Shown: piece by piece, positions 1 to 64,000 of the stretch
Layout: the number at the start of each line of letters is the position of its first letter
How positions within the stretch are numbered: position 1 is the stretch's first letter
Assembly (NCBI RefSeq): GCF_000245015.1
Contig: NZ_JH600070.1
Location: 2,080,634 to 2,144,633 of the forward strand
From: Beggiatoa alba B18LD
GTDB taxonomy: Bacteria; Pseudomonadota; Gammaproteobacteria; Beggiatoales; Beggiatoaceae
DNA length: 64,000 nt
Reading direction: 5' to 3'
Position numbers and translations under genes: made by a program
Notes under the pieces: model-generated
Database searches by the model: none
What the model was told of the DNA's origin: nothing
The model's input: the letters and a program-made list of their open reading frames with translations, nothing else

Positions 1-791
1 CAGGCGAAGCAAATGTAACATCAGGTAGCAAAGTCTATGAAAACTTAGAAATCCTGATTGCTATGACCCGCCCTGAAGCAGATGGAATGCCCTACAAGGT
101 CGACATCACCTTACAAGAAGCGGGCGCAACCGCAACAACAGAGCCAGCCCAAGCGTTTGACTACGATATCAACAATCCAATGCCATTTAAACAAGCCTTA
201 CAAGCTTACCTAGTCAAAAACCTGAATTTAACCCCCCTAGATGGTTCTGCCCTACCAGAGCCAACAACACCCAGCACACCCGCAAAAACAACTCCTGTTG
301 CTGAAAAAGCCATGAGTTCTGCACCTGCAACGCCTGTTGTCAACCAACCCAGCACAACGGCTGTTTATACCGATACCCCTCCTGGCACAGTTTCGGGTAA
401 AAACGAAGTGCAATTGCAAAATGTTAGCCCCTCAGTAAAATCCATTAACATCAAAACACAAGGGTCTGTACTTGTTCAAGAGCAGTTAAACACCGTTAGC
501 GACATGGTACGTAGTACGATTCATAACTCTAAATTACGGGTTGAACGTGCAATGGTTTCTGGTGACATGAATGTTGTCTCTGGTGCAAAGGTTTATGAAA
601 ACTTAGAAATTGTTGTTGCGGTAGAACGTCCTGAAAGTGATGGAAAACCCTATAAAGTCGGGATTACATTACAAGAAGCAGGTGCGTCAGGCACACCCGA
701 ATTATTTGATTACTATCCTGAAAAAGCTGACGTTTTTAAAACCTCTTTAGAAGCCTATTTAATGAAAAATTTGGACTTACGCCCTCGTTAA
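1..791 (+). CDS. Repeat-domain protein, 3' part only (5' end outside window)
   Basis: The reading frame is open from base 3 with no stop upstream of the first ATG at 63, so the gene starts before the window. About 262 residues are visible. Two copies of a domain of roughly 80 residues occur: each has a segment of the type SGxKVYENLEI, then RPExDGxPYKVxITLQEAGA, then a short acidic or aromatic stretch and AYLxKNLxLxPR near the end. The copies are joined by a Pro/Thr/Ala-rich linker (about residues 77-120). The composition suggests an exported or surface protein, but the N-terminus is not visible. I do not recognise the family. A strong hairpin terminator follows 30 bases after the stop. Confidence 0.7.
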   Translation, partial: GEANVTSGSKVYENLEILIAMTRPEADGMPYKVDITLQEAGATATTEPAQAFDYDINNPMPFKQALQAYLVKNLNLTPLDGSALPEPTTPSTPAKTTPVAEKAMSSAPATPVVNQPSTTAVYTDTPPGTVSGKNEVQLQNVSPSVKSINIKTQGSVLVQEQLNTVSDMVRSTIHNSKLRVERAMVSGDMNVVSGAKVYENLEIVVAVERPESDGKPYKVGITLQEAGASGTPELFDYYPEKADVFKTSLEAYLMKNLDLRPR

Positions 792-822
792 TCATTGCAG
801 TATCCTTGTTGAACCTCAAATA

Positions 823-859
823 AAAAAAGGAGCGTGTGAATATACACTCTCCTTTTTTT
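823..859 (+). terminator. Rho-independent terminator after the repeat-domain gene
   Basis: An A-rich arm ending in GGAG and GTGT pairs with ACACTCTCC followed by a run of T, with a short AT loop. It lies 30 bases past the stop at 791. Because both ends are A/T runs it could work in both directions. Confidence 0.75.
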
Positions 860-892
860 GTCTAATCCTTTTTTGACTTAGCAAACCTTAAT

Positions 893-1300
893 AACTTGAG
901 TTCTGCAAATTATTTTAAAGAAACAATGACTTGTCTGAGTCAGAATTCACAAAATTTTCAGAATTAGCAGAATTAAAAAGCATGATTCATCTTACTTTTT
1001 GGTTTAAGGGTTTTAAATTCCGCTAATTCTGTTAATTCTGAAAATCCTGATTCAGACAATATTTTAATCTTGTCTGGTGAATTCCGATGAAAAACAAGAG
1101 AGTAATCTCTGCCAGACCTGCTAGGTTTTGAAAATCTAGCAGGTCTTTTTTTGTCTGAATCAGAATTCACAGAATTTTCAGAATTAGCAGAATTAAAAAC
1201 ATAATTTTTTATTCTTTTAATTTTCTTGTCTTTTTAATTCTGAAAATTCTGATTCAGACAAGCTGTTGTCTTTTTAAAAGAAACTCGCCGAACTCAAGTT
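893..1300. mobile_element. MITE-like modular repeat, family 1, compound copy
   Basis: Degenerate left terminus AACTTGAGTT (893) and matching right terminus AACTCAAGTT (ends 1300). Inside are one core in standard orientation (about 933-1058, bounded by TTGTCTGAGTCAG and CTGATTCAGACAA), the spacer containing TCTTGTCTGGTGAATTCC, a GACCTGCTAGG hairpin (about 1117-1147), and a second core (about 1153-1261) followed by a reversed copy of the usual left flank. It therefore looks like two elements fused into a larger palindrome-like unit. It fills most of the gene-free stretch 792-1396. Short reading frames inside it are not credible genes. Confidence 0.75.
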
Positions 1301-1326
1301 ATAATACGTTTGCTATATAAACCAAC

Positions 1327-1363
1327 AAAAAACCCCTTTTTTGGATGAAAAAAGGGGGTTTTT
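1327..1363. terminator. Bidirectional terminator after the lolB-rhodanese operon
   Basis: Long A-rich/T-rich hairpin with a GC core: AAAAAACCCC pairs with GGGGGTTTTT across a short GGATG-containing loop. It lies about 35 bases beyond the rhodanese stop codon on the minus strand. Confidence 0.8.
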
Positions 1364-1396
1364 AGGTATTGCTTTAACCAGCTAATATTAAATGAT

Positions 1397-1744
1397 TTAT
1401 TGAATAGTTTCATTTAAGTTCATAGGCTCTACAGGTAAGCCTATTTGTGCCCACGCAACAATACCGCCTTTTAAATTAAAGATGCGTTTATACCCTTTTT
1501 GCATGAGAAACATGCAGGCTTGCCATGAGCGGTTGCCTGTACGGCAATAAATAACAACATCGTCATCTTGAGGAATATCATTGATGCGTAAGGGTAGCAC
1601 TGTGAGTGGCATAGGTTCGCCTTTTGCGATAGAGGCTTGCATCATTTCTTGAGGGGTACGGACATCGATGAGTCTGGGAGGAGTGTCCGATGCTAACCAC
1701 TCGGATAATTCACGAGAATCAATTTCTTTTACTAACATGGTCAT
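1397..1744 (-). CDS. Single-domain rhodanese-like sulfurtransferase
   Basis: 115 residues, one rhodanese domain filling the protein and no signal peptide, so probably cytoplasmic. The CH2A-like motif LIDVRTPQEM is near residues 25-34. The active-site loop begins at Cys67 in YCRTGNRS, and a GGIVAW segment ends the fold. Such proteins carry a persulfide on the loop cysteine and pass sulfur to acceptors. The true partner cannot be told from sequence. It is the last gene of a minus-strand operon after the TPR lipoprotein and lolB (32-base gap) and is followed by a strong hairpin. In many gammaproteobacteria ispE follows lolB; here the rhodanese takes that place. ATG at 1744 or at 1738 would both fit. 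Confidence 0.88.
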   Translation of the reverse strand: MTMLVKEIDSRELSEWLASDTPPRLIDVRTPQEMMQASIAKGEPMPLTVLPLRINDIPQDDDVVIYCRTGNRSWQACMFLMQKGYKRIFNLKGGIVAWAQIGLPVEPMNLNETIQ

Positions 1745-1776
1745 TAATCAGCCTTTTTTCCTACGGGTTTAAAAAA

Positions 1777-2412
1777 TTATAACGATTTCACTGTTGTTTC
1801 AGCGGGTTGTAATTGCCATTGTGAGATGACAATTTTTACAGTGAATTGGTTGTTTGTGAGTGTTAGTTTTGTGGGTAGAACATACCCATTAAAGCTGTCA
1901 TAGCGTTCGTAACGAATGCCCCAATTGGCTTGTTGGAGTTGGGATAATCGTCCTGCGTCATCGAGTTCATAGGTATTCGTGACTAAATCCCCATAGGATA
2001 AGCCACGAATCCAATAATATAAATTACTGACAGGTAAAGGTAAATGTGTAACTTCTTCTATTAAGGTATCAGGGTCTTGTGCGGTGTAGGTTTCATTTTC
2101 TGAAGTCTTTAACGTCACTTGTTGAGGACTACCTTGTAGAAGTAACGCGCCTTGTCCTGTTGGAGTGTTAAAGCGTAGTTCATAATCCGTTTTGTTTTGT
2201 GTCCAATAGGTGTTTGCTGTCCAGTTGTCGCTATCGGTTTGTATGGCAATTCGTCCTGTAATCCGCCATGTTTTGATAGCATTTAACCGTGTTTGATGTT
2301 GCTGCCATTGTGCCAGCTGGGTGGCGGTTGGGGGTTTAAAATTGATACCAGCGCACCCAGCAAATAGGCTAAAAAACAGGCATAAAAATGGTATAAAACG
2401 GGGTTGTATCAT
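1777..2412 (-). CDS. lolB: Outer-membrane lipoprotein receptor LolB
   Basis: 211 residues. A lipoprotein signal peptide ends in LFAGC, with the lipidated cysteine at residue 20. The mature part has the LolB pattern: an early W-x-x-GRIAI stretch (about residues 49-56), then beta-strand-rich sequence with NTPTGQGALLLQG, and LPVSNLYYWIRG in the middle. LolB accepts lipoproteins from periplasmic LolA and inserts them into the inner leaflet of the outer membrane. Its start ATG overlaps the TGA stop of the upstream TPR lipoprotein (ATGA), so the two are translationally coupled. This order is common in gammaproteobacteria. Confidence 0.9.
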   Translation of the reverse strand: MIQPRFIPFLCLFFSLFAGCAGINFKPPTATQLAQWQQHQTRLNAIKTWRITGRIAIQTDSDNWTANTYWTQNKTDYELRFNTPTGQGALLLQGSPQQVTLKTSENETYTAQDPDTLIEEVTHLPLPVSNLYYWIRGLSYGDLVTNTYELDDAGRLSQLQQANWGIRYERYDSFNGYVLPTKLTLTNNQFTVKIVISQWQLQPAETTVKSL

Positions 2413-4151
2413 GGTAAAAAACGGTTAATGACTTCTTTAAGAAATTTGTCTTCTGGGAAGGTTTGTGTTGCTTTTTCCCAAACTTGTTTCGCGCCTTCTT
2501 TATCACCACTGACCCATAAGACTTCGCCAAGGTGTGCGGCAATTTCGGGGTCATCTTTTTGTTGTTGGGCTTTGCGTAATTCTGCAATGGCTTCAGGGTA
2601 ACGCCCTAAGCGATATAAAACCCAGCCATGACTATCTAGGATGTAGTGGCTATTTGGAGAGAGGTTTAGGGCTTTTTTAATTAATTCATAGGCTTCTTCG
2701 TAGCGGTTTGTGTGGTCTGCGAGGGTAAAACCTAATGAGTTGTAGGCATGTGCGTTTTCTGGGTCTAATTCAATAATTTGACGGAAATCCTTCTCCATTT
2801 GGACGAGGTCATTCATTTTGATGGCGAGCATACCGCGTTGATAAAGGCTGTCGGTATTAGTCGGTGCGAGGGCAACAACACGATTATAAGTTGCCATTGC
2901 ATCTTGATAACGTTCTTTTTCTGCGTAGAGTTCTGCCTCAAAACGGAGCAGTTGTAAACTGTCTTCTTCCTGTTCTGTTGGCACATTGCGCAGGTATTCT
3001 ACAGCCGCGTTTAAATTACCTTGTTCTGAGAGTACCAACGCGATGCGCATTTGAGCTGTTAGGAAGTTATCTCCCGATTTAATTTTTTTATACCATGTCA
3101 GGGCTGTATCCCAATTTTTGGCTTTTTCTTCAACTTGTCCAAGATAGTAGTAAGCGATATCTGCTTGTTCTGCCTGTTTTTGTAAATCGGTGAAGAATTG
3201 GCGAGCTTCATCCAATTTATTGAGTTGTAACGCAAGAATACCTAAAGGAAATAGGACATCTTCAGGGCGGGGAAAAGTGGCTTGTATGCGTTTAAAGGCT
3301 TCAAAGGCTTTTTCATATTGTTCTCCGCTGGCTAACATGCGGGCATAAATGTAGCCGAAATCTGTTCTATTAGGATAAGCAGTGGCTGCTTTTTCCATCC
3401 ATGCAAGGGCTTCTGTTTCACGGTTTTGTTTTTGCAAAACGTGGGCATAGAGCGGTATCGCTTGCTCGTGGGTGGGGTCAGCATTCAGAATTTTTTGCAA
3501 AACCGTAATGGCTTTATCTAACTCATTACTGGCTATCAGTAGATTGGTATAACTGAGTAAAATCTGAGGATTATCGGGACGACGTTCAACGAGTTTTTCA
3601 ATGAGTGCGCGGGCACTGTCTTTGCCTTTGCGTTGTTCAAGCATGGCTAGAATCATTTCTAAACGATGCTGTTGATTACCTTGAGCATTATCGAGCATGG
3701 ATTCTAAATAATGTAAGGCTTCGTCAGTCCGTTCTTGTTGTAGAAGAATTGTTCCTAAGGCTTGGTAGGCATCAGGACTATTTGGTGCGAGTTTTAACCA
3801 TAAATTGGCGGCTTGAACGGCAAGTTCATAGGCGCGGGAAAAAAGCGCGGTTTGGGTGGCACGGGCGGCAAATTCGGGGTCTTTGGTTTTTTCAGCAAGG
3901 TTGAGATAACTTTGTGCAGATAAACTGTACTCTCCACGTTGTCTGGCAACTTCTCCGACTAATACATCATACATTGCTTCTTCTTGTTGAGAGGCAAACT
4001 CAGGGCTAGGCGGTAAAGTAGCGGCTAAGGTCGGGGATGGGTTAAGTGTATCCTGCCCTGCGTCCGCTGTTGCTTGTGCAGTGAGTTGATTCGCACAGCC
4101 AACCATGAGAAAAGCCAAACTCAGCATTTTTATATTTTTATAGATTTTCAT
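2409..4151 (-). CDS. TPR-repeat lipoprotein upstream of lolB
   Basis: 580 residues from the ATG at 4151, which has GGAG about 11 bases upstream. An in-frame TTG at 4160 sits almost on that GGAG, so I prefer the ATG. The lipobox LMVGC gives a lipidated Cys19. Nearly all the rest is tandem tetratricopeptide repeats (about residues 55-575), with typical helix signatures such as AYQALGTILLQQ, AYNSLGFTLAD and LGRYPEAIAELRKA. It is likely a periplasmic scaffold on the outer or inner membrane. Homologous TPR proteins precede lolB in many gammaproteobacteria, but their role is poorly defined. The stop overlaps the lolB start by four bases. Confidence 0.87.
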   Translation of the reverse strand: MKIYKNIKMLSLAFLMVGCANQLTAQATADAGQDTLNPSPTLAATLPPSPEFASQQEEAMYDVLVGEVARQRGEYSLSAQSYLNLAEKTKDPEFAARATQTALFSRAYELAVQAANLWLKLAPNSPDAYQALGTILLQQERTDEALHYLESMLDNAQGNQQHRLEMILAMLEQRKGKDSARALIEKLVERRPDNPQILLSYTNLLIASNELDKAITVLQKILNADPTHEQAIPLYAHVLQKQNRETEALAWMEKAATAYPNRTDFGYIYARMLASGEQYEKAFEAFKRIQATFPRPEDVLFPLGILALQLNKLDEARQFFTDLQKQAEQADIAYYYLGQVEEKAKNWDTALTWYKKIKSGDNFLTAQMRIALVLSEQGNLNAAVEYLRNVPTEQEEDSLQLLRFEAELYAEKERYQDAMATYNRVVALAPTNTDSLYQRGMLAIKMNDLVQMEKDFRQIIELDPENAHAYNSLGFTLADHTNRYEEAYELIKKALNLSPNSHYILDSHGWVLYRLGRYPEAIAELRKAQQQKDDPEIAAHLGEVLWVSGDKEGAKQVWEKATQTFPEDKFLKEVINRFLP

Positions 4152-4160
4152 CACAACCAA

Positions 4161-4498
4161 TACTCCAAAACAGTCATCGATATGATTACAAGTGATTCAA
4201 TATAGAGCGTTTAAACCTTGTCTTGATGAAGAACAAGTAATCCGAATTTTTAGCAATATTACACAAGCGGCATTGAATATGCGATAAATAAACATTTATT
4301 CAAAGAAAGTTATTCATTGTTGCTGGTGAATGGGTTTGTTTGCTAACTTATTAAATATAAGGTGATAATAAATGAATCTTGTGTTTAAGGTAGCTATCAG
4401 TAAGCATAGCGATACTTTTATGCTTTTGTCGCTTAAGAAAGGTTAATCAATGATTACCAAATATTAACCTGCTGGGGTATTTTCTTTATTTTATTTAA
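4161..4498. other. Gene-free stretch between divergent units
   Basis: About 340 bases of AT-rich sequence between the minus-strand TPR-lolB operon and the plus-strand DUF302 gene. It must hold both promoters, but I see no clear operator, hairpin or repeat-family copy. Confidence 0.5.
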
Positions 4499-4510
4499 TT
4501 GGCTAATTTC

Positions 4511-5002
4511 ATGATGCGTATTGTTATTTTTTTGTGTTTTCTAATCCCTATCAAGGTATTTTCGACAGAAGCAGTCACAGCGCAAGATGTTGGTGCTTTG
4601 TATATATATCAAGTTAAAGCGGATATAAATGAGGTCAAATCAGCCATAGAAATGGCAATTGTTAATCAAGGCTTACTGATTAGCAACACTTTACATCTGA
4701 GTGACATGTTGAACCGTACAGGACAAGAATTAGGCTTTACAACGCCTGTTTATCAATTTGCGGAAGCCGTTGAATTTTGTAGTGCAAAATTGGCTCATCA
4801 GATGGCACAGTTACATCCCGCTAACCTTGCAACCTGTCCCCTAACAATCAGTTTTTATACAACGCCTGATGATAATAAGATGGTCTCGATTGCCTTTCGC
4901 AAGGTTCAATTAATCGGTGAATCCGCAACCGTTACAGCGGTGAGTCAAGCAGTGACACAATTGCTAAAAACAATTATTGATGAGGCGATAGATGGTTTAT
5001 AA
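4511..5002 (+). CDS. Exported DUF302-domain protein
   Basis: 163 residues from ATG at 4511; an in-frame TTG at 4499 extends the frame only slightly. The N-terminus has a signal peptide (hydrophobic residues 4-17, likely cut after VFS). The rest resembles the DUF302 fold: a KADINEVKSAIEMAIVNQGLLI start, then the NPxxxxCPLTIS-like region (here NLATCPLTISFYT) and an FRKVQLIG strand. DUF302 proteins occur in sulfur oxidisers and other bacteria without an agreed function. The next gene, 28 bases downstream, encodes a membrane coiled-coil protein, and the two look like a transcription unit. Confidence 0.75.
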   Translation: MMRIVIFLCFLIPIKVFSTEAVTAQDVGALYIYQVKADINEVKSAIEMAIVNQGLLISNTLHLSDMLNRTGQELGFTTPVYQFAEAVEFCSAKLAHQMAQLHPANLATCPLTISFYTTPDDNKMVSIAFRKVQLIGESATVTAVSQAVTQLLKTIIDEAIDGL

Positions 5003-5030
5003 AACAATAAACTAATCATTTAATAATCCT

Positions 5031-5765
5031 ATGACAACTCAGCAATCTCCTGAAACACCTCATGAAAAAGAGAGCAAACAATCTGTTGATTCAACAGCTT
5101 GTTTACAAGTGTTATTGAATAATTTACATCCCGTTCTGGAGTCGTTACAAAATGATGTAAATTCACGCAGTCAACGTTATGTTTTATTTCAAGAAATACT
5201 ATATGTCGTTGCGACGATTACCGCCTTTTTAATTGGCTATCTATTCTACCTTGTGTATATGGTCACAATGGATATGCACAAATTAACTGACTATATGGAA
5301 ACTGTTTCCACGCATTTTGTAGCAATGTCTAAAAATGTAGAAGAGATGCGAACCGAAATGCGAACCATCACCCAGCATAGTGGACAAGTCTCTTCGCTCA
5401 TGTCCAATATGGAACAGACGATGAAAAATATACAAACAACGATGGGGCAAATGCAGACGACTATGCACACAATGGCGGGTGCTATCACACATATAGATCA
5501 AAACATTACTGCCAATTTAGGGGGGATGCAAACGAATTTGCATGATATTAATCAACGGATGACTACATTAACCGAACATATAGGACAAATTCGGACAGAA
5601 ATGCAAGAAATTCGAACTAATACCAACGCAATCAGTTTTAATCTGCGTCAAATGACAACCGACATGAATGTCTTAACGCGCAGTATAACCCCGCTTGTTC
5701 AACGGTTTAATAACCTTCCGTGGTCTATGATGCCCAGCGGAATGCCGATGTTTCCGTTTTTTTAA
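5031..5765 (+). CDS. Single-span membrane protein with long Met/Thr-rich coiled coil
   Basis: 244 residues. A polar 45-residue N-terminus leads to one strong transmembrane segment (about residues 52-77) and then some 140 residues of heptad-like sequence rich in Met, Thr, Gln and Asn (TMKNIQTTMGQMQTTMHTM and similar). This resembles the signalling helices of chemoreceptors but lacks their conserved hairpin tip. The C-terminus is short, hydrophobic and Met/Pro-rich. It shares an operon with the DUF302 gene. The topology suggests a membrane-tethered periplasmic rod. I do not recognise a named family. Confidence 0.65.
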   Translation: MTTQQSPETPHEKESKQSVDSTACLQVLLNNLHPVLESLQNDVNSRSQRYVLFQEILYVVATITAFLIGYLFYLVYMVTMDMHKLTDYMETVSTHFVAMSKNVEEMRTEMRTITQHSGQVSSLMSNMEQTMKNIQTTMGQMQTTMHTMAGAITHIDQNITANLGGMQTNLHDINQRMTTLTEHIGQIRTEMQEIRTNTNAISFNLRQMTTDMNVLTRSITPLVQRFNNLPWSMMPSGMPMFPFF

Positions 5766-5767
5766 AT

Positions 5768-5970
5768 AACCTGTAACAAAAGACCTGCTAGGTTTTTAAA
5801 AAACTAGTAGGTCTTTTGTTGTCTGAATCAGAATTCACAGAATTTTCAGAATTAAAAAGCGTGATTCACCTTAAACTTTTGGTTTAAAAGTTTTAAATCC
5901 TGTTAATTCTGAAAATCTTGATTCAGACAAGCTGTTGTCTTTTTTAAAAGAAATTCGCCAAACTCAGGTT
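5768..5970. mobile_element. MITE-like repeat family 1, copy with inverted core
   Basis: Begins AACCTGTAACAAAAGACC and contains the GACCTGCTAGG hairpin (5782-5814), which may also terminate the preceding gene. The core spans 5819-5930 between TTGTCTGAATCAG and TTGATTCAGACAA. The right flank (AGCTGTTGTC then AAGAAATTCGCC) is the reverse complement of the usual left flank and ends AACTCAGGTT at 5970. Relative to that flank the core is inverted compared with the copy at 56111-56430. It lies two bases from the gspM stop codon. Confidence 0.75.
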
Positions 5971-5972
5971 TT

Positions 5973-6479
5973 TTATTCCGCCGTGCGTACTGTTCCACGA
6001 AATAACAATAAACGCACTTTTACGCGGTCATTCGCACGCAGTCGTTCAATTGTACTGGTAGCGACTTGTACACTATAACGGTTGTATAAATCGGCGAGCC
6101 ATTGCGATAATGCGGAAAAACTCACATCATCAAATAGGACTCGTACACTATCATCGCCTTGTGGTTCAATCCGTTTTGGCACTTTGGCTAAAGCACTTTG
6201 ATTTAATGCGGTATCAACCGCACTGAGTAAAGATTGATTTTGTCCCGTGTTTGCCTGTGGACTGCTCGTTGTTTGTTGGCGTAATTGCCGAATTTCATTG
6301 GCAGCATTTTGCATCCACGCTAAATTGGCTTGTTGGGCAATCACGCTGTTAGTAAGGTCTTGCTGATTCATCACCAGCGGTCGCCACACTAAGGCGTAAA
6401 TCAGCATAACAACGCTGATAATCGCGCCGAGAATTAGAATATAACGTTCTCGTGTTTCTAATTGTTTAAACCATTGCAT
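5973..6479 (-). CDS. gspM: Type II secretion protein GspM, stand-alone
   Basis: 168 residues with the GspM layout: a short cytoplasmic segment (MQWFKQLETRERYILI), one transmembrane helix (about 15-34), a periplasmic coiled coil (QQANLAWMQNAANEIRQLRQQ) and a small C-terminal ferredoxin-like domain ending in VRLLLFRG. In type II secretion systems GspM binds GspL in the inner-membrane platform. The usual neighbours gspL and gspN are not here; both sides are MITE-like repeats, and the next gene is an Rpn nuclease. It may have been separated from its operon, or the other gsp genes may lie elsewhere. A related PilO-like role is a weaker alternative. Confidence 0.8.
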   Translation of the reverse strand: MQWFKQLETRERYILILGAIISVVMLIYALVWRPLVMNQQDLTNSVIAQQANLAWMQNAANEIRQLRQQTTSSPQANTGQNQSLLSAVDTALNQSALAKVPKRIEPQGDDSVRVLFDDVSFSALSQWLADLYNRYSVQVATSTIERLRANDRVKVRLLLFRGTVRTAE

Positions 6480-6500
6480 GATATTTCACTGAGTTAATTT

Positions 6501-6625
6501 AACCTGAGTTTTACGAGTTTCTTTTAAAAAAAGACAACAGCTTGTCTGAATCAGGATTCACAGGATTTTCAGGATTAAAAAGCGTGATTCACCTGACTTT
6601 TTGGTTTGAGGGTTTTAGATTCTGT
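6501..6625. mobile_element. Left half of a MITE-like family 1 element
   Basis: Starts AACCTGAGTT, runs through GACAACAGC into the standard core from TTGTCTGAATCAGG (about 6531) to GGTTTTAGATTCTGTTA. It then breaks off where a family 2 terminus begins. The matching right half resumes near 7689, beyond the Rpn gene. Confidence 0.7.
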
Positions 6626-6702
6626 TATAGTAAACGTACCATAAAATGATTTAAATTTAGAACTGGCAGTCTTCCACATTGTTTTATAGTGTGTTTACTC
6701 TA
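6626..6702. mobile_element. MITE-like repeat, family 2 (TATAGTAAACGTA termini)
   Basis: About 77 bases. The left terminus TATAGTAAACGTACCATAAA resembles the one at 21640-21734 and contains the same inner ACTGGCAGTC. The right terminus reads, on the minus strand, TAGAGTAAACACACTATAAA. The right terminus contains the stop codon and last two sense codons of the Rpn nuclease gene. Confidence 0.6.
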
Positions 6703-7630
6703 ATCGCTCAATTTCTTCGCGTGTTAAGCCCGTCGCAACCATAATGAGTTCAAGAGGAGCATTGCTTTGCTTTAGTGCTATTGCGACTTTTATTCTTTCT
6801 TGTGCAATTTTTATTCTTTCTTGTTCAATCCCTTGCTCAATTCCTTTTTTAACCCCTTGTTCAATCCCAATCTCAATGCCCTTCTCCAGACCTATTTCAA
6901 TTCCTTCCTGTTTAGCCGTATCAAGCACATTGATAAAATCGCGGTAGTATTTCAAACTCAATTCATACGCATGGCGGTCTTCATAACTCATATTCGCTAA
7001 TTTCGCTAACGCAAAAGCGTCTTCGATAATATCGCCTTGAAATTCTCTCGGCATATCGTCAAATGTCACTAATTCACGGAGAAAATATAACCACCATTCC
7101 AAATGGTTCGCTAATTCGGATTCTTGTTTTTTGAATTTCGCCATTTCTATGTAAATGAAGTTCAATTTCTTAAACATCACTTCTTTACTGTAAATATCGG
7201 TTATTTGTCCGAAATGTAAGTAACGCTCATCGGGAAAGCTGGCTAAGGAGAAGTCTAAAATGCCAATGAAATAAATCGGGGTTAATTCAAAATCCCATTT
7301 GCCTTTTTTGGCTTGGTCTTGAATTAAGAAGCTGGCGTAATAGGTAGCGCGGTCTTGAAAGTGTTCTTGTTTCGCACGTTGTAATTCAACAATGAATTCC
7401 TGATTTTTTTCATCACGGCAATAAATATCGAAGATGGCACGTCGGTCTTCTTCTAACATGCCGAGCTTTTCAATATTTTTAAATTCTAAGCTGACAATTT
7501 TGTGTTTTATCGGTAATAAATCATTGAGGAAGCTGATGAGTAGGGGTTTACTTTCTTCACTACCGAAGATTTTTTTAAAGCCAAAATCGGTGAAGGGGTT
7601 GATGAATGTGCCTAGAGATTTGTCGGTCAT
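6695..7630 (-). CDS. Rpn-family PD-(D/E)XK nuclease / putative transposase
   Basis: 311 residues. The N-terminal NPFTDFGFKKIFGSEESKPL motif is the hallmark of the Rpn/YhgA-like family (PDDEXK_2). Probable catalytic positions are the Asp in AIFDIYC and the E-x-Q of FIVELQRAK. Rpn proteins are small DNA endonucleases that promote RecA-independent recombination in E. coli. The C-terminus (about residues 235-290) is a repetitive coiled-coil-like tail of GIEIG, GIEQG and QERIK units, also typical. The gene has no operon partner. Family 2 termini lie on both sides in the same orientation (6626 and 7658), and the unit splits a family 1 repeat, so it looks like a cassette. Its stop codon lies in the repeat. 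Confidence 0.85.
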   Translation of the reverse strand: MTDKSLGTFINPFTDFGFKKIFGSEESKPLLISFLNDLLPIKHKIVSLEFKNIEKLGMLEEDRRAIFDIYCRDEKNQEFIVELQRAKQEHFQDRATYYASFLIQDQAKKGKWDFELTPIYFIGILDFSLASFPDERYLHFGQITDIYSKEVMFKKLNFIYIEMAKFKKQESELANHLEWWLYFLRELVTFDDMPREFQGDIIEDAFALAKLANMSYEDRHAYELSLKYYRDFINVLDTAKQEGIEIGLEKGIEIGIEQGVKKGIEQGIEQERIKIAQERIKVAIALKQSNAPLELIMVATGLTREEIERLE

Positions 7631-7657
7631 GTTGATGCGTCCTCATGCTTGGGAAGA

Positions 7658-7690
7658 TATAGTAAACGTATCATAAAATTATTTAAATTG
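7658..7690. repeat. Single terminus of repeat family 2
   Basis: TATAGTAAACGTATCATAAA and following bases match 6626-6659 in direct orientation with only a few differences. It is placed just upstream of the Rpn start codon and immediately before the resumed half of the family 1 element. Confidence 0.6.
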
Positions 7691-7844
7691 GGGTTTAAAT
7701 TCTGTTAATCCTGAAAATCCTGATTCAGACAATGTTTTTAATCTTGTCTAGTCAGAAATTTTCGCATGTTCCGACAGAGCTGCTAGGTTTTCAAAACCTA
7801 GCAGGTCTTTATTTTATTTTATAAAATCTCGCCGAACTCAGGTT
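7689..7844. mobile_element. Right half of a MITE-like family 1 element
   Basis: Resumes at GGGGTTTAAATTCTGTTAA, continues to CTGATTCAGACAA, the TAATCTTGTCT spacer, the CTGCTAGG hairpin (about 7780-7808) and the right terminus CTCGCCGAACTCAGGTT ending 7844. The last bases overlap the stop codon of the EEP hydrolase gene. Its first 17 or so bases repeat the end of the left half at 6610-6626. Confidence 0.7.
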
Positions 7845-8955
7845 AGGTTAATTTAATATCTGTCCAAACTAAAAAATGGTCGGAACAAGTGACTAAAGGG
7901 GCGTCAGTATCAGGGGCGACAGGGGCAAAAATACCTGATTGTTGTACCCATAAAGAACGTGAGGGCAGGATATAGTCAACCCGTAAACCCCATGTACTTG
8001 TCTGCATTTGCGCCCGTTGCACTCGTGCATTGACAGCAAGCGATAACTGCGGGCGTTTAGGGACATGTATGCCAAGCGTGCAAGTAGGATTCATGCGTGG
8101 ATGTCGTAATAGTTGCGTCATTGCTCCGCGTAAACTGTTCCCAATAAACGGGTCAGCGTTCATGTCTCCCATTAAAACGAATTTTTCCCGACTACTCAAG
8201 CCACCTCGATGACCTTTATCATCATATAAATAATGAGCTTGTTCACCATCCGTTAAATAATCTGCCCATAAACGCAATTCATCGTAATTACGGCAACGAT
8301 TGCGTTGTGGCACACCATCATCAATCGGCGGGGTAGGGTGGGCAATGAGTAAATGAATGATGCCTGTTGGGAGTTCAACGGGAATATCAACATGATTTTT
8401 GGAGGATAGACGCATAATGTCTAAAGCAGCAGCGTTAAAATAATCCGTTCCATCCGCTCTTTTTGGCAATTTTGCGTGTGGCATATCGCGCCATAAAAAA
8501 TACTGAAAACTTCGCATCTTATCCAATTGCAGGGGAAATTTTGCCAGTAGCGCAAAGGCATATTGTCCCGCAAATGTGCCAAAGCCAAACGCATCATGTG
8601 GACTGTCTAGCCGTCCATCGCCATCTAAATCTAATCCGCTCAGAATCCCTGTATTGGAGGGTATAGCATAACGATAAGGATAAAAAACGGGATGTCCTTC
8701 TGGCTGTTGCGGATGATTTAAATAGTTTTCTTGAAAATACGTTAAATTCTGTTGATTCTCGGCATAATCAAATTCTTGTAAGAGTAAAATATCAGGGTTT
8801 ACCCGCTGAATAATGCCCGCAACTTGGGATAATTGTGGATGTTCACAAACTTGCAATTCGCTGGTTAATTGCCCCGCATTTGGACGAAACAGCGAGGCGT
8901 TAAACGTTGCAAAACGCACAGGGCGGGCTTTAGGCATCACTTGTGTTGTGAACAC
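7843..8955 (-). CDS. Endonuclease/exonuclease/phosphatase (EEP) family hydrolase
   Basis: Up to 370 residues from a GTG at 8955; an ATG at 8937 (364 residues) is equally possible, and neither has a good ribosome site. EEP motifs occur in order: FATFNAS near the start, DILLLQEFD (about residue 55), GDMNAD (metal and phosphate site), DYILPS, and SDHFLVW at the end. The domain cleaves phosphodiester or phosphomonoester bonds with Mg2+. The substrate (DNA, lipid or sugar phosphate) is not evident. There is no clear signal peptide. The start lies only two bases after the YejA-like gene stop, so they are co-transcribed. The stop codon overlaps a repeat terminus. Confidence 0.82.
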   Translation of the reverse strand: MFTTQVMPKARPVRFATFNASLFRPNAGQLTSELQVCEHPQLSQVAGIIQRVNPDILLLQEFDYAENQQNLTYFQENYLNHPQQPEGHPVFYPYRYAIPSNTGILSGLDLDGDGRLDSPHDAFGFGTFAGQYAFALLAKFPLQLDKMRSFQYFLWRDMPHAKLPKRADGTDYFNAAALDIMRLSSKNHVDIPVELPTGIIHLLIAHPTPPIDDGVPQRNRCRNYDELRLWADYLTDGEQAHYLYDDKGHRGGLSSREKFVLMGDMNADPFIGNSLRGAMTQLLRHPRMNPTCTLGIHVPKRPQLSLAVNARVQRAQMQTSTWGLRVDYILPSRSLWVQQSGIFAPVAPDTDAPLVTCSDHFLVWTDIKLT

Positions 8956-8957
8956 AA

Positions 8958-10751
8958 CTATTTAACCCACCACGTTGCTAGCATCCAATCAATTGATTGA
9001 TAATACAAGGGACTTTTAGCAGGTTTGCCGAATTTATTCCAATAAGCGACTCGATGCACATTGGTGTACCAATTGGGGAGCACATATTCACCTTGTAATA
9101 AGATACGGTCTAGTGCGTGGGTTGCGGTGACTAATTCCGCACGATTGGGCGCGTAAATGATTTTGTATAACAGGGCATCAACCACAGGATTTTTTAAACC
9201 TATCCAATTGTTTGACCCTTGTTTGTCCGCAGAGCTAGAATGCCATAAATTCATTAATTCATTAGCAGGCGATTGATTTTGCTGAAAAATAGTCACAATC
9301 ATATCGTAATTAAAGGCTTCTAATAGTTGCTGATAAACGGCTAAATCGACTTTACGATAAATTAATTTAATCCCTAATCGCTCTAAATTGCGGGCAAATG
9401 GGGTGTAAATTCTATCAAAGCCATCTTGTGCAACTAAAAATTCAAAACTTAAACGCATCCCTTCTTTTTGTAAAATACCCTCTTGTAGCGTCCATCCTGC
9501 TTCTGTCAATAATTGGCTGGCTTTTTGTAGATTACTGCGCAGGGAATTCGGTGGATTCGTATTTACATTTTGCCAAACAGTCGTTAAAACCTTATCGGGA
9601 AATTCTTTCGGATATTGCGCTTGTAAGGATTGTAATAAACTCAGCTCGGCATCTGTCGGCAAGGCTTGTGGGCTGGCAAGTTCGCTATTGGTAAAATAGC
9701 TATAACATCGATTATATTGATTATAAAACAAATTTGTATTTGCCCATTCAAAATCGAAGGCAAGATTAATTGCTTGACGCACGCGGATATCTTGAAACAT
9801 GGGATTGCGCAGATTAAAGACAAATCCTTGCATTCCTGCATTATTACGATGGGGCAATTCTTCCTTAATAATTTCTCCCGTTTCAAAGGCTTTACCAACA
9901 TAACTCCGCGCCCATTCTTTAGAGTTATAGACAGTTATAAAATCAAACTCTTTTGCCTTGAATGCTTCCATCGCAATGCTTAAATCTTTGTAATACTTAA
10001 CGGTTATTTTATCGACGTTAAACATCCCGCGCCGTGTGGGTAAGTCCTTTGCCCAATATTGCGGATTACGTTGATAAATAATGTAGTTACCAATTTTAAA
10101 ATCCGTGACTGTATAAGCTCCACTACCGATTAACGGCGTTGTCACCAAACTATCAAAAGCCTGTTCGCCAACCGCTGTTTTAGAAAAAATCGGAATCATG
10201 TAGGCAACAATGAGATGTAGCTCTGGATTTTCTTTTGCAAAACTAAACTTAACTGTTAAGTTATTAATAACTTCAGCTTTGACAATGTCACTCCAGAAAA
10301 TACGATAACGGGGATGTGCTTTATCACCTTTTAAGGTGTCAAAAGAAAATTTCACATCTTCCGCAGTAACGGGCGAACCATCACTGAAACGTGCGTTAGG
10401 ATTGAGCGAAAAAGTCACGGATAGTTTATCCGCTGCTAACTGCATCTCTTTAGCGAGTAAGGCATAAACGCTATAAGGTTCATCTTCGCTTTTTACCATT
10501 AAGGTATCGAATAATAAATTCGTTGTACCAACAGCTTCCACCCCTTTGAGTAAAAACGGATTTAAACTGTTGAATGTGCCAAATCCTGAAATCGTGATGT
10601 CTCCTTGTTTCGGCGCGTCAGGATTAACATAATCAAAATGTTTAAAATCAGTGGGATATTTAGGGGAGTAACCAAGTGCCGCAGCGGAAACAGCAAAAAC
10701 AGCAGGGGAGTAAAGACAAGACAGCAAACACAGTAATCGGTAGATACGCAT
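8958..10751 (-). CDS. yejA: Periplasmic oligopeptide-binding protein, YejA-like (SBP family 5)
   Basis: 597 residues with a signal peptide (hydrophobic 5-19, likely cut after AVFA). The mature protein starts like YejA (ALGYSPKYPTDFKHFDYVNPDAPKQG) and contains the family 5 block NPNARFSDGSPVTAEDVKFS. C-terminal motifs are NELMNLWHSSSAD and YVLPNWYTNVHRVAYW. YejA-type proteins feed peptides (microcin C in E. coli) to the YejBEF ABC transporter. No permease or ATPase gene is adjacent, so the transporter must lie elsewhere or be shared. It is followed after two bases by the EEP hydrolase. Confidence 0.87.
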   Translation of the reverse strand: MRIYRLLCLLSCLYSPAVFAVSAAALGYSPKYPTDFKHFDYVNPDAPKQGDITISGFGTFNSLNPFLLKGVEAVGTTNLLFDTLMVKSEDEPYSVYALLAKEMQLAADKLSVTFSLNPNARFSDGSPVTAEDVKFSFDTLKGDKAHPRYRIFWSDIVKAEVINNLTVKFSFAKENPELHLIVAYMIPIFSKTAVGEQAFDSLVTTPLIGSGAYTVTDFKIGNYIIYQRNPQYWAKDLPTRRGMFNVDKITVKYYKDLSIAMEAFKAKEFDFITVYNSKEWARSYVGKAFETGEIIKEELPHRNNAGMQGFVFNLRNPMFQDIRVRQAINLAFDFEWANTNLFYNQYNRCYSYFTNSELASPQALPTDAELSLLQSLQAQYPKEFPDKVLTTVWQNVNTNPPNSLRSNLQKASQLLTEAGWTLQEGILQKEGMRLSFEFLVAQDGFDRIYTPFARNLERLGIKLIYRKVDLAVYQQLLEAFNYDMIVTIFQQNQSPANELMNLWHSSSADKQGSNNWIGLKNPVVDALLYKIIYAPNRAELVTATHALDRILLQGEYVLPNWYTNVHRVAYWNKFGKPAKSPLYYQSIDWMLATWWVK

Positions 10752-10866
10752 TTGTAAAAATCCTTATTGTTGTGTGCGCAAAACGGACAGGAACAACGGG
10801 CAATGTGCGTAATCATATCCAATTTTAAAAAGGATTTTTTGTTTTTTAAAAATATCAATAAGCACG

Positions 10867-11601
10867 TTACACTAAATCAGGTTTGTCACTAAAGACGGCA
10901 TCGACACCCCATGAAAATAATTCTTGTGCTTTTTCGCGTTGATTAACAGTATAAGTCAGTAGCATGTAACCTGCTGTTTTAATAGCTTTAGCTTGATGTG
11001 CTTTTAAATAATGATAATCACAATGTAGGCTGACACAGTCCAAACTTTTTAATTGTGTTTGCCAAGAATTTGGCAACATGTCGACTAATAAACCGCGTGG
11101 AACGTGTGGCAATTGAAGGCGCATGAGTTCTAAGCAAAAAGGGCTAAAGCTAGAGACAAGTAGGGGTAAATGGTTTAAATCGGTTTTTTTTAATATGTTG
11201 ATAATTGCTTGTGTGGTCGCTTGCTCTAATCCTTGACGTGGTTTAATTTCTAAATTTAATCCCATGTTTAATTGCTTTAGTAAAGCTAAAGTTTCCGCGA
11301 GGCTTGGAATGTGTTCGCCTACGAATTCGGGCGCGAACCACGAGCCTGCATCTAAACGACGCAATTGCATATAAGCGTAATCCGCAACATTGCCTACCCC
11401 ATTGCTACAGCGTTCTAAAGTATCGTCGTGAAATACTATCGGCGTTTGGCAGGCGGACAGCATCACATCTAATTCTACCCATTTTGCCCCTCGTGCTGCG
11501 GCTAAACGAAACGCGCTGAGTGTATTTTCTGGCGCATTTGCAGACGCGCCCCGATGTGCAATAACAGGGGGGAGTTGTAAACTTGGCGTGATGTCTTGCA
11601 T
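10867..11601 (-). CDS. ugpQ: Glycerophosphodiester phosphodiesterase
   Basis: 244 residues, one GDPD TIM-barrel domain without a signal peptide, so cytoplasmic like UgpQ. Motifs are AHRGASANAPENT (catalytic His near residue 16), ELDVML with metal-binding Glu and Asp, FHDDTLER (second catalytic His) and NLEIKPR. It hydrolyses glycerophosphodiesters to glycerol 3-phosphate and an alcohol. The C-terminal YTVNQREKAQELFSWGVDAVFSDKP is typical. It lies about 115 bases upstream of the YejA-like gene on the same strand. The region before its start is a repeat fragment whose CAGGATT supplies the only AGGA near the ATG. Confidence 0.9.
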   Translation of the reverse strand: MQDITPSLQLPPVIAHRGASANAPENTLSAFRLAAARGAKWVELDVMLSACQTPIVFHDDTLERCSNGVGNVADYAYMQLRRLDAGSWFAPEFVGEHIPSLAETLALLKQLNMGLNLEIKPRQGLEQATTQAIINILKKTDLNHLPLLVSSFSPFCLELMRLQLPHVPRGLLVDMLPNSWQTQLKSLDCVSLHCDYHYLKAHQAKAIKTAGYMLLTYTVNQREKAQELFSWGVDAVFSDKPDLV

Positions 11602-11604
11602 GTT

Positions 11605-11666
11605 GTTTAAATCCTGATTGAGACAATAAAAAACCTGCTAGGGTTTAAAAACCTAGCAGGTTTTTC
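11605..11666. repeat. Family 1 repeat fragment with terminator hairpin
   Basis: Contains a degenerate core end (AATCCTGATTGAGACAA) and the hairpin AACCTGCTAGG with its complement, flanked by A and T runs (about 11628-11664). It sits between the DUF4124 gene and ugpQ, both minus strand, and could terminate the former. Confidence 0.65.
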
Positions 11667-11683
11667 TCTGTTTTTAGCGGTGA

Positions 11684-12157
11684 TTAATTAGCAGGTGTGG
11701 AAGTCGCTGCACTGTCTTTGCAGTAGGCATCGATAAAAGCTTCGGCTTCGCTGGTTCTTTGTTTCCGCAATTCGTCCGACATGGGAACAAATTCGTTGGG
11801 GTTGTCTGCTTTAGGAATCACGAGGCTACCTTGAGCATTGAGTTGTTGTAAAACAGCCGTTGCTTGTTGGCATTTCGCTTCTTTTTCAGCCTTGATTTTT
11901 GCGGCAGGGTCATCGCCTGTGGGGGTTGTGGTTTTAGCCGTTTCTGTTTTCTTTTCTTCAGGTTTAGGCGCAACTTTTGGAGGCGTGGCAGAAACGTCAG
12001 GGGCTTTGATGTTTTTAGTTTCTGCGTCTGTTCCTTCAGGGGGAGGCGTTTGGCTAAATTGGGTATTACCTTCTGCGTCAACCCATTGATATAACTTGCC
12101 TGCATAAACAGGTAAACTGAGTAACCCTACTAACCCAATAATCCAGATGTGTTTCAT
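11684..12157 (-). CDS. Secreted DUF4124-domain protein
   Basis: 157 residues. A signal peptide (cut after VYAG or nearby, about residue 19) is followed by the DUF4124 signature KLYQWVDAEGNTQFSQTPPPEG. Then come a Lys/Pro/Thr-rich linker (about 50-90) and a short helical C-terminus with one Cys in each half (KCQQATAVLQQL and DAYCKD). DUF4124 proteins are small periplasmic proteins of gammaproteobacteria with no assigned activity. Upstream on the same strand is the DUF2259 gene. Downstream is a palindromic terminator made from the intergenic repeat. Confidence 0.85.
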   Translation of the reverse strand: MKHIWIIGLVGLLSLPVYAGKLYQWVDAEGNTQFSQTPPPEGTDAETKNIKAPDVSATPPKVAPKPEEKKTETAKTTTPTGDDPAAKIKAEKEAKCQQATAVLQQLNAQGSLVIPKADNPNEFVPMSDELRKQRTSEAEAFIDAYCKDSAATSTPAN

Positions 12158-12231
12158 AATAACTCCTAGAAAAAATACATGTTATTTAATTGTGTCGCAT
12201 CGTTGCAAAATAGATTCAGTCTCTTGTTATA

Positions 12232-13107
12232 TTAGCCTTGCACGTCTCTAAATTTACCCGTAACAACGATATAACGCATATTTTGCCCTTCAAATCCAGG
12301 GGAGAAGATATTAATAAAGACTGCAATATATTCTCCATTATAGATGTAAACATCCTGAATTCTATAAGCGAGTGGACAACCGCGTGTTTCAGGAATTTTT
12401 TTATCTGCTTGTAATATCACTAATCCTGTTGTGTCTTCCTCTGTTTTTGTGGTTTCTACAGTTGTTGCTGGGGGTTCAGCCGTTGTGGGTGGCGTGGGGT
12501 TGTTTGTTGTAGCTGGTGTTGGCGTTGTTGTCGCTGTAGTTGCAGGCGTATTTAGGCTTTCTAAGGGTTGTAATGTGGGGGTTGCTTCAGGTTGCGGGGT
12601 GGGCTGGATGCTAAGGGTAAATTGTTTCGCATCGCCAAAGCCGAAGCATTCTGCCTTGCCTGCTTGTTCTTCTAGGGTGAGGGTAAATGATTCGTAAATA
12701 AGTCCTGTTAAGGGTGTGCCTAAGGCAAAAGTCACTTTATGCGGGTCTGCGCTCAGGTCGCTGAGTGGGTGAGAAATAACTTGAATTCCCTGATTTTTAT
12801 CGCTAATGCCTAATTCTTTGATTTTAGCTTGTGCGACGGCTTTGTTTTCGGTGCGTAGTTTTTCTAAGTCATCGTTGCTGTCGGGTTTACCTTCTTTTAC
12901 AAAGGGTTTTATCAAGTAGTCATTTTTGAGGACATCGACAATATACAGGGTGCTATAAGGGGCTGCATTACCATCGTTAACCCCATATTGTTCAAATGCA
13001 AGGGTTTTTCCATCTTGTGCAAAGCCAATAAAGTGGAGGTTGGCAGCATCACCCGCCCAAAGATTGAGCGAGAGACCGCAGAGTATGAGCGTAAGCAGTT
13101 TTTTCAT
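12232..13107 (-). CDS. Secreted DUF2259-like protein
   Basis: 291 residues. A signal peptide ends near LWAGDA (about residue 19). The N-terminal part (AANLHFIGFAQDGKTLAFEQYGVNDG) and the C-terminal block CPLAYRIQDVYIYNGEYIAVFINIFSPGFEG match the pattern of DUF2259, predicted secreted proteins of unknown role. Between them is a Thr/Pro-rich insert (about residues 170-225) that is low in complexity and probably a flexible linker. It is located 75 bases upstream of the DUF4124 gene and may share its promoter region. Confidence 0.75.
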   Translation of the reverse strand: MKKLLTLILCGLSLNLWAGDAANLHFIGFAQDGKTLAFEQYGVNDGNAAPYSTLYIVDVLKNDYLIKPFVKEGKPDSNDDLEKLRTENKAVAQAKIKELGISDKNQGIQVISHPLSDLSADPHKVTFALGTPLTGLIYESFTLTLEEQAGKAECFGFGDAKQFTLSIQPTPQPEATPTLQPLESLNTPATTATTTPTPATTNNPTPPTTAEPPATTVETTKTEEDTTGLVILQADKKIPETRGCPLAYRIQDVYIYNGEYIAVFINIFSPGFEGQNMRYIVVTGKFRDVQG

Positions 13108-13175
13108 AAGTCCTGTTCTCGATGGTTATTAATTAGGTGTGATGTACTTTAGCGTGTTAAGTATTGGTGGAATAC

Positions 13176-14225
13176 TTAAAACTCAATTCGTTGTCCTTGT
13201 TCAGCGAGTATGAATGTCAGATTTAAATGATTTTCTTCTGTTAGTTCGTTTTGTATTAAAGCACGGTTATCTATTTGTGTATCGGTATTTGGTTTGATGT
13301 GGGTCACGATGATAGTGAGGTCTTTTAACGCTTGTTCGGGGTGTTCGCTGTCCACTTGTTGAGCAAGCTGTTGTAGGCTTTGCAGAATCAGTGCGGGGGT
13401 TAAATGTCCATAAAGTTGGTTAGTTGGGCGTGCATTGGGGTAGGCGGATTCAATAAAAATGCCGTTTAGCTGTTGCTTTTTCACTAATGGGGCGATGTAT
13501 GCCCAAAGTTGTTGGAGTTTATCACTGTTTTCAATACTATCCGCGCCTGTATCGCCGAGATAAAGGGCATAGTGTTCATTCGCTTGAATCAGGAAGGCGG
13601 TAGAATCGTAATTTTTTCCATGACTGAGCGGAAAAGCAGTAACTTTAAGCGATGTATTTGGAATATCGACCGTTGTGGCTGGTTCTAGGGTGATGTAGTG
13701 GTATTTTTTTAAATAGGGTTGTACGCCTGCATCGGCAAAATTGGGAAAAATTCGCCAGTTAAAGAGATTGTTTTGTATATCGGTTAAGACGATTGGCAAG
13801 CCAAGAATAGGTTTTGCGCTGTCGTCTGTTGCATTTAAAATCAACCCATTAAGATGGTCTAAGTGCGCATGGCTGATTAAGTAGGCTTTGACGTGTTGGC
13901 GCAGTAAATACATGGCGGGATTAACATCCGTAGGGATTGTTATCGTTGCGAAACTGCCTGCTTGTCTTGCAACGTTTAACCCTTGGTAAAGCGTGCCTGC
14001 ATCTAAGCAAATAAAGTCGGTAGAACCTGCAGGGGCTAGGAGATAAGCCGATAGGTTATTTTCTTCAATTCCACCCGCAACGCCTAATGGAATACTAACC
14101 CATTGTGTTTGCTTTACTTTTGTTTCAACAGCGATACAGTTCACACTTATCAGTAATAAACTGAAATAGCCCCAATATTGCCAACGCCAAAAAATGCTTT
14201 TTTGACAATGTGTTTTCTTATTCAT
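13176..14225 (-). CDS. Class II 3',5'-cyclic-nucleotide phosphodiesterase (CpdP/PDE1 type)
   Basis: 349 residues from ATG 14225, which has AAGAGG eight bases upstream; a GTG nine bases earlier is less likely. A hydrophobic N-terminal segment (about 14-32) suggests export or membrane anchoring. The metallo-beta-lactamase fold shows the family signature SHAHLDHLNGL (metal ligands), then SHGKNYDSTAF, LYLGDTGAD and IIVTHIKPN. Class II phosphodiesterases hydrolyse cAMP or cGMP; a periplasmic member is known from Vibrio (CpdP). Whether it acts on extracellular or internal nucleotide depends on the uncertain signal. It is the first gene of the minus-strand run. Confidence 0.85.
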   Translation of the reverse strand: MNKKTHCQKSIFWRWQYWGYFSLLLISVNCIAVETKVKQTQWVSIPLGVAGGIEENNLSAYLLAPAGSTDFICLDAGTLYQGLNVARQAGSFATITIPTDVNPAMYLLRQHVKAYLISHAHLDHLNGLILNATDDSAKPILGLPIVLTDIQNNLFNWRIFPNFADAGVQPYLKKYHYITLEPATTVDIPNTSLKVTAFPLSHGKNYDSTAFLIQANEHYALYLGDTGADSIENSDKLQQLWAYIAPLVKKQQLNGIFIESAYPNARPTNQLYGHLTPALILQSLQQLAQQVDSEHPEQALKDLTIIVTHIKPNTDTQIDNRALIQNELTEENHLNLTFILAEQGQRIEF

Positions 14226-14271
14226 GCTATACACCTCTTAATTATCATTCAATAAATTCATTGATATATAT

Positions 14272-14522
14272 AACCTGTAAAAAGACAATAGTTTGTCTGA
14301 ATCAGAATTCACAGAATTTTCAGAATTAGCAGAATTAAAAAGCATGATTCACCTGATTTTTTGGTTTTAGGGTTTTAAATTCTGTTAATTCTGAAAATCC
14401 TGATTCAGACAATGTTTTAATCCTGTCTGGTCAACCCTTTTCGCGTGTTCTGACAGACCTACTAGGTTTTGAAAGCCTAGAAGGTCTCTGTTTTATTTTA
14501 CAAAACTTTCAATACTGGGATT
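14272..14522. mobile_element. MITE-like repeat family 1, variant right end
   Basis: Starts AACCTGTAAAAAGACAATAG (left flank shortened). It has a standard core from TTGTCTGAATCAG (about 14295) to CTGATTCAGACAA (14411), the CCTGTCTGGTC spacer, a CCTACTAGG hairpin (about 14456-14486) and a divergent terminus ending AATACTGGGATT. The same alternative ending occurs at 61662-61677, suggesting a subfamily. Confidence 0.7.
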
Positions 14523-14811
14523 AAGTGTTACTGATTTTGTTCCACAAAAAAATTTTTATATTTACTTAAATTTTTTTCATATTCACCAAATTGTCGGCAT
14601 TTTTTTCACTTGAGTCATATTATTAGTTAATATGCCAAATAGATGACAAAAATATGTTGGATTAATGACAATCTTCACGGTTAGCTACTTGGCAGAAGTG
14701 TAATTGTTACGTTAGACTTGATAAAAATGCTTACATCGCACTGCAACAAAAGCATTTTGTCAACACCTTAAAACAAAATGATAAATCTTATCGTAGAGGG
14801 AATTTTTAATT
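14523..14811 (+). promoter_or_regulatory. Upstream region of rpoZ-spoT
   Basis: AT-rich leader between the repeat and rpoZ. It should contain the rpoZ promoter, but I cannot settle on a -35/-10 pair. A GAGGGA ribosome site lies about 10 bases before the rpoZ ATG. Confidence 0.4.
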
Positions 14812-15051
14812 ATGGCTCGCTTAACCGTAGATGACTGTTTAAAACATGTAGAAAATCGCTTTTCATTGGTATTACTGGCAAGTAAACGCTCCCGCCAAAT
14901 TGCTTTGGGTGCTTCTCCCTTAGTTCCTGCTGGCAAACATAAACCGACGTTGGTTGCATTACGTGAAATCGCAGAAGGAAAAATTTCACGAGATAATATC
15001 GAAGAGCACAATAAAGGTATTCGTGACGTTCGTAAGGATGATATGGCGTAA
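14812..15051 (+). CDS. rpoZ: RNA polymerase omega subunit
   Basis: 79 residues beginning [20 protein letters not shown], followed by [11 protein letters not shown] and [15 protein letters not shown], the conserved omega core that wraps the beta-prime subunit. The length fits small gammaproteobacterial omegas. In proteobacteria this protein also forms one of the ppGpp sites on RNA polymerase, so its place directly before a spoT-like gene is functionally coherent and conserved. GAGGGA precedes the start. Confidence 0.95.
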
Positions 15052-15077
15052 GCCAGTATGCATTGGATGTCACTATC

Positions 15078-17294
15078 ATGTCTGCGCCGTGTAGTCTCAT
15101 TAACCGTATTTTAATCAGCGATGTTTGTGCGTTGATTGAAAAATATCTCGAACCGCAACAAGTTAAAGAAGTTTATCACGCCTATTTATTTGCCGCGGAA
15201 GCCCATGATGGTCAAATACGTCAATCTGGTGAAGCCTATATTTTTCACCCGTTGGCGGTCGCTTATATTTTGGCGAAATTGCAGATGGATTACCAAACGC
15301 TTTGCGCTGCAATTTTGCATGATGTTATTGAAGATACTGAAACGTCTAAAAGCCTGTTAGTCGCCGCGTTTGGTGAAACAGTTGCGGATTTAGTGGATGG
15401 AGTCACTAAATTAACCCGTATGCCTTTAGATAATCGTGAACAGACACAGGCAGCCAGTTTTCAAAAAATGATTATTGCCATGAATCACGATTTACGGGTC
15501 ATTATCATTAAACTGGCAGATCGATTACATAATATGCGCACGATTAGTGCGATGAAAAAACGTAGTTCACAAATCCGTATTGCTAAAGAAACATTAGAAA
15601 TTTACGCGCCTATCGCCCGCCGTTTAGGCATGGACTCTATCTATAGGGAGTTGCAAGATTTAAGTTTTTCCGCCATTTATCCTTATCGTTACCGTACCTT
15701 AATACATCATATGGATAAATTAGCGAGTAAACGCGGAGAATTGATGCGTAGTATTCAAACGGCAATGGAACAGCATCTCACTCGTCAACAGGTTGAGGCT
15801 AAACCCTGTATTCGTGAACGGCATTATTACAGCATTTATCAGCGGATGAAACATCGTAAAGCCTCTGATATAAAAGATAATCGTCGTAAAACTTTTTTAC
15901 AAGTGACTAATGTTGCTACCTTTCGCATTATCACAAATGACGTTGATAACTGTTATCGAGCTTTAGGTGTTGTTCATGGACTATATAAACCTGTAGAAGA
16001 GAAGTTTCGTGATCATATCGCAGTACCAAAAAGTAATGGTTATCAGTCTTTACACACTACCTTAATGGGCCCTCAAGGGATGCCTATCTGTGTGCAAATA
16101 CGCTCCAGCGAAATGCACGAAATTGGCGAGCGTGGTATCAGTGCTTTTGGATTATATAAGCTCGGCGAAAATCCAGAACAAGCGCATGATTGTCGGCAAG
16201 TGATTCGTCAACAAGCCAATAATTGGTTGCGTAGTCTGGTTGATATGCAAAAGAATGCCATTGATTCTATGGAGTTTTTAGAACACTTTAAAATGGATTT
16301 GTTTCCTAATGAAGTGTACGTCTTTACGCCAAAAGGAAAAATTCTCCAGTTACCCAGTGGCGCGACGGCGGTTGATTTTGCTTATGCGGTTCATAGCAAT
16401 ATTGGCGATAAATGCAGTGCGGTTAAAATTGATAATCAATATATGCCTTTATCTACGCCATTAGTCAGCGGACAAACCGTTGATATTCTAACTAATGAGT
16501 GGGCGCGTCCTAACCCGACATGGCTTAATTTTGTCGTGACAGGGCGAGCAATTGCGCGTATTCGGCGTTTCTTGCGCAAAATGCAACATGAGGAAGCCCA
16601 AGAAGTTGGCAGACGAATGCTTAATCAGGAGTTAGCGGCTTATCAATTGAGCGTGGAAACCTTAGATAGTGAGCAACAAAAGCATTTATTGACGCATTTT
16701 AAATTTGAGACGATGGAAACGCTGTTAACCGAAATCGGTTTTGGCAATATCATCGCGCTGATTGTTGCTCGTCAATTTGACCCACTCGCCAATAAAGAGC
16801 CGTCTAAAGTTCTGCCCTTAACGCAAGAAGAGCATATCGAAGGCAGTAATCGTCCGCTTATTATTAAAGGGACAGAAGGCGTTTTAATGACTTTTGCCCG
16901 TTGCTGTCGTCCCATACCTGGTGATGAAATTACCGCATTTGTCAGTAGTAGCAAAGGCATTACTGTACACACGAAATCCTGTAAAAACATTGCCGAATAT
17001 AAGCACCAATATGAAAAATGGTTAGCCGTTGAATGGGATGCAGAAACAGAGGGAACATTCTTTGTTGATATCCGTCTCGATGTGCCAAATCGTCCAGGGG
17101 TGCTAGCTACTGTCGCAACAACCTTATATAAATTAGAGGTTAATATAGACCAAATGAGTAGCGAACCTCGTGATGGCTTAAATAGCATCATGAAATTAAC
17201 GATACATGTGCGCAATCGTGACCATCTTGCTTCTATCATGCGTCAATTACGACATTTAGATGTCGTCACCCGTGTGCAACGGATTCGAGGGTAA
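15078..17294 (+). CDS. spoT: SpoT/RelA homologue with intact hydrolase and degenerate synthetase
   Basis: 738 residues from ATG 15078; an in-frame TTG lies 15 bases upstream. Domain order: HD hydrolase (about 20-190, with FHPLAVAYI, LHDVIEDTE and KLADRLHNM intact), RelA/SpoT synthetase (about 235-350), TGS (about 385-445) and C-terminal ACT (about 660-735, preceded by a CCRPIPGDEI stretch). In the synthetase the motif usually D-x-x-A-F-R reads NVATFR (Asn278), and the motif usually E-V-Q-I-R reads CVQIRS (Cys338). These positions correspond to the catalytic Asp and Glu of RelA/SpoT enzymes. NGYQSLHT remains. I infer a (p)ppGpp hydrolase with little or no synthesis. Located between rpoZ and ygfB. 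Confidence 0.92.
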   Translation: MSAPCSLINRILISDVCALIEKYLEPQQVKEVYHAYLFAAEAHDGQIRQSGEAYIFHPLAVAYILAKLQMDYQTLCAAILHDVIEDTETSKSLLVAAFGETVADLVDGVTKLTRMPLDNREQTQAASFQKMIIAMNHDLRVIIIKLADRLHNMRTISAMKKRSSQIRIAKETLEIYAPIARRLGMDSIYRELQDLSFSAIYPYRYRTLIHHMDKLASKRGELMRSIQTAMEQHLTRQQVEAKPCIRERHYYSIYQRMKHRKASDIKDNRRKTFLQVTNVATFRIITNDVDNCYRALGVVHGLYKPVEEKFRDHIAVPKSNGYQSLHTTLMGPQGMPICVQIRSSEMHEIGERGISAFGLYKLGENPEQAHDCRQVIRQQANNWLRSLVDMQKNAIDSMEFLEHFKMDLFPNEVYVFTPKGKILQLPSGATAVDFAYAVHSNIGDKCSAVKIDNQYMPLSTPLVSGQTVDILTNEWARPNPTWLNFVVTGRAIARIRRFLRKMQHEEAQEVGRRMLNQELAAYQLSVETLDSEQQKHLLTHFKFETMETLLTEIGFGNIIALIVARQFDPLANKEPSKVLPLTQEEHIEGSNRPLIIKGTEGVLMTFARCCRPIPGDEITAFVSSSKGITVHTKSCKNIAEYKHQYEKWLAVEWDAETEGTFFVDIRLDVPNRPGVLATVATTLYKLEVNIDQMSSEPRDGLNSIMKLTIHVRNRDHLASIMRQLRHLDVVTRVQRIRG

Positions 17295-17297
17295 TCC

Positions 17298-17858
17298 ATG
17301 ATGAAAGTTGATTTTTATCAACCTTTAAATAAATCATTACAACAAGTTGGCGCATTGATGGATATTGCTGAAGCACATGGCATTCTATGTGGTATGCTCT
17401 GTGCCTCTCCCCATGATACGTCTTATGAATGTTGGATAAAACACGTATTGGGTGAAAGTAGTGGGAAAGACCTGTTAGCCGAAGAAGCACAACAACAGTT
17501 GATTGCATTACGGGAATATACGCAACATCAACTGAATGCAGATAATTTTGAATTTAGCCTTTTAATTCCGCAAGATGACGAACCGCTCTACACTCGCACC
17601 CAAGCCTTAAGCGGTTGGTGTGAAGGCTTCATTTTTGGGCTTAGTTTGGCAGGATTGCATGATATTCGACAATTTGAAGAAAATATTCAAGACTTTATCA
17701 AAGATGTGCTAAATATTTCCCATCTTGCCCCCCTGACTACTAGCACAGAAGAGGACGAAGCGGCTTATATGGAATTGGTTGAATATATTCGGATTGGGGT
17801 TTCTAATTTTTATGAAACCGCCGAAGAAAATATTCAACTGCCAACGATGCCCTCGTAA
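17298..17858 (+). CDS. ygfB: UPF0149 family protein YgfB
   Basis: 186 residues, helical, with the UPF0149 pattern: an early AEAHGILCGMLCA, a central ALSGWCEGFIFGLSLAG and a C-terminal EYIRIGVSNFYE. The structure of family members is known, but the biochemical role is not settled; in Pseudomonas YgfB has been linked to regulation of gene expression. It starts four bases after the spoT stop with GAGGGT as ribosome site. It precedes pepP, as in many gammaproteobacteria. Confidence 0.88.
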   Translation: MMKVDFYQPLNKSLQQVGALMDIAEAHGILCGMLCASPHDTSYECWIKHVLGESSGKDLLAEEAQQQLIALREYTQHQLNADNFEFSLLIPQDDEPLYTRTQALSGWCEGFIFGLSLAGLHDIRQFEENIQDFIKDVLNISHLAPLTTSTEEDEAAYMELVEYIRIGVSNFYETAEENIQLPTMPS

Positions 17859-17878
17859 CTGCTCCGTGTTTTGCAACC

Positions 17879-17912
17879 ACACCTACACTGGTTTTATTGC
17901 CGCTGTAGGTGT
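17879..17912 (+). terminator. Hairpin between ygfB and pepP
   Basis: Perfect nine-base stem ACACCTACA / TGTAGGTGT with a 16-base loop, 20 bases after the ygfB stop. The following T tract is poor, so it may be a weak terminator or an mRNA stabiliser. Confidence 0.5.
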
Positions 17913-18038
17913 CTTAGTTTGTGACATTCATAGCTAGGCATATAAAAACTGCGTTAATCGCTGAAAAAATAACAATAGTCCTGTTGCACTTTGCCAGCAT
18001 GATTAATCCATTTAACCACCGACCAAGATGTTAAGGCT

Positions 18039-19349
18039 ATGGAACAACAAGAATTTGCTCGCCGCCGTCAATCCCTTATGAATCTGATGAGTAAAGGCAG
18101 TATTGCTTTGCTTCCTACCGCTCCTGAGCAGATTCGCAATCGTGATGTTCATTTTCCCTATCGTCCAGATAGTAATTTTTACTACTTAACAGGCTTTGCT
18201 GAACCAGACGCTTTATTAGTGCTGATTCCTGAACGTAAACAGGGACAATATTTATTATTTTGTCGTGAGCGTGACCCTGAAAAAGAAACATGGAACGGAC
18301 GGCGGGCAGGCTTAGAAGGGGCATGTGAATACTATGGCGCAGATGACGCTTTCCCAATTACGGACATCGACGACATCGTGCCCGGTTTATTAGAAAGTTG
18401 TAAACGGGTTTACTATCCAATGGGATGTTATCCCAGTTTCGACGAAAAAGTGCTAGCGTGGATTAATCAATTACGGGACAAATCACGGACAGGCATCAAC
18501 GCACCGCGCGAAATGATTGCCTTAGACCATATTTTGCACGAAATGCGTTTATTCAAAAGTCCCGCAGAAATTCAAGCCATGCAAACTGCGGCAGATATTG
18601 CCAGCCGTGCACATATTCGCGCAATGCAATATTGTCGTGCAGGTCTTTATGAATATGAAATAGAAGCCGAATTGCAACATGAATTCAAGCGTAGTGGTAG
18701 CAGTTTTCCTGCTTATCCCTCGATAGTCGGTGCGGGAGAAAATGCTTGCATTCTGCACTACACCGAAAATACATCTCTGTTAAAAGCGGGGGATTTAGTC
18801 CTGATTGATGCAGGGGCTGAGTATGATTACTATGCATCTGATATTACAAGAACTTTTCCCGTAAATGGTCAATTTACAGCTGAACAAAAAGCCATCTATG
18901 AATTAGTCTTAGAGTCACAATATGCCGCGATTGAACAATCTAAAGCGGGCAACACGTGGCAAGCCCCGCATGAGGCAGCCGTAAAAGTCATTACGACAGG
19001 CTTGGTAAAGTTGGGACTACTGACAGGGACAGTAGAAGAACAGTTAAGCAGTTGCGGTTATAAACGCTTTTTTATGCATCGTACAGGACACTGGATAGGC
19101 ATGGATGTGCATGATGTTGGCGATTATAAAATTGATGAGACATGGCGCACGCTGGTAGCAGGCATGGTTTTTACCGTAGAACCTGGTATCTATATTCCTG
19201 CCAGCGATGATATAGACCCCAAATGGTGGAATATTGGCATTCGCATTGAAGACGATATTTTAATCACCGAAACAGGTCATGTTGTGCTGACCGCAAAGAC
19301 CCCGAAAACCGTTGCAGAAATAGAAGCCTTAGTCGGCAAAGCTCAATAA
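18039..19349 (+). CDS. pepP: Xaa-Pro aminopeptidase P
   Basis: 436 residues. The N-terminal creatinase-like domain (RRRQSLMNLMSKGSIALLPTAPEQIRNRDVHFPYRPDSNFYYLTGF) is followed by the pita-bread metallopeptidase domain. The five metal ligands are visible: Asp in LIDAGAEYDYY, Asp in ASDITRTFP, His in HRTGHWIGMDVHD, Glu in TVEPGIYIP and Glu in IRIEDDI. It removes N-terminal residues preceding proline using two Mn2+ ions. The order ygfB-pepP is conserved in gammaproteobacteria (ubiH often follows, but not here, where an intergenic repeat follows). Confidence 0.95.
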   Translation: MEQQEFARRRQSLMNLMSKGSIALLPTAPEQIRNRDVHFPYRPDSNFYYLTGFAEPDALLVLIPERKQGQYLLFCRERDPEKETWNGRRAGLEGACEYYGADDAFPITDIDDIVPGLLESCKRVYYPMGCYPSFDEKVLAWINQLRDKSRTGINAPREMIALDHILHEMRLFKSPAEIQAMQTAADIASRAHIRAMQYCRAGLYEYEIEAELQHEFKRSGSSFPAYPSIVGAGENACILHYTENTSLLKAGDLVLIDAGAEYDYYASDITRTFPVNGQFTAEQKAIYELVLESQYAAIEQSKAGNTWQAPHEAAVKVITTGLVKLGLLTGTVEEQLSSCGYKRFFMHRTGHWIGMDVHDVGDYKIDETWRTLVAGMVFTVEPGIYIPASDDIDPKWWNIGIRIEDDILITETGHVVLTAKTPKTVAEIEALVGKAQ

Positions 19350-19357
19350 ATTCAATA

Positions 19358-19519
19358 AATTATCAGAATCAGAATTCACAGAATTAGCAGAATTAAAAAG
19401 CATGATTCACCTTAATTTTTTGGTTTAAGGGTTTTAAATTCTGTTAATTCTGAAAATTCTGTGAATTCTGATTCAGACAAACTATTGTCTTTTTAAAAGA
19501 AACTCGCCGAACTTAGGTT
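19358..19519. mobile_element. MITE-like repeat family 1, copy with inverted core
   Basis: A core from ATCAGAATCAG (about 19361) to CTGATTCAGACAA (19480) is followed by the reversed left flank (ACTATTGTC, AAGAAACTCGCCG) ending ACTTAGGTT at 19519. It begins about eight bases after the pepP stop and accounts for most of the gap before typA. Confidence 0.7.
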
Positions 19520-19713
19520 AAATAGGATAAAATATCCTGTTCGATAAAGCGGTAAAGGTAACTGCTTTTTTTACTAGGATAATTCCCGTCTTTTATGGAT
19601 ATAAAAAACCTTTATCGTCATTGTCATAAAAAATTCACAGTGACCTAGCCCGCTATCTGTTTCATATTTCCAGTATAATTACCCCAGTTATCATCCCTTA
19701 GTGAGAATCGTTT
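19520..19713 (+). promoter_or_regulatory. Upstream region of typA
   Basis: About 190 bases with no gene. CAGTATAAT at about 19670-19678 looks like a sigma-70 -10 element, but no convincing -35 was identified. Confidence 0.35.
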
Positions 19714-21537
19714 GTGATTAGTAAATTACGTAATATTGCCATTATTGCCCACGTCGACCATGGAAAAACAACCTTAGTCGATAAGTTGTTGCGTCAATCA
19801 GGGACGTTAGATGAACGTTCTAATTTAGGCGAACGTGTGATGGACTCCAACGCCATTGAAAAGGAACGTGGGATTACCATTCTCGCTAAAAATACCGCCA
19901 TTCGGTGGAATGATTACCGTATTAACATCGTTGACACACCTGGACACGCCGATTTCGGCGGCGAAGTCGAGCGGGTGCTGTCTATGGTTGACTCCGTGTT
20001 ACTACTGGTTGATGCCGTTGATGGTCCTATGCCTCAAACCCGTTTCGTCACACAAAAAGCGTTACAACGTGGTTTACGTCCGATTGTTGTCATTAATAAA
20101 GTCGATCGTGATGGCGCACGCCCTGATTGGGTATTAGACCAAACATTCGACTTATTCGACCGTTTAGGCGCAGATGAAGCGCAATTAGATTTCCCCGTGA
20201 TTTACGCCTCTGGTTTACAAGGTTATGCAGGTTTAACCTCTGATATCCGTGGGGGAGATATGCAAATCCTGTTTGAAGCCATTATTGAACATGTACCGAT
20301 TCCTGATGTTGACCCTGATGAACCATTCCAATTACAAGTAAGTGCCCTAGATTACTCCAGCTATGTCGGTATTATCGGGATTGGACGAATTTCTAGCGGA
20401 CGCATCAAAACCAATACCCCTGTTGCAGTCATTGATACAAAAGGCGAAAAACGGCAAGGGCGGATTTTACAAGTCTTCGGTTTCCACGGTTTAGACCGTG
20501 TAGAAATGCCCGAAGCAACTGCGGGCGATATTATTGCGTTTACAGGCTTAGACCCCTTATATATTTCCGACACCATCTGTGACCCTACCCATATTGTTGC
20601 TTTACCTGCGTTAACCGTAGATGAACCAACCGTGAGCATGACTTTCCAAGTCAATACGTCTCCTTTATCAGGACAAGATGGGAAATATGTCACTTCTCGC
20701 CAAATTCGTGAACGCTTACAGCGGGAATTATTACATAACGTCGCGCTACGGGTTGCCGACACCGATGACCCTGATAAATTTATCGTGTCAGGACGGGGCG
20801 AATTACACTTAGGGATTTTAATTGAAAACATGCGCCGTGAAGGGTATGAATTAGGTGTATCACGTCCGCAAGTTATTACCAAAATTATTGATGGCGTTCG
20901 TCATGAACCCTTTGAAAGTTTAACCGTTGATGTGGAAGAAACGCATCAAGGGACAATCATGGAATTACTCGGCAATCGTAAAGCCGATTTACTGAACATG
21001 ACACCAGACGGCAAAGGGCGTGTTCGCTTAGACTTTGAAATTCCTTCACGCGGTTTAATTGGCTTCCGTACAGAGTTCTTAACTGCAACCTCAGGCACAG
21101 GCTTGCTTTATCACATTTTCGACCATTATGGTCCAATGAAAGCAGGCAGCATCGGACAACGTAACAACGGCGTGTTGATTGCAAACGGGGCAGGTAAAGC
21201 CGTTGCTTATGCCTTATTCACCTTACAAGAGCGCGGACGCTTATTTGTCGGTCATGGCGATGCAGTTTACGAAGGCATGGTGATTGGGATTCACTCTCGT
21301 AGCAATGACCTCGTCGTCAACCCATTAAAAGCCAAGCAATTAACCAATATTCGCGCGGCGGGTTCTGATGAAAATATTTTATTAACACCACCGATTCGTT
21401 ACTCTTTAGAACAAGCCTTAGAATTCATTGATGATGATGAATTAGTTGAAGTTACCCCAAAAGCAGTACGGATTCGTAAACAATTACTGGGCGAAAACGA
21501 CCGCAAACGCGCGTCACGGGCAAGTAGCGACGTGTAG
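19714..21537 (+). CDS. typA: Ribosome-binding translational GTPase TypA/BipA
   Basis: 607 residues from a GTG start. The GTPase domain shows AHVDHGKTT (G1), ERGITI (G2), DTPGHADF (G3) and NKVDR (G4). EF-G-like domains follow, then the TypA-specific C-terminus ([30 protein letters not shown], abbreviated here by its ends SIGQRNNG and LQERG). TypA binds 70S ribosomes and helps 50S assembly and stress adaptation. Length and motifs are complete. A good terminator follows at 21573. Confidence 0.96.
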
Positions 21538-21572
21538 CTAGTTCAAGCTATAGTTAGCGTAGTACATCAATA

Positions 21573-21611
21573 AAGCTGATAATTCTTGATGGGTTATCAG
21601 CTTTTATTTTA
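21573..21611 (+). terminator. Rho-independent terminator of typA
   Basis: Ten-base stem AAGCTGATAA / TTATCAGCTT with an 11-base loop and a following TTTATTTTA tract, 36 bases after the stop. Confidence 0.85.
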
Positions 21612-21639
21612 TTCAATATTCACTATTGTAATTTAATGA

Positions 21640-21734
21640 TATAGCAAACGTATTATAAAACGACATGGAGGACTGACAGTCCTCACAGGACTGCCAGTCC
21701 TAGATTTAAATCACTTTATGGTACGGTCACTATA
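21640..21734. mobile_element. MITE-like repeat, family 2, apparently complete copy
   Basis: 95 bases bounded by TATAGCAAACGTATTATAAA and, on the other strand, TATAGTGACCGTACCATAAA. The centre is a GC-richer palindromic tract with repeated GGACTG/CAGTCC units (21667-21702). It shares termini and the ACTGGCAGTC motif with 6626-6702; single termini occur at 7658 and 32392 and, reversed, at about 1300-1318. Confidence 0.65.
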
Positions 21735-21833
21735 ATAACTTGTTTTTGAACTAAAAAATCTATTTTTTATCGGCATAAGATGTGCATAAAATGTCATTAA
21801 AGCATGGATGAGAAATAGCGAAAGGTTTTTGTA

Positions 21834-22130
21834 ATGTCTCAGTATTCTCCTTATACAAAGCGTTATATTATTTTTGGTATCTTGATTAGCCTATTATGGT
21901 TAACAAGCATTCTGTTTTTGTTAGACCTCGATTTTCGCTTATTAAGCATCATGACTCCCAGTGAAATTGGAAATGTCATGTACGTTTTAAGTGCGCCCCT
22001 CGTTTTCCTGTGGTTAGCTATCGGCTATTTACGATTGATGGACGACTATCAGCAAGTTAAAAAAGAATTAACCGTTGTGCGTCAAATGTTTTTAGACTTA
22101 AAACAACGCCTAGATAAAATAAGCGATTAA
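21834..22130 (+). CDS. Small two-span membrane protein with C-terminal coiled coil
   Basis: 98 residues. Hydrophobic segments lie at about 11-31 and 49-66, followed by a charged heptad-like tail (DDYQQVKKELTVVRQMFLDLKQRLDKIS). No recognised family. It ends four bases before argE and so probably shares its transcript, although no functional link is evident. Confidence 0.65.
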   Translation: MSQYSPYTKRYIIFGILISLLWLTSILFLLDLDFRLLSIMTPSEIGNVMYVLSAPLVFLWLAIGYLRLMDDYQQVKKELTVVRQMFLDLKQRLDKISD

Positions 22131-22134
22131 AATC

Positions 22135-23310
22135 ATGATGCCACAACCGCCACCTTACCCCATCAGTCAACCTTTACTGGCGCAATTAATCGCGTTTGAT
22201 ACAACGAGTCGCTATTCAAATCTGCAATTAATTGAGTTCGTCCGCGATTACTTAGCACAATGGCAAATTGATTCAACCTTGACATTTGACGATAGCCGAA
22301 AAAAAGCCAATTTATACGCAACGATTGGTAAGGCAACAACAGGCGGTATTTTATTGTCTGGACACACAGATGTTGTACCTGTGGATGGACAAAACTGGCA
22401 AACAGAACCTTTTCATCTCGTCGAACAAGCAGGAAAATTATTTGGACGGGGCAGTACCGACATGAAAGGCTTTTTGGCTGTCTGCCTTGCTTTTGTACCG
22501 TATTGGGCAGAACACCCCCTAAAAATGCCGATTCATTTAGCCTTTTCTTATGATGAAGAAGTAGGCTGTTTAGGGGTACGACGTTTAATTGCAAATCTCG
22601 CAGAGCAAACAATACGCCCGCGTTTTTGTGTGATTGGTGAACCAACTGAAATGCGCGTGATACAAGCCCATAAAGGCAAGATTAGTATGCGCTGTCATGT
22701 TCACGGACAATCCTGCCACTCTAGCCTAACCCATCAAGGTGTGAACGCAGTAGAATATGCGGCTGAAATAATTGGCTATTTAAAGAATATGGCGCGTCGT
22801 TTACGGGATAAAGGCCCTTGGGATGATAGTTTTGACCCCCCTTACACCACCATACACACGGGCAAAATTCAGGGGGGAACAGCATTAAACATCGTTCCCG
22901 AACATTGCGTATTTGATTTTGAATTTCGCTATTTACCCAATCAGGACGGACAACAATTATTAGCTGAAATCATAGCATTTGCAGAACGTAAGTTACTGCC
23001 AGAAATGCAATCAGTCACAACAGATGTGGGGTTTATTTGGGAAGAACTTGCCACCTTTGCAAGCCTAAATACCGCAGAAACAGAGGAAATCGTCACACTT
23101 GCTAAACAATTAGCCGTTACCGAACAAGTTGGCAAAGTCAGTTTTGGTACAGAAGGCGGACTCTTTCAACAAGCAGGAGTTTCCACGATTATCTGCGGAC
23201 CAGGCAGTATTCAGCAAGCGCATAAACCTAACGAATTTATCACCACCGAGCAACTACATCAGTGCGAATGCTTTATGCAACGGCTAACCAACCAATTACT
23301 CAGTGAGTAA
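22135..23310 (+). CDS. argE: Acetylornithine deacetylase (M20 family)
   Basis: 391 residues. Metal-binding and catalytic motifs of the ArgE/DapE/CPG2 family are present: SGHTDVVPV, GRGSTDMKG, YDEEVGCLG, and IGEPTEM before the dimerisation domain. Near the end are FGTEGG and the ligand His in QQAHKPNEFI. It cleaves N-acetylornithine to ornithine and acetate with Zn2+ or Co2+. Other M20 amidases remain possible, but the motif set and length fit ArgE. Two ATG codons are adjacent at the start. The last 15 bases overlap the convergent Mth938-like gene. Confidence 0.9.
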   Translation: MMPQPPPYPISQPLLAQLIAFDTTSRYSNLQLIEFVRDYLAQWQIDSTLTFDDSRKKANLYATIGKATTGGILLSGHTDVVPVDGQNWQTEPFHLVEQAGKLFGRGSTDMKGFLAVCLAFVPYWAEHPLKMPIHLAFSYDEEVGCLGVRRLIANLAEQTIRPRFCVIGEPTEMRVIQAHKGKISMRCHVHGQSCHSSLTHQGVNAVEYAAEIIGYLKNMARRLRDKGPWDDSFDPPYTTIHTGKIQGGTALNIVPEHCVFDFEFRYLPNQDGQQLLAEIIAFAERKLLPEMQSVTTDVGFIWEELATFASLNTAETEEIVTLAKQLAVTEQVGKVSFGTEGGLFQQAGVSTIICGPGSIQQAHKPNEFITTEQLHQCECFMQRLTNQLLSE

Positions 23311-23667
23311 CAATGCAGCGGCAACATCGCGCCCCTCTGCCACTAAAATATTAAATGTGCGACAAGCCGCATACCTATCCATCACTTCTACCCCAATTCC
23401 CAGCTTAATCAAGGGACTTAAGACTTCACTGGGGGGAAAGCGTAATTTATCTGCTGTTCCCAATAAAACCAGTGCGGGCTTCCACGTCGTTAAAATCATA
23501 AAATCATCTGCGGTCAACGTAGAAAATCCTGTTGCTGTCCATGCCTCCAAGCGAGTCGGCATAATTAACACATTATTTAAATACTGCTTTTCTCGAATAG
23601 TAATACTAGTTTTATCATAAGCTTGAATATAATTAATGTTATCTGATGTCGCTAAATGTAATTTCAT
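23296..23667 (-). CDS. Mth938/NDUFAF3-like domain protein
   Basis: 123 residues, the whole being a compact Mth938-like (DUF498) domain with the typical LTADDFMIL, PALVLLGTAD, FPPSEVL and GIGVEVMDRYAACRTFNILVAEGRDVAAALL run. Bacterial members are common small proteins of unknown role; the human homologue assists complex I assembly. It is convergent with argE and overlaps its 3' end by 15 bases. Confidence 0.85.
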   Translation of the reverse strand: MKLHLATSDNINYIQAYDKTSITIREKQYLNNVLIMPTRLEAWTATGFSTLTADDFMILTTWKPALVLLGTADKLRFPPSEVLSPLIKLGIGVEVMDRYAACRTFNILVAEGRDVAAALLLTE

Positions 23668-23902
23668 TCTCTATCCTCATCTGCATTTTTATCTATGTTA
23701 AACCATCTCTCCTTACAAAGATAAACGGCATAACTGACATACTAAACCATCATTCGCGGTACAATAAACCCATGGTTAGCTAAATAAAAAGACATATACC
23801 ATTTACCACACTGTCATTTAAATCTGTTTAAATCACAGGATATAACCTTATAATTAACAACTCATCGCTTTTGGTCACTACTGAATTAAAGGGTCATACA
23901 CA

Positions 23903-25198
23903 ATGCAAATTAAGATGGGTTCTGATCCAGTTTTTAAAGATCGGATTGTTGTGGCAAACCAATCCCCCACTCGAAATTATACGGCACTTAGCATGGGGGG
24001 ACTTATGATCATTGGGGTTGTCGCTGGTTTAGCCTACGTATCTCCCCATATCCCACACTCCTTTTTAGAAAGTTCCCCCACAGAAGAAAATGCACCTGTC
24101 ACCCCTGACAATACTGCAAATGCAAGTGAACACCATACGGCAACTAAATCAAACTCAGCCGTTATGACCCCTTTAAAACCCGTTGATCCGCCTAAACCTC
24201 CCACGAATTTTGTAGAAAAACCTAAAACAGACGATAAAACACCCCAAACCGTCGCTACCGCTAAACCCATAGAAGCGAAACCAGCCCCAACGCCAACAGA
24301 AACAAAAACCGAAACAACGCCACCGACAAGTAATAGTAATACCAATAATACAGAAGCCCCACAAACTAACCCAACGCCAACCGCAACACCGACGACAACG
24401 CCCCCCCCCACTGAAACCATTGCTACAACAAATACAGTGCAAACCCCACCACCAGCGCAACCAGTGGATGAAGTTGCAACGTTAGTTGATAAAGCGCAAA
24501 AGCAAATTGAACGCACCCGCTTAACCACACCTGCTGGGGATAATGCTTTTGAAACCTACGAAGCCTTAAAAAAAATATCGCCTGATGCAGCGGACAAAGT
24601 GCGTGAACAAATTGTGAAGCGTTATATTGAACAGAGTCAAAAAGCCGTAGAACGGGGACGCATTACCAGCAGTGGCGGAGCTTTTGAGATGTATCGCAAA
24701 CTCAACGAAATTGCCCCAGAAAACAAAGATACCCAAGCATTAATGAACTCAATGCTAAATACTTTGCAAAAACAAGCCAGTGCACAAATACAAAAAGGCA
24801 ATTTAATCAATCCTGATGGCAACAATGCCTACGCCACTTATCAAGACATCATTGCCATTTATCCTACCAGCGAAATGGCAAAAGTCCTGCTACAAGATAT
24901 TGTCAAAGCCTTACTCGAAAAAGCGGATAAACAAGTCGACCAACGTAAATACCTAACCCCAAAAGATGATAATGCTTACGCCAGTTACCAAGCCGTTTTA
25001 GAAATGTCGCCAAACAATAAAAAAGCAACGGAAGGGATTAAAAATATTGTGAAACAATATCAAAAACACGCAAGCACGAAACAAAAAGAAGGCGACTACA
25101 AAGCCAGTATGACCTTCATCGAGGCAGGGCTACAAATTAACCCCACGGATAAAAGCTTGCTAGAATTACGTGAAAAAGCTGAAAAGAAACTCAGATAA
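23903..25198 (+). CDS. Membrane-anchored protein with P/T-rich stalk and five TPR-like repeats
   Basis: 431 residues. A short cytoplasmic N-terminus and one transmembrane helix (about 28-50) lead to a 130-residue Pro/Thr/Lys-rich low-complexity stalk. About five repeats of some 55 residues follow from about residue 190. The first four follow the pattern A-x-x-Q-I-x-x-x-R-L-T-x-P-x-G-D-N-A-x-x-x-Y-x-x-I-x-x-x-x-P (TTPAGDNAFETY, NPDGNNAYATY, TPKDDNAYASY); the last is a plain TPR. Topology implies a periplasmic scaffold. Similar repeats accompany kinase-like or FGE-like modules in sulfur bacteria, from memory, but no such domain is here. A membrane protein and murE follow. Confidence 0.7.
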   Translation: MQIKMGSDPVFKDRIVVANQSPTRNYTALSMGGLMIIGVVAGLAYVSPHIPHSFLESSPTEENAPVTPDNTANASEHHTATKSNSAVMTPLKPVDPPKPPTNFVEKPKTDDKTPQTVATAKPIEAKPAPTPTETKTETTPPTSNSNTNNTEAPQTNPTPTATPTTTPPPTETIATTNTVQTPPPAQPVDEVATLVDKAQKQIERTRLTTPAGDNAFETYEALKKISPDAADKVREQIVKRYIEQSQKAVERGRITSSGGAFEMYRKLNEIAPENKDTQALMNSMLNTLQKQASAQIQKGNLINPDGNNAYATYQDIIAIYPTSEMAKVLLQDIVKALLEKADKQVDQRKYLTPKDDNAYASYQAVLEMSPNNKKATEGIKNIVKQYQKHASTKQKEGDYKASMTFIEAGLQINPTDKSLLELREKAEKKLR

Positions 25199-25273
25199 CA
25201 CCGCATAAGTCACAGCGTTTTATCACGCCCCGCGCTCCTGATACCGTGCCGCTCATATAGGATTTTTCTTGAC

Positions 25274-25765
25274 ATGCCACTATGGGATGACTTTCTTGCC
25301 TTATGTGTTAGCCTGTTCAGTCAAGCAGGGGCTTTCTTTAAAAGCGCGTTCACAAGCTCTGGACTCCCTGTTAAACAAGTTTTTGCTATTTTAGTTATCA
25401 CTGCAATCATACTCAGCGTAGCAAAAGCCCTGCTCTACCTGTTAAAAAACACCATAGACATATTACAAAAACTGGTAGAAATTTCGCTTATGCTACTTAA
25501 ACTCATGTCGGTTATTGTAGCGGCCGTCATTCTCATCGCAGTGATTAAAACGCTCTTTGTCGCCCCTAATTCAGACTGTAAACTAACACGCGAAATTCCG
25601 TTCATTATTTGCACGCCAAGAACAGAAACACCCCCAAGCGTTACAACACCAGATAATAAAACACCAGCAACCACCAAACCAACGGACAAAAACACAAAAG
25701 CGTCAGAAAAACCAACGCTATCTAATCCAACGGCGAACAACAGTAAATCGACAACCAACAAATAA
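25274..25765 (+). CDS. Hypothetical membrane protein with Thr/Pro-rich C-terminus
   Basis: 163 residues. Two or three hydrophobic stretches (about 32-60 and 70-95) are followed by a short segment with two cysteines (SDCKLTREIPFIICTPR) and a Thr/Lys/Asn-rich tail from about residue 115. No family recognised. The tail composition matches the stalk of the preceding gene, suggesting both products work in the same envelope compartment. It ends 15 bases before murE. Confidence 0.6.
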   Translation: MPLWDDFLALCVSLFSQAGAFFKSAFTSSGLPVKQVFAILVITAIILSVAKALLYLLKNTIDILQKLVEISLMLLKLMSVIVAAVILIAVIKTLFVAPNSDCKLTREIPFIICTPRTETPPSVTTPDNKTPATTKPTDKNTKASEKPTLSNPTANNSKSTTNK

Positions 25766-25780
25766 ACGACAACTAACGAC

Positions 25781-27262
25781 ATGTACCTATCCGATTTATT
25801 AAACGACAATACGTTATTACCATCCGCCCATAACCCCCAAATTTACCAGCTACACAACAACAGCCAGCTTGTGAATACGGGTGCGGTTTTTTTCGCCCTT
25901 GCAGGCACAAAAAAACATGGCGAGATTTATATTAACGATGCTATCGCCCGCGGTGCTGTTGCTATTCTAAAAGAAGCACCTGTTTCCCGTTTTGAACTGC
26001 TCAATGACCAAATTCCCTGCATATCCATTCCCAATCTCAGCCAACAACTCGGCGAAATAGCAGCCCGTTTTTACCAATATCCTGCAAACAACATGCGTTT
26101 GACAGGCATTACAGGTACAAATGGTAAAACCTCCGTCTGTCATTTCATTGCACAACTACTCAATGACCAAACCCCCACGGCACTCATCGGTACACTGGGC
26201 TATACCACTTATAAAGAATACAACCTAATATCCACACACCATACCACCCCCGACGCGCTCCAACTACAAGCCATTTTTGCCGAATTTCGCGCTAAAAATA
26301 TTACGGATGTTTCGATGGAAGTCTCCTCCCACGCACTTGCCCAAGGACGTGTTAACGCACTTCACTTTAAAACAGCCGTCTTTACAAATCTCAGTCGTGA
26401 CCACTTAGACTACCATCAAACGATGGAAGAATACGCCGAAGTTAAACGGCTACTTTTCCAATGGGAAGGGCTAGAAAACGCAGTCATTAATATCGATGAC
26501 CCCGTCGGGCGCAATTTTCTCGCACGCCTACCCAACCATGTACACTGCCTCACCTATGGACTAGATACTGATAATCTCATGAATAAACCAATGATTTCAG
26601 CAGAGATTATTAACCGCGATTTACAAGGCTGTACCCTACTGCTAAAAACTCCCGTTGGACAACAACAAGTCTCTATTCCCCTCTTTGGACAATTTAATAT
26701 CAGCAATGTCCTTGCGGCTGTCGGTGTTCTACTCAGTTACAACATTCCTTTTGATACCGTAATAAAATCCCTACCCCATTTAAAACCCGTCGCGGGACGC
26801 ATGGAATACTTCCACACGGATGACAGCCCCACAATTATTGTTGACTACGCACACACACCTGATGCCCTGCAAAAAGTCTTATTGACACTCAGACAACACT
26901 GTAAAGGGCAACTTTATTGCGTCTTTGGCTGTGGTGGCAATCGTGACCGAGGCAAACGCCCCCTCATGGGAGAAATCGCCCAAACCATTGCTGATCAAGT
27001 CGTGATTACAGACGACAACCCCCGCCAAGAAGACTCAAATGCCATCATTCGAGATATTCTCGCAGGCTGTCACACAAACGCGCCTGTACAACCCCGCGTC
27101 ATTGCCAATCGAGAAGAAGCCATTCGCGCAACCATTCAACACGCGATGAGACAAGACATCGTCCTTATTGCAGGCAAAGGGCATGAAGACTATCAAGAAA
27201 TTGGCGACCAATGCCTATACTTTAGCGACCGCCAACTAGTCAAAGACATTCTAAAACACTAA
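25781..27262 (+). CDS. murE: UDP-MurNAc-L-Ala-D-Glu:meso-diaminopimelate ligase
   Basis: 493 residues with the Mur ligase triad of domains. ATP-binding GITGTNGKTS is near residue 110, then SHHTTPDALQLQ-like substrate loop (STHHTTPDALQLQ), FTNLSRDHLDYH, and VVDYAHTPDAL introducing the C-terminal domain. DNPRQED is the motif that selects meso-diaminopimelate over lysine, so the peptidoglycan is DAP type. murE here stands outside a mraY-murF division cluster: upstream are two envelope proteins and downstream, after three bases, ureF. Confidence 0.94.
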   Translation: MYLSDLLNDNTLLPSAHNPQIYQLHNNSQLVNTGAVFFALAGTKKHGEIYINDAIARGAVAILKEAPVSRFELLNDQIPCISIPNLSQQLGEIAARFYQYPANNMRLTGITGTNGKTSVCHFIAQLLNDQTPTALIGTLGYTTYKEYNLISTHHTTPDALQLQAIFAEFRAKNITDVSMEVSSHALAQGRVNALHFKTAVFTNLSRDHLDYHQTMEEYAEVKRLLFQWEGLENAVINIDDPVGRNFLARLPNHVHCLTYGLDTDNLMNKPMISAEIINRDLQGCTLLLKTPVGQQQVSIPLFGQFNISNVLAAVGVLLSYNIPFDTVIKSLPHLKPVAGRMEYFHTDDSPTIIVDYAHTPDALQKVLLTLRQHCKGQLYCVFGCGGNRDRGKRPLMGEIAQTIADQVVITDDNPRQEDSNAIIRDILAGCHTNAPVQPRVIANREEAIRATIQHAMRQDIVLIAGKGHEDYQEIGDQCLYFSDRQLVKDILKH

Positions 27263-27265
27263 AAC

Positions 27266-27940
27266 ATGCACCTGACACCCCTGCTCCATCTCCTTCACCT
27301 TGTTAGCCCAACCTTACCCGTTGGCATGTTTGCCTATTCACAAGGATTAGAATCAGCAACCCATCAACAATGGATACAAGATGAAGCCAGCACACAGACA
27401 TGGATAACAGGACTATTACAAAACACACTGACCTACTTAGACCTTGCTATCCTTGCCCGTTTACACCATGCATGGCAAAACAACGACCTTGAACAAATTG
27501 AGGAATGGAATAGCTATTTATATGCATCTCGAGAATCCGCCGAACTACGTGCGGAAGATAAACATTTAGGATTAGCCCTAGCTCGCTTACTCAAAGAGCT
27601 TAATATTCCTCATGCCCAAGATTTTTATCAACAACAAAAGGCGACTTGCTACGCGACCCTCTTCAGCCTAGCCGCCGTACACTGGCAAATCCCTGTTACT
27701 GAAACCCTGACAGGTTACGCATGGAGTTGGCTCGAAAATCAAACGATGGCAGCGGTTAAACTCATTCCACTCGGACAAACCGCAGGACAACGCATTCTTT
27801 TACACACACAAATGCTTATCCCGCAATGTGTTGAACGCAGTTTACAACTAACAGATGCAGAAATAGGCATTTTCTCCCCGATGCTTGCTATCAGTAGCGC
27901 GTTACATGAAACGCAATATTCCCGATTGTTTCGTTCTTAA
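27266..27940 (+). CDS. ureF: Urease accessory protein UreF
   Basis: 224 residues with UreF signatures: LLHLVSPTLPVGMFAYSQGLESA at the N-terminus, RESAELRAEDKHLGLAL in the middle, and ETLTGYAWSWLENQTMAAVKLIPLGQTAGQ towards the end. UreF is the GTPase-activating partner of UreG in nickel delivery to urease. No ureA-E or ureG lies in the window; the gene starts three bases after murE and a repeat begins four bases after its stop. It is either separated from its cluster or a remnant still being expressed. Confidence 0.87.
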   Translation: MHLTPLLHLLHLVSPTLPVGMFAYSQGLESATHQQWIQDEASTQTWITGLLQNTLTYLDLAILARLHHAWQNNDLEQIEEWNSYLYASRESAELRAEDKHLGLALARLLKELNIPHAQDFYQQQKATCYATLFSLAAVHWQIPVTETLTGYAWSWLENQTMAAVKLIPLGQTAGQRILLHTQMLIPQCVERSLQLTDAEIGIFSPMLAISSALHETQYSRLFRS

Positions 27941-27943
27941 GCT

Positions 27944-28318
27944 AACCTGAGTTCGGAGGGTTTCTTTTAAAAAGACAACAGCTTGTCTGAATCAGAATTC
28001 ACAGAATTTTCAGAATTAGCAGAATTAAAAAGCGTCATTCACCCGACTTTTTTGGTTTTAGGGGTTTAAATCCTGTTAATTCTGAAAATCCTGATTCAGA
28101 CAATGTTTTAATTTTAACTTGAGTTCGGCGAGATTTATAAAACAAAATAGAGACCTGCTAGATTTTTAAACCCTAGCAGGTCTTTTTTTGTCTGAATCAG
28201 AATTCACAGAATTTTCAGAATTAGCAGAATTAAAAAGCATGATTCTACCTTAATTTCTCGGTTTAAGGGGTTTAAATTCTGAAAATCCTGATTCAGACAA
28301 TGTTTTAATCTTGTTTAG
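27944..28318. mobile_element. MITE-like repeat family 1, tandem pair
   Basis: First unit: AACCTGAGTTCGGAGGG, GACAACAGC, a standard core (about 27983-28103). At 28116 a reversed right end begins (AACTTGAGTTCGGCGAG) with the GACCTGCTAG hairpin (about 28152-28183), then a second core to about 28300 and a TTAATCTTGTTTAG tail. It occupies the whole gap between ureF and the convergent tesA gene and includes a potential bidirectional terminator. Confidence 0.75.
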
Positions 28319-28353
28319 AATCGACTGTTTTTATAAAACACCTTCCTTATTTT

Positions 28354-28986
28354 TCACTCCTGTTTCTGCGACTGTAAGACAGGTTCAAGTGTCGACCAAA
28401 CATTCTCTAATAATTGCGCTTGAGCTTCCGCTTTTGGGTGAATGCCATCGGCTTGCATCTTTTCTGGAATGCCTGCAACCCCCTCCAAGAAAAAAGGCAG
28501 GAAAATTAACTGATACTCGCTTGCTAATTGCTGATAAATTTGCTCAAACCGCTGAGTATAAACTTCACCATAATTCGGGGGGATTTTCATCCCGAATAAA
28601 ATCACCGTCGCGCCTGCTTGTTGGCTTTCAGTAATCATCCGCATTAAATTTTCGCGCATTTCCTTTAAATTCAACCCACGTAAACCATCATTCCCCCCCA
28701 ATTCTAAAATGACAACTTGCGGTTGATGCGTACTTAATAAAGCGGATAATCGCGCTCGTCCGCCACTGGTCGTATCACCGCTAATGCTGGCGTTAACCAC
28801 CTTCCACGCCTGATATTTTTCATCATTGGTTAAACGTTTTTCTAATAACGCGACCCAGCCTTGTTCGAGAGTAATTCCATAGCCTGCACTCAAGCTATCC
28901 CCCACAACTAATAGGGTAGGGGTTTTTGCCTGCGTAAACCCACCCCATAATAAGAGCACAAGACAAAACAACAGGTTTTTTAACAT
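28354..28986 (-). CDS. tesA: TesA-type arylesterase / lysophospholipase, SGNH hydrolase
   Basis: 210 residues from the ATG at 28986. A signal peptide (LLFCLVLLLWGGFTQA) directs it to the periplasm. SGNH blocks are complete: VVGDSLSAGYG (nucleophile Ser), SGDTTSGG, LELGGNDGLRG and DGIHPKAEAQ (Asp/His). Enzymes of this group hydrolyse acyl-CoA thioesters, aryl esters or lysophospholipids. A longer in-frame start exists but would run into the divergent ybbA gene and lack the signal peptide at its start, so I prefer 28986. It is divergent from ybbA, as in E. coli. Confidence 0.9.
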   Translation of the reverse strand: MLKNLLFCLVLLLWGGFTQAKTPTLLVVGDSLSAGYGITLEQGWVALLEKRLTNDEKYQAWKVVNASISGDTTSGGRARLSALLSTHQPQVVILELGGNDGLRGLNLKEMRENLMRMITESQQAGATVILFGMKIPPNYGEVYTQRFEQIYQQLASEYQLIFLPFFLEGVAGIPEKMQADGIHPKAEAQAQLLENVWSTLEPVLQSQKQE

Positions 28987-29686
28987 GATGACAGAATCCT
29001 TAAAAACAGTCGTGAAAGCAGAGCAGGTAGGTAAACAAGTCCATGCCCCTGAAGGGGTATTGACCTTGTTAAGTGCGGTTGACTTACACATTCAACAAGG
29101 GGAAGCCGTCGCCATTGTCGGTGCGTCAGGTTCAGGAAAATCTACCTTATTGGGATTATTGGCAGGCTTAGATAATCCAAGTACAGGCGAAGTAACTTTA
29201 TTAGGGACTTCTTTAAATCAATTGGATGAGGACGGACGGGCGAAATTACGGGCGGGCAAAGTGGGCTTTGTGTTTCAATCTTTTCATTTGTTACAAGGAT
29301 TAACTGCATTAGAAAATGTGATGTTGCCGTTAGAATTAGCGGGCGATAATCGAGCCAAAGCCAGTGCGAGCAGTTTATTAGAGCAAGTCGGCTTAAGTCA
29401 TCGTTTACAACATACGCCACAGCAATTATCAGGTGGTGAACAACAGCGCGTTGCCCTAGCACGAGCATTTGCAGGACAGCCACAAGTTCTATTTGCCGAT
29501 GAGCCGACGGGTAATCTTGACCAAGCAACAGGACATCGAATTGTCGAGTTACTTTTTAAGTTACGGGAAGAACAAGGCACAGCATTAGTATTGGTGACGC
29601 ATGATAATGAATTAGCCAATCGTTGTGACCGTCGTTATACCTTAGATAACGGGCGCGTTGTGTCATCAGCCAGTCCCAGCGCGTAG
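28985..29686 (+). CDS. ybbA: ABC transporter ATP-binding protein YbbA
   Basis: 233 residues. Walker A GASGSGKST, Q-loop FVFQSFHLLQG, signature LSGGEQQR, Walker B VLFADEPTGNLD and the H-loop in LVTHD are all present. It belongs to the LolD/MacB-like group and pairs with the FtsX-type permease encoded downstream (three-base gap). The first ATG overlaps the divergent tesA start, so the promoters must lie inside coding sequence; a slightly later start cannot be excluded. The YbbA-YbbP complex is thought to extract hydrophobic compounds from the inner membrane. Confidence 0.92.
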   Translation: MMTESLKTVVKAEQVGKQVHAPEGVLTLLSAVDLHIQQGEAVAIVGASGSGKSTLLGLLAGLDNPSTGEVTLLGTSLNQLDEDGRAKLRAGKVGFVFQSFHLLQGLTALENVMLPLELAGDNRAKASASSLLEQVGLSHRLQHTPQQLSGGEQQRVALARAFAGQPQVLFADEPTGNLDQATGHRIVELLFKLREEQGTALVLVTHDNELANRCDRRYTLDNGRVVSSASPSA

Positions 29687-29695
29687 GAGATGACG

Positions 29696-32188
29696 ATGCA
29701 AGCATTTCTCTTGGCATTTCGAAATTTATCCCGCGATTGGCGCACGCCTGAACTACGTATTCTTGCCCTTGCCTTATTGGTCGCTGTCACGGCAGTGACT
29801 TCAGTCGGATTTTTTACTGACCGCGTTTATCAAGTCATGGCACGCCAAGCGGCGGATATGTTGGGCGCAGACATTCGAGTGAGTTCTGCGTTTGCCTTAC
29901 CTGAAGAATATCAAAAGACCGCAGAACAGCAACAGTTAAAAACGGCGAATGTCTTAAGTTTTCCAACGGTATTAGTCCGTGATGATGAAACGGTGTTAGT
30001 CGCATTAAAAGCTGTTAGCGCGGGCTACCCATTACGGGGCGAATTGCGGATTGCGAATAATGCATTCGATGCAGATAACGTTGCGAATGCCATTCCTGAA
30101 CGCGGTAAAGTCTGGATTGATGGGCGTTTATTAGCACAGCTTAAAGTTAAAATCGGCGATAGTCTGCAAATTGGACGTTCAACATTCACGATTGAAAAAT
30201 TAGTGACCTATGAGCCTGACCGCACAGGATTATTTTTTCAACTTGCGCCCCGTATTCTATTGAATTTAGCCGATATTGCGGAAACTGGTTTAATCAGTAT
30301 CGGTAGCCGTGTGAATTATCAATTATTAATTGCGGGTGAAAACAATGCTATTGCAAACTATCGCACATGGTTAAGCCCCAACTTAAAAAACGACCAGACT
30401 ATCAAAGGAGTCGAAGACAATAACCCACAATTTAATATAGCGTTGCGCCGTGCGGAACAATTTTTAGGCTTAGCAGCGTTAGTCGCGGTTATTTTAGCAG
30501 GCGCAGCGATAGCCGTAGCAGCGCGACATTTTGCCGATAAACAAGCCGATACCAGTGCCATTATGCGCTGTTTGGGCGCGTCGCAACGTTTAATTATGCA
30601 GATTTATCTCTGGCGAATGCTCTGGCTGGGCTTATTTGCCAGTTTATTTGGGTGCTTGGCGGGATGGCTGGCACAAAGTTTACTTGCCACGATTTTGGCA
30701 ACTTTTATTCCCAGCAGTGGCATATTACCCACCGCTAGCTTTAGCCCATTATTTATGGGGGTTGCGGTGGGTTTTATCACCTTATTGGGGTTTGCTTTAC
30801 CGCCGATTTTACGCATTCATGCAGTACCACCGTTGCGGGTTTTACGTCATGAACTCAATGCAACCCCAGCACGGGCGCGTCAAGTGTTAGGCGTTGCAGG
30901 CATTGCCATGTTGAGCTTATTACTATGGCAAGCGGGCGATATTAAACTGGCGGGCTGGTTAATTTTAGGCGTGTTATTAACACTGGTTTTATTGAGTGCG
31001 GTAGCGTATGGCTTGGTGTATAGCCTGCGGGGAGTACGCGACAATGTCGGGGTAACGTGGCGATTTGGTTTAAGTAATTTAACCAGACGTTTACGTGCAA
31101 GCAGTATTCAATTAACCGCTTTTGGCTTGGGTATTATGGCGTTATTACTGCTCGCGGTGGTGCGTGTAGACTTGCTAAACGCATGGCAACGCAATATTCC
31201 AGAAGGAACACCGAATTATTTTCTCGTCAATATTCAACCCGAACAAGTCGAACCGTTAAAGGCTTATTTGGAAAAACAGCAATTAACAACGAGCGGTTTT
31301 TACCCCATGGCGGTTGGGCGTTTTGTATCTATCAATGGGAAGCCATTAGTCGCGGAAAATTATGACAATGACCGCGCCCGCCGTTTTACCGAACGCACCT
31401 TTAATTTATCCAGTGCAGCGACTTTGCCAAAGGATAATGAAATTATTGAGGGCGTTTTTCAACATGATAAAACCACACAAGAATTATCTGTCGAAGAAGA
31501 TTTTGCCCGCGATATGGGCATTAAAATGGGTGATGTTTTACGCTTTAGCGTCGGTGGGCAAGAAATTGAGGGAAAAGTCACCAGTTTACGACAAGTTAAA
31601 TGGGACACGTTTAACGTGAATTTCTTCGTTTTAGGCAGTCCTGATACAACGGTAAATTTACCGCGAACCTATGTCACCAGTTTCTATTTATCGCCAGACC
31701 GCAGTCATTTAATGCCTGATTTAGCGCGTACATTTAATGGGGTAACGGTGTTCGATTTAAACGTAATTCTGCAACAAGTGCGGACATTGATGGACAGAGC
31801 TGTGTTGGGGATTCAATACGTTTTCTTATTCACCTTATTATCAGGCGTGATGGTATTATATGCCGCCTTATCAGCGACTTATGAAGAGCGTTTATATGAA
31901 AGCGCGATATTGCGGACTTTAGGCGCGACCCGTCGTCAAGTGCTCATGGGTTTACTGTCTGAATTCAGTTTATTAGGTGGATTAGCAGGATTACTAGCAG
32001 CAAGTGTGGCGGGCTTAATTGGTTGGATATTAGCGGTACAAATTTTTGAGTTATCTTATAGCTTTAATCCAATTTTATGGTTAATCGGCATTGTCGGTGG
32101 TGCATTAGGCGTGGGATTAGCGGGACTTTTTGGAACGCGGAAAGTTTTGCATAAACCACCGTTGATGACTTTACGACATATGGAATAA
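29696..32188 (+). CDS. ybbP: FtsX-like ABC transporter permease YbbP
   Basis: 830 residues from ATG 29696, which has AGGAG six bases upstream; the ATG at 29690 is immediately next to that site. One N-terminal transmembrane helix (about 15-38), a large periplasmic domain, a first FtsX-type membrane bundle (about 255-480), a second periplasmic domain, and a C-terminal FtsX bundle (about 700-825, with YESAILRTLGATRRQVL). The size and duplicated architecture are those of YbbP. It works with YbbA. A divergent MITE-like copy begins about ten bases after the stop. Confidence 0.9.
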   Translation: MQAFLLAFRNLSRDWRTPELRILALALLVAVTAVTSVGFFTDRVYQVMARQAADMLGADIRVSSAFALPEEYQKTAEQQQLKTANVLSFPTVLVRDDETVLVALKAVSAGYPLRGELRIANNAFDADNVANAIPERGKVWIDGRLLAQLKVKIGDSLQIGRSTFTIEKLVTYEPDRTGLFFQLAPRILLNLADIAETGLISIGSRVNYQLLIAGENNAIANYRTWLSPNLKNDQTIKGVEDNNPQFNIALRRAEQFLGLAALVAVILAGAAIAVAARHFADKQADTSAIMRCLGASQRLIMQIYLWRMLWLGLFASLFGCLAGWLAQSLLATILATFIPSSGILPTASFSPLFMGVAVGFITLLGFALPPILRIHAVPPLRVLRHELNATPARARQVLGVAGIAMLSLLLWQAGDIKLAGWLILGVLLTLVLLSAVAYGLVYSLRGVRDNVGVTWRFGLSNLTRRLRASSIQLTAFGLGIMALLLLAVVRVDLLNAWQRNIPEGTPNYFLVNIQPEQVEPLKAYLEKQQLTTSGFYPMAVGRFVSINGKPLVAENYDNDRARRFTERTFNLSSAATLPKDNEIIEGVFQHDKTTQELSVEEDFARDMGIKMGDVLRFSVGGQEIEGKVTSLRQVKWDTFNVNFFVLGSPDTTVNLPRTYVTSFYLSPDRSHLMPDLARTFNGVTVFDLNVILQQVRTLMDRAVLGIQYVFLFTLLSGVMVLYAALSATYEERLYESAILRTLGATRRQVLMGLLSEFSLLGGLAGLLAASVAGLIGWILAVQIFELSYSFNPILWLIGIVGGALGVGLAGLFGTRKVLHKPPLMTLRHME

Positions 32189-32198
32189 TTTGTTTTTT

Positions 32199-32391
32199 AA
32201 CCCGAGTTTGGCGAATAAGATTTTTAAACTTATTGGCTTAATTTGGGTAAGCTTTTTCTTGTCTGAATCAGGATTAGCGGGATTTAAAACTCTCAAACCA
32301 AAAAGTCAGGTGAATCACGCTTTTTAATCCTGCTAATCCTGAAAATCCTGATTCAGACAATTTTTTAATCTTGTCTGGTGAATCTTGTTTT
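32199..32391. mobile_element. MITE-like repeat family 1, divergent copy with inverted core
   Basis: Weak left terminus (AACCCGAGTTTGGCGAA). The core 32259-32360 lies in reverse orientation: CTCAAACCAAAAAGTCAGG precedes GAATCACGC, with inverted TTGTCTGAATCAG ends. The right flank TTAATCTTGTCTGGTGAATC is in the standard orientation, so the core is flipped relative to it. Confidence 0.7.
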
Positions 32392-32416
32392 TATAGCAAA
32401 CGCACTATAAAACGAT
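32392..32416. repeat. Single terminus of repeat family 2
   Basis: TATAGCAAACGCACTATAAA with no second end visible, directly abutting the family 1 copy. Confidence 0.5.
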
Positions 32417-32455
32417 AAGGAAGAAAACAATTTATCCAATTAAACAAGGATACGA

Positions 32456-33805
32456 TTAAATCGATTCCTCATCGTCTAAATAGAAATCTGCATATAAATC
32501 ATGTTCATCAGCATCGGTAATAGTGACTTCCCATAAATCCCCTGGAACAACGCTGAGTTCGTCATATTCATCAGGCGGTAAAATCACCATGCCATCAATT
32601 TCTGGTGCATCGGCATAGGTGCGGGCATAAATGCCTTCTGAAGTCACTTCGTCTATCATGACCATCACACGCTCGCCAATTTTTTCCTGCAATTTATCCG
32701 CGCTGATTTCACTTTGTACCGCCATGAAACGGGCAAGGCGTTCTTCTTTTACTTCTTCAGGAATCGGATTCGGTAACTGATTTGCACTCGCGCCTTCTAC
32801 GGGAGAGTAAGCAAATGCACCGACTCGGTCTAAACGGGCTTCACGGATAAAATCGAGGAGTTCTTCAAACTCTGCTTCTGTCTCTTCGGGAAAGCCAACA
32901 ATAAACGTACTGCGTAATGCAATTTCAGGACAGATATCACGCCAGTGTTGAATTCGTTGCAGCATATTTTCTGCATCCGCAGGGCGACGCATGGCTTTTA
33001 AAATACGTGGGTTGCCGTGTTGTAGAGGAACATCTAAGTAGGGAATAACAATGCCCTCAGCCATTTGTTCAACGAGTCGGTCTATATGTGGATAGGGGTA
33101 GATATAATGCAGGCGTACCCAAACACCTAAGGTACTTAAGGCTTTGGTTAATTCGTGAATTTGGGTTTTGAGCGGTTTGCCTTGCCAAAAATCTAATTTA
33201 TATTTTTGGTCAACCCCATAAGCGGCGGTATCTTGGGAAACTATCAGGAGTTCACGCACACCCGCACTGACTAATTTTTCAGCTTCGTCCAAAATTTCGC
33301 CAATCGGACGGCTGACTAATTTCCCGCGCATACTGGGAATAATGCAGAAACTGCATTGTTGGTTACAGCCTTCTGCTATTTTGATATAGGCGTAATGACG
33401 GGGTGTTAATTTAATCCCACCCGGTGGGACTAAATCAACATAGGGGTCGTGCTCTGGCGGTAGGGCTTGATGAATCGCATTCATGACTTCGGGTAAGGCA
33501 TTGGGCCCTGTAACGGCTAATACAGCGGGATGAACGTTTTTAACCGTATCGCCTTTTGCGCCTAAACAGCCTGTTACAATGACGCGCCCATTTTCGTGTA
33601 ATGCTTCGCCAATCACTTCTAATGATTCTTGTACTGCTTCATCGATAAAACCACAGGTATTTACAACCACGAGGTCGGCATCGTCATAACTGGGTGTAAT
33701 TAAATATCCTTCTGCGCGTAATTGCGTCAGAATACGTTCAGAATCAACGGTTGCTTTTGGACAACCTAGCGAAATAAAACCGACTTTGGGAATGTGTTTA
33801 GACAT
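32456..33805 (-). CDS. rimO: Ribosomal protein uS12 methylthiotransferase RimO
   Basis: 449 residues. The N-terminal cluster-binding domain has Cys in [12 protein letters not shown], in [11 protein letters not shown] and in TGCLGAKG. The radical SAM motif is CNQQCSFC (about 150). A C-terminal TRAM domain ends with acidic [18 protein letters not shown]. RimO attaches a methylthio group to an Asp of ribosomal protein S12 using two iron-sulfur clusters. The C-terminal signature and length separate it from MiaB. It is transcribed alone on the minus strand. Confidence 0.94.
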
Positions 33806-34078
33806 AAAAAACTATAACCTACTGTTCATTTATTTATAAAATAACCTAATTTATCTGTTATCTTACCCCCATAGGCGATAAACAACAGACAAGATGTTGA
33901 CAACTTTATGATTAGGTGTTGATAAACACTCAATCAGGTATCGCGCAAATGCGCATTATTTGATTAAGTGTGAGTGGCATAATCATTATTATGTATGGCA
34001 AGATTACTGCATACCGTCTAGTATTGAGTAAATACATCATTACATAGTGTCATGTTTAAACAATAAAGATACACAACA

Positions 34079-34447
34079 ATGCAACGTATTTCACAAAAAA
34101 TTATTGGTGTTCCTTACGGTAAAACAAAAGATGAGATTGGACAGTTGCTTTTAAGGAATTGGCAAAATGCTATTGTCGAGCAAACCAAAAACCTGCCAAA
34201 AATCAAAGGGGTTTGTGTTTTAAAACTTAACTTTCTGTTGCCTGCTGATAAATTTCCCGCCCGCTTTCCTTACGGCCCTGACTTAGAAGGATTAATTGGG
34301 CGTGTCATGGATTCGTTGAATAGCACTATTTTTAGTGAAGTGGCTGGCGGACATTCTTGCATCATGTCGTTAAGCGTGAAAAAAACCAAAGTACCATCCG
34401 ATAAAGAAGCAGGAGTCTGGTTAGAAATTTTAACGTTAGATAGTTAA
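34079..34447 (+). CDS. Small protein, possibly RusA-like fold
   Basis: 122 residues, no signal or membrane segment. The sequence LNFLLPADKFPARFPYGPDLEGLIGRVMDSLNSTIF (here described by its parts YGPDLEGLI and RVMDSLNSTIF) resembles the P-D-x-D-N-L..K..xDAL region of RusA Holliday-junction resolvases. The second Asp is Glu, and the usual D-D pair after the helix is SE. If related, it may be an altered or inactive member. Flanked by rimO and rlmB on the opposite strand, it has its own upstream region of some 270 bases. Family assignment is tentative. Confidence 0.55.
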   Translation: MQRISQKIIGVPYGKTKDEIGQLLLRNWQNAIVEQTKNLPKIKGVCVLKLNFLLPADKFPARFPYGPDLEGLIGRVMDSLNSTIFSEVAGGHSCIMSLSVKKTKVPSDKEAGVWLEILTLDS

Positions 34448-34458
34448 ATTAACTGCTT

Positions 34459-35217
34459 TCATGTTGCGTTAGTACGTTGTCGCACGGCTTCGTAAAGGCA
34501 AACTCCTGTCGCAACAGATACATTTAAGCTTTCTACTTGTCCAAACATAGGGATTTTTACGAGCGTATCGCATAATTCCTGTGTTAAACGCCGTAAGCCT
34601 GTCCCTTCTGCCCCTAGAACAATTGCTAACGCGCCAGTTAGTTCAGTCGCAAAAAGTGATTGTTGACTTTCCCCCGCTGTGCCAATTATCCACACCCCTT
34701 GTTCTTTTAACCAACGTAAAGTTGTGGCTAAATTCGTGACTTGAATCAATGGCACGCTTTCTGCGCCACCTGATGCAACTTTGCGTACCACAGGTGATAA
34801 ACCACAGGCTTTATCTTTTGGCACAATCACGGCGTGCACGCCTGCGGCATCGGCTGTGCGTAAACACGCACCCAAGTTATGCGGGTCTTGAACGGTATCC
34901 AAGATTAATAAAAAAGGGGGAACGGTCAATTGCTCGAGTAATTGGGCTAAATCGTCTTGGGTTTGCATCGCTTGTGCTTTACAGCGGGCGATAATGCCTT
35001 GATGATTACTGCCCTCTTCCACTTGTTTATCTAAGGTTTTCTTAGCAACAGTTTGAATGGTTAAATCATGTTGGCGTGCTTGATTTAATAAACCCTCAAT
35101 ACGGGCATCTTGTCTGCCTTCTTGCACCCAAATTTCTAAAATACGACTTGCGTCATTTTGTAAGACCGCTTGCACGGCATGAATACCGAAAATAATATCG
35201 TGTCGGGATTTATTCAT
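34459..35217 (-). CDS. rlmB: 23S rRNA 2'-O-ribose methyltransferase RlmB
   Basis: 252 residues. The N-terminal substrate-binding domain (IIFGIHAVQAVLQNDASRILEIWVQ) is joined to a SpoU trefoil-knot domain with NLGACLRTADAAGV (motif 1), IVLGAEGTGLRRL (motif 2) and SLNVSVATGVCLYEAVRQR (motif 3). RlmB methylates the ribose of a guanosine (G2251 in E. coli) in the peptidyl-transferase centre. It lies downstream of purH-purD on the same strand, separated by a hairpin. Confidence 0.93.
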   Translation of the reverse strand: MNKSRHDIIFGIHAVQAVLQNDASRILEIWVQEGRQDARIEGLLNQARQHDLTIQTVAKKTLDKQVEEGSNHQGIIARCKAQAMQTQDDLAQLLEQLTVPPFLLILDTVQDPHNLGACLRTADAAGVHAVIVPKDKACGLSPVVRKVASGGAESVPLIQVTNLATTLRWLKEQGVWIIGTAGESQQSLFATELTGALAIVLGAEGTGLRRLTQELCDTLVKIPMFGQVESLNVSVATGVCLYEAVRQRTNAT

Positions 35218-35243
35218 AAAAAAACAATCGCCCCTTGTAAATG

Positions 35244-35285
35244 AAAACGGATAACACCGTTTAAAACGATGGTATCCGTGTTTTA
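35244..35285 (-). terminator. Imperfect hairpin after purD
   Basis: AAAACGGATAACACCGTT pairs, with single mismatches, with AACGATGGTATCCGTGTTTT. Read on the minus strand it lies about 50 bases after the purD stop and ends in T-rich sequence. Confidence 0.6.
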
Positions 35286-35335
35286 ACTTATGCTAAACAT
35301 CACTTTAAAAAGCGTCAGCCAATGAAGATTTAAGT

Positions 35336-36619
35336 CTAACCTTCGCGGGCAATCGCTCTATAGCCAATATCATGGCGACAATACATCTTATTCCACTGAA
35401 TTTTCTGAATCTGGGCATAAGCATCTTGTTGTGCCGTTTTGACGCTGTGACCTAACGCACACACACACAACACCCGACCGCCATTTGTGACCACTTGCCC
35501 ATGTTCTTCCGCTGTCCCTGCATGGAACACTTTGACATTGTCCGCTGTTAGCTGGTCTAAGCCTTGAATTACATCGCCTTTAGCGTAGTCATTTGGATAA
35601 CCCCCTGCGGCTAAAACGACACCTAACGCCACACGTTCATCCCATTGCGCATTGACTTCATGCAAGCGTTTATCCAAGGCAGCATTGCATAATTCAACAA
35701 GGTCAGATTGCAAACGCATCATAATCGGCTGAGTTTCAGGGTCGCCAAAACGGCAATTATATTCCAAGACTTTTGGATTGCCTTGTGGGTCTATCATGAC
35801 ACCTGCATATAAAAATCCTGTGTAAGGTATGCCTTCCGCTGCCATGCCTTTTACGGTTGGTTCAATCACCAAACGCATGATTTTTTCATGCACATCCGCA
35901 GTCACCACAGGCGCAGGCGAATAGGCCCCCATTCCCCCCGTATTTGGCCCTTTGTCCCCATCATCACGGGCTTTATGGTCTTGAGAGGTCGCCATCGGCA
36001 GAATATGTTCACTGTCCACCATACAAATAAAACTGGCTTCTTCCCCAACTAAAAACTCTTCAATCACCACACGACTGCCAGCACTGCCAAACGCATTGCC
36101 TGCTAACATATCCTCAACAGCGGCAATGGCTTCAGCCTCAGTTTGCGCTAATATCACGCCTTTACCAGCGGCTAAGCCATCCGCTTTAACCACAATAGGC
36201 GCGCCTTTAGCGTGAATATAATCAATAGCGGGCTGAATTTCCGTAAAATGCTGATAAGTTGCTGTTGGAATGGCATGACGTGCTAAAAAGTCCTTTGTAA
36301 ATGCCTTTGAACCTTCTAACTGTGCCGCGCCACTGGTTGGACCAAAACAACGCAAGCCTGCTATGCGAAATTTATCCACCACGCCTGCTACTAAAGGGGC
36401 TTCAGGGCCAACAATGGTTAAATCAATTTGCTGTTGTCGGGCAAAATTAACCAATGTATGAATATCATCACTCTTAATTGGTACATTCTCGACTTTCGCT
36501 TCTCGTGCTGTACCTGCATTTCCAGGTGCAACAAACACCTTTTGCACAGTCGGCGATTGAGCGACTTTCCATGCTAAGGCGTGTTCGCGCCCCCCATTAC
36601 CTATAATCAATATTTTCAT
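35336..36619 (-). CDS. purD: Phosphoribosylamine-glycine ligase
   Basis: 427 residues with the GARS layout: N-terminal GNGGREHALAWKVAQS, an ATP-grasp domain (FTKDFLARHAIPTA, VVKADGLAAGKGV, DGDKGPNTGGMGAYSPAP), metal-binding EYNCRFGDPETQ and the small C-terminal domain. It catalyses the second step of purine synthesis, joining glycine to phosphoribosylamine with ATP. Coupled to purH (31-base gap). Confidence 0.95.
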   Translation of the reverse strand: MKILIIGNGGREHALAWKVAQSPTVQKVFVAPGNAGTAREAKVENVPIKSDDIHTLVNFARQQQIDLTIVGPEAPLVAGVVDKFRIAGLRCFGPTSGAAQLEGSKAFTKDFLARHAIPTATYQHFTEIQPAIDYIHAKGAPIVVKADGLAAGKGVILAQTEAEAIAAVEDMLAGNAFGSAGSRVVIEEFLVGEEASFICMVDSEHILPMATSQDHKARDDGDKGPNTGGMGAYSPAPVVTADVHEKIMRLVIEPTVKGMAAEGIPYTGFLYAGVMIDPQGNPKVLEYNCRFGDPETQPIMMRLQSDLVELCNAALDKRLHEVNAQWDERVALGVVLAAGGYPNDYAKGDVIQGLDQLTADNVKVFHAGTAEEHGQVVTNGGRVLCVCALGHSVKTAQQDAYAQIQKIQWNKMYCRHDIGYRAIAREG

Positions 36620-36649
36620 CGTTTTTTAATCGTTTTCTGAGGTTATAGA

Positions 36650-38209
36650 TTAATGCTTAAAGTGACGCATCCCTGTAAAAACCATCGCCATTCCATGCTC
36701 ATTCGCTGCTTGAATGACCTCCTTATCACGCATAGAACCCCCTGGTTGGATAACTGCCGTAATGCCAACAGCCGCCGCCGCATCAATACCATCACGAAAG
36801 GGGAAAAAGGCATCAGAAGCCATAACAGAACCAGCGACTTGCAAATGCTCATCCCCTGCCTTAATTGCGGCAATTTTTGCACTATAAACACGACTCATCT
36901 GTCCTGCCCCAATGCCTATTGTCATGCCATCCTTGCAATAAACAATCGCGTTAGATTTCACAAACTTCACCACTTTCCACGCAAACAATAAATCGTTTAA
37001 TTCAGCTTCGCTGGGTTTACGTTCAGAAACTAACTGCAAATCTGCCGCACTCACTGCACCTAAATCATAGTCTTGGACTAATAACCCCCCATTGACCCGT
37101 TTAAAATCTAAACGCAGACCAACACTATCAGTCCACTGTCCACAGACTAAGACCCGCACATTGGTTTTTGTCGCTAAAATGGGTTTTGCCTCCTCGACAA
37201 CACTCGGTGCAATAATGACCTCGACAAATTGACGCTCAATAATTGCTTTTGCAGTCACCACATCTAAAGGACGATTAAACGCAATAATCCCGCCAAATGC
37301 AGACGTTGGGTCAGTCCGATAAGCGCGGTCATAAGCCTCAAAAATAGTTGCTCCAACAGCAACCCCGCAAGGATTAGCATGTTTAACAATCACACAGGCA
37401 GGCACGCTAAAGGTACGTACACATTCTAAGGCTGCATCCGTATCTGCCACATTATTAAACGATAATTCTTTACCCTGTAACTGAACAGCGGTTGAAACGC
37501 TGGGTTCTGTATTACGCGCTTCACGATAAAAAGCTGCTTTTTGATGCGGATTTTCTCCATAACGCATACTTTGCACCTTTTCATATTGCAGGCTTAAAGT
37601 AGGCGGGAAAGCAGGCTCAGGATTATCGATTTGCCCTAAATAATTCGCAATTGCCCCATCATAGCGAGCCGTATGAGCAAACACTTTACGTGCTAATTTT
37701 AAACGAGTGACAACACTGATAAAGCCTTGATTTTCATCAAACTCACTTAATACACTGTTATAGTCTTGGGCATCGACAACGACGGTAACGGCAGCGTGAT
37801 TTTTAGCAGCAGAACGCAACATTGCAGGCCCCCCAATATCGATGTTTTCAATCGCAGTCGCTAAGTCACAACTGGGGTTTGCAATTGTCTGTTCAAAGGG
37901 ATATAAATTAACAATTAACAAATCAATGGGATTAATCCCATGAGTTGCCATCACATCTTCATCAACACCGCGCCGTCCTAATAATCCGCCATGAATTTTA
38001 GGATGCAAGGTTTTCACACGTCCATCCATCATTTCTGGAAAACCTGTGTAATCAGCAACTTCTACAACGGGAATGTTGTGTTCTGCTAATAACTTTGCTG
38101 TTCCACCCGTAGAAAGAATTTCTACTCCCCGTTCATGTAATGCATGAGCAAAGTCGGTGATGCCTGTTTTATCAGAAACACTGATAAGCGCACGTTGGAT
38201 TTTTGACAT
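36650..38209 (-). CDS. purH: Bifunctional AICAR transformylase / IMP cyclohydrolase
   Basis: 519 residues. The N-terminal MGS-like cyclohydrolase domain (about 1-190) contains SVSDKTGI and [11 protein letters not shown]; the transformylase domain has [36 protein letters not shown] (catalytic Lys-His) and a C-terminal [15 protein letters not shown]. It carries out the last two steps to IMP using 10-formyl-tetrahydrofolate. First gene of purH-purD on the minus strand; the 210-base gap to the divergent kinase gene should contain the promoter. No purine riboswitch was seen. Confidence 0.95.
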
Positions 38210-38421
38210 TTTTATCCTTCTGCATAAAAAGTTTGAAAATAGAGAAAAAGTAAACAGATAAGGTCTTTCATAAAATAGAAATAATCATTAAATTAGATTT
38301 CTTTGATGCCAATTCGGTTTTTTTGTTTTAGCATTAACCAGTTTTCATTTTTAAGTAATAAATATCGCTGAAAAGTTTCACTTAAAAGTGATTTATATCA
38401 AAATTTTATAGGTTTAAATTT

Positions 38422-41019
38422 ATGCTCAATAAAGCACCTATTAAGTATATTTATGGACTTATTGTTGTTTTAATCATCGCCGTCACCTCCTCAGTTTATT
38501 ACAGCTTGTCGACGCTATTAGCAAGCTTTAAACTGGTTGAACATACCTATCTTTCTATTGATTACGGCAATCAATTCAAAACAACCGTTTTGGACACAGA
38601 AAAAAACGTACGAAGTTTTGTTCTTACAGGGAATACACAATTTTTTGATAATTACAGCACAAATTCACATAAATTAACGCTGTTATTAAAAAATGCAGAG
38701 GAACATGTCAACGATAATCCTATTCAAATACAACTGCTAAAAAATATTAATTTTTCAATTAATTTATGGCTTGAACAATATGTTGTCGATTTAATGGAAA
38801 AGCGAAAACGGCTTGTTGCAGCAAATAATGTGAATGATGCCAATATAATCGAGATATCCAATTTTTTACAATCTAGCGTTTATCGGAGTAGTACGGAAAA
38901 TATTTATGCTAAAATTCAAAGTTTTATCAAAAATGAAGTTGATTTATTAACCGTTCGTACACAAGAAAACTATGCATTAGCCAATCAAACGATTATTTTT
39001 ATTATCGTTGGCAATCTATTTGTGATTATTTGCAGTTTTCCCCTCGTTTCCACACTGATGCGTTACATATGGCTAACAGGTGGACGTTCACATTTACAAG
39101 AACGTCTTATTGGTGAGCAACAAGTACAAACCCTTGCAGACAATGTCTTATCATTCCTCAGTGAATACCTCACCGCTTATAAAGCCGTCATGTATCTGCC
39201 CGACTCCTCTTTAGAGGAAGTTAAAAAACTACATCTTGTCTCTACTTATGCCTGCGCACGGAAACAAGTGCCCCATTACATCACTATGGGAGATGGATTG
39301 CTAGGACAAGCCGCCTTGACACCACAATTATTACGTATTCGTGATATTCCCTCAAATTATTTACCCATTTCATCAGGTTTAGGTCAGATAAAACCCATTG
39401 AATTGCTCATTTTTCCAATTTTTTATCAAAATAGCATAAAAGGCGTGATTGAATTTGCCTTTTTTAAACCAGTTAGTACGATTAAAGTTGATTTTTTACA
39501 ACAGGTTTCCTTGATTATTGGCGCGGCGTTACATGGTGCAGAAACGCATCAGCATATTCAAAAATTGTTAGAAGAAACCCAAGTGCAAGCGAGCGAATTA
39601 CGTTCGCAACAGGAAGAATTAGCCAGCATTAATGAAGAATTAGAAGAACAATACAGCACCTTAGAAAAGCAATATGCTGAAATTAATCGGGTCAATACAA
39701 CCAATCAACAATTGCAGGCATTAAATAGATCAATAGAGTCTGAAAAACAAGCCTTAGCCCTAGCAAGTCACTATAAATCCACTTTTTTAGCGAATATGTC
39801 GCATGAGCTACGCAACCCATTGAATAGTATTTTAATGCTTGCGGAAATTTTTGAGGAAAATATTTATAACAATTTAAACGAGAAGCAAATTGAGCAAGCA
39901 AAAACGATTTATAACGCGGGAACGGATTTATTATCACTAATCAATGATATTTTAGATTTAGCCCGCATTGAAGCGGGTAAGCTCAGTATTCAAGCAGAAG
40001 AATTTATTTTAGATGAACTTATTGAGCAAACTTATCAAAAATTCTCGCCAATTGCTGAGAAAAAAGGCTTGCGCTTTCTCTCAGAAAAAGCAAAGGATTT
40101 ACCTTATAGCTTAGTCAGTGATCAGCGCAGAATTAGTCAGATTATTAATAACTTATTATCTAATGCGCTAAAGTTCACTCATGAGGGTGAAGTGATTATG
40201 CACATTTATCAGCCTACAGTGGAAGAATTATCGCAATATCAATCTGTAGTAAAAACAAAATTCATTGCGGTACAGGTTAAAGATACAGGTATTGGTGTTG
40301 AAAAAGATAAACAAGCAATTATTTTTGAACCTTTTCAACAAGCAGATGGTTCAACAAATCGTCGTTATGGGGGTACAGGGTTAGGTTTATCCATTTCTCG
40401 ACAATTAGCCAATTTATTAGGTGGATTTATTCATTTAGAAAGTGAATTTGGTAAAGGGAGTTGCTTTACAGTTTATTTACCCATTCATTTACAGTCGACT
40501 GAAGATAATCAAGCAGATTTAAACTTAGCAACCAAGATATCTGCACCACCAACAGAGACGCATATGCCTGACTCATTGGAAGAATCCAAAATATCAATAA
40601 CTACTACAACTGAAACCAATGAATATGATAAAGAATATTACTTTACACATCGGAAAATCTTAGTTGTTGATGATGATAAACATAATCGTTTTGCCTTACA
40701 GTTATTATTAGAAAGCAAGAAGATGCAAGTTTTACTTGCGCGAAATGCGCTTGAAGCCTTGCAGACATTAGAAGATAACCCAGATATTGCAGTGGTTTTA
40801 ATGGACATTATGATGCCCGATATTGATGGATACGAAGCTATTCGGCGTATTCGTACACAAGCCATTCATCGCAAATTACCCATTATTGCGATTACCGCTA
40901 AAACCCTTCCCGCTGATAGAGACGAATGTTTGCGTGCGGGTGCAAATGAGTACCTTTCTAAACCAATTAATGCAAACGCATTATTAACACTTTTAAAAAT
41001 GTGGCTGAATAATGTGTAA
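38422..41019 (+). CDS. Hybrid sensor histidine kinase: CHASE3-GAF-HisKA-HATPase-REC
   Basis: 865 residues. Transmembrane helix 1 (about 9-31), a periplasmic CHASE3-like helical sensor (about 35-185, with VRSFVLTG), helix 2 (about 190-212), a GAF domain (about 225-370), a coiled coil (about 380-455), HisKA with phosphoacceptor His461 in ANMSHELRNPLNS, HATPase with NNLLSNALKFTHEG, DTGIG and GGTGLGL, and a C-terminal receiver with KILVVDDD and phospho-Asp795 in LMDIMMPDIDG. No DNA-binding output is present, so it likely passes phosphate on or regulates a partner. The next gene is a SpoIIE-type phosphatase. Confidence 0.92.
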   Translation: MLNKAPIKYIYGLIVVLIIAVTSSVYYSLSTLLASFKLVEHTYLSIDYGNQFKTTVLDTEKNVRSFVLTGNTQFFDNYSTNSHKLTLLLKNAEEHVNDNPIQIQLLKNINFSINLWLEQYVVDLMEKRKRLVAANNVNDANIIEISNFLQSSVYRSSTENIYAKIQSFIKNEVDLLTVRTQENYALANQTIIFIIVGNLFVIICSFPLVSTLMRYIWLTGGRSHLQERLIGEQQVQTLADNVLSFLSEYLTAYKAVMYLPDSSLEEVKKLHLVSTYACARKQVPHYITMGDGLLGQAALTPQLLRIRDIPSNYLPISSGLGQIKPIELLIFPIFYQNSIKGVIEFAFFKPVSTIKVDFLQQVSLIIGAALHGAETHQHIQKLLEETQVQASELRSQQEELASINEELEEQYSTLEKQYAEINRVNTTNQQLQALNRSIESEKQALALASHYKSTFLANMSHELRNPLNSILMLAEIFEENIYNNLNEKQIEQAKTIYNAGTDLLSLINDILDLARIEAGKLSIQAEEFILDELIEQTYQKFSPIAEKKGLRFLSEKAKDLPYSLVSDQRRISQIINNLLSNALKFTHEGEVIMHIYQPTVEELSQYQSVVKTKFIAVQVKDTGIGVEKDKQAIIFEPFQQADGSTNRRYGGTGLGLSISRQLANLLGGFIHLESEFGKGSCFTVYLPIHLQSTEDNQADLNLATKISAPPTETHMPDSLEESKISITTTTETNEYDKEYYFTHRKILVVDDDKHNRFALQLLLESKKMQVLLARNALEALQTLEDNPDIAVVLMDIMMPDIDGYEAIRRIRTQAIHRKLPIIAITAKTLPADRDECLRAGANEYLSKPINANALLTLLKMWLNNV

Positions 41020-41188
41020 TAATATGATTTTACTGGATTAAGACTGGTATTTGTTTTGCATAAAATAGGTGAGGTTTATTATTTTTTAATTTTTTTGGCG
41101 AAATTTCTTTTTATACTGCAAACTGCTTATAAATGCGTGTAAGCCAAAATGACAATAATAACGCATCCCTTTTAGTGGAGGCAGGGCT

Positions 41189-43303
41189 ATGAACTATATA
41201 ACTTTTTTTAGGCGTTTACCGTTGCGTTATGTATTGGTAACGCCTTTTATTATTCTGTTGGTGGTAACCGTTACAATCACGGGATATTTATCTTTTTATC
41301 ATGGACAAGTCGCAATTCGTGATTTAGCGTCGCAATTGTTAGATGAAATCAGTGTGCGTGTTAATGAAAATTTAAATATTTATTTAGAAGAACCATTTGA
41401 AGTTAATCAAACTAATCAAAATACGATTAATTTAGGGCTTTTAGACACGAATCAGCTTTCTAATTGGCAAACCTATTTGTGGGAGCAAATTAGGGTGCAT
41501 CCGACGGTTCATCATATTTCTTTTGGCAATGAAGCACGGGAGTTTGTGGGGGTTGAGCGGTTAGATAATAATCAAATTGTGATGCGTCGCTCTGGACAAG
41601 TCACGGATTATAATTACACAACGTATCCTTTAGATGCACAAGGACATCCACAAGCACCTGATGCCGTTACGCCTAATTATGACCCGAGGGCGCGACCTTG
41701 GTATCAAATCGCGCTCAAGGCGGGAAAACCTGCATGGAGTGAAATTTTTCCGCATTTTGGTGCGCCGACTTTAATGATAAGCCTGAATCAGCCTGCTTAT
41801 AGTACCGATGGTAAGTTATTAGGGGTGATTAATAGCGCGTTGCGTCTTTCGCAAATTGGCGAATTTTTACAACAATTAAAAGTGGGTAAAACAGGACAAG
41901 TCTTTATTGTTGAACACTCGGCAATGCTGGTTGCAACTTCTTCAGGGGAATTGCCCTTGCGTAAAGTTGCGGATAAACAACAGCGTTTAAGTGCGTTAGA
42001 CAGTCAACATCCGCTGACTGCGGAAGTGACACGATATTTACAAGGTAGGTTTAATAAATTATCAGATATTCAAAAACCTATGTTTTTAGATTCTGTCTTT
42101 AATGACGAAGATATTTTTATTAAAGTCTCACCATATCAAGATGATGATGGGTTAGATTGGTTAGTTATTGTTGCCGTGCCTGCTAATGATTTTATGAGCG
42201 CGATTGATAAAAATGCTTATATTATCTTTTTGTTATGTTTAGGGGCTTTGTTAATCGCAATTGCCATTGGGGTTTGGTCAGCTAATCGTGTAACTCTGCC
42301 TATTGCGGAGTTAATGACTGCATCATGGCAAATTGCTAAAGGCGAATGGAATCATCAATTACCTTTGCATCGACAAGATGAAATTGGCGAGTTAGCTCGT
42401 TCTTTCCATTTTATGGCGACACAACTGCAAGATTCTTTCTTACTCTTAGAAGCTAAAGTCGAGGAGCGTACCGCCCAATTAGCGCAAGCAAATAGCGAAA
42501 TTATGACGCTCAATGAACGATTAAAAGGCGAAAATTTGCGTATGTCTGCGGAGTTAGACATCACTCGTCATTTACAACAAATGGTGTTGCCCAAAGCGCA
42601 AGAGCTTTTACAGATTAAAGAATTAGATATTGCTGGTTATATGGAACCTGCAAGTGAAGTCGGTGGTGATTATTATGATGTTCTACAAAAAGATGGGCGG
42701 GTTATTTGTGGTATTGGTGACGTAACAGGACATGGTTTAGAAAGTGGCGTGCTAATGCTCATGGTGCAAATGGCAGTACGGACATTGTTAAATAGTAACG
42801 TGCCTAATGTAGAAACTTATTTAAAAGTGTTAAATCGGACTTTGTATGATAATGTTAAACGAATGAATTCTGATAAGAATTTAACATTATCCTTGTTAGA
42901 TTACGAACAAGGCGTTTTACACTTAAGTGGTCAACATGAAGAGGTTTTAATTGTCCGTCGCAATGGCGTGGTAGAGCGTATTGATACGATTAATCTAGGC
43001 TTTATGGTGGGTTTAGAAAGTGATATTGAAACCTTTTTAGGACATCGTGAAATTCGTTTAGCAGAAGGTGATGGTGTAGTGTTATATACCGATGGTTTAA
43101 CGGAAGCCCGTAATGAACGTGGTCGCGTTTATGGGGTAGAGCGGTTATGTGAGATTGTGAGCCAATATTGGCACTTGCCTGCGCAACAAATTCAAATTCA
43201 AGTCATTGCAGATGTACGCGAACATGTTGGCACGCAAAAAGTCGCAGACGATATTACCCTGCTAATTCTAAAAAAAAACCTGATGGCAGAGATTGAGGCT
43301 TAA
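41189..43303 (+). CDS. Cache-HAMP-SpoIIE type PP2C serine phosphatase
   Basis: 704 residues. Transmembrane helix 1 (about 14-34), a large periplasmic dCache sensor (about 40-330, with YDPRARPWYQIALKAGKPAWS typical of Cache), helix 2 (about 345-365), HAMP (about 366-420), a coiled coil and a PP2C/SpoIIE domain (about 480-700). Metal Asp residues are seen in EVGGDYYDV, GIGDVTGHG, YTDGLTEARN and ADDITLL. Such proteins dephosphorylate anti-anti-sigma type STAS proteins; no STAS or anti-sigma kinase gene is next to it. A GGAGG ribosome site precedes the ATG. Same strand as the hybrid kinase, 169 bases downstream. Confidence 0.92.
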   Translation: MNYITFFRRLPLRYVLVTPFIILLVVTVTITGYLSFYHGQVAIRDLASQLLDEISVRVNENLNIYLEEPFEVNQTNQNTINLGLLDTNQLSNWQTYLWEQIRVHPTVHHISFGNEAREFVGVERLDNNQIVMRRSGQVTDYNYTTYPLDAQGHPQAPDAVTPNYDPRARPWYQIALKAGKPAWSEIFPHFGAPTLMISLNQPAYSTDGKLLGVINSALRLSQIGEFLQQLKVGKTGQVFIVEHSAMLVATSSGELPLRKVADKQQRLSALDSQHPLTAEVTRYLQGRFNKLSDIQKPMFLDSVFNDEDIFIKVSPYQDDDGLDWLVIVAVPANDFMSAIDKNAYIIFLLCLGALLIAIAIGVWSANRVTLPIAELMTASWQIAKGEWNHQLPLHRQDEIGELARSFHFMATQLQDSFLLLEAKVEERTAQLAQANSEIMTLNERLKGENLRMSAELDITRHLQQMVLPKAQELLQIKELDIAGYMEPASEVGGDYYDVLQKDGRVICGIGDVTGHGLESGVLMLMVQMAVRTLLNSNVPNVETYLKVLNRTLYDNVKRMNSDKNLTLSLLDYEQGVLHLSGQHEEVLIVRRNGVVERIDTINLGFMVGLESDIETFLGHREIRLAEGDGVVLYTDGLTEARNERGRVYGVERLCEIVSQYWHLPAQQIQIQVIADVREHVGTQKVADDITLLILKKNLMAEIEA

Positions 43304-43312
43304 GGAAACAAG

Positions 43313-43344
43313 AGGATAAGCAACACTAAAAAATGGCTTATCCT
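43313..43344 (+). terminator. Hairpin after the SpoIIE phosphatase gene
   Basis: Nine-base stem AGGATAAGC / GCTTATCCT with a 14-base A-rich loop, ten bases after the stop. The T tract is weak, so termination is not certain. Confidence 0.5.
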
Positions 43345-43433
43345 TACTTGTTATAGAAATTTAATACTTAACAATTTTACTAAGGCATGTTGAAATAGTG
43401 CTTTCTTTCATTGTCACAAGTTAGGATGGACGC

Positions 43434-46400
43434 ATGGCTATTCGAGTTGCTCTTAATCATTTCACACGTTACCGCTATGATCGGTCAGTGTCGATGTCAC
43501 CGCACGTAATCCGATTGCGCCCCGCCCCGCATTCCCGTACCCCCATACATGCCTACTCGCTAAATATTGAGCCAAAAGAACATTTTATAAATTGGCAACA
43601 AGACCCTTTTGGCAACTATCTTGCGCGTGTTGTATTCCCGAATAAGGTCAAAGAATTTTCTGTTGAAGTCGATGTTGTCGCAGAAATGACGGTCATCAAT
43701 CCCTTTGATTTTTTCTTAGAAGACTATGCGGAAGAATTTCCGTTCACCTATGATGAAAAGTTAGCAAAAGAATTAATTCCTTATTTAGAAATTACTGAAA
43801 GTGGTAAATTATTAACTGACTGGTTAAGTAAAGTTGATTTAAAGAAACTGCGTACTATTGACTTTTTAGTCGGCTTAAATCAACGCTTACAAAAAGATAT
43901 TGGTTACAACATCCGCATGGAGCCTGGCGTACAAAGTTGTGAGGAAACGCTGACCTTAGCGCGTGGTTCGTGTCGAGATACTGCTTGGTTACTTGTCCAA
44001 ATTCTGCGCCATTTAGGGCTTGCTGCCCGTTTTGTCTCTGGCTATCTCGTTCAGCTCGCGCCTGATATTAAATCGCTCGATGGTCCTTCAGGGCCTGAAG
44101 CCGACTTTACCGACTTACACGCATGGACAGAAGTCTTTTTACCTGGGGCGGGTTGGGTTGGCTTAGATGCTACGTCAGGGCTTTTTGCAGGTGAGGGGCA
44201 TATCCCTTTAGCATGTACACCAGACCCCAGTAACGCCGCCCCAATTACAGGCGCGGTGGATAAATGCGAAACAGAATTTTATTACCATAATCAAGTTACT
44301 CGTGTTCATGAAGACCCGCGTGTGACCAAGCCTTATACCGAAGAGCAATGGCAGTCGATTATGGCGTTAGGCTATAAAATCGATAAAGTGCTGAATGAAA
44401 ATGATGTTCGCTTAACCATGGGCGGCGAACCCACATTCGTTTCTATTGACGATATGGAAGGCGCGGAATGGAACACCGCCGCATTAGGGCCGACAAAACG
44501 TAAACTCGCCGATAATTTATTAAAACGGTTGCGTAAACGCTTTGCTGATGGTGCATCATTACATTATGGGCAAGGCAAATGGTATCCAGGCGAGCCTTTC
44601 CCGCGTTGGGCATTTGGCTGTTTCTGGCGTAAAGATGGTTTACCCGTTTGGAAAAATCCTGACCTTATTGCCGATGAATCCAAACAATATGGTTATACCC
44701 GCGTTGATGCTGAACGTTTTATGAAACAATTGGCGAAACGTCTGGGCATTAAATCACGCTATATTGTCCCTGCTTACGAGGATATGCTGTATTACCTCTG
44801 GAAAGAGGGCAACGTCCCCGCAAATTTAGACCCTAAAAAAGCGAATTTAAAAGATGATGTAGAGCGTAAACGCCTTGCCCGTTTACTCAGTGAAGGACTC
44901 GACGAGCCGACAGGGTATGTGTTGCCAATTCGTTGGTACTATCATTTTTCAGGCGGTGAATGGCGCAGTTGTCCTTGGGAATTACGACGCGGACAGCTTT
45001 ATCTCACTCCTGGAGATTCCCCAGCAGGTTTACGCTTGCCATTAGACACACTCCCATGGGTTGCTTTAGATAAGCGTGAAATTCAAGAAGAAAGAAGCCA
45101 ATTTGAACCCCATTTACCCCTGCAAGATTTTCACGGTACAGTTGCACAACGTTACAGCCAATGGATAGAAACTGACCACAGTCAAGATATTATCCACGAG
45201 CAACAAGCTGAACCCGATGATTTACCCCATAACCGTCCCCGCTACATTGAAGAGTTCGTCGATGTTGTGCGGACAGCCCTTTGTGTTGAAGCCCGTAATG
45301 GTTTCCTATATGTCTTCTTACCGCCTTTAACCCATTTAGAACATTATTTAGACCTCGTTGCCTCGATTGAAACCGTTGCCAAAGCACTCAATATGCCCGT
45401 CGCACTCGAAGGCTACGAGCCACCCCGCGACCCACGCTTATTACGGATGCACATCACCCCCGATCCTGGTGTGATAGAAGTTAATATACATCCTGCACGC
45501 AATTGGGACGAACTTGTTAATAACACAAGCATTCTGTATGACGAAGCCTATTACTCCCGTTTAGGGACAGAAAAATTTATGCTCGATGGACGGCATACAG
45601 GAACAGGTGGCGGTAATCATGTGACATTAGGCGGTGAAACCCCTGCCGATAGCCCCATGTTGCGCCGTCCTGACCTACTGCGTAGCCTAATTACCTTCTG
45701 GCAACATCACCCTAGCTTATCCTACCTTTTTTCAGGCATGTTCATTGGCCCTACCAGCCAAGCACCGCGTGTGGACGAAGCTCGCAACGAAAGCCTGTAC
45801 GAATTAGAAATTGCTTTCCAACAAATGCCTGAAGGCGAAATTGCCGCGCCGTGGTTGGTTGACCGCTTGTTAAGACATCTCCTTGTTGACCTAACAGGCA
45901 ATACCCACCGCTCTGAATTCTGCATTGACAAACTCTACTCTCCTGATAGCAATTCAGGACGGCAAGGATTAGTGGAACTACGGGCATTTGAAATGCCACC
46001 CCATGCCCGTATGAGCTTGATGCAAATGCTCTTACTGCGCGGTTTAATTGCGCATTTCTGGAAAACGCCTTACAAAAAACCGTTAGTGCGTTGGGGGACG
46101 GAATTACATGACCGTTTCTTGCTTCCGCATTTTGTGCAAGAAGACTTCAAAGACGTGATTTATACCCTCCAACAAGCGGGCTATCCTTTCCAACTTGACT
46201 GGTTTGCCCCCTTCTTCGAATTCCGCTTCCCGCATTATGGCTCTGTGCAAGTTTCGGGGATTCGTTTGGATTTACACATGGGGATAGAACCATGGCATGT
46301 GTTGGGCGAAGAAACCACCAGCACAAGCACAGCACGCTATGTTGACTCCTCCGTTGAACGGATTCAAATCAAAGCGACAGGATTAACAGATAGCCGTTAT

Positions 46401-46841
46401 GTTGTCACCTGCAATGGTCGTCGAGTTCCTTTACATAATACGGGTGTACATGGGGAATATGTTGCGGGAGTTCGTTATCGCGCATGGCAACCACCATCCG
46501 CATTACATCCCACTATCCCTGTACATGTGCCATTAGTATTTGATTTAATTGATACATGGACAGGTCGTTCCGTGGGCGGATGTACCTACCACGTTTCCCA
46601 TCCAGGGGGAAATAACAGCCCCGCATTCCCCGTGAATGCCTATGCAGCAGAATCACGACGCATGACCCGCTTCTTTGATTTTGGACACACCCCTGGCTCT
46701 GTCAAAGCCCCTGAATGGTTCAAAGGTTTAGCAGGCTTCTACCCTGAGGGCAATCCGCCACAAGTGATGAGTCCGCCCATAGAAGAGCCAAATGCAGATT
46801 ACCCTTACACCCTAGATTTACGTCGACAATCAAGGATGTAA
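43434..46841 (+). CDS. Transglutaminase-like protein fused to DUF2126
   Basis: 1135 residues. An N-terminal beta domain (about 1-90) precedes a bacterial transglutaminase-like core with the triad Cys180 (ARGSCRDTAW), His229 (DLHAWTEV) and Asp245 (LDATSGL). From about residue 320 comes the large DUF2126 region, beginning NDVRLTMGGEPTFVSIDD and including HTGTGGGNHVTLGG. This fusion is widespread and commonly linked with circularly permuted ATP-grasp/alpha-E proteins; it is thought to take part in peptide synthesis or modification, without a defined substrate. Those partner genes are absent here. No signal peptide. Confidence 0.9.
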   Translation: MAIRVALNHFTRYRYDRSVSMSPHVIRLRPAPHSRTPIHAYSLNIEPKEHFINWQQDPFGNYLARVVFPNKVKEFSVEVDVVAEMTVINPFDFFLEDYAEEFPFTYDEKLAKELIPYLEITESGKLLTDWLSKVDLKKLRTIDFLVGLNQRLQKDIGYNIRMEPGVQSCEETLTLARGSCRDTAWLLVQILRHLGLAARFVSGYLVQLAPDIKSLDGPSGPEADFTDLHAWTEVFLPGAGWVGLDATSGLFAGEGHIPLACTPDPSNAAPITGAVDKCETEFYYHNQVTRVHEDPRVTKPYTEEQWQSIMALGYKIDKVLNENDVRLTMGGEPTFVSIDDMEGAEWNTAALGPTKRKLADNLLKRLRKRFADGASLHYGQGKWYPGEPFPRWAFGCFWRKDGLPVWKNPDLIADESKQYGYTRVDAERFMKQLAKRLGIKSRYIVPAYEDMLYYLWKEGNVPANLDPKKANLKDDVERKRLARLLSEGLDEPTGYVLPIRWYYHFSGGEWRSCPWELRRGQLYLTPGDSPAGLRLPLDTLPWVALDKREIQEERSQFEPHLPLQDFHGTVAQRYSQWIETDHSQDIIHEQQAEPDDLPHNRPRYIEEFVDVVRTALCVEARNGFLYVFLPPLTHLEHYLDLVASIETVAKALNMPVALEGYEPPRDPRLLRMHITPDPGVIEVNIHPARNWDELVNNTSILYDEAYYSRLGTEKFMLDGRHTGTGGGNHVTLGGETPADSPMLRRPDLLRSLITFWQHHPSLSYLFSGMFIGPTSQAPRVDEARNESLYELEIAFQQMPEGEIAAPWLVDRLLRHLLVDLTGNTHRSEFCIDKLYSPDSNSGRQGLVELRAFEMPPHARMSLMQMLLLRGLIAHFWKTPYKKPLVRWGTELHDRFLLPHFVQEDFKDVIYTLQQAGYPFQLDWFAPFFEFRFPHYGSVQVSGIRLDLHMGIEPWHVLGEETTSTSTARYVDSSVERIQIKATGLTDSRYVVTCNGRRVPLHNTGVHGEYVAGVRYRAWQPPSALHPTIPVHVPLVFDLIDTWTGRSVGGCTYHVSHPGGNNSPAFPVNAYAAESRRMTRFFDFGHTPGSVKAPEWFKGLAGFYPEGNPPQVMSPPIEEPNADYPYTLDLRRQSRM

Positions 46842-46888
46842 ACTGATAACGGGATTGCCAGTCCTTGCTTTTCTTTGGTACACATCGC

Positions 46889-46945
46889 AAAAGACCTGCT
46901 AGGTTTTTAAAACCTAGCAGGTCTTTTTTTGTCTGAATCAGAATT
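46889..46945. repeat. Family 1 repeat fragment acting as a hairpin between convergent genes
   Basis: Perfect hairpin GACCTGCTAGG with its complement (46892-46922) and T run, then TTGTCTGAATCAGAATTAA. The final TTA is the stop codon of the permease gene on the minus strand. It probably terminates transcription from both sides. Confidence 0.75.
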
Positions 46946-47702
46946 AATAGCGCAACTTATAGCCAATCCGTAATAACCAAATACAGAAGCCACTAATAAC
47001 CATAAAAAAGAAGGTTACTATCAATAAACTCAGTTCTACTGAAGCATCTGCAGTGCCAACAAATCCATATCTAAACCCATCAATCATATAGAAAAATGGA
47101 TTGTAATGAGAAACAGTTTGCCATAAGGGAGGTAAATCATTGATAGAGTAAAAAACACCACTTAAAAAAGATAACGGTAGAATTACAAAATTTTGAAATG
47201 CAGAAACATGATCCCATTTCTCTGCCCACAGTGCCGCAATCAGTCCTAAAGCCCCCAGTACACCACTGCCTAAAATGGCAAAACTAAGAATGATAAACAA
47301 ATTATGAATAGGTAAAACGACAAACCATAACGCCGCAACCCAGACCCCAATCCCGACCAAAATACCGCGCACGATTGCCGCCCCAATAAAGGCAAGATAA
47401 ACCTCCCAATCTGACAAGGGCGCGAGCAGCATAAATACAATGTTGCCATTCATTTTCGACTGAAACAGACTCGATGAACTATTAGAAAACGCATTTTGAA
47501 TTAGCGACATCATCATTAAACCCGGCACTAAAAATGCCGTATAGTTTAAACCATGTACTTTTACATGAGCCTCTAAAACAGAGGAAAAAACAAGCAAGTA
47601 AAGTAAGTTCGTGACAACAGGCGTTAATACCGTTTGCATAGTCACTTTTAAAAATCGCCAGACTTCTTTAGCAAAAAGGGTATAAAGTCCTTGCCAATTC
47701 AT
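46944..47702 (-). CDS. yadH: ABC-2 type transporter permease (YadH-like)
   Basis: 252 residues with about six membrane segments and the ABC-2 signature region LSFLSGVFYSINDLPPLWQ near residue 175. Starts by overlapping the stop of the ATPase gene by four bases, so the two are co-translated. YadG-YadH type exporters lie next to mla genes in several gammaproteobacteria; substrate unknown. The last codon and stop run into a MITE-like fragment, which supplies the stop codon. Confidence 0.88.
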   Translation of the reverse strand: MNWQGLYTLFAKEVWRFLKVTMQTVLTPVVTNLLYLLVFSSVLEAHVKVHGLNYTAFLVPGLMMMSLIQNAFSNSSSSLFQSKMNGNIVFMLLAPLSDWEVYLAFIGAAIVRGILVGIGVWVAALWFVVLPIHNLFIILSFAILGSGVLGALGLIAALWAEKWDHVSAFQNFVILPLSFLSGVFYSINDLPPLWQTVSHYNPFFYMIDGFRYGFVGTADASVELSLLIVTFFFMVISGFCIWLLRIGYKLRY

Positions 47703-48622
47703 GTTAAATGTCTCCCCGTGAGTTTGAGGAAGACATCTTCTAAATTAGGCTCTTCCGTTTTCAGGTCTTTAAATTGAATATTAGCGTTACGCATTGCTTC
47801 TAAAACATGACTGATATTGTCTTGCTCACGATGTAAGCGCAGGACAAGCTCTTGTTCTGTGAGAGACGAAATATTGTGATGTAAATCCATAGGAATCTCA
47901 TCACGTGTATAAGGACGGGTTAAAATAAAACGAATCTGCTTATACGGATGATCTGACAGCAATACTTGCGTATCATCTAAAGCAACTAATTCCCCTTTAT
48001 TTAAAATCGCAATGCGTTCACAAAGGGCTTCTGCTTCTTCTAAATAATGCGTTGTTAAAACTATCGTATGTCCCTTTTGATGCAGGGATTTTGTAAATGT
48101 CCACAACATTTGACGCAGTTCAACATCCACACCTGCCGTCGGCTCATCTAACACAACAACGGGCGGTTTATGCACAAGGGCTTGCGCGATTAAAACCCGT
48201 CGTTTCATCCCCCCTGAAAGATGTTGTAAATTAGTATAAGCTTTATCCGTAAGGCTTAAGGTTTCTAACAACTCATCAATCCAGCCATAATTTTCTTTAC
48301 CATAACCAAAATAGCCTGATTGTAAGCGCAACATTTCGACGACGTTAAAAAAAGGGTCGTAAACCAACTCTTGAGGAACAACCCCAATTTTATGGCGTGC
48401 TTGTCGCCATTGTTGGCGCACGTCATGCCCTAAAATGGTCACTGTGCCACTACTGGCTTGAACCAATCCCCCCATAATATTAATCAGGGTAGATTTTCCT
48501 GCCCCATTTGGTCCTAACAAACCGAAAAAACTGCCTTGTGGAATATCAAACTCCACTTGCTTTAATGCCGTCAGTTCACGGTATTGCTTATGCACCTGTG
48601 AAATATGCACAGCTGCTGTCAT
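47699..48622 (-). CDS. yadG: ABC transporter ATP-binding protein (YadG-like)
   Basis: 307 residues. Walker A GPNGAGKST, signature LSGGMKRR, Walker B VVVLDEPTAGVD and LTTHYLEEAE are complete; a C-terminal extension (about 225-305) is typical of DrrA/YadG-like ATPases. Pairs with the overlapping permease gene. It is 60 bases downstream of the STAS gene. Confidence 0.9.
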   Translation of the reverse strand: MTAAVHISQVHKQYRELTALKQVEFDIPQGSFFGLLGPNGAGKSTLINIMGGLVQASSGTVTILGHDVRQQWRQARHKIGVVPQELVYDPFFNVVEMLRLQSGYFGYGKENYGWIDELLETLSLTDKAYTNLQHLSGGMKRRVLIAQALVHKPPVVVLDEPTAGVDVELRQMLWTFTKSLHQKGHTIVLTTHYLEEAEALCERIAILNKGELVALDDTQVLLSDHPYKQIRFILTRPYTRDEIPMDLHHNISSLTEQELVLRLHREQDNISHVLEAMRNANIQFKDLKTEEPNLEDVFLKLTGRHLT

Positions 48623-48682
48623 GGTAAAACCTCGCTTAATCCCAATGATGCCATCGATTAAATAATGTTAAATAATAAATTA

Positions 48683-48991
48683 TTATCTTGATTGTGTTAA
48701 AAAATCTTGCACATTGCTAACGGTTGCAAGACTCAGTAATTGCGCTGGCAGATGACGAAATTCAATAGGCTGTTGGCGGGTTAATTTGCGTAGCTCAATT
48801 AAAAAGGCAAGTCCTGCGCTATCAGTACGAGTCACGGCTTGCAACTCTATGACTTGAGGAAATTGATTTTTTTTAGCCTCCTCAAGGCAAGCCTTTAATA
48901 AAGCAGGGACGGTGGAAAAATTTAATTCACCGGTTAATCGCCAAAGTTGTGAATTTTCTACGTGTAACTGGTTCATAACTGTCTCATTCAA
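48683..48991 (-). CDS. mlaB: STAS-domain protein, MlaB-like
   Basis: 102 residues, a single STAS domain. The motif VTRTDSAGLAFLIEL is that of MlaB, the small cytoplasmic subunit that stabilises the MlaFE phospholipid transporter. Its place after mlaC and before the YadG/H exporter agrees with mla clusters. The partner ATPase MlaF and permease MlaE are not in the window. As it lies behind a long hairpin, it may be expressed separately from mlaC. Confidence 0.83.
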   Translation of the reverse strand: MNETVMNQLHVENSQLWRLTGELNFSTVPALLKACLEEAKKNQFPQVIELQAVTRTDSAGLAFLIELRKLTRQQPIEFRHLPAQLLSLATVSNVQDFLTQSR

Positions 48992-49007
48992 ATAGGTATA
49001 AAATGAG

Positions 49008-49055
49008 TAACGGCTTTAGTCAGCAACCCTTAAGCGGGAAAGACTAAAGCCGTTA
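49008..49055 (-). terminator. Long perfect hairpin between mlaC and mlaB
   Basis: Fourteen-base perfect stem TAACGGCTTTAGTC / GACTAAAGCCGTTA with a 20-base loop, inside the mlaC-mlaB gap. Read on the minus strand it is followed by CTCATTTTATACC, a modest T tract. It could be an attenuator or a processing site separating mlaC from the rest. Confidence 0.65.
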
Positions 49056-49082
49056 TTAAAACATCTAATCTAAGAATATAAC

Positions 49083-49721
49083 TTAGGAATTAGGTTTATT
49101 GCTGGTTTGGTTACGACTAGCAATTTTTTCAATCAATTTGTCCACACCAATGGTGTTGATATCAGTTTCAAATTCAGAACGATAGTTAGTAACAAGGCTC
49201 ACACCTTCAGCACTGACGTTGTAAACCTTCCATTGATTGTCATTATTCAAAAACATATCGTAGTCTAAAGACACAGGTGCTTTACCGCCATAATTAACTT
49301 TGGTACGAATGGTTAAGCGTTTGGCATCATTTTCAGCACGCACAGGGAGATAGTTGACATCAATAGAACTTGCAGCGGCTTCTATTAATGCTGCGGAATA
49401 AGTGCGCACTAATAAACTGCGGAATTCTTCCACAAAGCGTTTTTGTTGGCTCTCATTCATGCCCTGCCAATTTTTCCCTAACACCAAACGGGACATTCTT
49501 TCAAAGTCAAAAATTGGTAATACAATTTCGTCAACAAGGGGATAAACAGCGGAAGGATTAGATTTAAGGGCATCTTTATTGGTTTTAAGCGAGCTTAACA
49601 TCTTCTCAGTGGTTTGCTGTACCTGTGCTTGAGCATCAGTGGTTGCATCTGCCCAAACTTGTGCATGTGGTAAAAATGTGAGGGAAAGCAATAAACTAAC
49701 AGCTTTAATCAGTTGTTTCAT
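49083..49721 (-). CDS. mlaC: Periplasmic phospholipid-binding protein MlaC
   Basis: 212 residues with a signal peptide (cut near VWADA, residue 25). The Tol-Tol-Ttg2 fold shows LVDEIVLPIFDFERMSRLVLGKNW, FVEEFRSLLVRTYSAAL and a C-terminal GVSLVTNYRSEF, all typical. MlaC carries phospholipids between the outer-membrane MlaA complex and inner-membrane MlaFEDB. Normally mlaF, mlaE and mlaD precede it; here the sequence upstream is a short spacer and then a rearranged region with an IS remnant. Confidence 0.92.
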   Translation of the reverse strand: MKQLIKAVSLLLSLTFLPHAQVWADATTDAQAQVQQTTEKMLSSLKTNKDALKSNPSAVYPLVDEIVLPIFDFERMSRLVLGKNWQGMNESQQKRFVEEFRSLLVRTYSAALIEAAASSIDVNYLPVRAENDAKRLTIRTKVNYGGKAPVSLDYDMFLNNDNQWKVYNVSAEGVSLVTNYRSEFETDINTIGVDKLIEKIASRNQTSNKPNS

Positions 49722-49856
49722 TGGATGATGTCCTGTAGGGAATTAAAGATAGTTTTCAATACAGTAGGGGTAGTATCAGTATTTATCAAGCAGAATAACT
49801 GCTTTTTTATTGATAATTAACGATTTTTAGTCAGTCAATCGACCTATAACTAAGTA

Positions 49857-50112
49857 ACTGCGCTTATTTTATAACAAGCCCGCACATTTGCAGTGTGTTA
49901 TAAACCTGATTGTATCATTGGGTAAATCAGGCTAATGCACTTTCTCTGTATGACTAATGCTAATCCCCTTGTATTTTCCAGATAACCCTGCATGTTAGTA
50001 CGTTAAGCCATTCTCCATCACTGCTCACCCCTTTTTCCTGATTTTATTTATCTTATGCTAGATACACTGATTTTTATCCTGTTATTAATGCTGATTATTT
50101 GGTATTGGTTTG
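49857..50112 (+). repeat. 256-bp duplicated segment, copy 1
   Basis: Matches 56579-56834 with only about five differences and no gaps. It carries the upstream region and first 58 bases of the DUF3301 gene. The identity stops abruptly at 50112, where transposase sequence begins. Confidence 0.9.
50055..50112 (+). pseudogene. Truncated 5' end of a DUF3301 gene
   Basis: ATG at 50055 followed by 19 codons matching the intact gene at 56777 (hydrophobic LLLMLIIWYWF); the frame then runs into transposase DNA and stops at 50126. It is part of the duplicated segment and cannot encode the full protein. Confidence 0.85.
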
Positions 50113-50848
50113 CGACAGTCATTTAGGCAAAGCGCAGGATTATGAAGTTGATTTAGCCTTGACTCACCTTGAACATACCCAAGAAAAGGACTTGCTGTTA
50201 TGTGACCGTAACTATCCCTCTTTTCGTTTTATTTCGAGCCTCTATCAGGCACAAAGAGATTTTGTAATACGTTATTCAGCCAGTTCATTTAAACAAGCCC
50301 GCGACATGCTCATTTGAAGTACTCATCACCCGTTTACGCGATGAAACTTTACACCCCACTGCCGATTTTAAAGAACTCTATCGCTTACGCTGGGGCATTG
50401 AAACCTTCTTTGGTCTGTTAAAAACCCGTTTAGGCTTAGAGAATTTTACAGGAAAATCCGCTGAATCGGTGTATCAAGACTTTTACTCAACCGTGTATTT
50501 AACAGGCGTTGAGTCCATCTTAACCGAGAGTAGTCAACCTTGAGTTCGGCGGGTTTTATAAAACAAAACAGAGACCTGCTAGGTTTTCAAAACTTAGCAG
50601 GTCTGTTGGAACATGCGAAAAGGGTTGAAGGACTGGCAGAGATTATTCTCTTGTTTTTCATCGGGACTCACCAGACAAGCTGTTGTCTTTTTTAAAAGAA
50701 ACTCGCCGAACTCAGGTAACTAAAAAACGTACGTTTATTTCTGACTAATCCAACCTGTTCCCGAACGCATCGTTTAACACCTCGCTCTCGTTCCTCTGAA
50801 CGGGCTTTACTTTTTTATGCTCAACATTCTAAAAAATCTTGCTTTTAA
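50113..50848 (+). pseudogene. IS4-type transposase remnant, broken by frameshift and a MITE-like insertion
   Basis: Three pieces: 50113-50317 (DSHLGKAQDYEVDLAL, LLLCDRNYPSFRF), 50316-50535 in the next frame (the IS4 Y-R-E-K signature, ELYRLRWGIETFFGLLKTR), and 50734-50848 after the repeat (LFLTNPTCSRTHRLTP to a stop). The N-terminal third is absent, and the terminal inverted repeats were not found. Between the second and third pieces lies the family 1 repeat 50536-50717. It is not functional. Confidence 0.85.
50536..50717. mobile_element. MITE-like repeat family 1, reversed, lacking its core
   Basis: Reads on the plus strand from the right end: AACCTTGAGTTCGGCGGG, the GACCTGCTAGG hairpin (50573-50603), the TCCAACA/CCTT spacer and GACTCACCAGACAAG. 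It then jumps straight to CTGTTGTCTTTTTT and CTCGCCGAACTCAGGT. The core normally bounded by the two CAGACAA sequences is missing exactly between them. It interrupts the transposase remnant. Confidence 0.8.
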
Positions 50849-51106
50849 TCCTTATCTTAATGGCTTTGACCTGCTGACACCCCAACAAACTGATTAACCC
50901 GCTACTCATCAGTAAATAATGCGCAACTCATTTTTTTATGCGTGAATGCATTATGTAATCCCCACTTAAATTAAATCACGCTTGATCATTATAAATCAAC
51001 TTATTGATTTTAAAACATATAGCAATACAATCTTTATTGCATCAGAAAACACGTTATTCTGTAATAAAGCATTTTGCGAAGTTTAAGAATAAGGAAACAT
51101 CCATCA

Positions 51107-51760
51107 ATGTCACAAGTAAACTATCCTATCCGTATTTTACTCGTTGATGACCATATCGTGGTTAGAGCGGGTTATCGACGCTTGATAGAACGTCAATCAC
51201 ACCTACAAATTGTGGCAGAAGCCAGCAATGGCGAGATTGGTTATCAACTTTATATACAACATCAACCCGATGTCATTGTGATGGATTTATCCATGCCCGG
51301 TAGAGGTGGCATTACAACCATTCAACGTTTATCCTCACGAACCAATAAAGCCCGTGTGTTAGTTTTTTCTATGCACGAAGAACCCATTTTTGCAGAACAC
51401 GCGCTATTAGCAGGGGCATCGGGCTATATTACTAAAAGTAGCGCACCAGAAGTATTAGTAGAAGCAATAGAGCGGGTTGCACAAGGTGAAATGTATCTGG
51501 GAAACGATATTGCGCAAAAACTGGCTTTACACAGTGTACTGAACAACGCAAGCACAGGCATAAAAAATTTATCTACCCGCGAATTTGAAGTATTTCGCTT
51601 GTTAGCTGAAGGATTATCAACAACAGATATTGCTGCACAACTCGCAGTTAGCCACAAAACAATTGCCAACTACTACAGCCAAATCCGCCAAAAACTAAAC
51701 GTCAACAACACCGCAGAATTAATTCGATTAGCAATTCGTCACGGTATTGTGAAAATCTAA
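51107..51760 (+). CDS. NarL/FixJ-type response regulator
   Basis: 217 residues from ATG 51107 with AAGGAA ten bases upstream; an earlier in-frame TTG adds 11 residues of no conserved sequence. The receiver (about 6-120) has ILLVDDH, phospho-Asp60 in IVMDLSMPGRGG and the Lys in YITKSSAPE. A LuxR-type helix-turn-helix (about 150-215) includes LSTREFEVFRLLAEGLSTTDIA and VSHKTIANYYSQIRQKL. It forms a pair with the histidine kinase starting 10 bases after it and lies upstream of the PQQ dehydrogenase gene, a plausible target. Confidence 0.93.
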   Translation: MSQVNYPIRILLVDDHIVVRAGYRRLIERQSHLQIVAEASNGEIGYQLYIQHQPDVIVMDLSMPGRGGITTIQRLSSRTNKARVLVFSMHEEPIFAEHALLAGASGYITKSSAPEVLVEAIERVAQGEMYLGNDIAQKLALHSVLNNASTGIKNLSTREFEVFRLLAEGLSTTDIAAQLAVSHKTIANYYSQIRQKLNVNNTAELIRLAIRHGIVKI

Positions 51761-51769
51761 AGAGTTATA

Positions 51770-53092
51770 ATGAGTTTACGCCTAAAAATTAGCTTATTTA
51801 TCAGTGGTGGCACACTACTTGTTCTATTATTTGCCATCCTCCTTGTCGTGATGAATGCACGCAATGCTGTAGAAGAAGAAGTCAACTCAACAGCGCAACT
51901 AACCCTTGATTTACTTGAAACCATTTTAAGTGACTTACCAAATGACAGCGCGCATTACCAAACCATTATTCAGCATCTTAAAAATATGGAAAAACGTCGT
52001 CATCTCACCATTCATCTACAAAATGCAAACAACACAGAAATCCTGCATGATAACCCTGTTACGCAAACCATACCCACTGTACCCCGCTGGTTTATTGCAC
52101 TAGTTGCACCACAAACCCATCTTTTCCAACGCACACTTACCTCAACTGCTTTAACCCAAACCACCCATATTCTGTTACAAACTGACCCTAGCGATGAGAT
52201 AGAAGAAGCATGGCAAGAATCATCGGATTTATTAATACTAATTTTAGGGTTTGCTATCAGCATCATTATATTACTTTACATTGGATTAGGCATTGCATTA
52301 CGTCCACTCACCCAATTACAACAAGCCTTAGATGCCATTGAACATCGTCAATATCAAACCCGTTTACCCCAATTTAAACTATCTGAATTTAATAAATTAG
52401 CGCAACAATTCAATGGAATGGCGCAAGAACTACAACGCATCCAACAAGAAAACCAACGCCTGCTCCAATACTCACTCACACTACAAGAAGAAGAACGGCG
52501 CACCATTGCACGAGAACTCCATGATGAATTGGGGCAATGTTTAAACGCGATTAAAGCAGATGCGTTTTTTATCATGGGTGACAATCAACAGCCCGCTATT
52601 CATGACAGTGCAAAAGCCATTGCCGATACAGCCAGTTATGTTTACAACCTTGTTAAAGATATGATTCGTCGGTTACGCCCCGCTGCCTTAGACGAATTAG
52701 GTTTGATTGCCGCCTTACAACAAACCCTCAATGATTGGCAAATCCGCTACCCACAAACCCAAGTTGATTTCCAAACCACGGGCGATTTTTCCCAACTAGA
52801 GACAACAACCAGCATTCATCTTTATCGCATTGTGCAGGAAGGCTTAACCAACGTTGCAAAACATGCAAACGCAACGGTATTACAGATTAGTTTGGTTTAT
52901 CACGCAGAAAAAAATACAATTCAATTAATGATTCATGATAACGGCAATGGTTTCGACACACAGATTTATCATGCAGGATTAGGCTTAATTGGAATACGTG
53001 AACGGGTTGAAGCATTAGCAGGACAATTAGATATTAATAGTAACAGAGGACAGGGGACGCACTTAAGCCTCACGTTACCGTTACAAAACTGA
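51770..53092 (+). CDS. Sensor histidine kinase, HisKA_3 type
   Basis: 440 residues. Membrane helices at about 8-28 and 152-175 enclose a short periplasmic sensor of some 125 residues. Then come HAMP (about 175-228), a coiled coil, the HisKA_3 dimerisation site with His251 in ARELHDELGQ, and an HATPase domain with VAKHANAT, IHDNGNGF and GLGLIGIRERVEAL. The class matches NarX/UhpB-like kinases that phosphorylate NarL-type regulators. No recognised ligand domain. Transcribed with the regulator gene just upstream. Confidence 0.93.
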   Translation: MSLRLKISLFISGGTLLVLLFAILLVVMNARNAVEEEVNSTAQLTLDLLETILSDLPNDSAHYQTIIQHLKNMEKRRHLTIHLQNANNTEILHDNPVTQTIPTVPRWFIALVAPQTHLFQRTLTSTALTQTTHILLQTDPSDEIEEAWQESSDLLILILGFAISIIILLYIGLGIALRPLTQLQQALDAIEHRQYQTRLPQFKLSEFNKLAQQFNGMAQELQRIQQENQRLLQYSLTLQEEERRTIARELHDELGQCLNAIKADAFFIMGDNQQPAIHDSAKAIADTASYVYNLVKDMIRRLRPAALDELGLIAALQQTLNDWQIRYPQTQVDFQTTGDFSQLETTTSIHLYRIVQEGLTNVAKHANATVLQISLVYHAEKNTIQLMIHDNGNGFDTQIYHAGLGLIGIRERVEALAGQLDINSNRGQGTHLSLTLPLQN

Positions 53093-53164
53093 AACACTCT
53101 GTATCAAAAAATGTAAAATTGTCTTAAAATAAAGACAAATCGTTATGAAATCTATTTTTTAGGC

Positions 53165-53196
53165 AAATTTCCTGCTAAAAATCGGGAAATTTTCCC
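53165..53196. promoter_or_regulatory. Palindromic cluster upstream of the PQQ dehydrogenase
   Basis: AAATTTCC pairs with GGAAATTT across 12 bases, and GGGAAATTTTCCC (53184-53196) is itself palindromic. It is located between the kinase stop (53092) and the dehydrogenase start (53389). It could terminate the kinase transcript or bind a regulator. AAGGGAG precedes the dehydrogenase ATG. Confidence 0.4.
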
Positions 53197-53388
53197 AAAA
53201 AAACGCCTGTTATTTTCCCTTCTCTCTTTATCCCCTCACTCGTTATACTGCCAACTATTATTTAAGTTTGATAAAGCCTTAGCGATATATTGCAAAGCAA
53301 TTATCTCATCCTAAATAAATAACGGCACGCTATAACTATTAAAAATAATATTTTTTCCGTAAAAAGACTATCAAGGGAGATAAATAAG

Positions 53389-55266
53389 ATGTTATCTGCA
53401 TTAACCCGTCATCCACTGAGCATTGCACTCAGTGCCGCATTATTGACTTGCAATCTCAATTTGGCACATGCCGATACAAAACCCGTTACTTGGGAAGATA
53501 TTTTAAACGATGCGGAGACATCAGAAGATGTGCTGATGTATGGCATGGGTGTGAAAGCGCAACGCTGGAGCGCGTTAAAAGAAATTAATACCGATAGCGT
53601 AAAAATGTTACAACCCGCATGGAGCTTCTCCTTTGGCGATGAAAAACAACGCGGACAAGAAACTCAAGCAATTCTACAAGATGGCGTGTTATACGTCACC
53701 GCTTCCTATTCCCGCATTTTTGCCCTAGATGCACGCACAGGGAAACGGTTATGGGAATATTCCCACCGTTTACCTGATGATATTCGCCCATGTTGCGATG
53801 TGATTAATCGTGGTGCGGCGATTTATGGCGATAAAGTCTTTTTTGGCACACTGGACGCGAGCCTTGTTGCGCTGAATAAAAATACAGGAAAAGTGGTTTG
53901 GAAAGAAAAGTTTGAAGACCACAAAGTCGGCTACACCATGACAGGCGCACCCACGATTATCAAAGACCAAAAAACAGGGCGCGTTATGCTTATTCATGGT
54001 TCTTCAGGTGATGAATTTGGGGTTGTTGGAAAACTGTTTGCGCGTGACCCTGATACAGGGAAAGAAATTTGGATGCGTCCTCTCGTTGAGGGACATATGG
54101 GCAGATTAGACGGCAAAGAAAGCACGCCAACAGGCAATCCGCAAGCTCCTTCTTGGCCTCGTGATAAAGAGGGCAAACTGGTAGAAGCATGGAATCATGG
54201 CGGTGGCGCGCCTTGGCAAAGTGCCTCGTTTGATGTGGAATCCAACACAATTATTATCGGCGCGGGCAATCCTGCCCCATGGAATGCGTGGGTACGTCAT
54301 CCGGGGGATAGTTTATTTACCTCTGGTCAAGCCTATGTTGACCCGACCACAGGCGATTTAGTCGGTTTTTATCAACATACGCCCAGCGACACATGGGATT
54401 TTTCAGGCAATAACGAAATTGTTTTGTTTGAATATCAAGATGAAAATGGTAAGCAAATCAAAGCAGGCGCACATGCTGACCGCAACGGCTTTTTCTACGT
54501 TACTGACCGTACCAAATTAGCAGAACGCGGCGTAGTCGAACCGAATAAGCCTACCGCGTTGATTAACGCTTTTCCCTTTGTCGACGGCGTGAATTGGGCA
54601 AGTCATATCGATTTAAAAACAGGACGACCTGTAGAAGTAGAAGGACGTCGTCCGCCCCTGCCTGAAGGTGATGAAAAGCGTGGCAAAGCCGTTGAAGTTT
54701 CCCCCCCATTTTTAGGCGGTAAAAACTGGAATCCAATGGCATATAGCCAAGATACAGGCTGGTTTTACTTAGGCGCGAACCAATGGAAGGAAAGCTATTG
54801 GACAGAAAATTGTACCTATCGTGCGGGTTCTGCATTTCTCTGCATGGGTTTCCGTATTGCACGCATGTTTGATGACCATGTTGGCACACTTCGCGCGATT
54901 AACCCCAAAACGGGCAAAGTAGAATGGGAACATAAAGAAAAAATGCCATTGTGGTCTGGGGTGTTAGCTACTGCGGGTAATCTTATTTTTACGGGTACGG
55001 GTGAGGGTTATGTTAAAGCCTTTAACGCCAAAACGGGCGAAGAATTATGGCAATTTCAAACAGGTTCAGGGGTAATTTCTAGCCCGATTACGTGGGAAAT
55101 GGACGGCGAACAATACATCGGTCTTGCCTCTGGTTACGGTGGAGCAGTGCCATTATGGGGCGGAGACATGGCAGAATTAACCAAACCGATTAAACAAGGG
55201 GGTTCATTCTGGGTATTTAAAATTCCTACGTGGGCAAAATCCTTGGTAAAAGAAACCAGCAAATAA
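53389..55266 (+). CDS. Periplasmic PQQ-dependent alcohol dehydrogenase
   Basis: 625 residues with a signal peptide (cut near AHA, residue 28). The eight-bladed propeller shows WxxG-type tryptophan-docking motifs (ALDARTGKRLWEY, ALNKNTGKVVWK, AFNAKTGEELWQF). The adjacent cysteines Cys135-Cys136 (RPCCDV) form the vicinal disulfide of quinoprotein alcohol dehydrogenases. Predicted metal ligands are Glu209, Asn294 and catalytic Asp337 (TWDFSG). Two residues after Asp337 is Ser339, where lanthanide XoxF enzymes have Asp; this fits a Ca2+-type enzyme closer to ethanol dehydrogenases. No cytochrome c or pqq genes are adjacent. A two-component pair lies directly upstream. Confidence 0.9.
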   Translation: MLSALTRHPLSIALSAALLTCNLNLAHADTKPVTWEDILNDAETSEDVLMYGMGVKAQRWSALKEINTDSVKMLQPAWSFSFGDEKQRGQETQAILQDGVLYVTASYSRIFALDARTGKRLWEYSHRLPDDIRPCCDVINRGAAIYGDKVFFGTLDASLVALNKNTGKVVWKEKFEDHKVGYTMTGAPTIIKDQKTGRVMLIHGSSGDEFGVVGKLFARDPDTGKEIWMRPLVEGHMGRLDGKESTPTGNPQAPSWPRDKEGKLVEAWNHGGGAPWQSASFDVESNTIIIGAGNPAPWNAWVRHPGDSLFTSGQAYVDPTTGDLVGFYQHTPSDTWDFSGNNEIVLFEYQDENGKQIKAGAHADRNGFFYVTDRTKLAERGVVEPNKPTALINAFPFVDGVNWASHIDLKTGRPVEVEGRRPPLPEGDEKRGKAVEVSPPFLGGKNWNPMAYSQDTGWFYLGANQWKESYWTENCTYRAGSAFLCMGFRIARMFDDHVGTLRAINPKTGKVEWEHKEKMPLWSGVLATAGNLIFTGTGEGYVKAFNAKTGEELWQFQTGSGVISSPITWEMDGEQYIGLASGYGGAVPLWGGDMAELTKPIKQGGSFWVFKIPTWAKSLVKETSK

Positions 55267-55276
55267 CACAAACATT

Positions 55277-55346
55277 ACCTGAATCAGAATACTCAGAATA
55301 CATTGAATTAAATATCAATAATGCTGAAAATACTGATACAAACTGT
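55277..55346. repeat. Decayed relative of the family 1 core
   Basis: ACCTGAATCAGAATACTCAG at one end and CTGAAAATACTGATACAAAC at the other recall the core ends, but many bases differ and the termini are lost. Confidence 0.4.
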
Positions 55347-55415
55347 TAATTATAAAGAATGCCTAACGTTTACTCGTTTGGCATTCTTAAAACAAGCCCA
55401 TAAGGATGTTATTTG

Positions 55416-56015
55416 ATGCGTTTCTTTTCCCCTCTATTTTTCTTATCTATTCTATTTATAACTAATAGTTATGCAGATGACGCGACTGATAATCCAGAAC
55501 CTGTACTGGTTATCAATGGTTGCGTGATTCAGCCGAAAACCATTTGCCAAAAAGCAGACTTGCGCAATGCCGACTTACGACATGCCCAACTGATGCAGGC
55601 AGATTTAAGCGGTGCAAACCTACAAGGTGCAAATTTAGCACGAGCAGATTTACGCCATATCAACTTAACAGGGGCAAATCTACAAGATGCTAATTTACTA
55701 GCCGTAGATGCTTGGGCGGGATTTTTACAAGGGGCGAACTTACAAAATGCGTCATTAATTGGAGCAAACCTAGAATTTGCTCGTTTAAGTGCAACAAACC
55801 TAGAAAATGCCAACTTAGAAGGTGCGGATTTAGAAATGGCAATGTTGCCAAAAGCAAAACTCATCAACGCCAATTTACGCAATACCAACCTACAAGAAAC
55901 CAAATTTTATAATACCGACCTTTATGGCGCGGATTTAACAGGGGCAAAAATACGTTACACCATTTTCCAAGATGCACAAATGGAAAAATGCACCGCTTGC
56001 CCTGTCAATTGGTAG
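55416..56015 (+). CDS. Exported pentapeptide-repeat protein
   Basis: 199 residues from ATG 55416, which has AAGGA nine bases upstream. A signal peptide (cut after SYA, about residue 21) is followed by a short segment with two cysteines (NGCVIQPKTICQKA) and then about 28 tandem A(D/N)Lxx pentapeptides (residues 48-185), which fold as a right-handed quadrilateral beta helix. A C-terminal CTACP stretch caps it. Exported members have no common function. It follows the PQQ dehydrogenase by 150 bases, but a link is not shown. Confidence 0.88.
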   Translation: MRFFSPLFFLSILFITNSYADDATDNPEPVLVINGCVIQPKTICQKADLRNADLRHAQLMQADLSGANLQGANLARADLRHINLTGANLQDANLLAVDAWAGFLQGANLQNASLIGANLEFARLSATNLENANLEGADLEMAMLPKAKLINANLRNTNLQETKFYNTDLYGADLTGAKIRYTIFQDAQMEKCTACPVNW

Positions 56016-56110
56016 GTAGTGCTAGTTAAGGATAAAAGCAGAACTTAACCTCTCTCTAACCCTCTCTGTAAACTCACTGCCATTAAGATAAGGAAAAAAA
56101 GAGCTAGAAT

Positions 56111-56430
56111 AACCTGAGTTCGGCGAGTTTCTGTTAAAGAAACAACAGCTTGTCTGAATCAGAATTCATAAAATTTTCAGAATTAGCAGAATTAAAAAGC
56201 ATGATTCATCTTACTTTTTGGTTTAAGGGTTTTAAATTCCGCTAATTCTGTTAATTCTGAAAATCCTTATTCAGACAATATTTTAATCTTGTCTGGTGAA
56301 TTCCGATGAAAAACAATAGAATAATCTCTGCCAGTCCTTCAACCCTTTTCGCGTGTTCCGACAGACCTGCTAGGTTTTGAAAACCTAGCAGGTCTCTGTT
56401 TTATTTTATAAATCTCGCCGAACTCAGGTT
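56111..56430. mobile_element. MITE-like repeat family 1, reference full-length copy (320 bp)
   Basis: Left terminus AACCTGAGTTCGGCGAG and right terminus CTCGCCGAACTCAGGTT are perfect inverted repeats. Order inside: AACAACAGC, core 56150-56278 (TTGTCTGAATCAG ... TTATTCAGACAA), TTAATCTTGTCTGGTG, CGCGTGTTCCGACA, the hairpin GACCTGCTAGG with its complement (56365-56395), and CTGTTTTATTTTATAAA. No open frame of credible length. This is the copy used to describe the others. Confidence 0.85.
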
Positions 56431-56565
56431 AATACGAATCACGTTTTTTAATTCTGCTAATTCTGAAAATTTTGTGAATTCTGATTCAGACAAAAAAAGA
56501 CCTGCTAGGTTTTAAAAACCTAGCAGGTCTCTGTTTTATTTTATAAATCTCGCCGAACTCAGGTT
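56431..56565. mobile_element. MITE-like repeat family 1, 5'-truncated copy in tandem
   Basis: Begins inside the core (GAATCACG), continues through CTGATTCAGACAA straight to the GACCTGCTAGG hairpin (56498-56528; the spacer is missing) and ends CTCGCCGAACTCAGGTT at 56565. With the full copy it fills the gap 56016-56776 together with the duplicated segment. Confidence 0.8.
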
Positions 56566-56578
56566 ATTTAGCACTACC

Positions 56579-56834
56579 ACTGCGCTTATTTTATAACAAG
56601 CCCGCACATTTGCAGTGTGTTATAAACCTGATTGTATCATTGGGTAAATCAGGCTAATGCACTTTCTCCGTATGACTAATGCTAATCCCCTTGTATTTTC
56701 CAGATAACCCTGCATGTTAATACGTTAAGCTATTCTCCATCACTGCTCACCCCTTTTTCCTGATTTTATTTATCTTATGCTAGATACACTGCTTCTTATC
56801 CTGTTATTAATGCTGATTATTTGGTATTGGTTTG
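56579..56834 (+). repeat. 256-bp duplicated segment, copy 2 (intact context)
   Basis: Nearly identical to 49857-50112. Here it runs continuously into the complete DUF3301 gene, so this is likely the parental arrangement. Its left edge is 14 bases from a repeat terminus. Confidence 0.9.
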
Positions 56835-57100
56835 ATAGTCAACGTAGCCATGAACGCGCTGTCAATATTTGCCGTCAACTTTGCCGACAATATGAATTAC
56901 AACTATTAGATGACACCGTTGCACAGAGTCGTTTAGGGTTAAGCCGTCGTACTAATGGATGGTTACAACTCAAACGCACTTATACCTTTGAGTTTTTTAC
57001 AGGTGGAACAGAACGCTATGAAGGCTTATTAATTTTAAATGGCAATAAATTAGAAATGTTTGAATTATCACATCTAACAGAACGGACTTTTATCAGTTAA
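56777..57100 (+). CDS. DUF3301 family protein
   Basis: 107 residues. One N-terminal transmembrane helix (about 3-18) is followed by a soluble domain starting FDSQRSHERAVNICRQLCRQYELQLLDDTVA and ending RYEGLLILNGNKLEMFEL, the DUF3301 pattern. Function unknown. It is 20 bases upstream of the SDR gene and probably co-transcribed. The first 58 bases exist a second time at 50055. Confidence 0.85.
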   Translation: MLDTLLLILLLMLIIWYWFDSQRSHERAVNICRQLCRQYELQLLDDTVAQSRLGLSRRTNGWLQLKRTYTFEFFTGGTERYEGLLILNGNKLEMFELSHLTERTFIS

Positions 57101-57120
57101 GTAGCAGAGAATTTTTATTT

Positions 57121-57963
57121 ATGAATGTATCAACACAACGCGCGGTTTTAGTCACAGGTTGTTCTAGTGGCATCGGTTATTGTGTCGCAAAAGGCTTACA
57201 AGCAAGAGGTTATCGAGTATTCGCAACAGCGCGACGAGCGGAAGATATTGCCCGCTTACAAACGGAAGGCTTAGAAACTTTATATTTAGAACTGAGTGAT
57301 TCAGCCTCTATTCATCAAGCCGTTGAAACCTTACTGCAAAAAACAGGCGGACAACTCTATGGATTATTTAATAATGCCGCTTATGGTCAACCCGGTGCTG
57401 TGGAAGATTTAAGTCGTACTGCATTAGAAGCACAATTCGCCAGTAATCTCTTTGGAACGCATGAACTGACTTGCTTATTACTGCCCGTCATGCGTCGCCA
57501 AGGAGAAGGGCGAATTATTCAAAATAGTTCGATTCTTGGTTTAATCGCCATGCCCATGCGCGGAGCTTATAACGCCTCTAAATTCGCGCTAGAAGGGTTA
57601 AGCGATACTTTACGCTTAGAATTACAGGGCACAAATATTTTTATTTCACTCATCGAACCCGGTCCAATACGCAGTCGTTTCCGTCTCAATGCCTTAGCCA
57701 TGTATAAAAAATACATAGACCCCAGCCACAGCCCACACCAAGCACATTATCAGCAAGCAGAAGCACGCTTGCAAAAACAAGGCGATGGCGCGCCCTTTAC
57801 GTTACCGCCTGATGCAGTATTAACCCGTGTGATTCACGCTTTAGAAGCAAAACGTCCAAAAATACGCTATTACGTGACTTTTCCAACTTATTTACTGACA
57901 ACACTTAAATGGCTATTGCCCCATCGAATAATGGACTGGCTAATTCGTCAATTACCGACTTAA
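57121..57963 (+). CDS. Short-chain dehydrogenase/reductase
   Basis: 280 residues, classical SDR. The NAD(P) site is TGCSSGIGYCVA (residues 13-24), followed by FNNAAYGQPG, active-site Ser in QNSSILG and the Tyr-x-x-x-Lys of GAYNASKFALEG. An Arg pair after strand 2 (TARRAED) suggests NADP preference. The C-terminus (about 240-278) is hydrophobic and basic and could associate with the membrane. The substrate is unknown. Directly follows the DUF3301 gene. Confidence 0.9.
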   Translation: MNVSTQRAVLVTGCSSGIGYCVAKGLQARGYRVFATARRAEDIARLQTEGLETLYLELSDSASIHQAVETLLQKTGGQLYGLFNNAAYGQPGAVEDLSRTALEAQFASNLFGTHELTCLLLPVMRRQGEGRIIQNSSILGLIAMPMRGAYNASKFALEGLSDTLRLELQGTNIFISLIEPGPIRSRFRLNALAMYKKYIDPSHSPHQAHYQQAEARLQKQGDGAPFTLPPDAVLTRVIHALEAKRPKIRYYVTFPTYLLTTLKWLLPHRIMDWLIRQLPT

Positions 57964-58006
57964 TAACTGGATATTTCACAAAAAATTGAATCTGATGGAA
58001 AAAGGC

Positions 58007-59695
58007 TTAAACCATTAACCCTGTGCCACGTTGCAACATTTCCGTGGCATGTGCTAACGTTTGCGCGGTCATTTCTACCCCCCCTAACATCCGCGCGATT
58101 TCTTCGACACGCTGTTGCGGGGTTAATGCCTTAATTTGGGTTTGCGTGACTTGTTTACGGGTCGTTTTACTGACTTGTAAATGCTGATGTCCTTGGCAAG
58201 CGACTTGGGGTAAATGGGTAATACATAAAACTTGACGTTTTTCCCCTAATTTTTGCAATAATTGCCCGACAATCTCCGCCGTTCCCCCCCCAATCCCCAC
58301 ATCAACTTCATCAAAAACTAATGTCGGCACGCCACTTTTTTGCGCAGTAATCACCTGAATAGCAAGACTAATCCGTGATAGTTCCCCGCCTGATGCGACT
58401 TTATGCAAAAGTTTAGGCACTTGTCCTGCGTTAGCACTGACTAAAAAATCAATTTTATCCATGCCTAACGCGCTAGGGTTAGCCGCAACATCAGGCGTGA
58501 CTTGAATCACTAATTGCCCGTTCGGCATTCCTAAACGCTGCATATTGCGGGTGATTTGCTCGGCGAGTGTTTGTGCGGTTTGACAACGATGTTGTGATAA
58601 TGCAAGGGCATGTTTTTGATATAACGTTAGATTTTTTTGTACTTCATGCTCTAACGCATGAGCGCGTTGCTCATAATTTTCTAAAGCGGTTAATTGTTCC
58701 GTGAGTTGTTGATAAATTGCGGGTAATTCCTGCGCTTTCACCTTATGTTTACGCGCAAGGGTTTGTAAACCTGCAATTTGTTGCTCAACCTCAGCAAGGC
58801 GACTGCCATCAATATCTAAATGATTTAAATAACTGTGTAATTCGCTAACGGCTTCCTGCGTTTGAATCAATGCGTTCTCTAACAAGCTATTAATCCCTGT
58901 TAAACTTGGGTCATGCTGTTGCACGCTACTGATTTCTTGCCCTGCTTGGACTAAACCCGATAACACCGCATAACCGTCATCTGCATCTAACAGTTGCAAA
59001 GCCCGCTGTGCGTTTTCTAATAATTTGCTGGCATTGGCTAAACGTCGATGTTCATTATCTAACTGTGTAATTGCATCGACCGACAATTCATAATTTTCCA
59101 ACTCTTGCACTTGATAACGGAGAAAATCGAGGCGTGCTTCTCTATCACTTGCCTGTCCCCCTAATTCCGCCAATGCTGTTTTGCACGTTTTCCACTGCTG
59201 ATAAGATTGCGTAACAGCCTGAAGTAGTGCGTGGTTATCGCTCATATCATCCAATAATTGCCGTTGCATTTCCTGCTTTAACAGCGATTGATGCGCGTGT
59301 TGTCCATGAATATCAACCAAGAACGCACTCAAATCTCGCAAAATTTGCACATTGACCGCTTGCTGATTAATAAAAGCTTTAGACCGCCCATTACTATTAA
59401 TTATCCGCTGAACGGTGCACTGTTCAGGTTGCTGCGCGGACAACTTCAGTCCTTGTTGCTGTAGCCACACTTGCAAGTCAGGAGCTAATAAAAAACAGGC
59501 TTCAATACTCGCACTATCAGCCCCTTGCCGTACAAAATAACTATCAGCTCGCTCACCTAACGCTAAACCTAACGCATCAATTAAAATAGACTTACCTGCG
59601 CCCGTTTCACCACTGATAATGGTTAGCCCTTTGGATAAAGACAACGACAGTTTTTCGACAACCGCAAGATTTTCTATATGCAATGCTTGTAACAT
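58007..59695 (-). CDS. recN: DNA repair protein RecN
   Basis: 562 residues, SMC-like. Walker A GETGAGKSILIDALGLALGE near residue 30, a long coiled coil (about 150-360) and the C-terminal signature VASGGELSRISLAIQV with Walker B TLVFDEVDVGIGG. RecN helps join broken DNA ends in recombination repair and is normally SOS-induced. I did not identify a clear LexA box in the 210-base region upstream. Convergent with the SDR gene. Confidence 0.95.
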   Translation of the reverse strand: MLQALHIENLAVVEKLSLSLSKGLTIISGETGAGKSILIDALGLALGERADSYFVRQGADSASIEACFLLAPDLQVWLQQQGLKLSAQQPEQCTVQRIINSNGRSKAFINQQAVNVQILRDLSAFLVDIHGQHAHQSLLKQEMQRQLLDDMSDNHALLQAVTQSYQQWKTCKTALAELGGQASDREARLDFLRYQVQELENYELSVDAITQLDNEHRRLANASKLLENAQRALQLLDADDGYAVLSGLVQAGQEISSVQQHDPSLTGINSLLENALIQTQEAVSELHSYLNHLDIDGSRLAEVEQQIAGLQTLARKHKVKAQELPAIYQQLTEQLTALENYEQRAHALEHEVQKNLTLYQKHALALSQHRCQTAQTLAEQITRNMQRLGMPNGQLVIQVTPDVAANPSALGMDKIDFLVSANAGQVPKLLHKVASGGELSRISLAIQVITAQKSGVPTLVFDEVDVGIGGGTAEIVGQLLQKLGEKRQVLCITHLPQVACQGHQHLQVSKTTRKQVTQTQIKALTPQQRVEEIARMLGGVEMTAQTLAHATEMLQRGTGLMV

Positions 59696-59923
59696 ATTAA
59701 AAGAAAAAATAAAAATCAGTAAATGAATGCAGCATTAGAATGTGAGTCATCCGCACCGCGTCAAAATGGTTTCAATCATACGTTATCTATTGTAAATGAC
59801 AATGTTGTGTAGTCCGTATCCTTGCCAATGTGCATTTTATCCCCAGTTTACTATCGTTTATACTGCTCACGCTTATGCTCATTCACTTCTCTTTTACTAA
59901 CCTGATAATTGGGCAATTTTAAA

Positions 59924-60757
59924 ATGAATTTATGCGGTTTCCCTGTTGGCTTAAATAGCCCCCTCTTTCTGATTGCTGGCACTTGTGTCGTTGAATCGGA
60001 ACAATTAGCCCTAGACACAGCAGGCACTTTAAAAGAAATCACTCAAAAACTGGACATTCCATTTATTTATAAATCGTCATTTGATAAAGCGAACCGTTCT
60101 TCACACAACAGCTTTCGTGGTTTAGGCATAGAACAAGGCTTAACCATTTTAGCCAAAGTACGGGCGCAAATTGGCGTGCCCATTTTAACCGACGTGCATG
60201 AAGACACGCCTTTAAATGAAGTTGCCAGTGTGGTCGACGTATTACAAACCCCTGCTTTTTTATGTCGGCAAACGAATTTTATTCAAAACGTTGCCCGCCA
60301 AGGCTTACCCGTCAATATCAAAAAAGGACAATTTCTTGCCCCTGACGATATGTTAAACGTGGTAGAAAAAGCGAAAGTAACAGGAAATCAATCAATCATG
60401 GTTTGTGAACGTGGTATTTCATTTGGCTATCACAATTTAGTCGTTGATATGCGTTCACTGGCTATCATGCGAAAAACCGCTTGCCCCGTCGTCTTTGATG
60501 CTACACACGCTGTGCAATTACCGGGTGGACAAGGACATGCGTCAGGCGGACAACGTGAGTTTGTCCCCGTTTTAGCCCGTGCCGCTGTTGCTGCTGGCGT
60601 TGCAGGTTTATTCATGGAAACTCATCCCACCCCAGAAACTGCGTTAAGCGATGGTGCAAATTCATGGCATTTACACCGTATGCAAGAATTGCTGGAAACG
60701 TTGAAGGCGTTGGATGAAACAGTGAAGAAATCGGGGTTTATCGAGGAAGTGATGTGA
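59924..60757 (+). CDS. kdsA: 3-deoxy-D-manno-octulosonate 8-phosphate synthase
   Basis: 277 residues from ATG 59924; an in-frame TTG 15 bases earlier is less likely. The barrel enzyme condenses phosphoenolpyruvate with arabinose 5-phosphate to make KDO8P for lipopolysaccharide. Motifs are [48 protein letters not shown] and METHPTPE. Cys21 in IAGTCVVES is the metal ligand found in metal-dependent KdsA; the preceding residue, usually Pro, is Thr. The usual neighbours pyrG and eno are not present. Confidence 0.95.
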
Positions 60758-60866
60758 CGCTAGAATTTTTATGCATAAAATAATGCGCATTAAAAACCTA
60801 AATACCATTTTTAGTGTAAAATTTTTTGCGAAAATGTTGACATAAAGCATTATTACGCAATAATTA

Positions 60867-60896
60867 ATTACATATCAGTTTAATCTGATATGTAAT
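60867..60896. promoter_or_regulatory. Perfect 12-bp inverted repeat upstream of an unknown gene
   Basis: ATTACATATCAG / CTGATATGTAAT around TTTAAT. It is not followed by a T run, so an operator is as likely as a terminator for kdsA. It lies 56 bases before the start at 60953. Confidence 0.5.
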
Positions 60897-60952
60897 GCAT
60901 TTTCGTAGTAAAAACATTCTTGTTTTTTCTTATGTTCATTATGGAGGACATC

Positions 60953-61423
60953 ATGTCAATTAACTTCAATCAACATTGTTCTCAACATGAAATGTCAGAG
61001 GGAGTTTTGCAAATTGTGGGAGAGAAAAGTAGCGGTCAACAGCCTGTTTTGGCTATTACTTCACAACGAGTGTTGTTATTACATGAAAAAAAAGGATGGC
61101 TTTCTACCCATGAACATATTGTTGCGCAAAGAGACATTAAACAACTGGCTCTAGTTAATGTCGATCACGAAAGTCATTTTTTTTCTTTTTCTAGTTACTC
61201 GCACGTATCTATTTATTTCTACTCTGGATACGAGTTTGAACCTTACCAACCACACTTTATTGACGATGATCCTTTTTTGATTTCCTTAGAGGATAGCTTT
61301 GAAAATCGCAAATATATCAAATTTTTACATGATATTGCAGAACAAGTAAGAACCCAACGGGGAGAAATGGTTAGAAATTTTTTTATGCATAAAACGCAAG
61401 AGCGTTATTTACCACCACAATAA
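60953..61423 (+). CDS. Hypothetical cytoplasmic protein, possibly PH-like
   Basis: 156 residues from ATG 60953, chosen because GGAGG lies five bases upstream; earlier in-frame starts lack this. The sequence SEGVLQIVGEKSSGQQPVLAITSQRVLLLHEKKGWLS (outlined by ITSQRVLLLHE) recalls bacterial PH/GRAM-type domains, where a strand reads L-T-x-x-R-V-L. The rest is aromatic-rich with no transmembrane helix. Family not recognised. It stands alone between kdsA and gpmA. Confidence 0.6.
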   Translation: MSINFNQHCSQHEMSEGVLQIVGEKSSGQQPVLAITSQRVLLLHEKKGWLSTHEHIVAQRDIKQLALVNVDHESHFFSFSSYSHVSIYFYSGYEFEPYQPHFIDDDPFLISLEDSFENRKYIKFLHDIAEQVRTQRGEMVRNFFMHKTQERYLPPQ

Positions 61424-61504
61424 TAATACATAAATAATTACGCATCTAAACAAGGATAGTTTACAATATGCATGTTATTTATTATCACCATTATGTTATT
61501 TTTT

Positions 61505-61677
61505 AACTTGGGCTTGGTGAGTTCCTCTTAAAAAAGACAGTAGTTTGTCCGAATCAGGATTATCAACATTTTCAGGATGAAATCGTTGACGTATTGTTAA
61601 TTCTGATTCAGACAAAAAAAGACCTGCTAGGTTTTGAAAACCTAGCAGGTCTCTAATAAAACTCGCAATACTGGGGT
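61505..61677. mobile_element. MITE-like repeat family 1, divergent core and alternative right end
   Basis: Left end AACTTGGGCTTGGTGAG with GACAGTAG, a short altered core (TTGTCCGAATCAG ... CTGATTCAGACAA, about 61543-61614), the hairpin GACCTGCTAGG (61621-61651) and the ending ACTCGCAATACTGGGGTT. The next bases are the gpmA stop codon on the minus strand. It probably serves as gpmA terminator. Confidence 0.7.
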
Positions 61678-62424
61678 TTACTTAGTTTGTGCTTGATTCG
61701 CAACCGAATTAACAGCCGCTTCAACCGCCGCTTGGTCGCCTAAATAATAATGCTTGATAGGTTTACAATTTTCATCTAATTCATAGACTAAAGGAATAGC
61801 GGTGGGAATGTTTAAGTTGACAATGTCTGTTTCAGAAACATTATCTAAATACTTAATCAGTGAACGAATACTATTACCATGTGCCACAATAATGACTTGC
61901 TTCCCCGATTTAATCGTAGGGACAATGGTTTCTTCCCAATAAGGCACAAAACGGGCGACTGTTTCTTTTAAACTTTCCGTTAACGGCAATTCTGCCTCGC
62001 TTAACGCCTTATAACGGGGGTCATTACCCGCATAACGTGCGTCTGTTTTTTCCAATGCAGGTGGGGGAATGTCATAACTCCGTCGCCAAATTTTTACCAT
62101 GTCCTCGCCATGTTTTTGCGCGGTTTCCGTCTTGTTTAAACCCTGTAACGCCCCATAATGACGCTCATTTAATCGCCAATTGCGATAAACAGGAATCCAC
62201 ATTAAATCCATTTGGTCTAACGTAATCCATAAAGTACGGATGGCTCTTTTTAAAACAGAGGTGTAGGCAATATCAAATGTAAAGCCTTCCTTTTTCAATA
62301 ATTGTCCTGCTTGGGTTGCTTCTTCCAGCCCTTTAGGAGACAAATCGACATCTGTCCATCCTGTAAAGCGGTTTTCTTTATTCCAAACACTTTCCCCATG
62401 TCGCAGTAATACAATTTTGTACAT
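61678..62424 (-). CDS. gpmA: 2,3-bisphosphoglycerate-dependent phosphoglycerate mutase
   Basis: 248 residues. The phosphohistidine motif is LLRHGES (His9), followed by [33 protein letters not shown] and the second catalytic His in [12 protein letters not shown]. It interconverts 3- and 2-phosphoglycerate in glycolysis and gluconeogenesis. The full length matches the dPGM class. Its stop codon directly touches the MITE-like repeat. Confidence 0.95.
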
Positions 62425-62945
62425 AATAGGCTCTTTAAACTAGGTTGATAGGTCACAATAATTATAAAAATGAAAAGACTTTTTTTTAGATTTTTTAATA
62501 AAAAAAGCGTTTAAAGACTAAAATAAGCTTTTCTCAAGAATAAAGCGTCTTTTTTAAAAAGCGAAACCAGCATTTTATAACAACAACACGATGACTTTAA
62601 AACAGCAAATAATCGTGAGTAACTAAATAATTTATATAAACTACATTCATGTCTGTATTAAAAATTTTATTGTAACCTGAAATACACATATCTCCAAACG
62701 TTTTACAAGCACATACGAATAAGCCACTATATTAGTGTATTACTATGTAATTATTAAACAGATAAATAATCACCATAAAGCAACGGTTCACAGATATTTG
62801 CTATATAATAAATGAGAGAAAAAGCAAAAAAATGTAAATATGCTTTAAAAGAGACGGACTGCGTAGCAGATAACTTGAAAATAGCGAGTATTTGACAATA
62901 TCTAAATTGTTGCAAATAGATAGCTTTGTGTGGAACCAGAAATTT
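62425..62945. other. Gene-free AT-rich stretch between divergent genes
   Basis: About 520 bases between gpmA (minus) and the ArsR-type gene (plus). Poly-A/T tracts near 62480-62560. I found no credible gene or repeat-family member; promoters for both genes should lie here. Confidence 0.45.
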
Positions 62946-63269
62946 ATGGCAGAAAATATTCAACCGATTGCGCTGATTACCCATGATGAAGATATTGAAC
63001 GAGCAGCGCGTTCGATGAAAGCAATGTCCCATCCTCTACGTCTCAAAATCTTGTGCACGTTAGGAGAACATGAATTGAGTGTGCAAGATATCGTGGAACA
63101 AGTGGGCACTTCACAAAGCAATATTTCACAACATTTGGCAATTTTACGAGATAAAGGGATTTTAACCTCTCGTAAGGATGCAAATCGAGTGTATTATCGC
63201 GTCGGTGATGCTCGAACATTACGCCTAATTAGTATGATGCGTGAGGTTTTTTGCTCATTTTGTAGCTAA
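62946..63269 (+). CDS. ArsR/SmtB-family transcriptional regulator
   Basis: 107 residues from ATG 62946; an in-frame TTG at 62892 would add 18 residues. The winged helix has MKAMSHPLRLKILCTLGEHELSVQDIVEQVGTSQSNISQHLAILRDKGIL (outlined by SHPLRLKIL and SQSNISQHLAIL). Cys37 lies in the first helix and Cys103/Cys106 in a C-terminal CSFC. The usual ELCVCDL metal box reads ELSVQDI, so the classic arsenic site is absent. The cysteines may sense redox or sulfide, by analogy with other ArsR-type sulfur regulators. A strong terminator follows and then a rhodanese gene. Confidence 0.88.
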   Translation: MAENIQPIALITHDEDIERAARSMKAMSHPLRLKILCTLGEHELSVQDIVEQVGTSQSNISQHLAILRDKGILTSRKDANRVYYRVGDARTLRLISMMREVFCSFCS

Positions 63270-63286
63270 TTACTTGCATGAGCCTT

Positions 63287-63331
63287 GAATAATCCCCATT
63301 TCAGATAGTTTGAGATGGGGATTATTCTTTT
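63287..63331 (+). terminator. Rho-independent terminator after the ArsR-type gene
   Basis: GAATAATCCCCAT pairs with ATGGGGATTATTC across a short loop, followed by TTTTA, 18 bases after the stop. Confidence 0.85.
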
Positions 63332-63424
63332 ATGGGAACAATTTGCATTAAAATAGATGCGCATTTACAGCATTTAATCAATTCAGCAATCTGACGCATT
63401 TTTAAATACAGGAGACATAAAATT

Positions 63425-63904
63425 ATGGGACAATTTTTTGAGTTTATGGGAAATCATCCCTTTTTATTCATGGCATTATTTGTTGTTGCGACGCTGTTAG
63501 CATGGCAAGTGTTTAATAGTGCAGGACTTGGGAATGCCTTGCAACCACAAGAGGCAACTTTAAAAATCAATCGTGAAGATGCCATCGTTGTCGATGTTCG
63601 TGAAGAAAATGAATATACACAAGGTCATATTATCAATGCCTTACATATTCCGCTGGGCAGTTTAGTCAATAAGTTAAATCGTTTAGAAAAGTACCGCGAC
63701 CGCCCAATTATTGTCAGTTGCATGACAGGACAACGCTCTGCAAGTGCGGTTGGGATTCTCAAGAAAAATGGGTTTGATAATGTGTATAATTTGAGCGGTG
63801 GCATAATGGCGTGGCACAATGCCAATTTACCTGTTGCCAAAGGAAAGGAAACCAAGGAAAAACAGGTTGCTGATGTGGTAGAAAACGTGAGCGAAAACGC
63901 ATAA
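63425..63904 (+). CDS. yibN: Membrane-anchored rhodanese-like protein (YibN type)
   Basis: 159 residues. One N-terminal transmembrane helix (about 12-31) and a rhodanese domain (about 40-135) with IVVDVREENEYTQGHI, loop Cys99 in VSCMTGQRS and NLSGGIMAWHNANLPV. The charged tail is Lys/Glu-rich. E. coli YibN has the same layout and lies next to grxC-secB; the next start here looks like secB. GGAGA is found 10 bases before the ATG. Its sulfur acceptor is unknown. Confidence 0.88.
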   Translation: MGQFFEFMGNHPFLFMALFVVATLLAWQVFNSAGLGNALQPQEATLKINREDAIVVDVREENEYTQGHIINALHIPLGSLVNKLNRLEKYRDRPIIVSCMTGQRSASAVGILKKNGFDNVYNLSGGIMAWHNANLPVAKGKETKEKQVADVVENVSENA

Positions 63905-63981
63905 GGCTATTCTTTAAATCGCATTTTTTCCCTATTTTTGTGTATTAACACATTCACCATTTTATTTTGAGGACTGTAGCT

Positions 63982-64000
63982 GTGGCAGACGAAAACCAAC
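63982..64000 (+). CDS. Start of a gene cut by the window end, probably secB
   Basis: GTG at 63982 preceded by GAGGA eight bases upstream; the visible codons read MADENQ. Gene order after a YibN-like rhodanese suggests the export chaperone SecB, but six residues cannot prove it; grxC is the alternative. Confidence 0.4.

Follow-up and report, generated by a model that had tools for sequence, protein, structure and literature searches.

The SpoT protein of the filamentous sulfur bacterium Beggiatoa alba B18LD retains an intact hydrolase domain, and both catalytic acids of its (p)ppGpp synthetase domain are replaced. The hydrolase-only state, SpoT[Hs], has been described in print from Moraxellaceae (in the accessible parts of PMC3153485 and PMC9974481), which makes the comparison drawn in an initial sequence-only reading of this DNA an apt one. 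The same state now appears in a second family, the Beggiatoaceae, and differs there by the retention of guanosine-pocket residues. Considering that hydrolase-only SpoT was previously available from one family, this second and well-sampled family adds a pocket-retaining case. It makes it possible to examine how much of an inactive synthetase the hydrolase requires for its control, and whether guanine nucleotides influence that control. A literature search turned up no previous mention of degenerate SpoT proteins in Beggiatoaceae; for Thiomargarita, the available text of PMC4853749 goes no further than naming a '(p)ppGpp synthase/hydrolase'.

The window analyzed here is a stretch of 64,000 nucleotides, and the spoT gene, a long RelA/SpoT homologue, lies on its plus strand at 15078..17294. 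The open reading frame is borne out: it runs from an ATG at 15078 to a stop ending at 17294, is open throughout and encodes 738 amino acids, with an alternative in-frame TTG start at 15063. Pfam assigns HD_4, RelA_SpoT, TGS, RelA_AH_RIS and ACT domains, each above its cut-off. The HD hydrolase domain spans residues 35-185 (15180..15632), the RelA_SpoT synthetase domain (PF04607) residues 246-363 (15813..16166), and the TGS, AH/RIS and ACT regulatory domains together occupy 16314..17282. The gene is an orthologue of SpoT rather than of RelA. Among NCBIfam equivalogs it scores 777.8 bits against the SpoT-type model PRK11092 (below the curated cut-off of 947 bits for that model) versus 396.9 bits against the RelA-type PRK10872, and in the tree the family SpoTs cluster with other SpoTs, apart from RelA, with a support of 100. 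Upstream, rpoZ (RNA polymerase omega; 14812..15051, plus strand, PF01192) marks the canonical rpoZ-spoT locus, an arrangement found in 20 of the 24 family loci examined. Only three bases downstream of spoT is a UPF0149-family gene (17298..17858, plus strand, PF03695), which is probably co-transcribed with it and which follows spoT in 9 of those 24 loci. In its rpoZ-spoT locus, its HD-SYN-TGS-AH/RIS-ACT order and its HD and C-terminal signatures, the protein resembles the SpoT[HS] of most Beta- and Gammaproteobacteria, such as E. coli and Salmonella. It departs from SpoT[HS] in the synthetase domain, where the active enzymes keep the Asp, the Glu and nearly always the His-Trp.

The sequence-only reading had pointed to two replaced catalytic positions and a lost His-Trp pair, and had called for a structure-based alignment with RelA/SpoT. 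Alignment to solved Rel and RelA chains places Asn278 (codon at 15909..15911) opposite the catalytic Asp and Cys338 (16089..16091) opposite the catalytic Glu, positions that correspond to D259 and E319 in the numbering of Salmonella SpoT. Phe357 and Gly358 (16146..16151) stand where active enzymes have His-Trp. No Asp or Glu lies nearby in register, and the spacings to the K-x-N-x-Y-x3-H block and to Q340/R342 are exact. Altogether, 8 of 32 synthetase positions that are conserved in active SpoT and RelA are lost (K248R, K256R, D278N, Y313H, E338C, A355S, H357F and W358G). In the other four domains no conserved position is lost: 0 of 37 in HD (taken from active SpoTs), 0 of 9 in TGS, 0 of 14 in AH/RIS and 0 of 4 in ACT. 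This concentration of losses in one domain is beyond chance. The earlier statement that the HD motifs are intact is likewise borne out, and the substitutions support the proposal that the synthetase is probably dead, its inactivity being read from the sequence.

The same Asn and Cys are found in an independent genome, that of a sister Beggiatoa species (L004) whose SpoT is 85% identical. Chance or misalignment is ruled out by the exact motif spacing and by the sharing of the change at that level of identity; sequencing error or a pseudogene is ruled out by the open frame and by the recurrence of Asn and Cys in the second genome.

How widespread is this state? The family sample comprised 42 genomes from 25 genera, the whole order in the collection being this one family; PMC11172852 likewise counts 25 genera in the Beggiatoaceae of GTDB. 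A SpoT match was found in 37 of the 42, and all 37 SpoTs were read; a single-protein scan of genome contigs and a scan of viral contigs returned no relative. The Asp, the Glu or both are missing from 36 of the 37, and both are missing from nine. The Asp (position 278) is kept in only 4 of 37, and the Glu (position 338) in 25 of 37. The sole family SpoT to keep both, L013 from genome G011, has lost five other conserved positions of the synthetase domain in addition to the conservative change K248R; since it does keep both acids, not every member of the family need be dead. Lying between M257 and position 278, the catalytic loop (residues 258-277 in B. alba, 15849..15908) measures 17-20 residues in 31 of 37 family SpoTs, compared to 11 in all 15 outgroup SpoTs, so that these 31 proteins carry 6 to 9 extra residues. 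Hydrolase residues H57, H81, D82, E85, D86 and D148 are all present in each of 33 near-complete family SpoTs. The predicted loss of the synthetase is therefore a property of the whole family and not of one genome, and a recent loss confined to a single genome is ruled out by this census.

Outside the family, both acids are kept in 111 of 115 SpoTs from other gammaproteobacterial families. These 115 consist of a set of 15 and a set of 100, the latter drawn from about 124 loci with a SpoT match and weighted toward the less similar. The Asp or the Glu is lost in four of the 100 (L162, L165, L187 and L188), and in each of the four genomes PF04607 also matches, with a higher score, another protein that is about as large as RelA. 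Among 80 further loci from named organisms (two of which, L211 and L214, belong to Beggiatoaceae), one acid is lost in each of two organisms outside the family, namely Balneatrix alpica (L272, Asp to Ala) and Rodentibacter ratti (L284, Glu to Asp). These six cases suggest that loss of a synthetase acid may have occurred more than twice.

Whether the Beggiatoaceae lost the synthetase on their own is a question for the trees. A tree built without the synthetase columns joins the family SpoTs in one clade with a support of 100, and this clade is recovered at 98-100 over several trees (one of which used 88 rows from about 150). In an AU test on a 30-row tree, a joint clade of the family with the four degenerate SpoTs L162, L165, L187 and L188 was not rejected (p 0.146), nor was a clade of the family with each of the four singly. 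Because the joint clade survives, the independence of the family loss is probable from the general tree, short of a demonstration. The idea of a loss parallel to that in Moraxellaceae accordingly stands as likely and stops short of proof, both for this reason and since the trees hold no sequence known as Moraxellaceae, the SpoT of that family having been compared by alignment alone.

If SpoT has ceased to make alarmone, another enzyme would be expected to do so, and a separate RelA had been proposed as the place to look. The genome (4,265,146 bases in 3 contigs, estimated 100% complete) was searched in full with PF04607 and yielded two proteins, SpoT and one at G000:C2:3144520-3146652 (L001). 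In the second, the motifs read DIRAVR, EVQIRT and SHWRYK, while the HD motif is altered; the intact Asp, Glu and His-Trp, together with the altered HD, identify it as RelA. No further synthetase was found in this genome by PF04607, and the arrangement proposed earlier, in which SpoT serves only as a hydrolase and an intact RelA is encoded elsewhere, matches the sequence data. A third HD_4 protein of 196 amino acids with HD motifs present (G000:C2, about 4109300-4109900; L035:1342-1932, minus strand) appears to be like the small alarmone hydrolases, and similar matches occur in most family genomes. Counting SpoT, this protein and RelA, the genome would have two likely alarmone hydrolases and one synthetase. 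For comparison, A. baumannii is described as having RelA, hydrolase-only SpoT, a small hydrolase and a putative small synthetase (PMC12742793, in the part available). PF04607 is present in 42 of 42 family genomes, and the Asp, Glu and Trp are kept in 38 of 38 family RelA loci. From a separate 34-row display of RelA sequences, six fragments were dropped before counting.

These results are best explained by a model in which a dead pseudo-synthetase scaffolds and tunes an active hydrolase, with SpoT in the SpoT[Hs] state and RelA as the sole alarmone maker; we regard this model as very probably correct. The sequences themselves show the replaced residues, the undamaged HD motifs, a complete RelA, the spread of the pattern over the family and continuing purifying selection (see below); that synthesis is absent, that hydrolysis is present and that the pseudo-synthetase has a regulatory role we infer. 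RelA alone would make (p)ppGpp, and SpoT would remove it. With neither the Mg-binding Asp nor the catalytic Glu in place, the pseudo-synthetase would carry out no catalysis. Its retention would reflect two remaining tasks, namely to keep the domains of the enzyme assembled and to tune the hydrolase. It may also bind a guanine nucleotide. Alarmone production in these sulfur bacteria should then depend on RelA alone, in which case starvation signals that reach SpoT could act only by slowing hydrolysis. The arrangement is the mirror image of RelA[hS], likewise a long RSH protein with one of its two catalytic domains degenerate: RelA[hS] lost the hydrolase, and Beggiatoa SpoT has apparently lost the synthetase.

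Which parts of the synthetase domain have been kept? In RelSeq, R241 and R269 sandwich the adenine, Y308, N306 and K304/K305 contact the guanosine, and K243, K251 and H312 contact phosphates (PMC7983052 and PMC13299517, in the parts available). With exact motif spacing, the first five sites correspond here to R246, R283, Y322, N320 and K318, and the phosphate contacts to K248, K256 and H326. The B. alba protein keeps all four of K318, N320, Y322 and H326, a block encoded at 16029..16055. Across the 37 family SpoTs, H326 is kept in all, N320 and Y322 in 36 each, and K318 in 31 (five of the remainder have Arg). The adenosine sites and the two phosphate-contacting lysines are kept less often, with R246 in 25, K248 in 17, K256 in 21 and R283 in 29 of 37. 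The guanosine set is better kept than the adenosine plus catalytic set (Mann-Whitney p 0.007, with 4 and 6 sites in 33 sequences). The domain is thus selectively stripped, as far as its residues can tell: catalysis and the adenosine side would be lost, while the fold and the residues of the guanosine pocket remain.

The preferred model also has a stronger version, compatible with it, that takes these residues at face value: the pseudoenzyme would bind GDP or GTP (or ppGpp) in the guanosine pocket and so switch the hydrolase, such that hydrolysis follows the guanine-nucleotide pool. We consider this version possible but unlikely. The contrast between the guanosine residues (31 to 37 of 37) and the Asp, Glu, R246, K248 and K256 speaks for it, as does the p value just given. 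The Acinetobacter protein also fits, having lost these residues and, according to the accessible part of PMC9974481 and the 7qpr alignment, still folding without binding GDP. The B. alba protein itself, moreover, keeps R246 and R283, whose counterparts in Rel face the adenine. On the other hand, conservation at the four sites does not exceed that at all the other positions which active enzymes conserve (p 0.27), so that structure alone may explain their retention. The adenosine arginines are kept in many members too (R283 in 29 of 37). Moreover, the site sets are small and were picked after reading the literature. In its fullest version the idea makes Beggiatoaceae SpoT a two-part sensor-hydrolase, in which synthesis has been shed, the loop enlarged and the pocket held by selection, with GDP/GTP binding setting the rate of alarmone destruction; this too we offer only tentatively.

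Like A. baumannii SpoT (PDB 7qpr), Beggiatoa SpoT is full-length, has an intact HD domain and a substituted catalytic Asp, and is accompanied by a separate intact RelA. A. baumannii SpoT has lost the guanosine pocket (the Y329 equivalent is Asn), does not bind GDP and has a reorganized pseudo-synthetase, as described in the available part of PMC9974481. At the four pocket sites it has Leu, Gly, Asn and Met in the 7qpr alignment, whereas Beggiatoa SpoT keeps all four residues and has the longer catalytic loop. Beggiatoa SpoT thereby departs from the Moraxellaceae type of SpoT[Hs] in that the pocket residues are present.

A quite different view is that the synthetase domain is functionless and simply drifting, without any present role. 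Such neutral decay would account for the many replacements at position 278 (10 residue types, including Asp) and in the similarly varied 357-361 segment, and for a mean within-family identity of 0.493 in the synthetase domain, well below the 0.656 of the HD domain; in 60 of the 111 active SpoTs the corresponding values are 0.684 and 0.649. It is nevertheless improbable. When the two Beggiatoa genomes are compared, the synthetase domain has a pN/pS of 0.117, no higher than the 0.142 of HD (0.139 for the whole gene), although with pS at about 0.68, synonymous sites are near saturation and these ratios from a single species pair are rough. There is no internal stop in any of the 37 family matches, and at 12 of the 32 conserved synthetase sites at least 33 of 34 sequences retain the residue. 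(The fragment L053, which lacks the HD half, was left out of the trees and the domain means.) The synthetase domain is, by these measures, under purifying selection in Beggiatoa, and its divergence combined with present constraint fits a history in which catalysis was lost long ago and constraint later returned. In the predicted structure (mean pLDDT 80.9) the synthetase fold is preserved, residues 261-270 of the enlarged loop being its weak spot, and residues 9-359 superpose on the N-terminal domains of S. aureus Rel (327 aligned residues, 1.7 A, Z 38.2). The alignment behind this model consists mostly of active SpoTs and so pulls it toward the Rel fold, and with a pTM of 0.56 the overall domain arrangement is not reliable.

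A caveat to the preferred model is that in some enzymes an Asp replaced by Asn still permits a trace of activity. The notion that the synthetase keeps some activity, weak or altered, in which the roles of Asp and Glu have passed to another residue or nucleotide, can draw on the largely preserved active-site shell (K248 and K256 having become Arg) and on the family members that retain an acid, yet it is very unlikely: neither B. alba nor its sister species has either acid, no other acid is seen in register that could compensate, and in E. coli SpoT the single matching change E319Q already abolishes significant synthetase activity and leaves ppGpp decay normal (PMC6085430, in the part available).

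Several minor observations concern the other alarmone genes and the neighborhood of spoT. Three of the 38 family RelA loci, which the motif string suggests are L063, L072 and L087, differ from typical RelA in that the hydrolase positions still carry H-D and E-D. Extra PF04607 proteins with weaker scores and open frames of 331-432 residues occur in five family genomes (G026:C87, G188:C662, G017:C284, G032:C241 and G190:C2224), and are possible small synthetases. Finally, a protein of the PDEase_II family (class II cAMP phosphodiesterases) with a hydrophobic N-terminus is encoded on the minus strand at 13176-14234, divergent from rpoZ-spoT.
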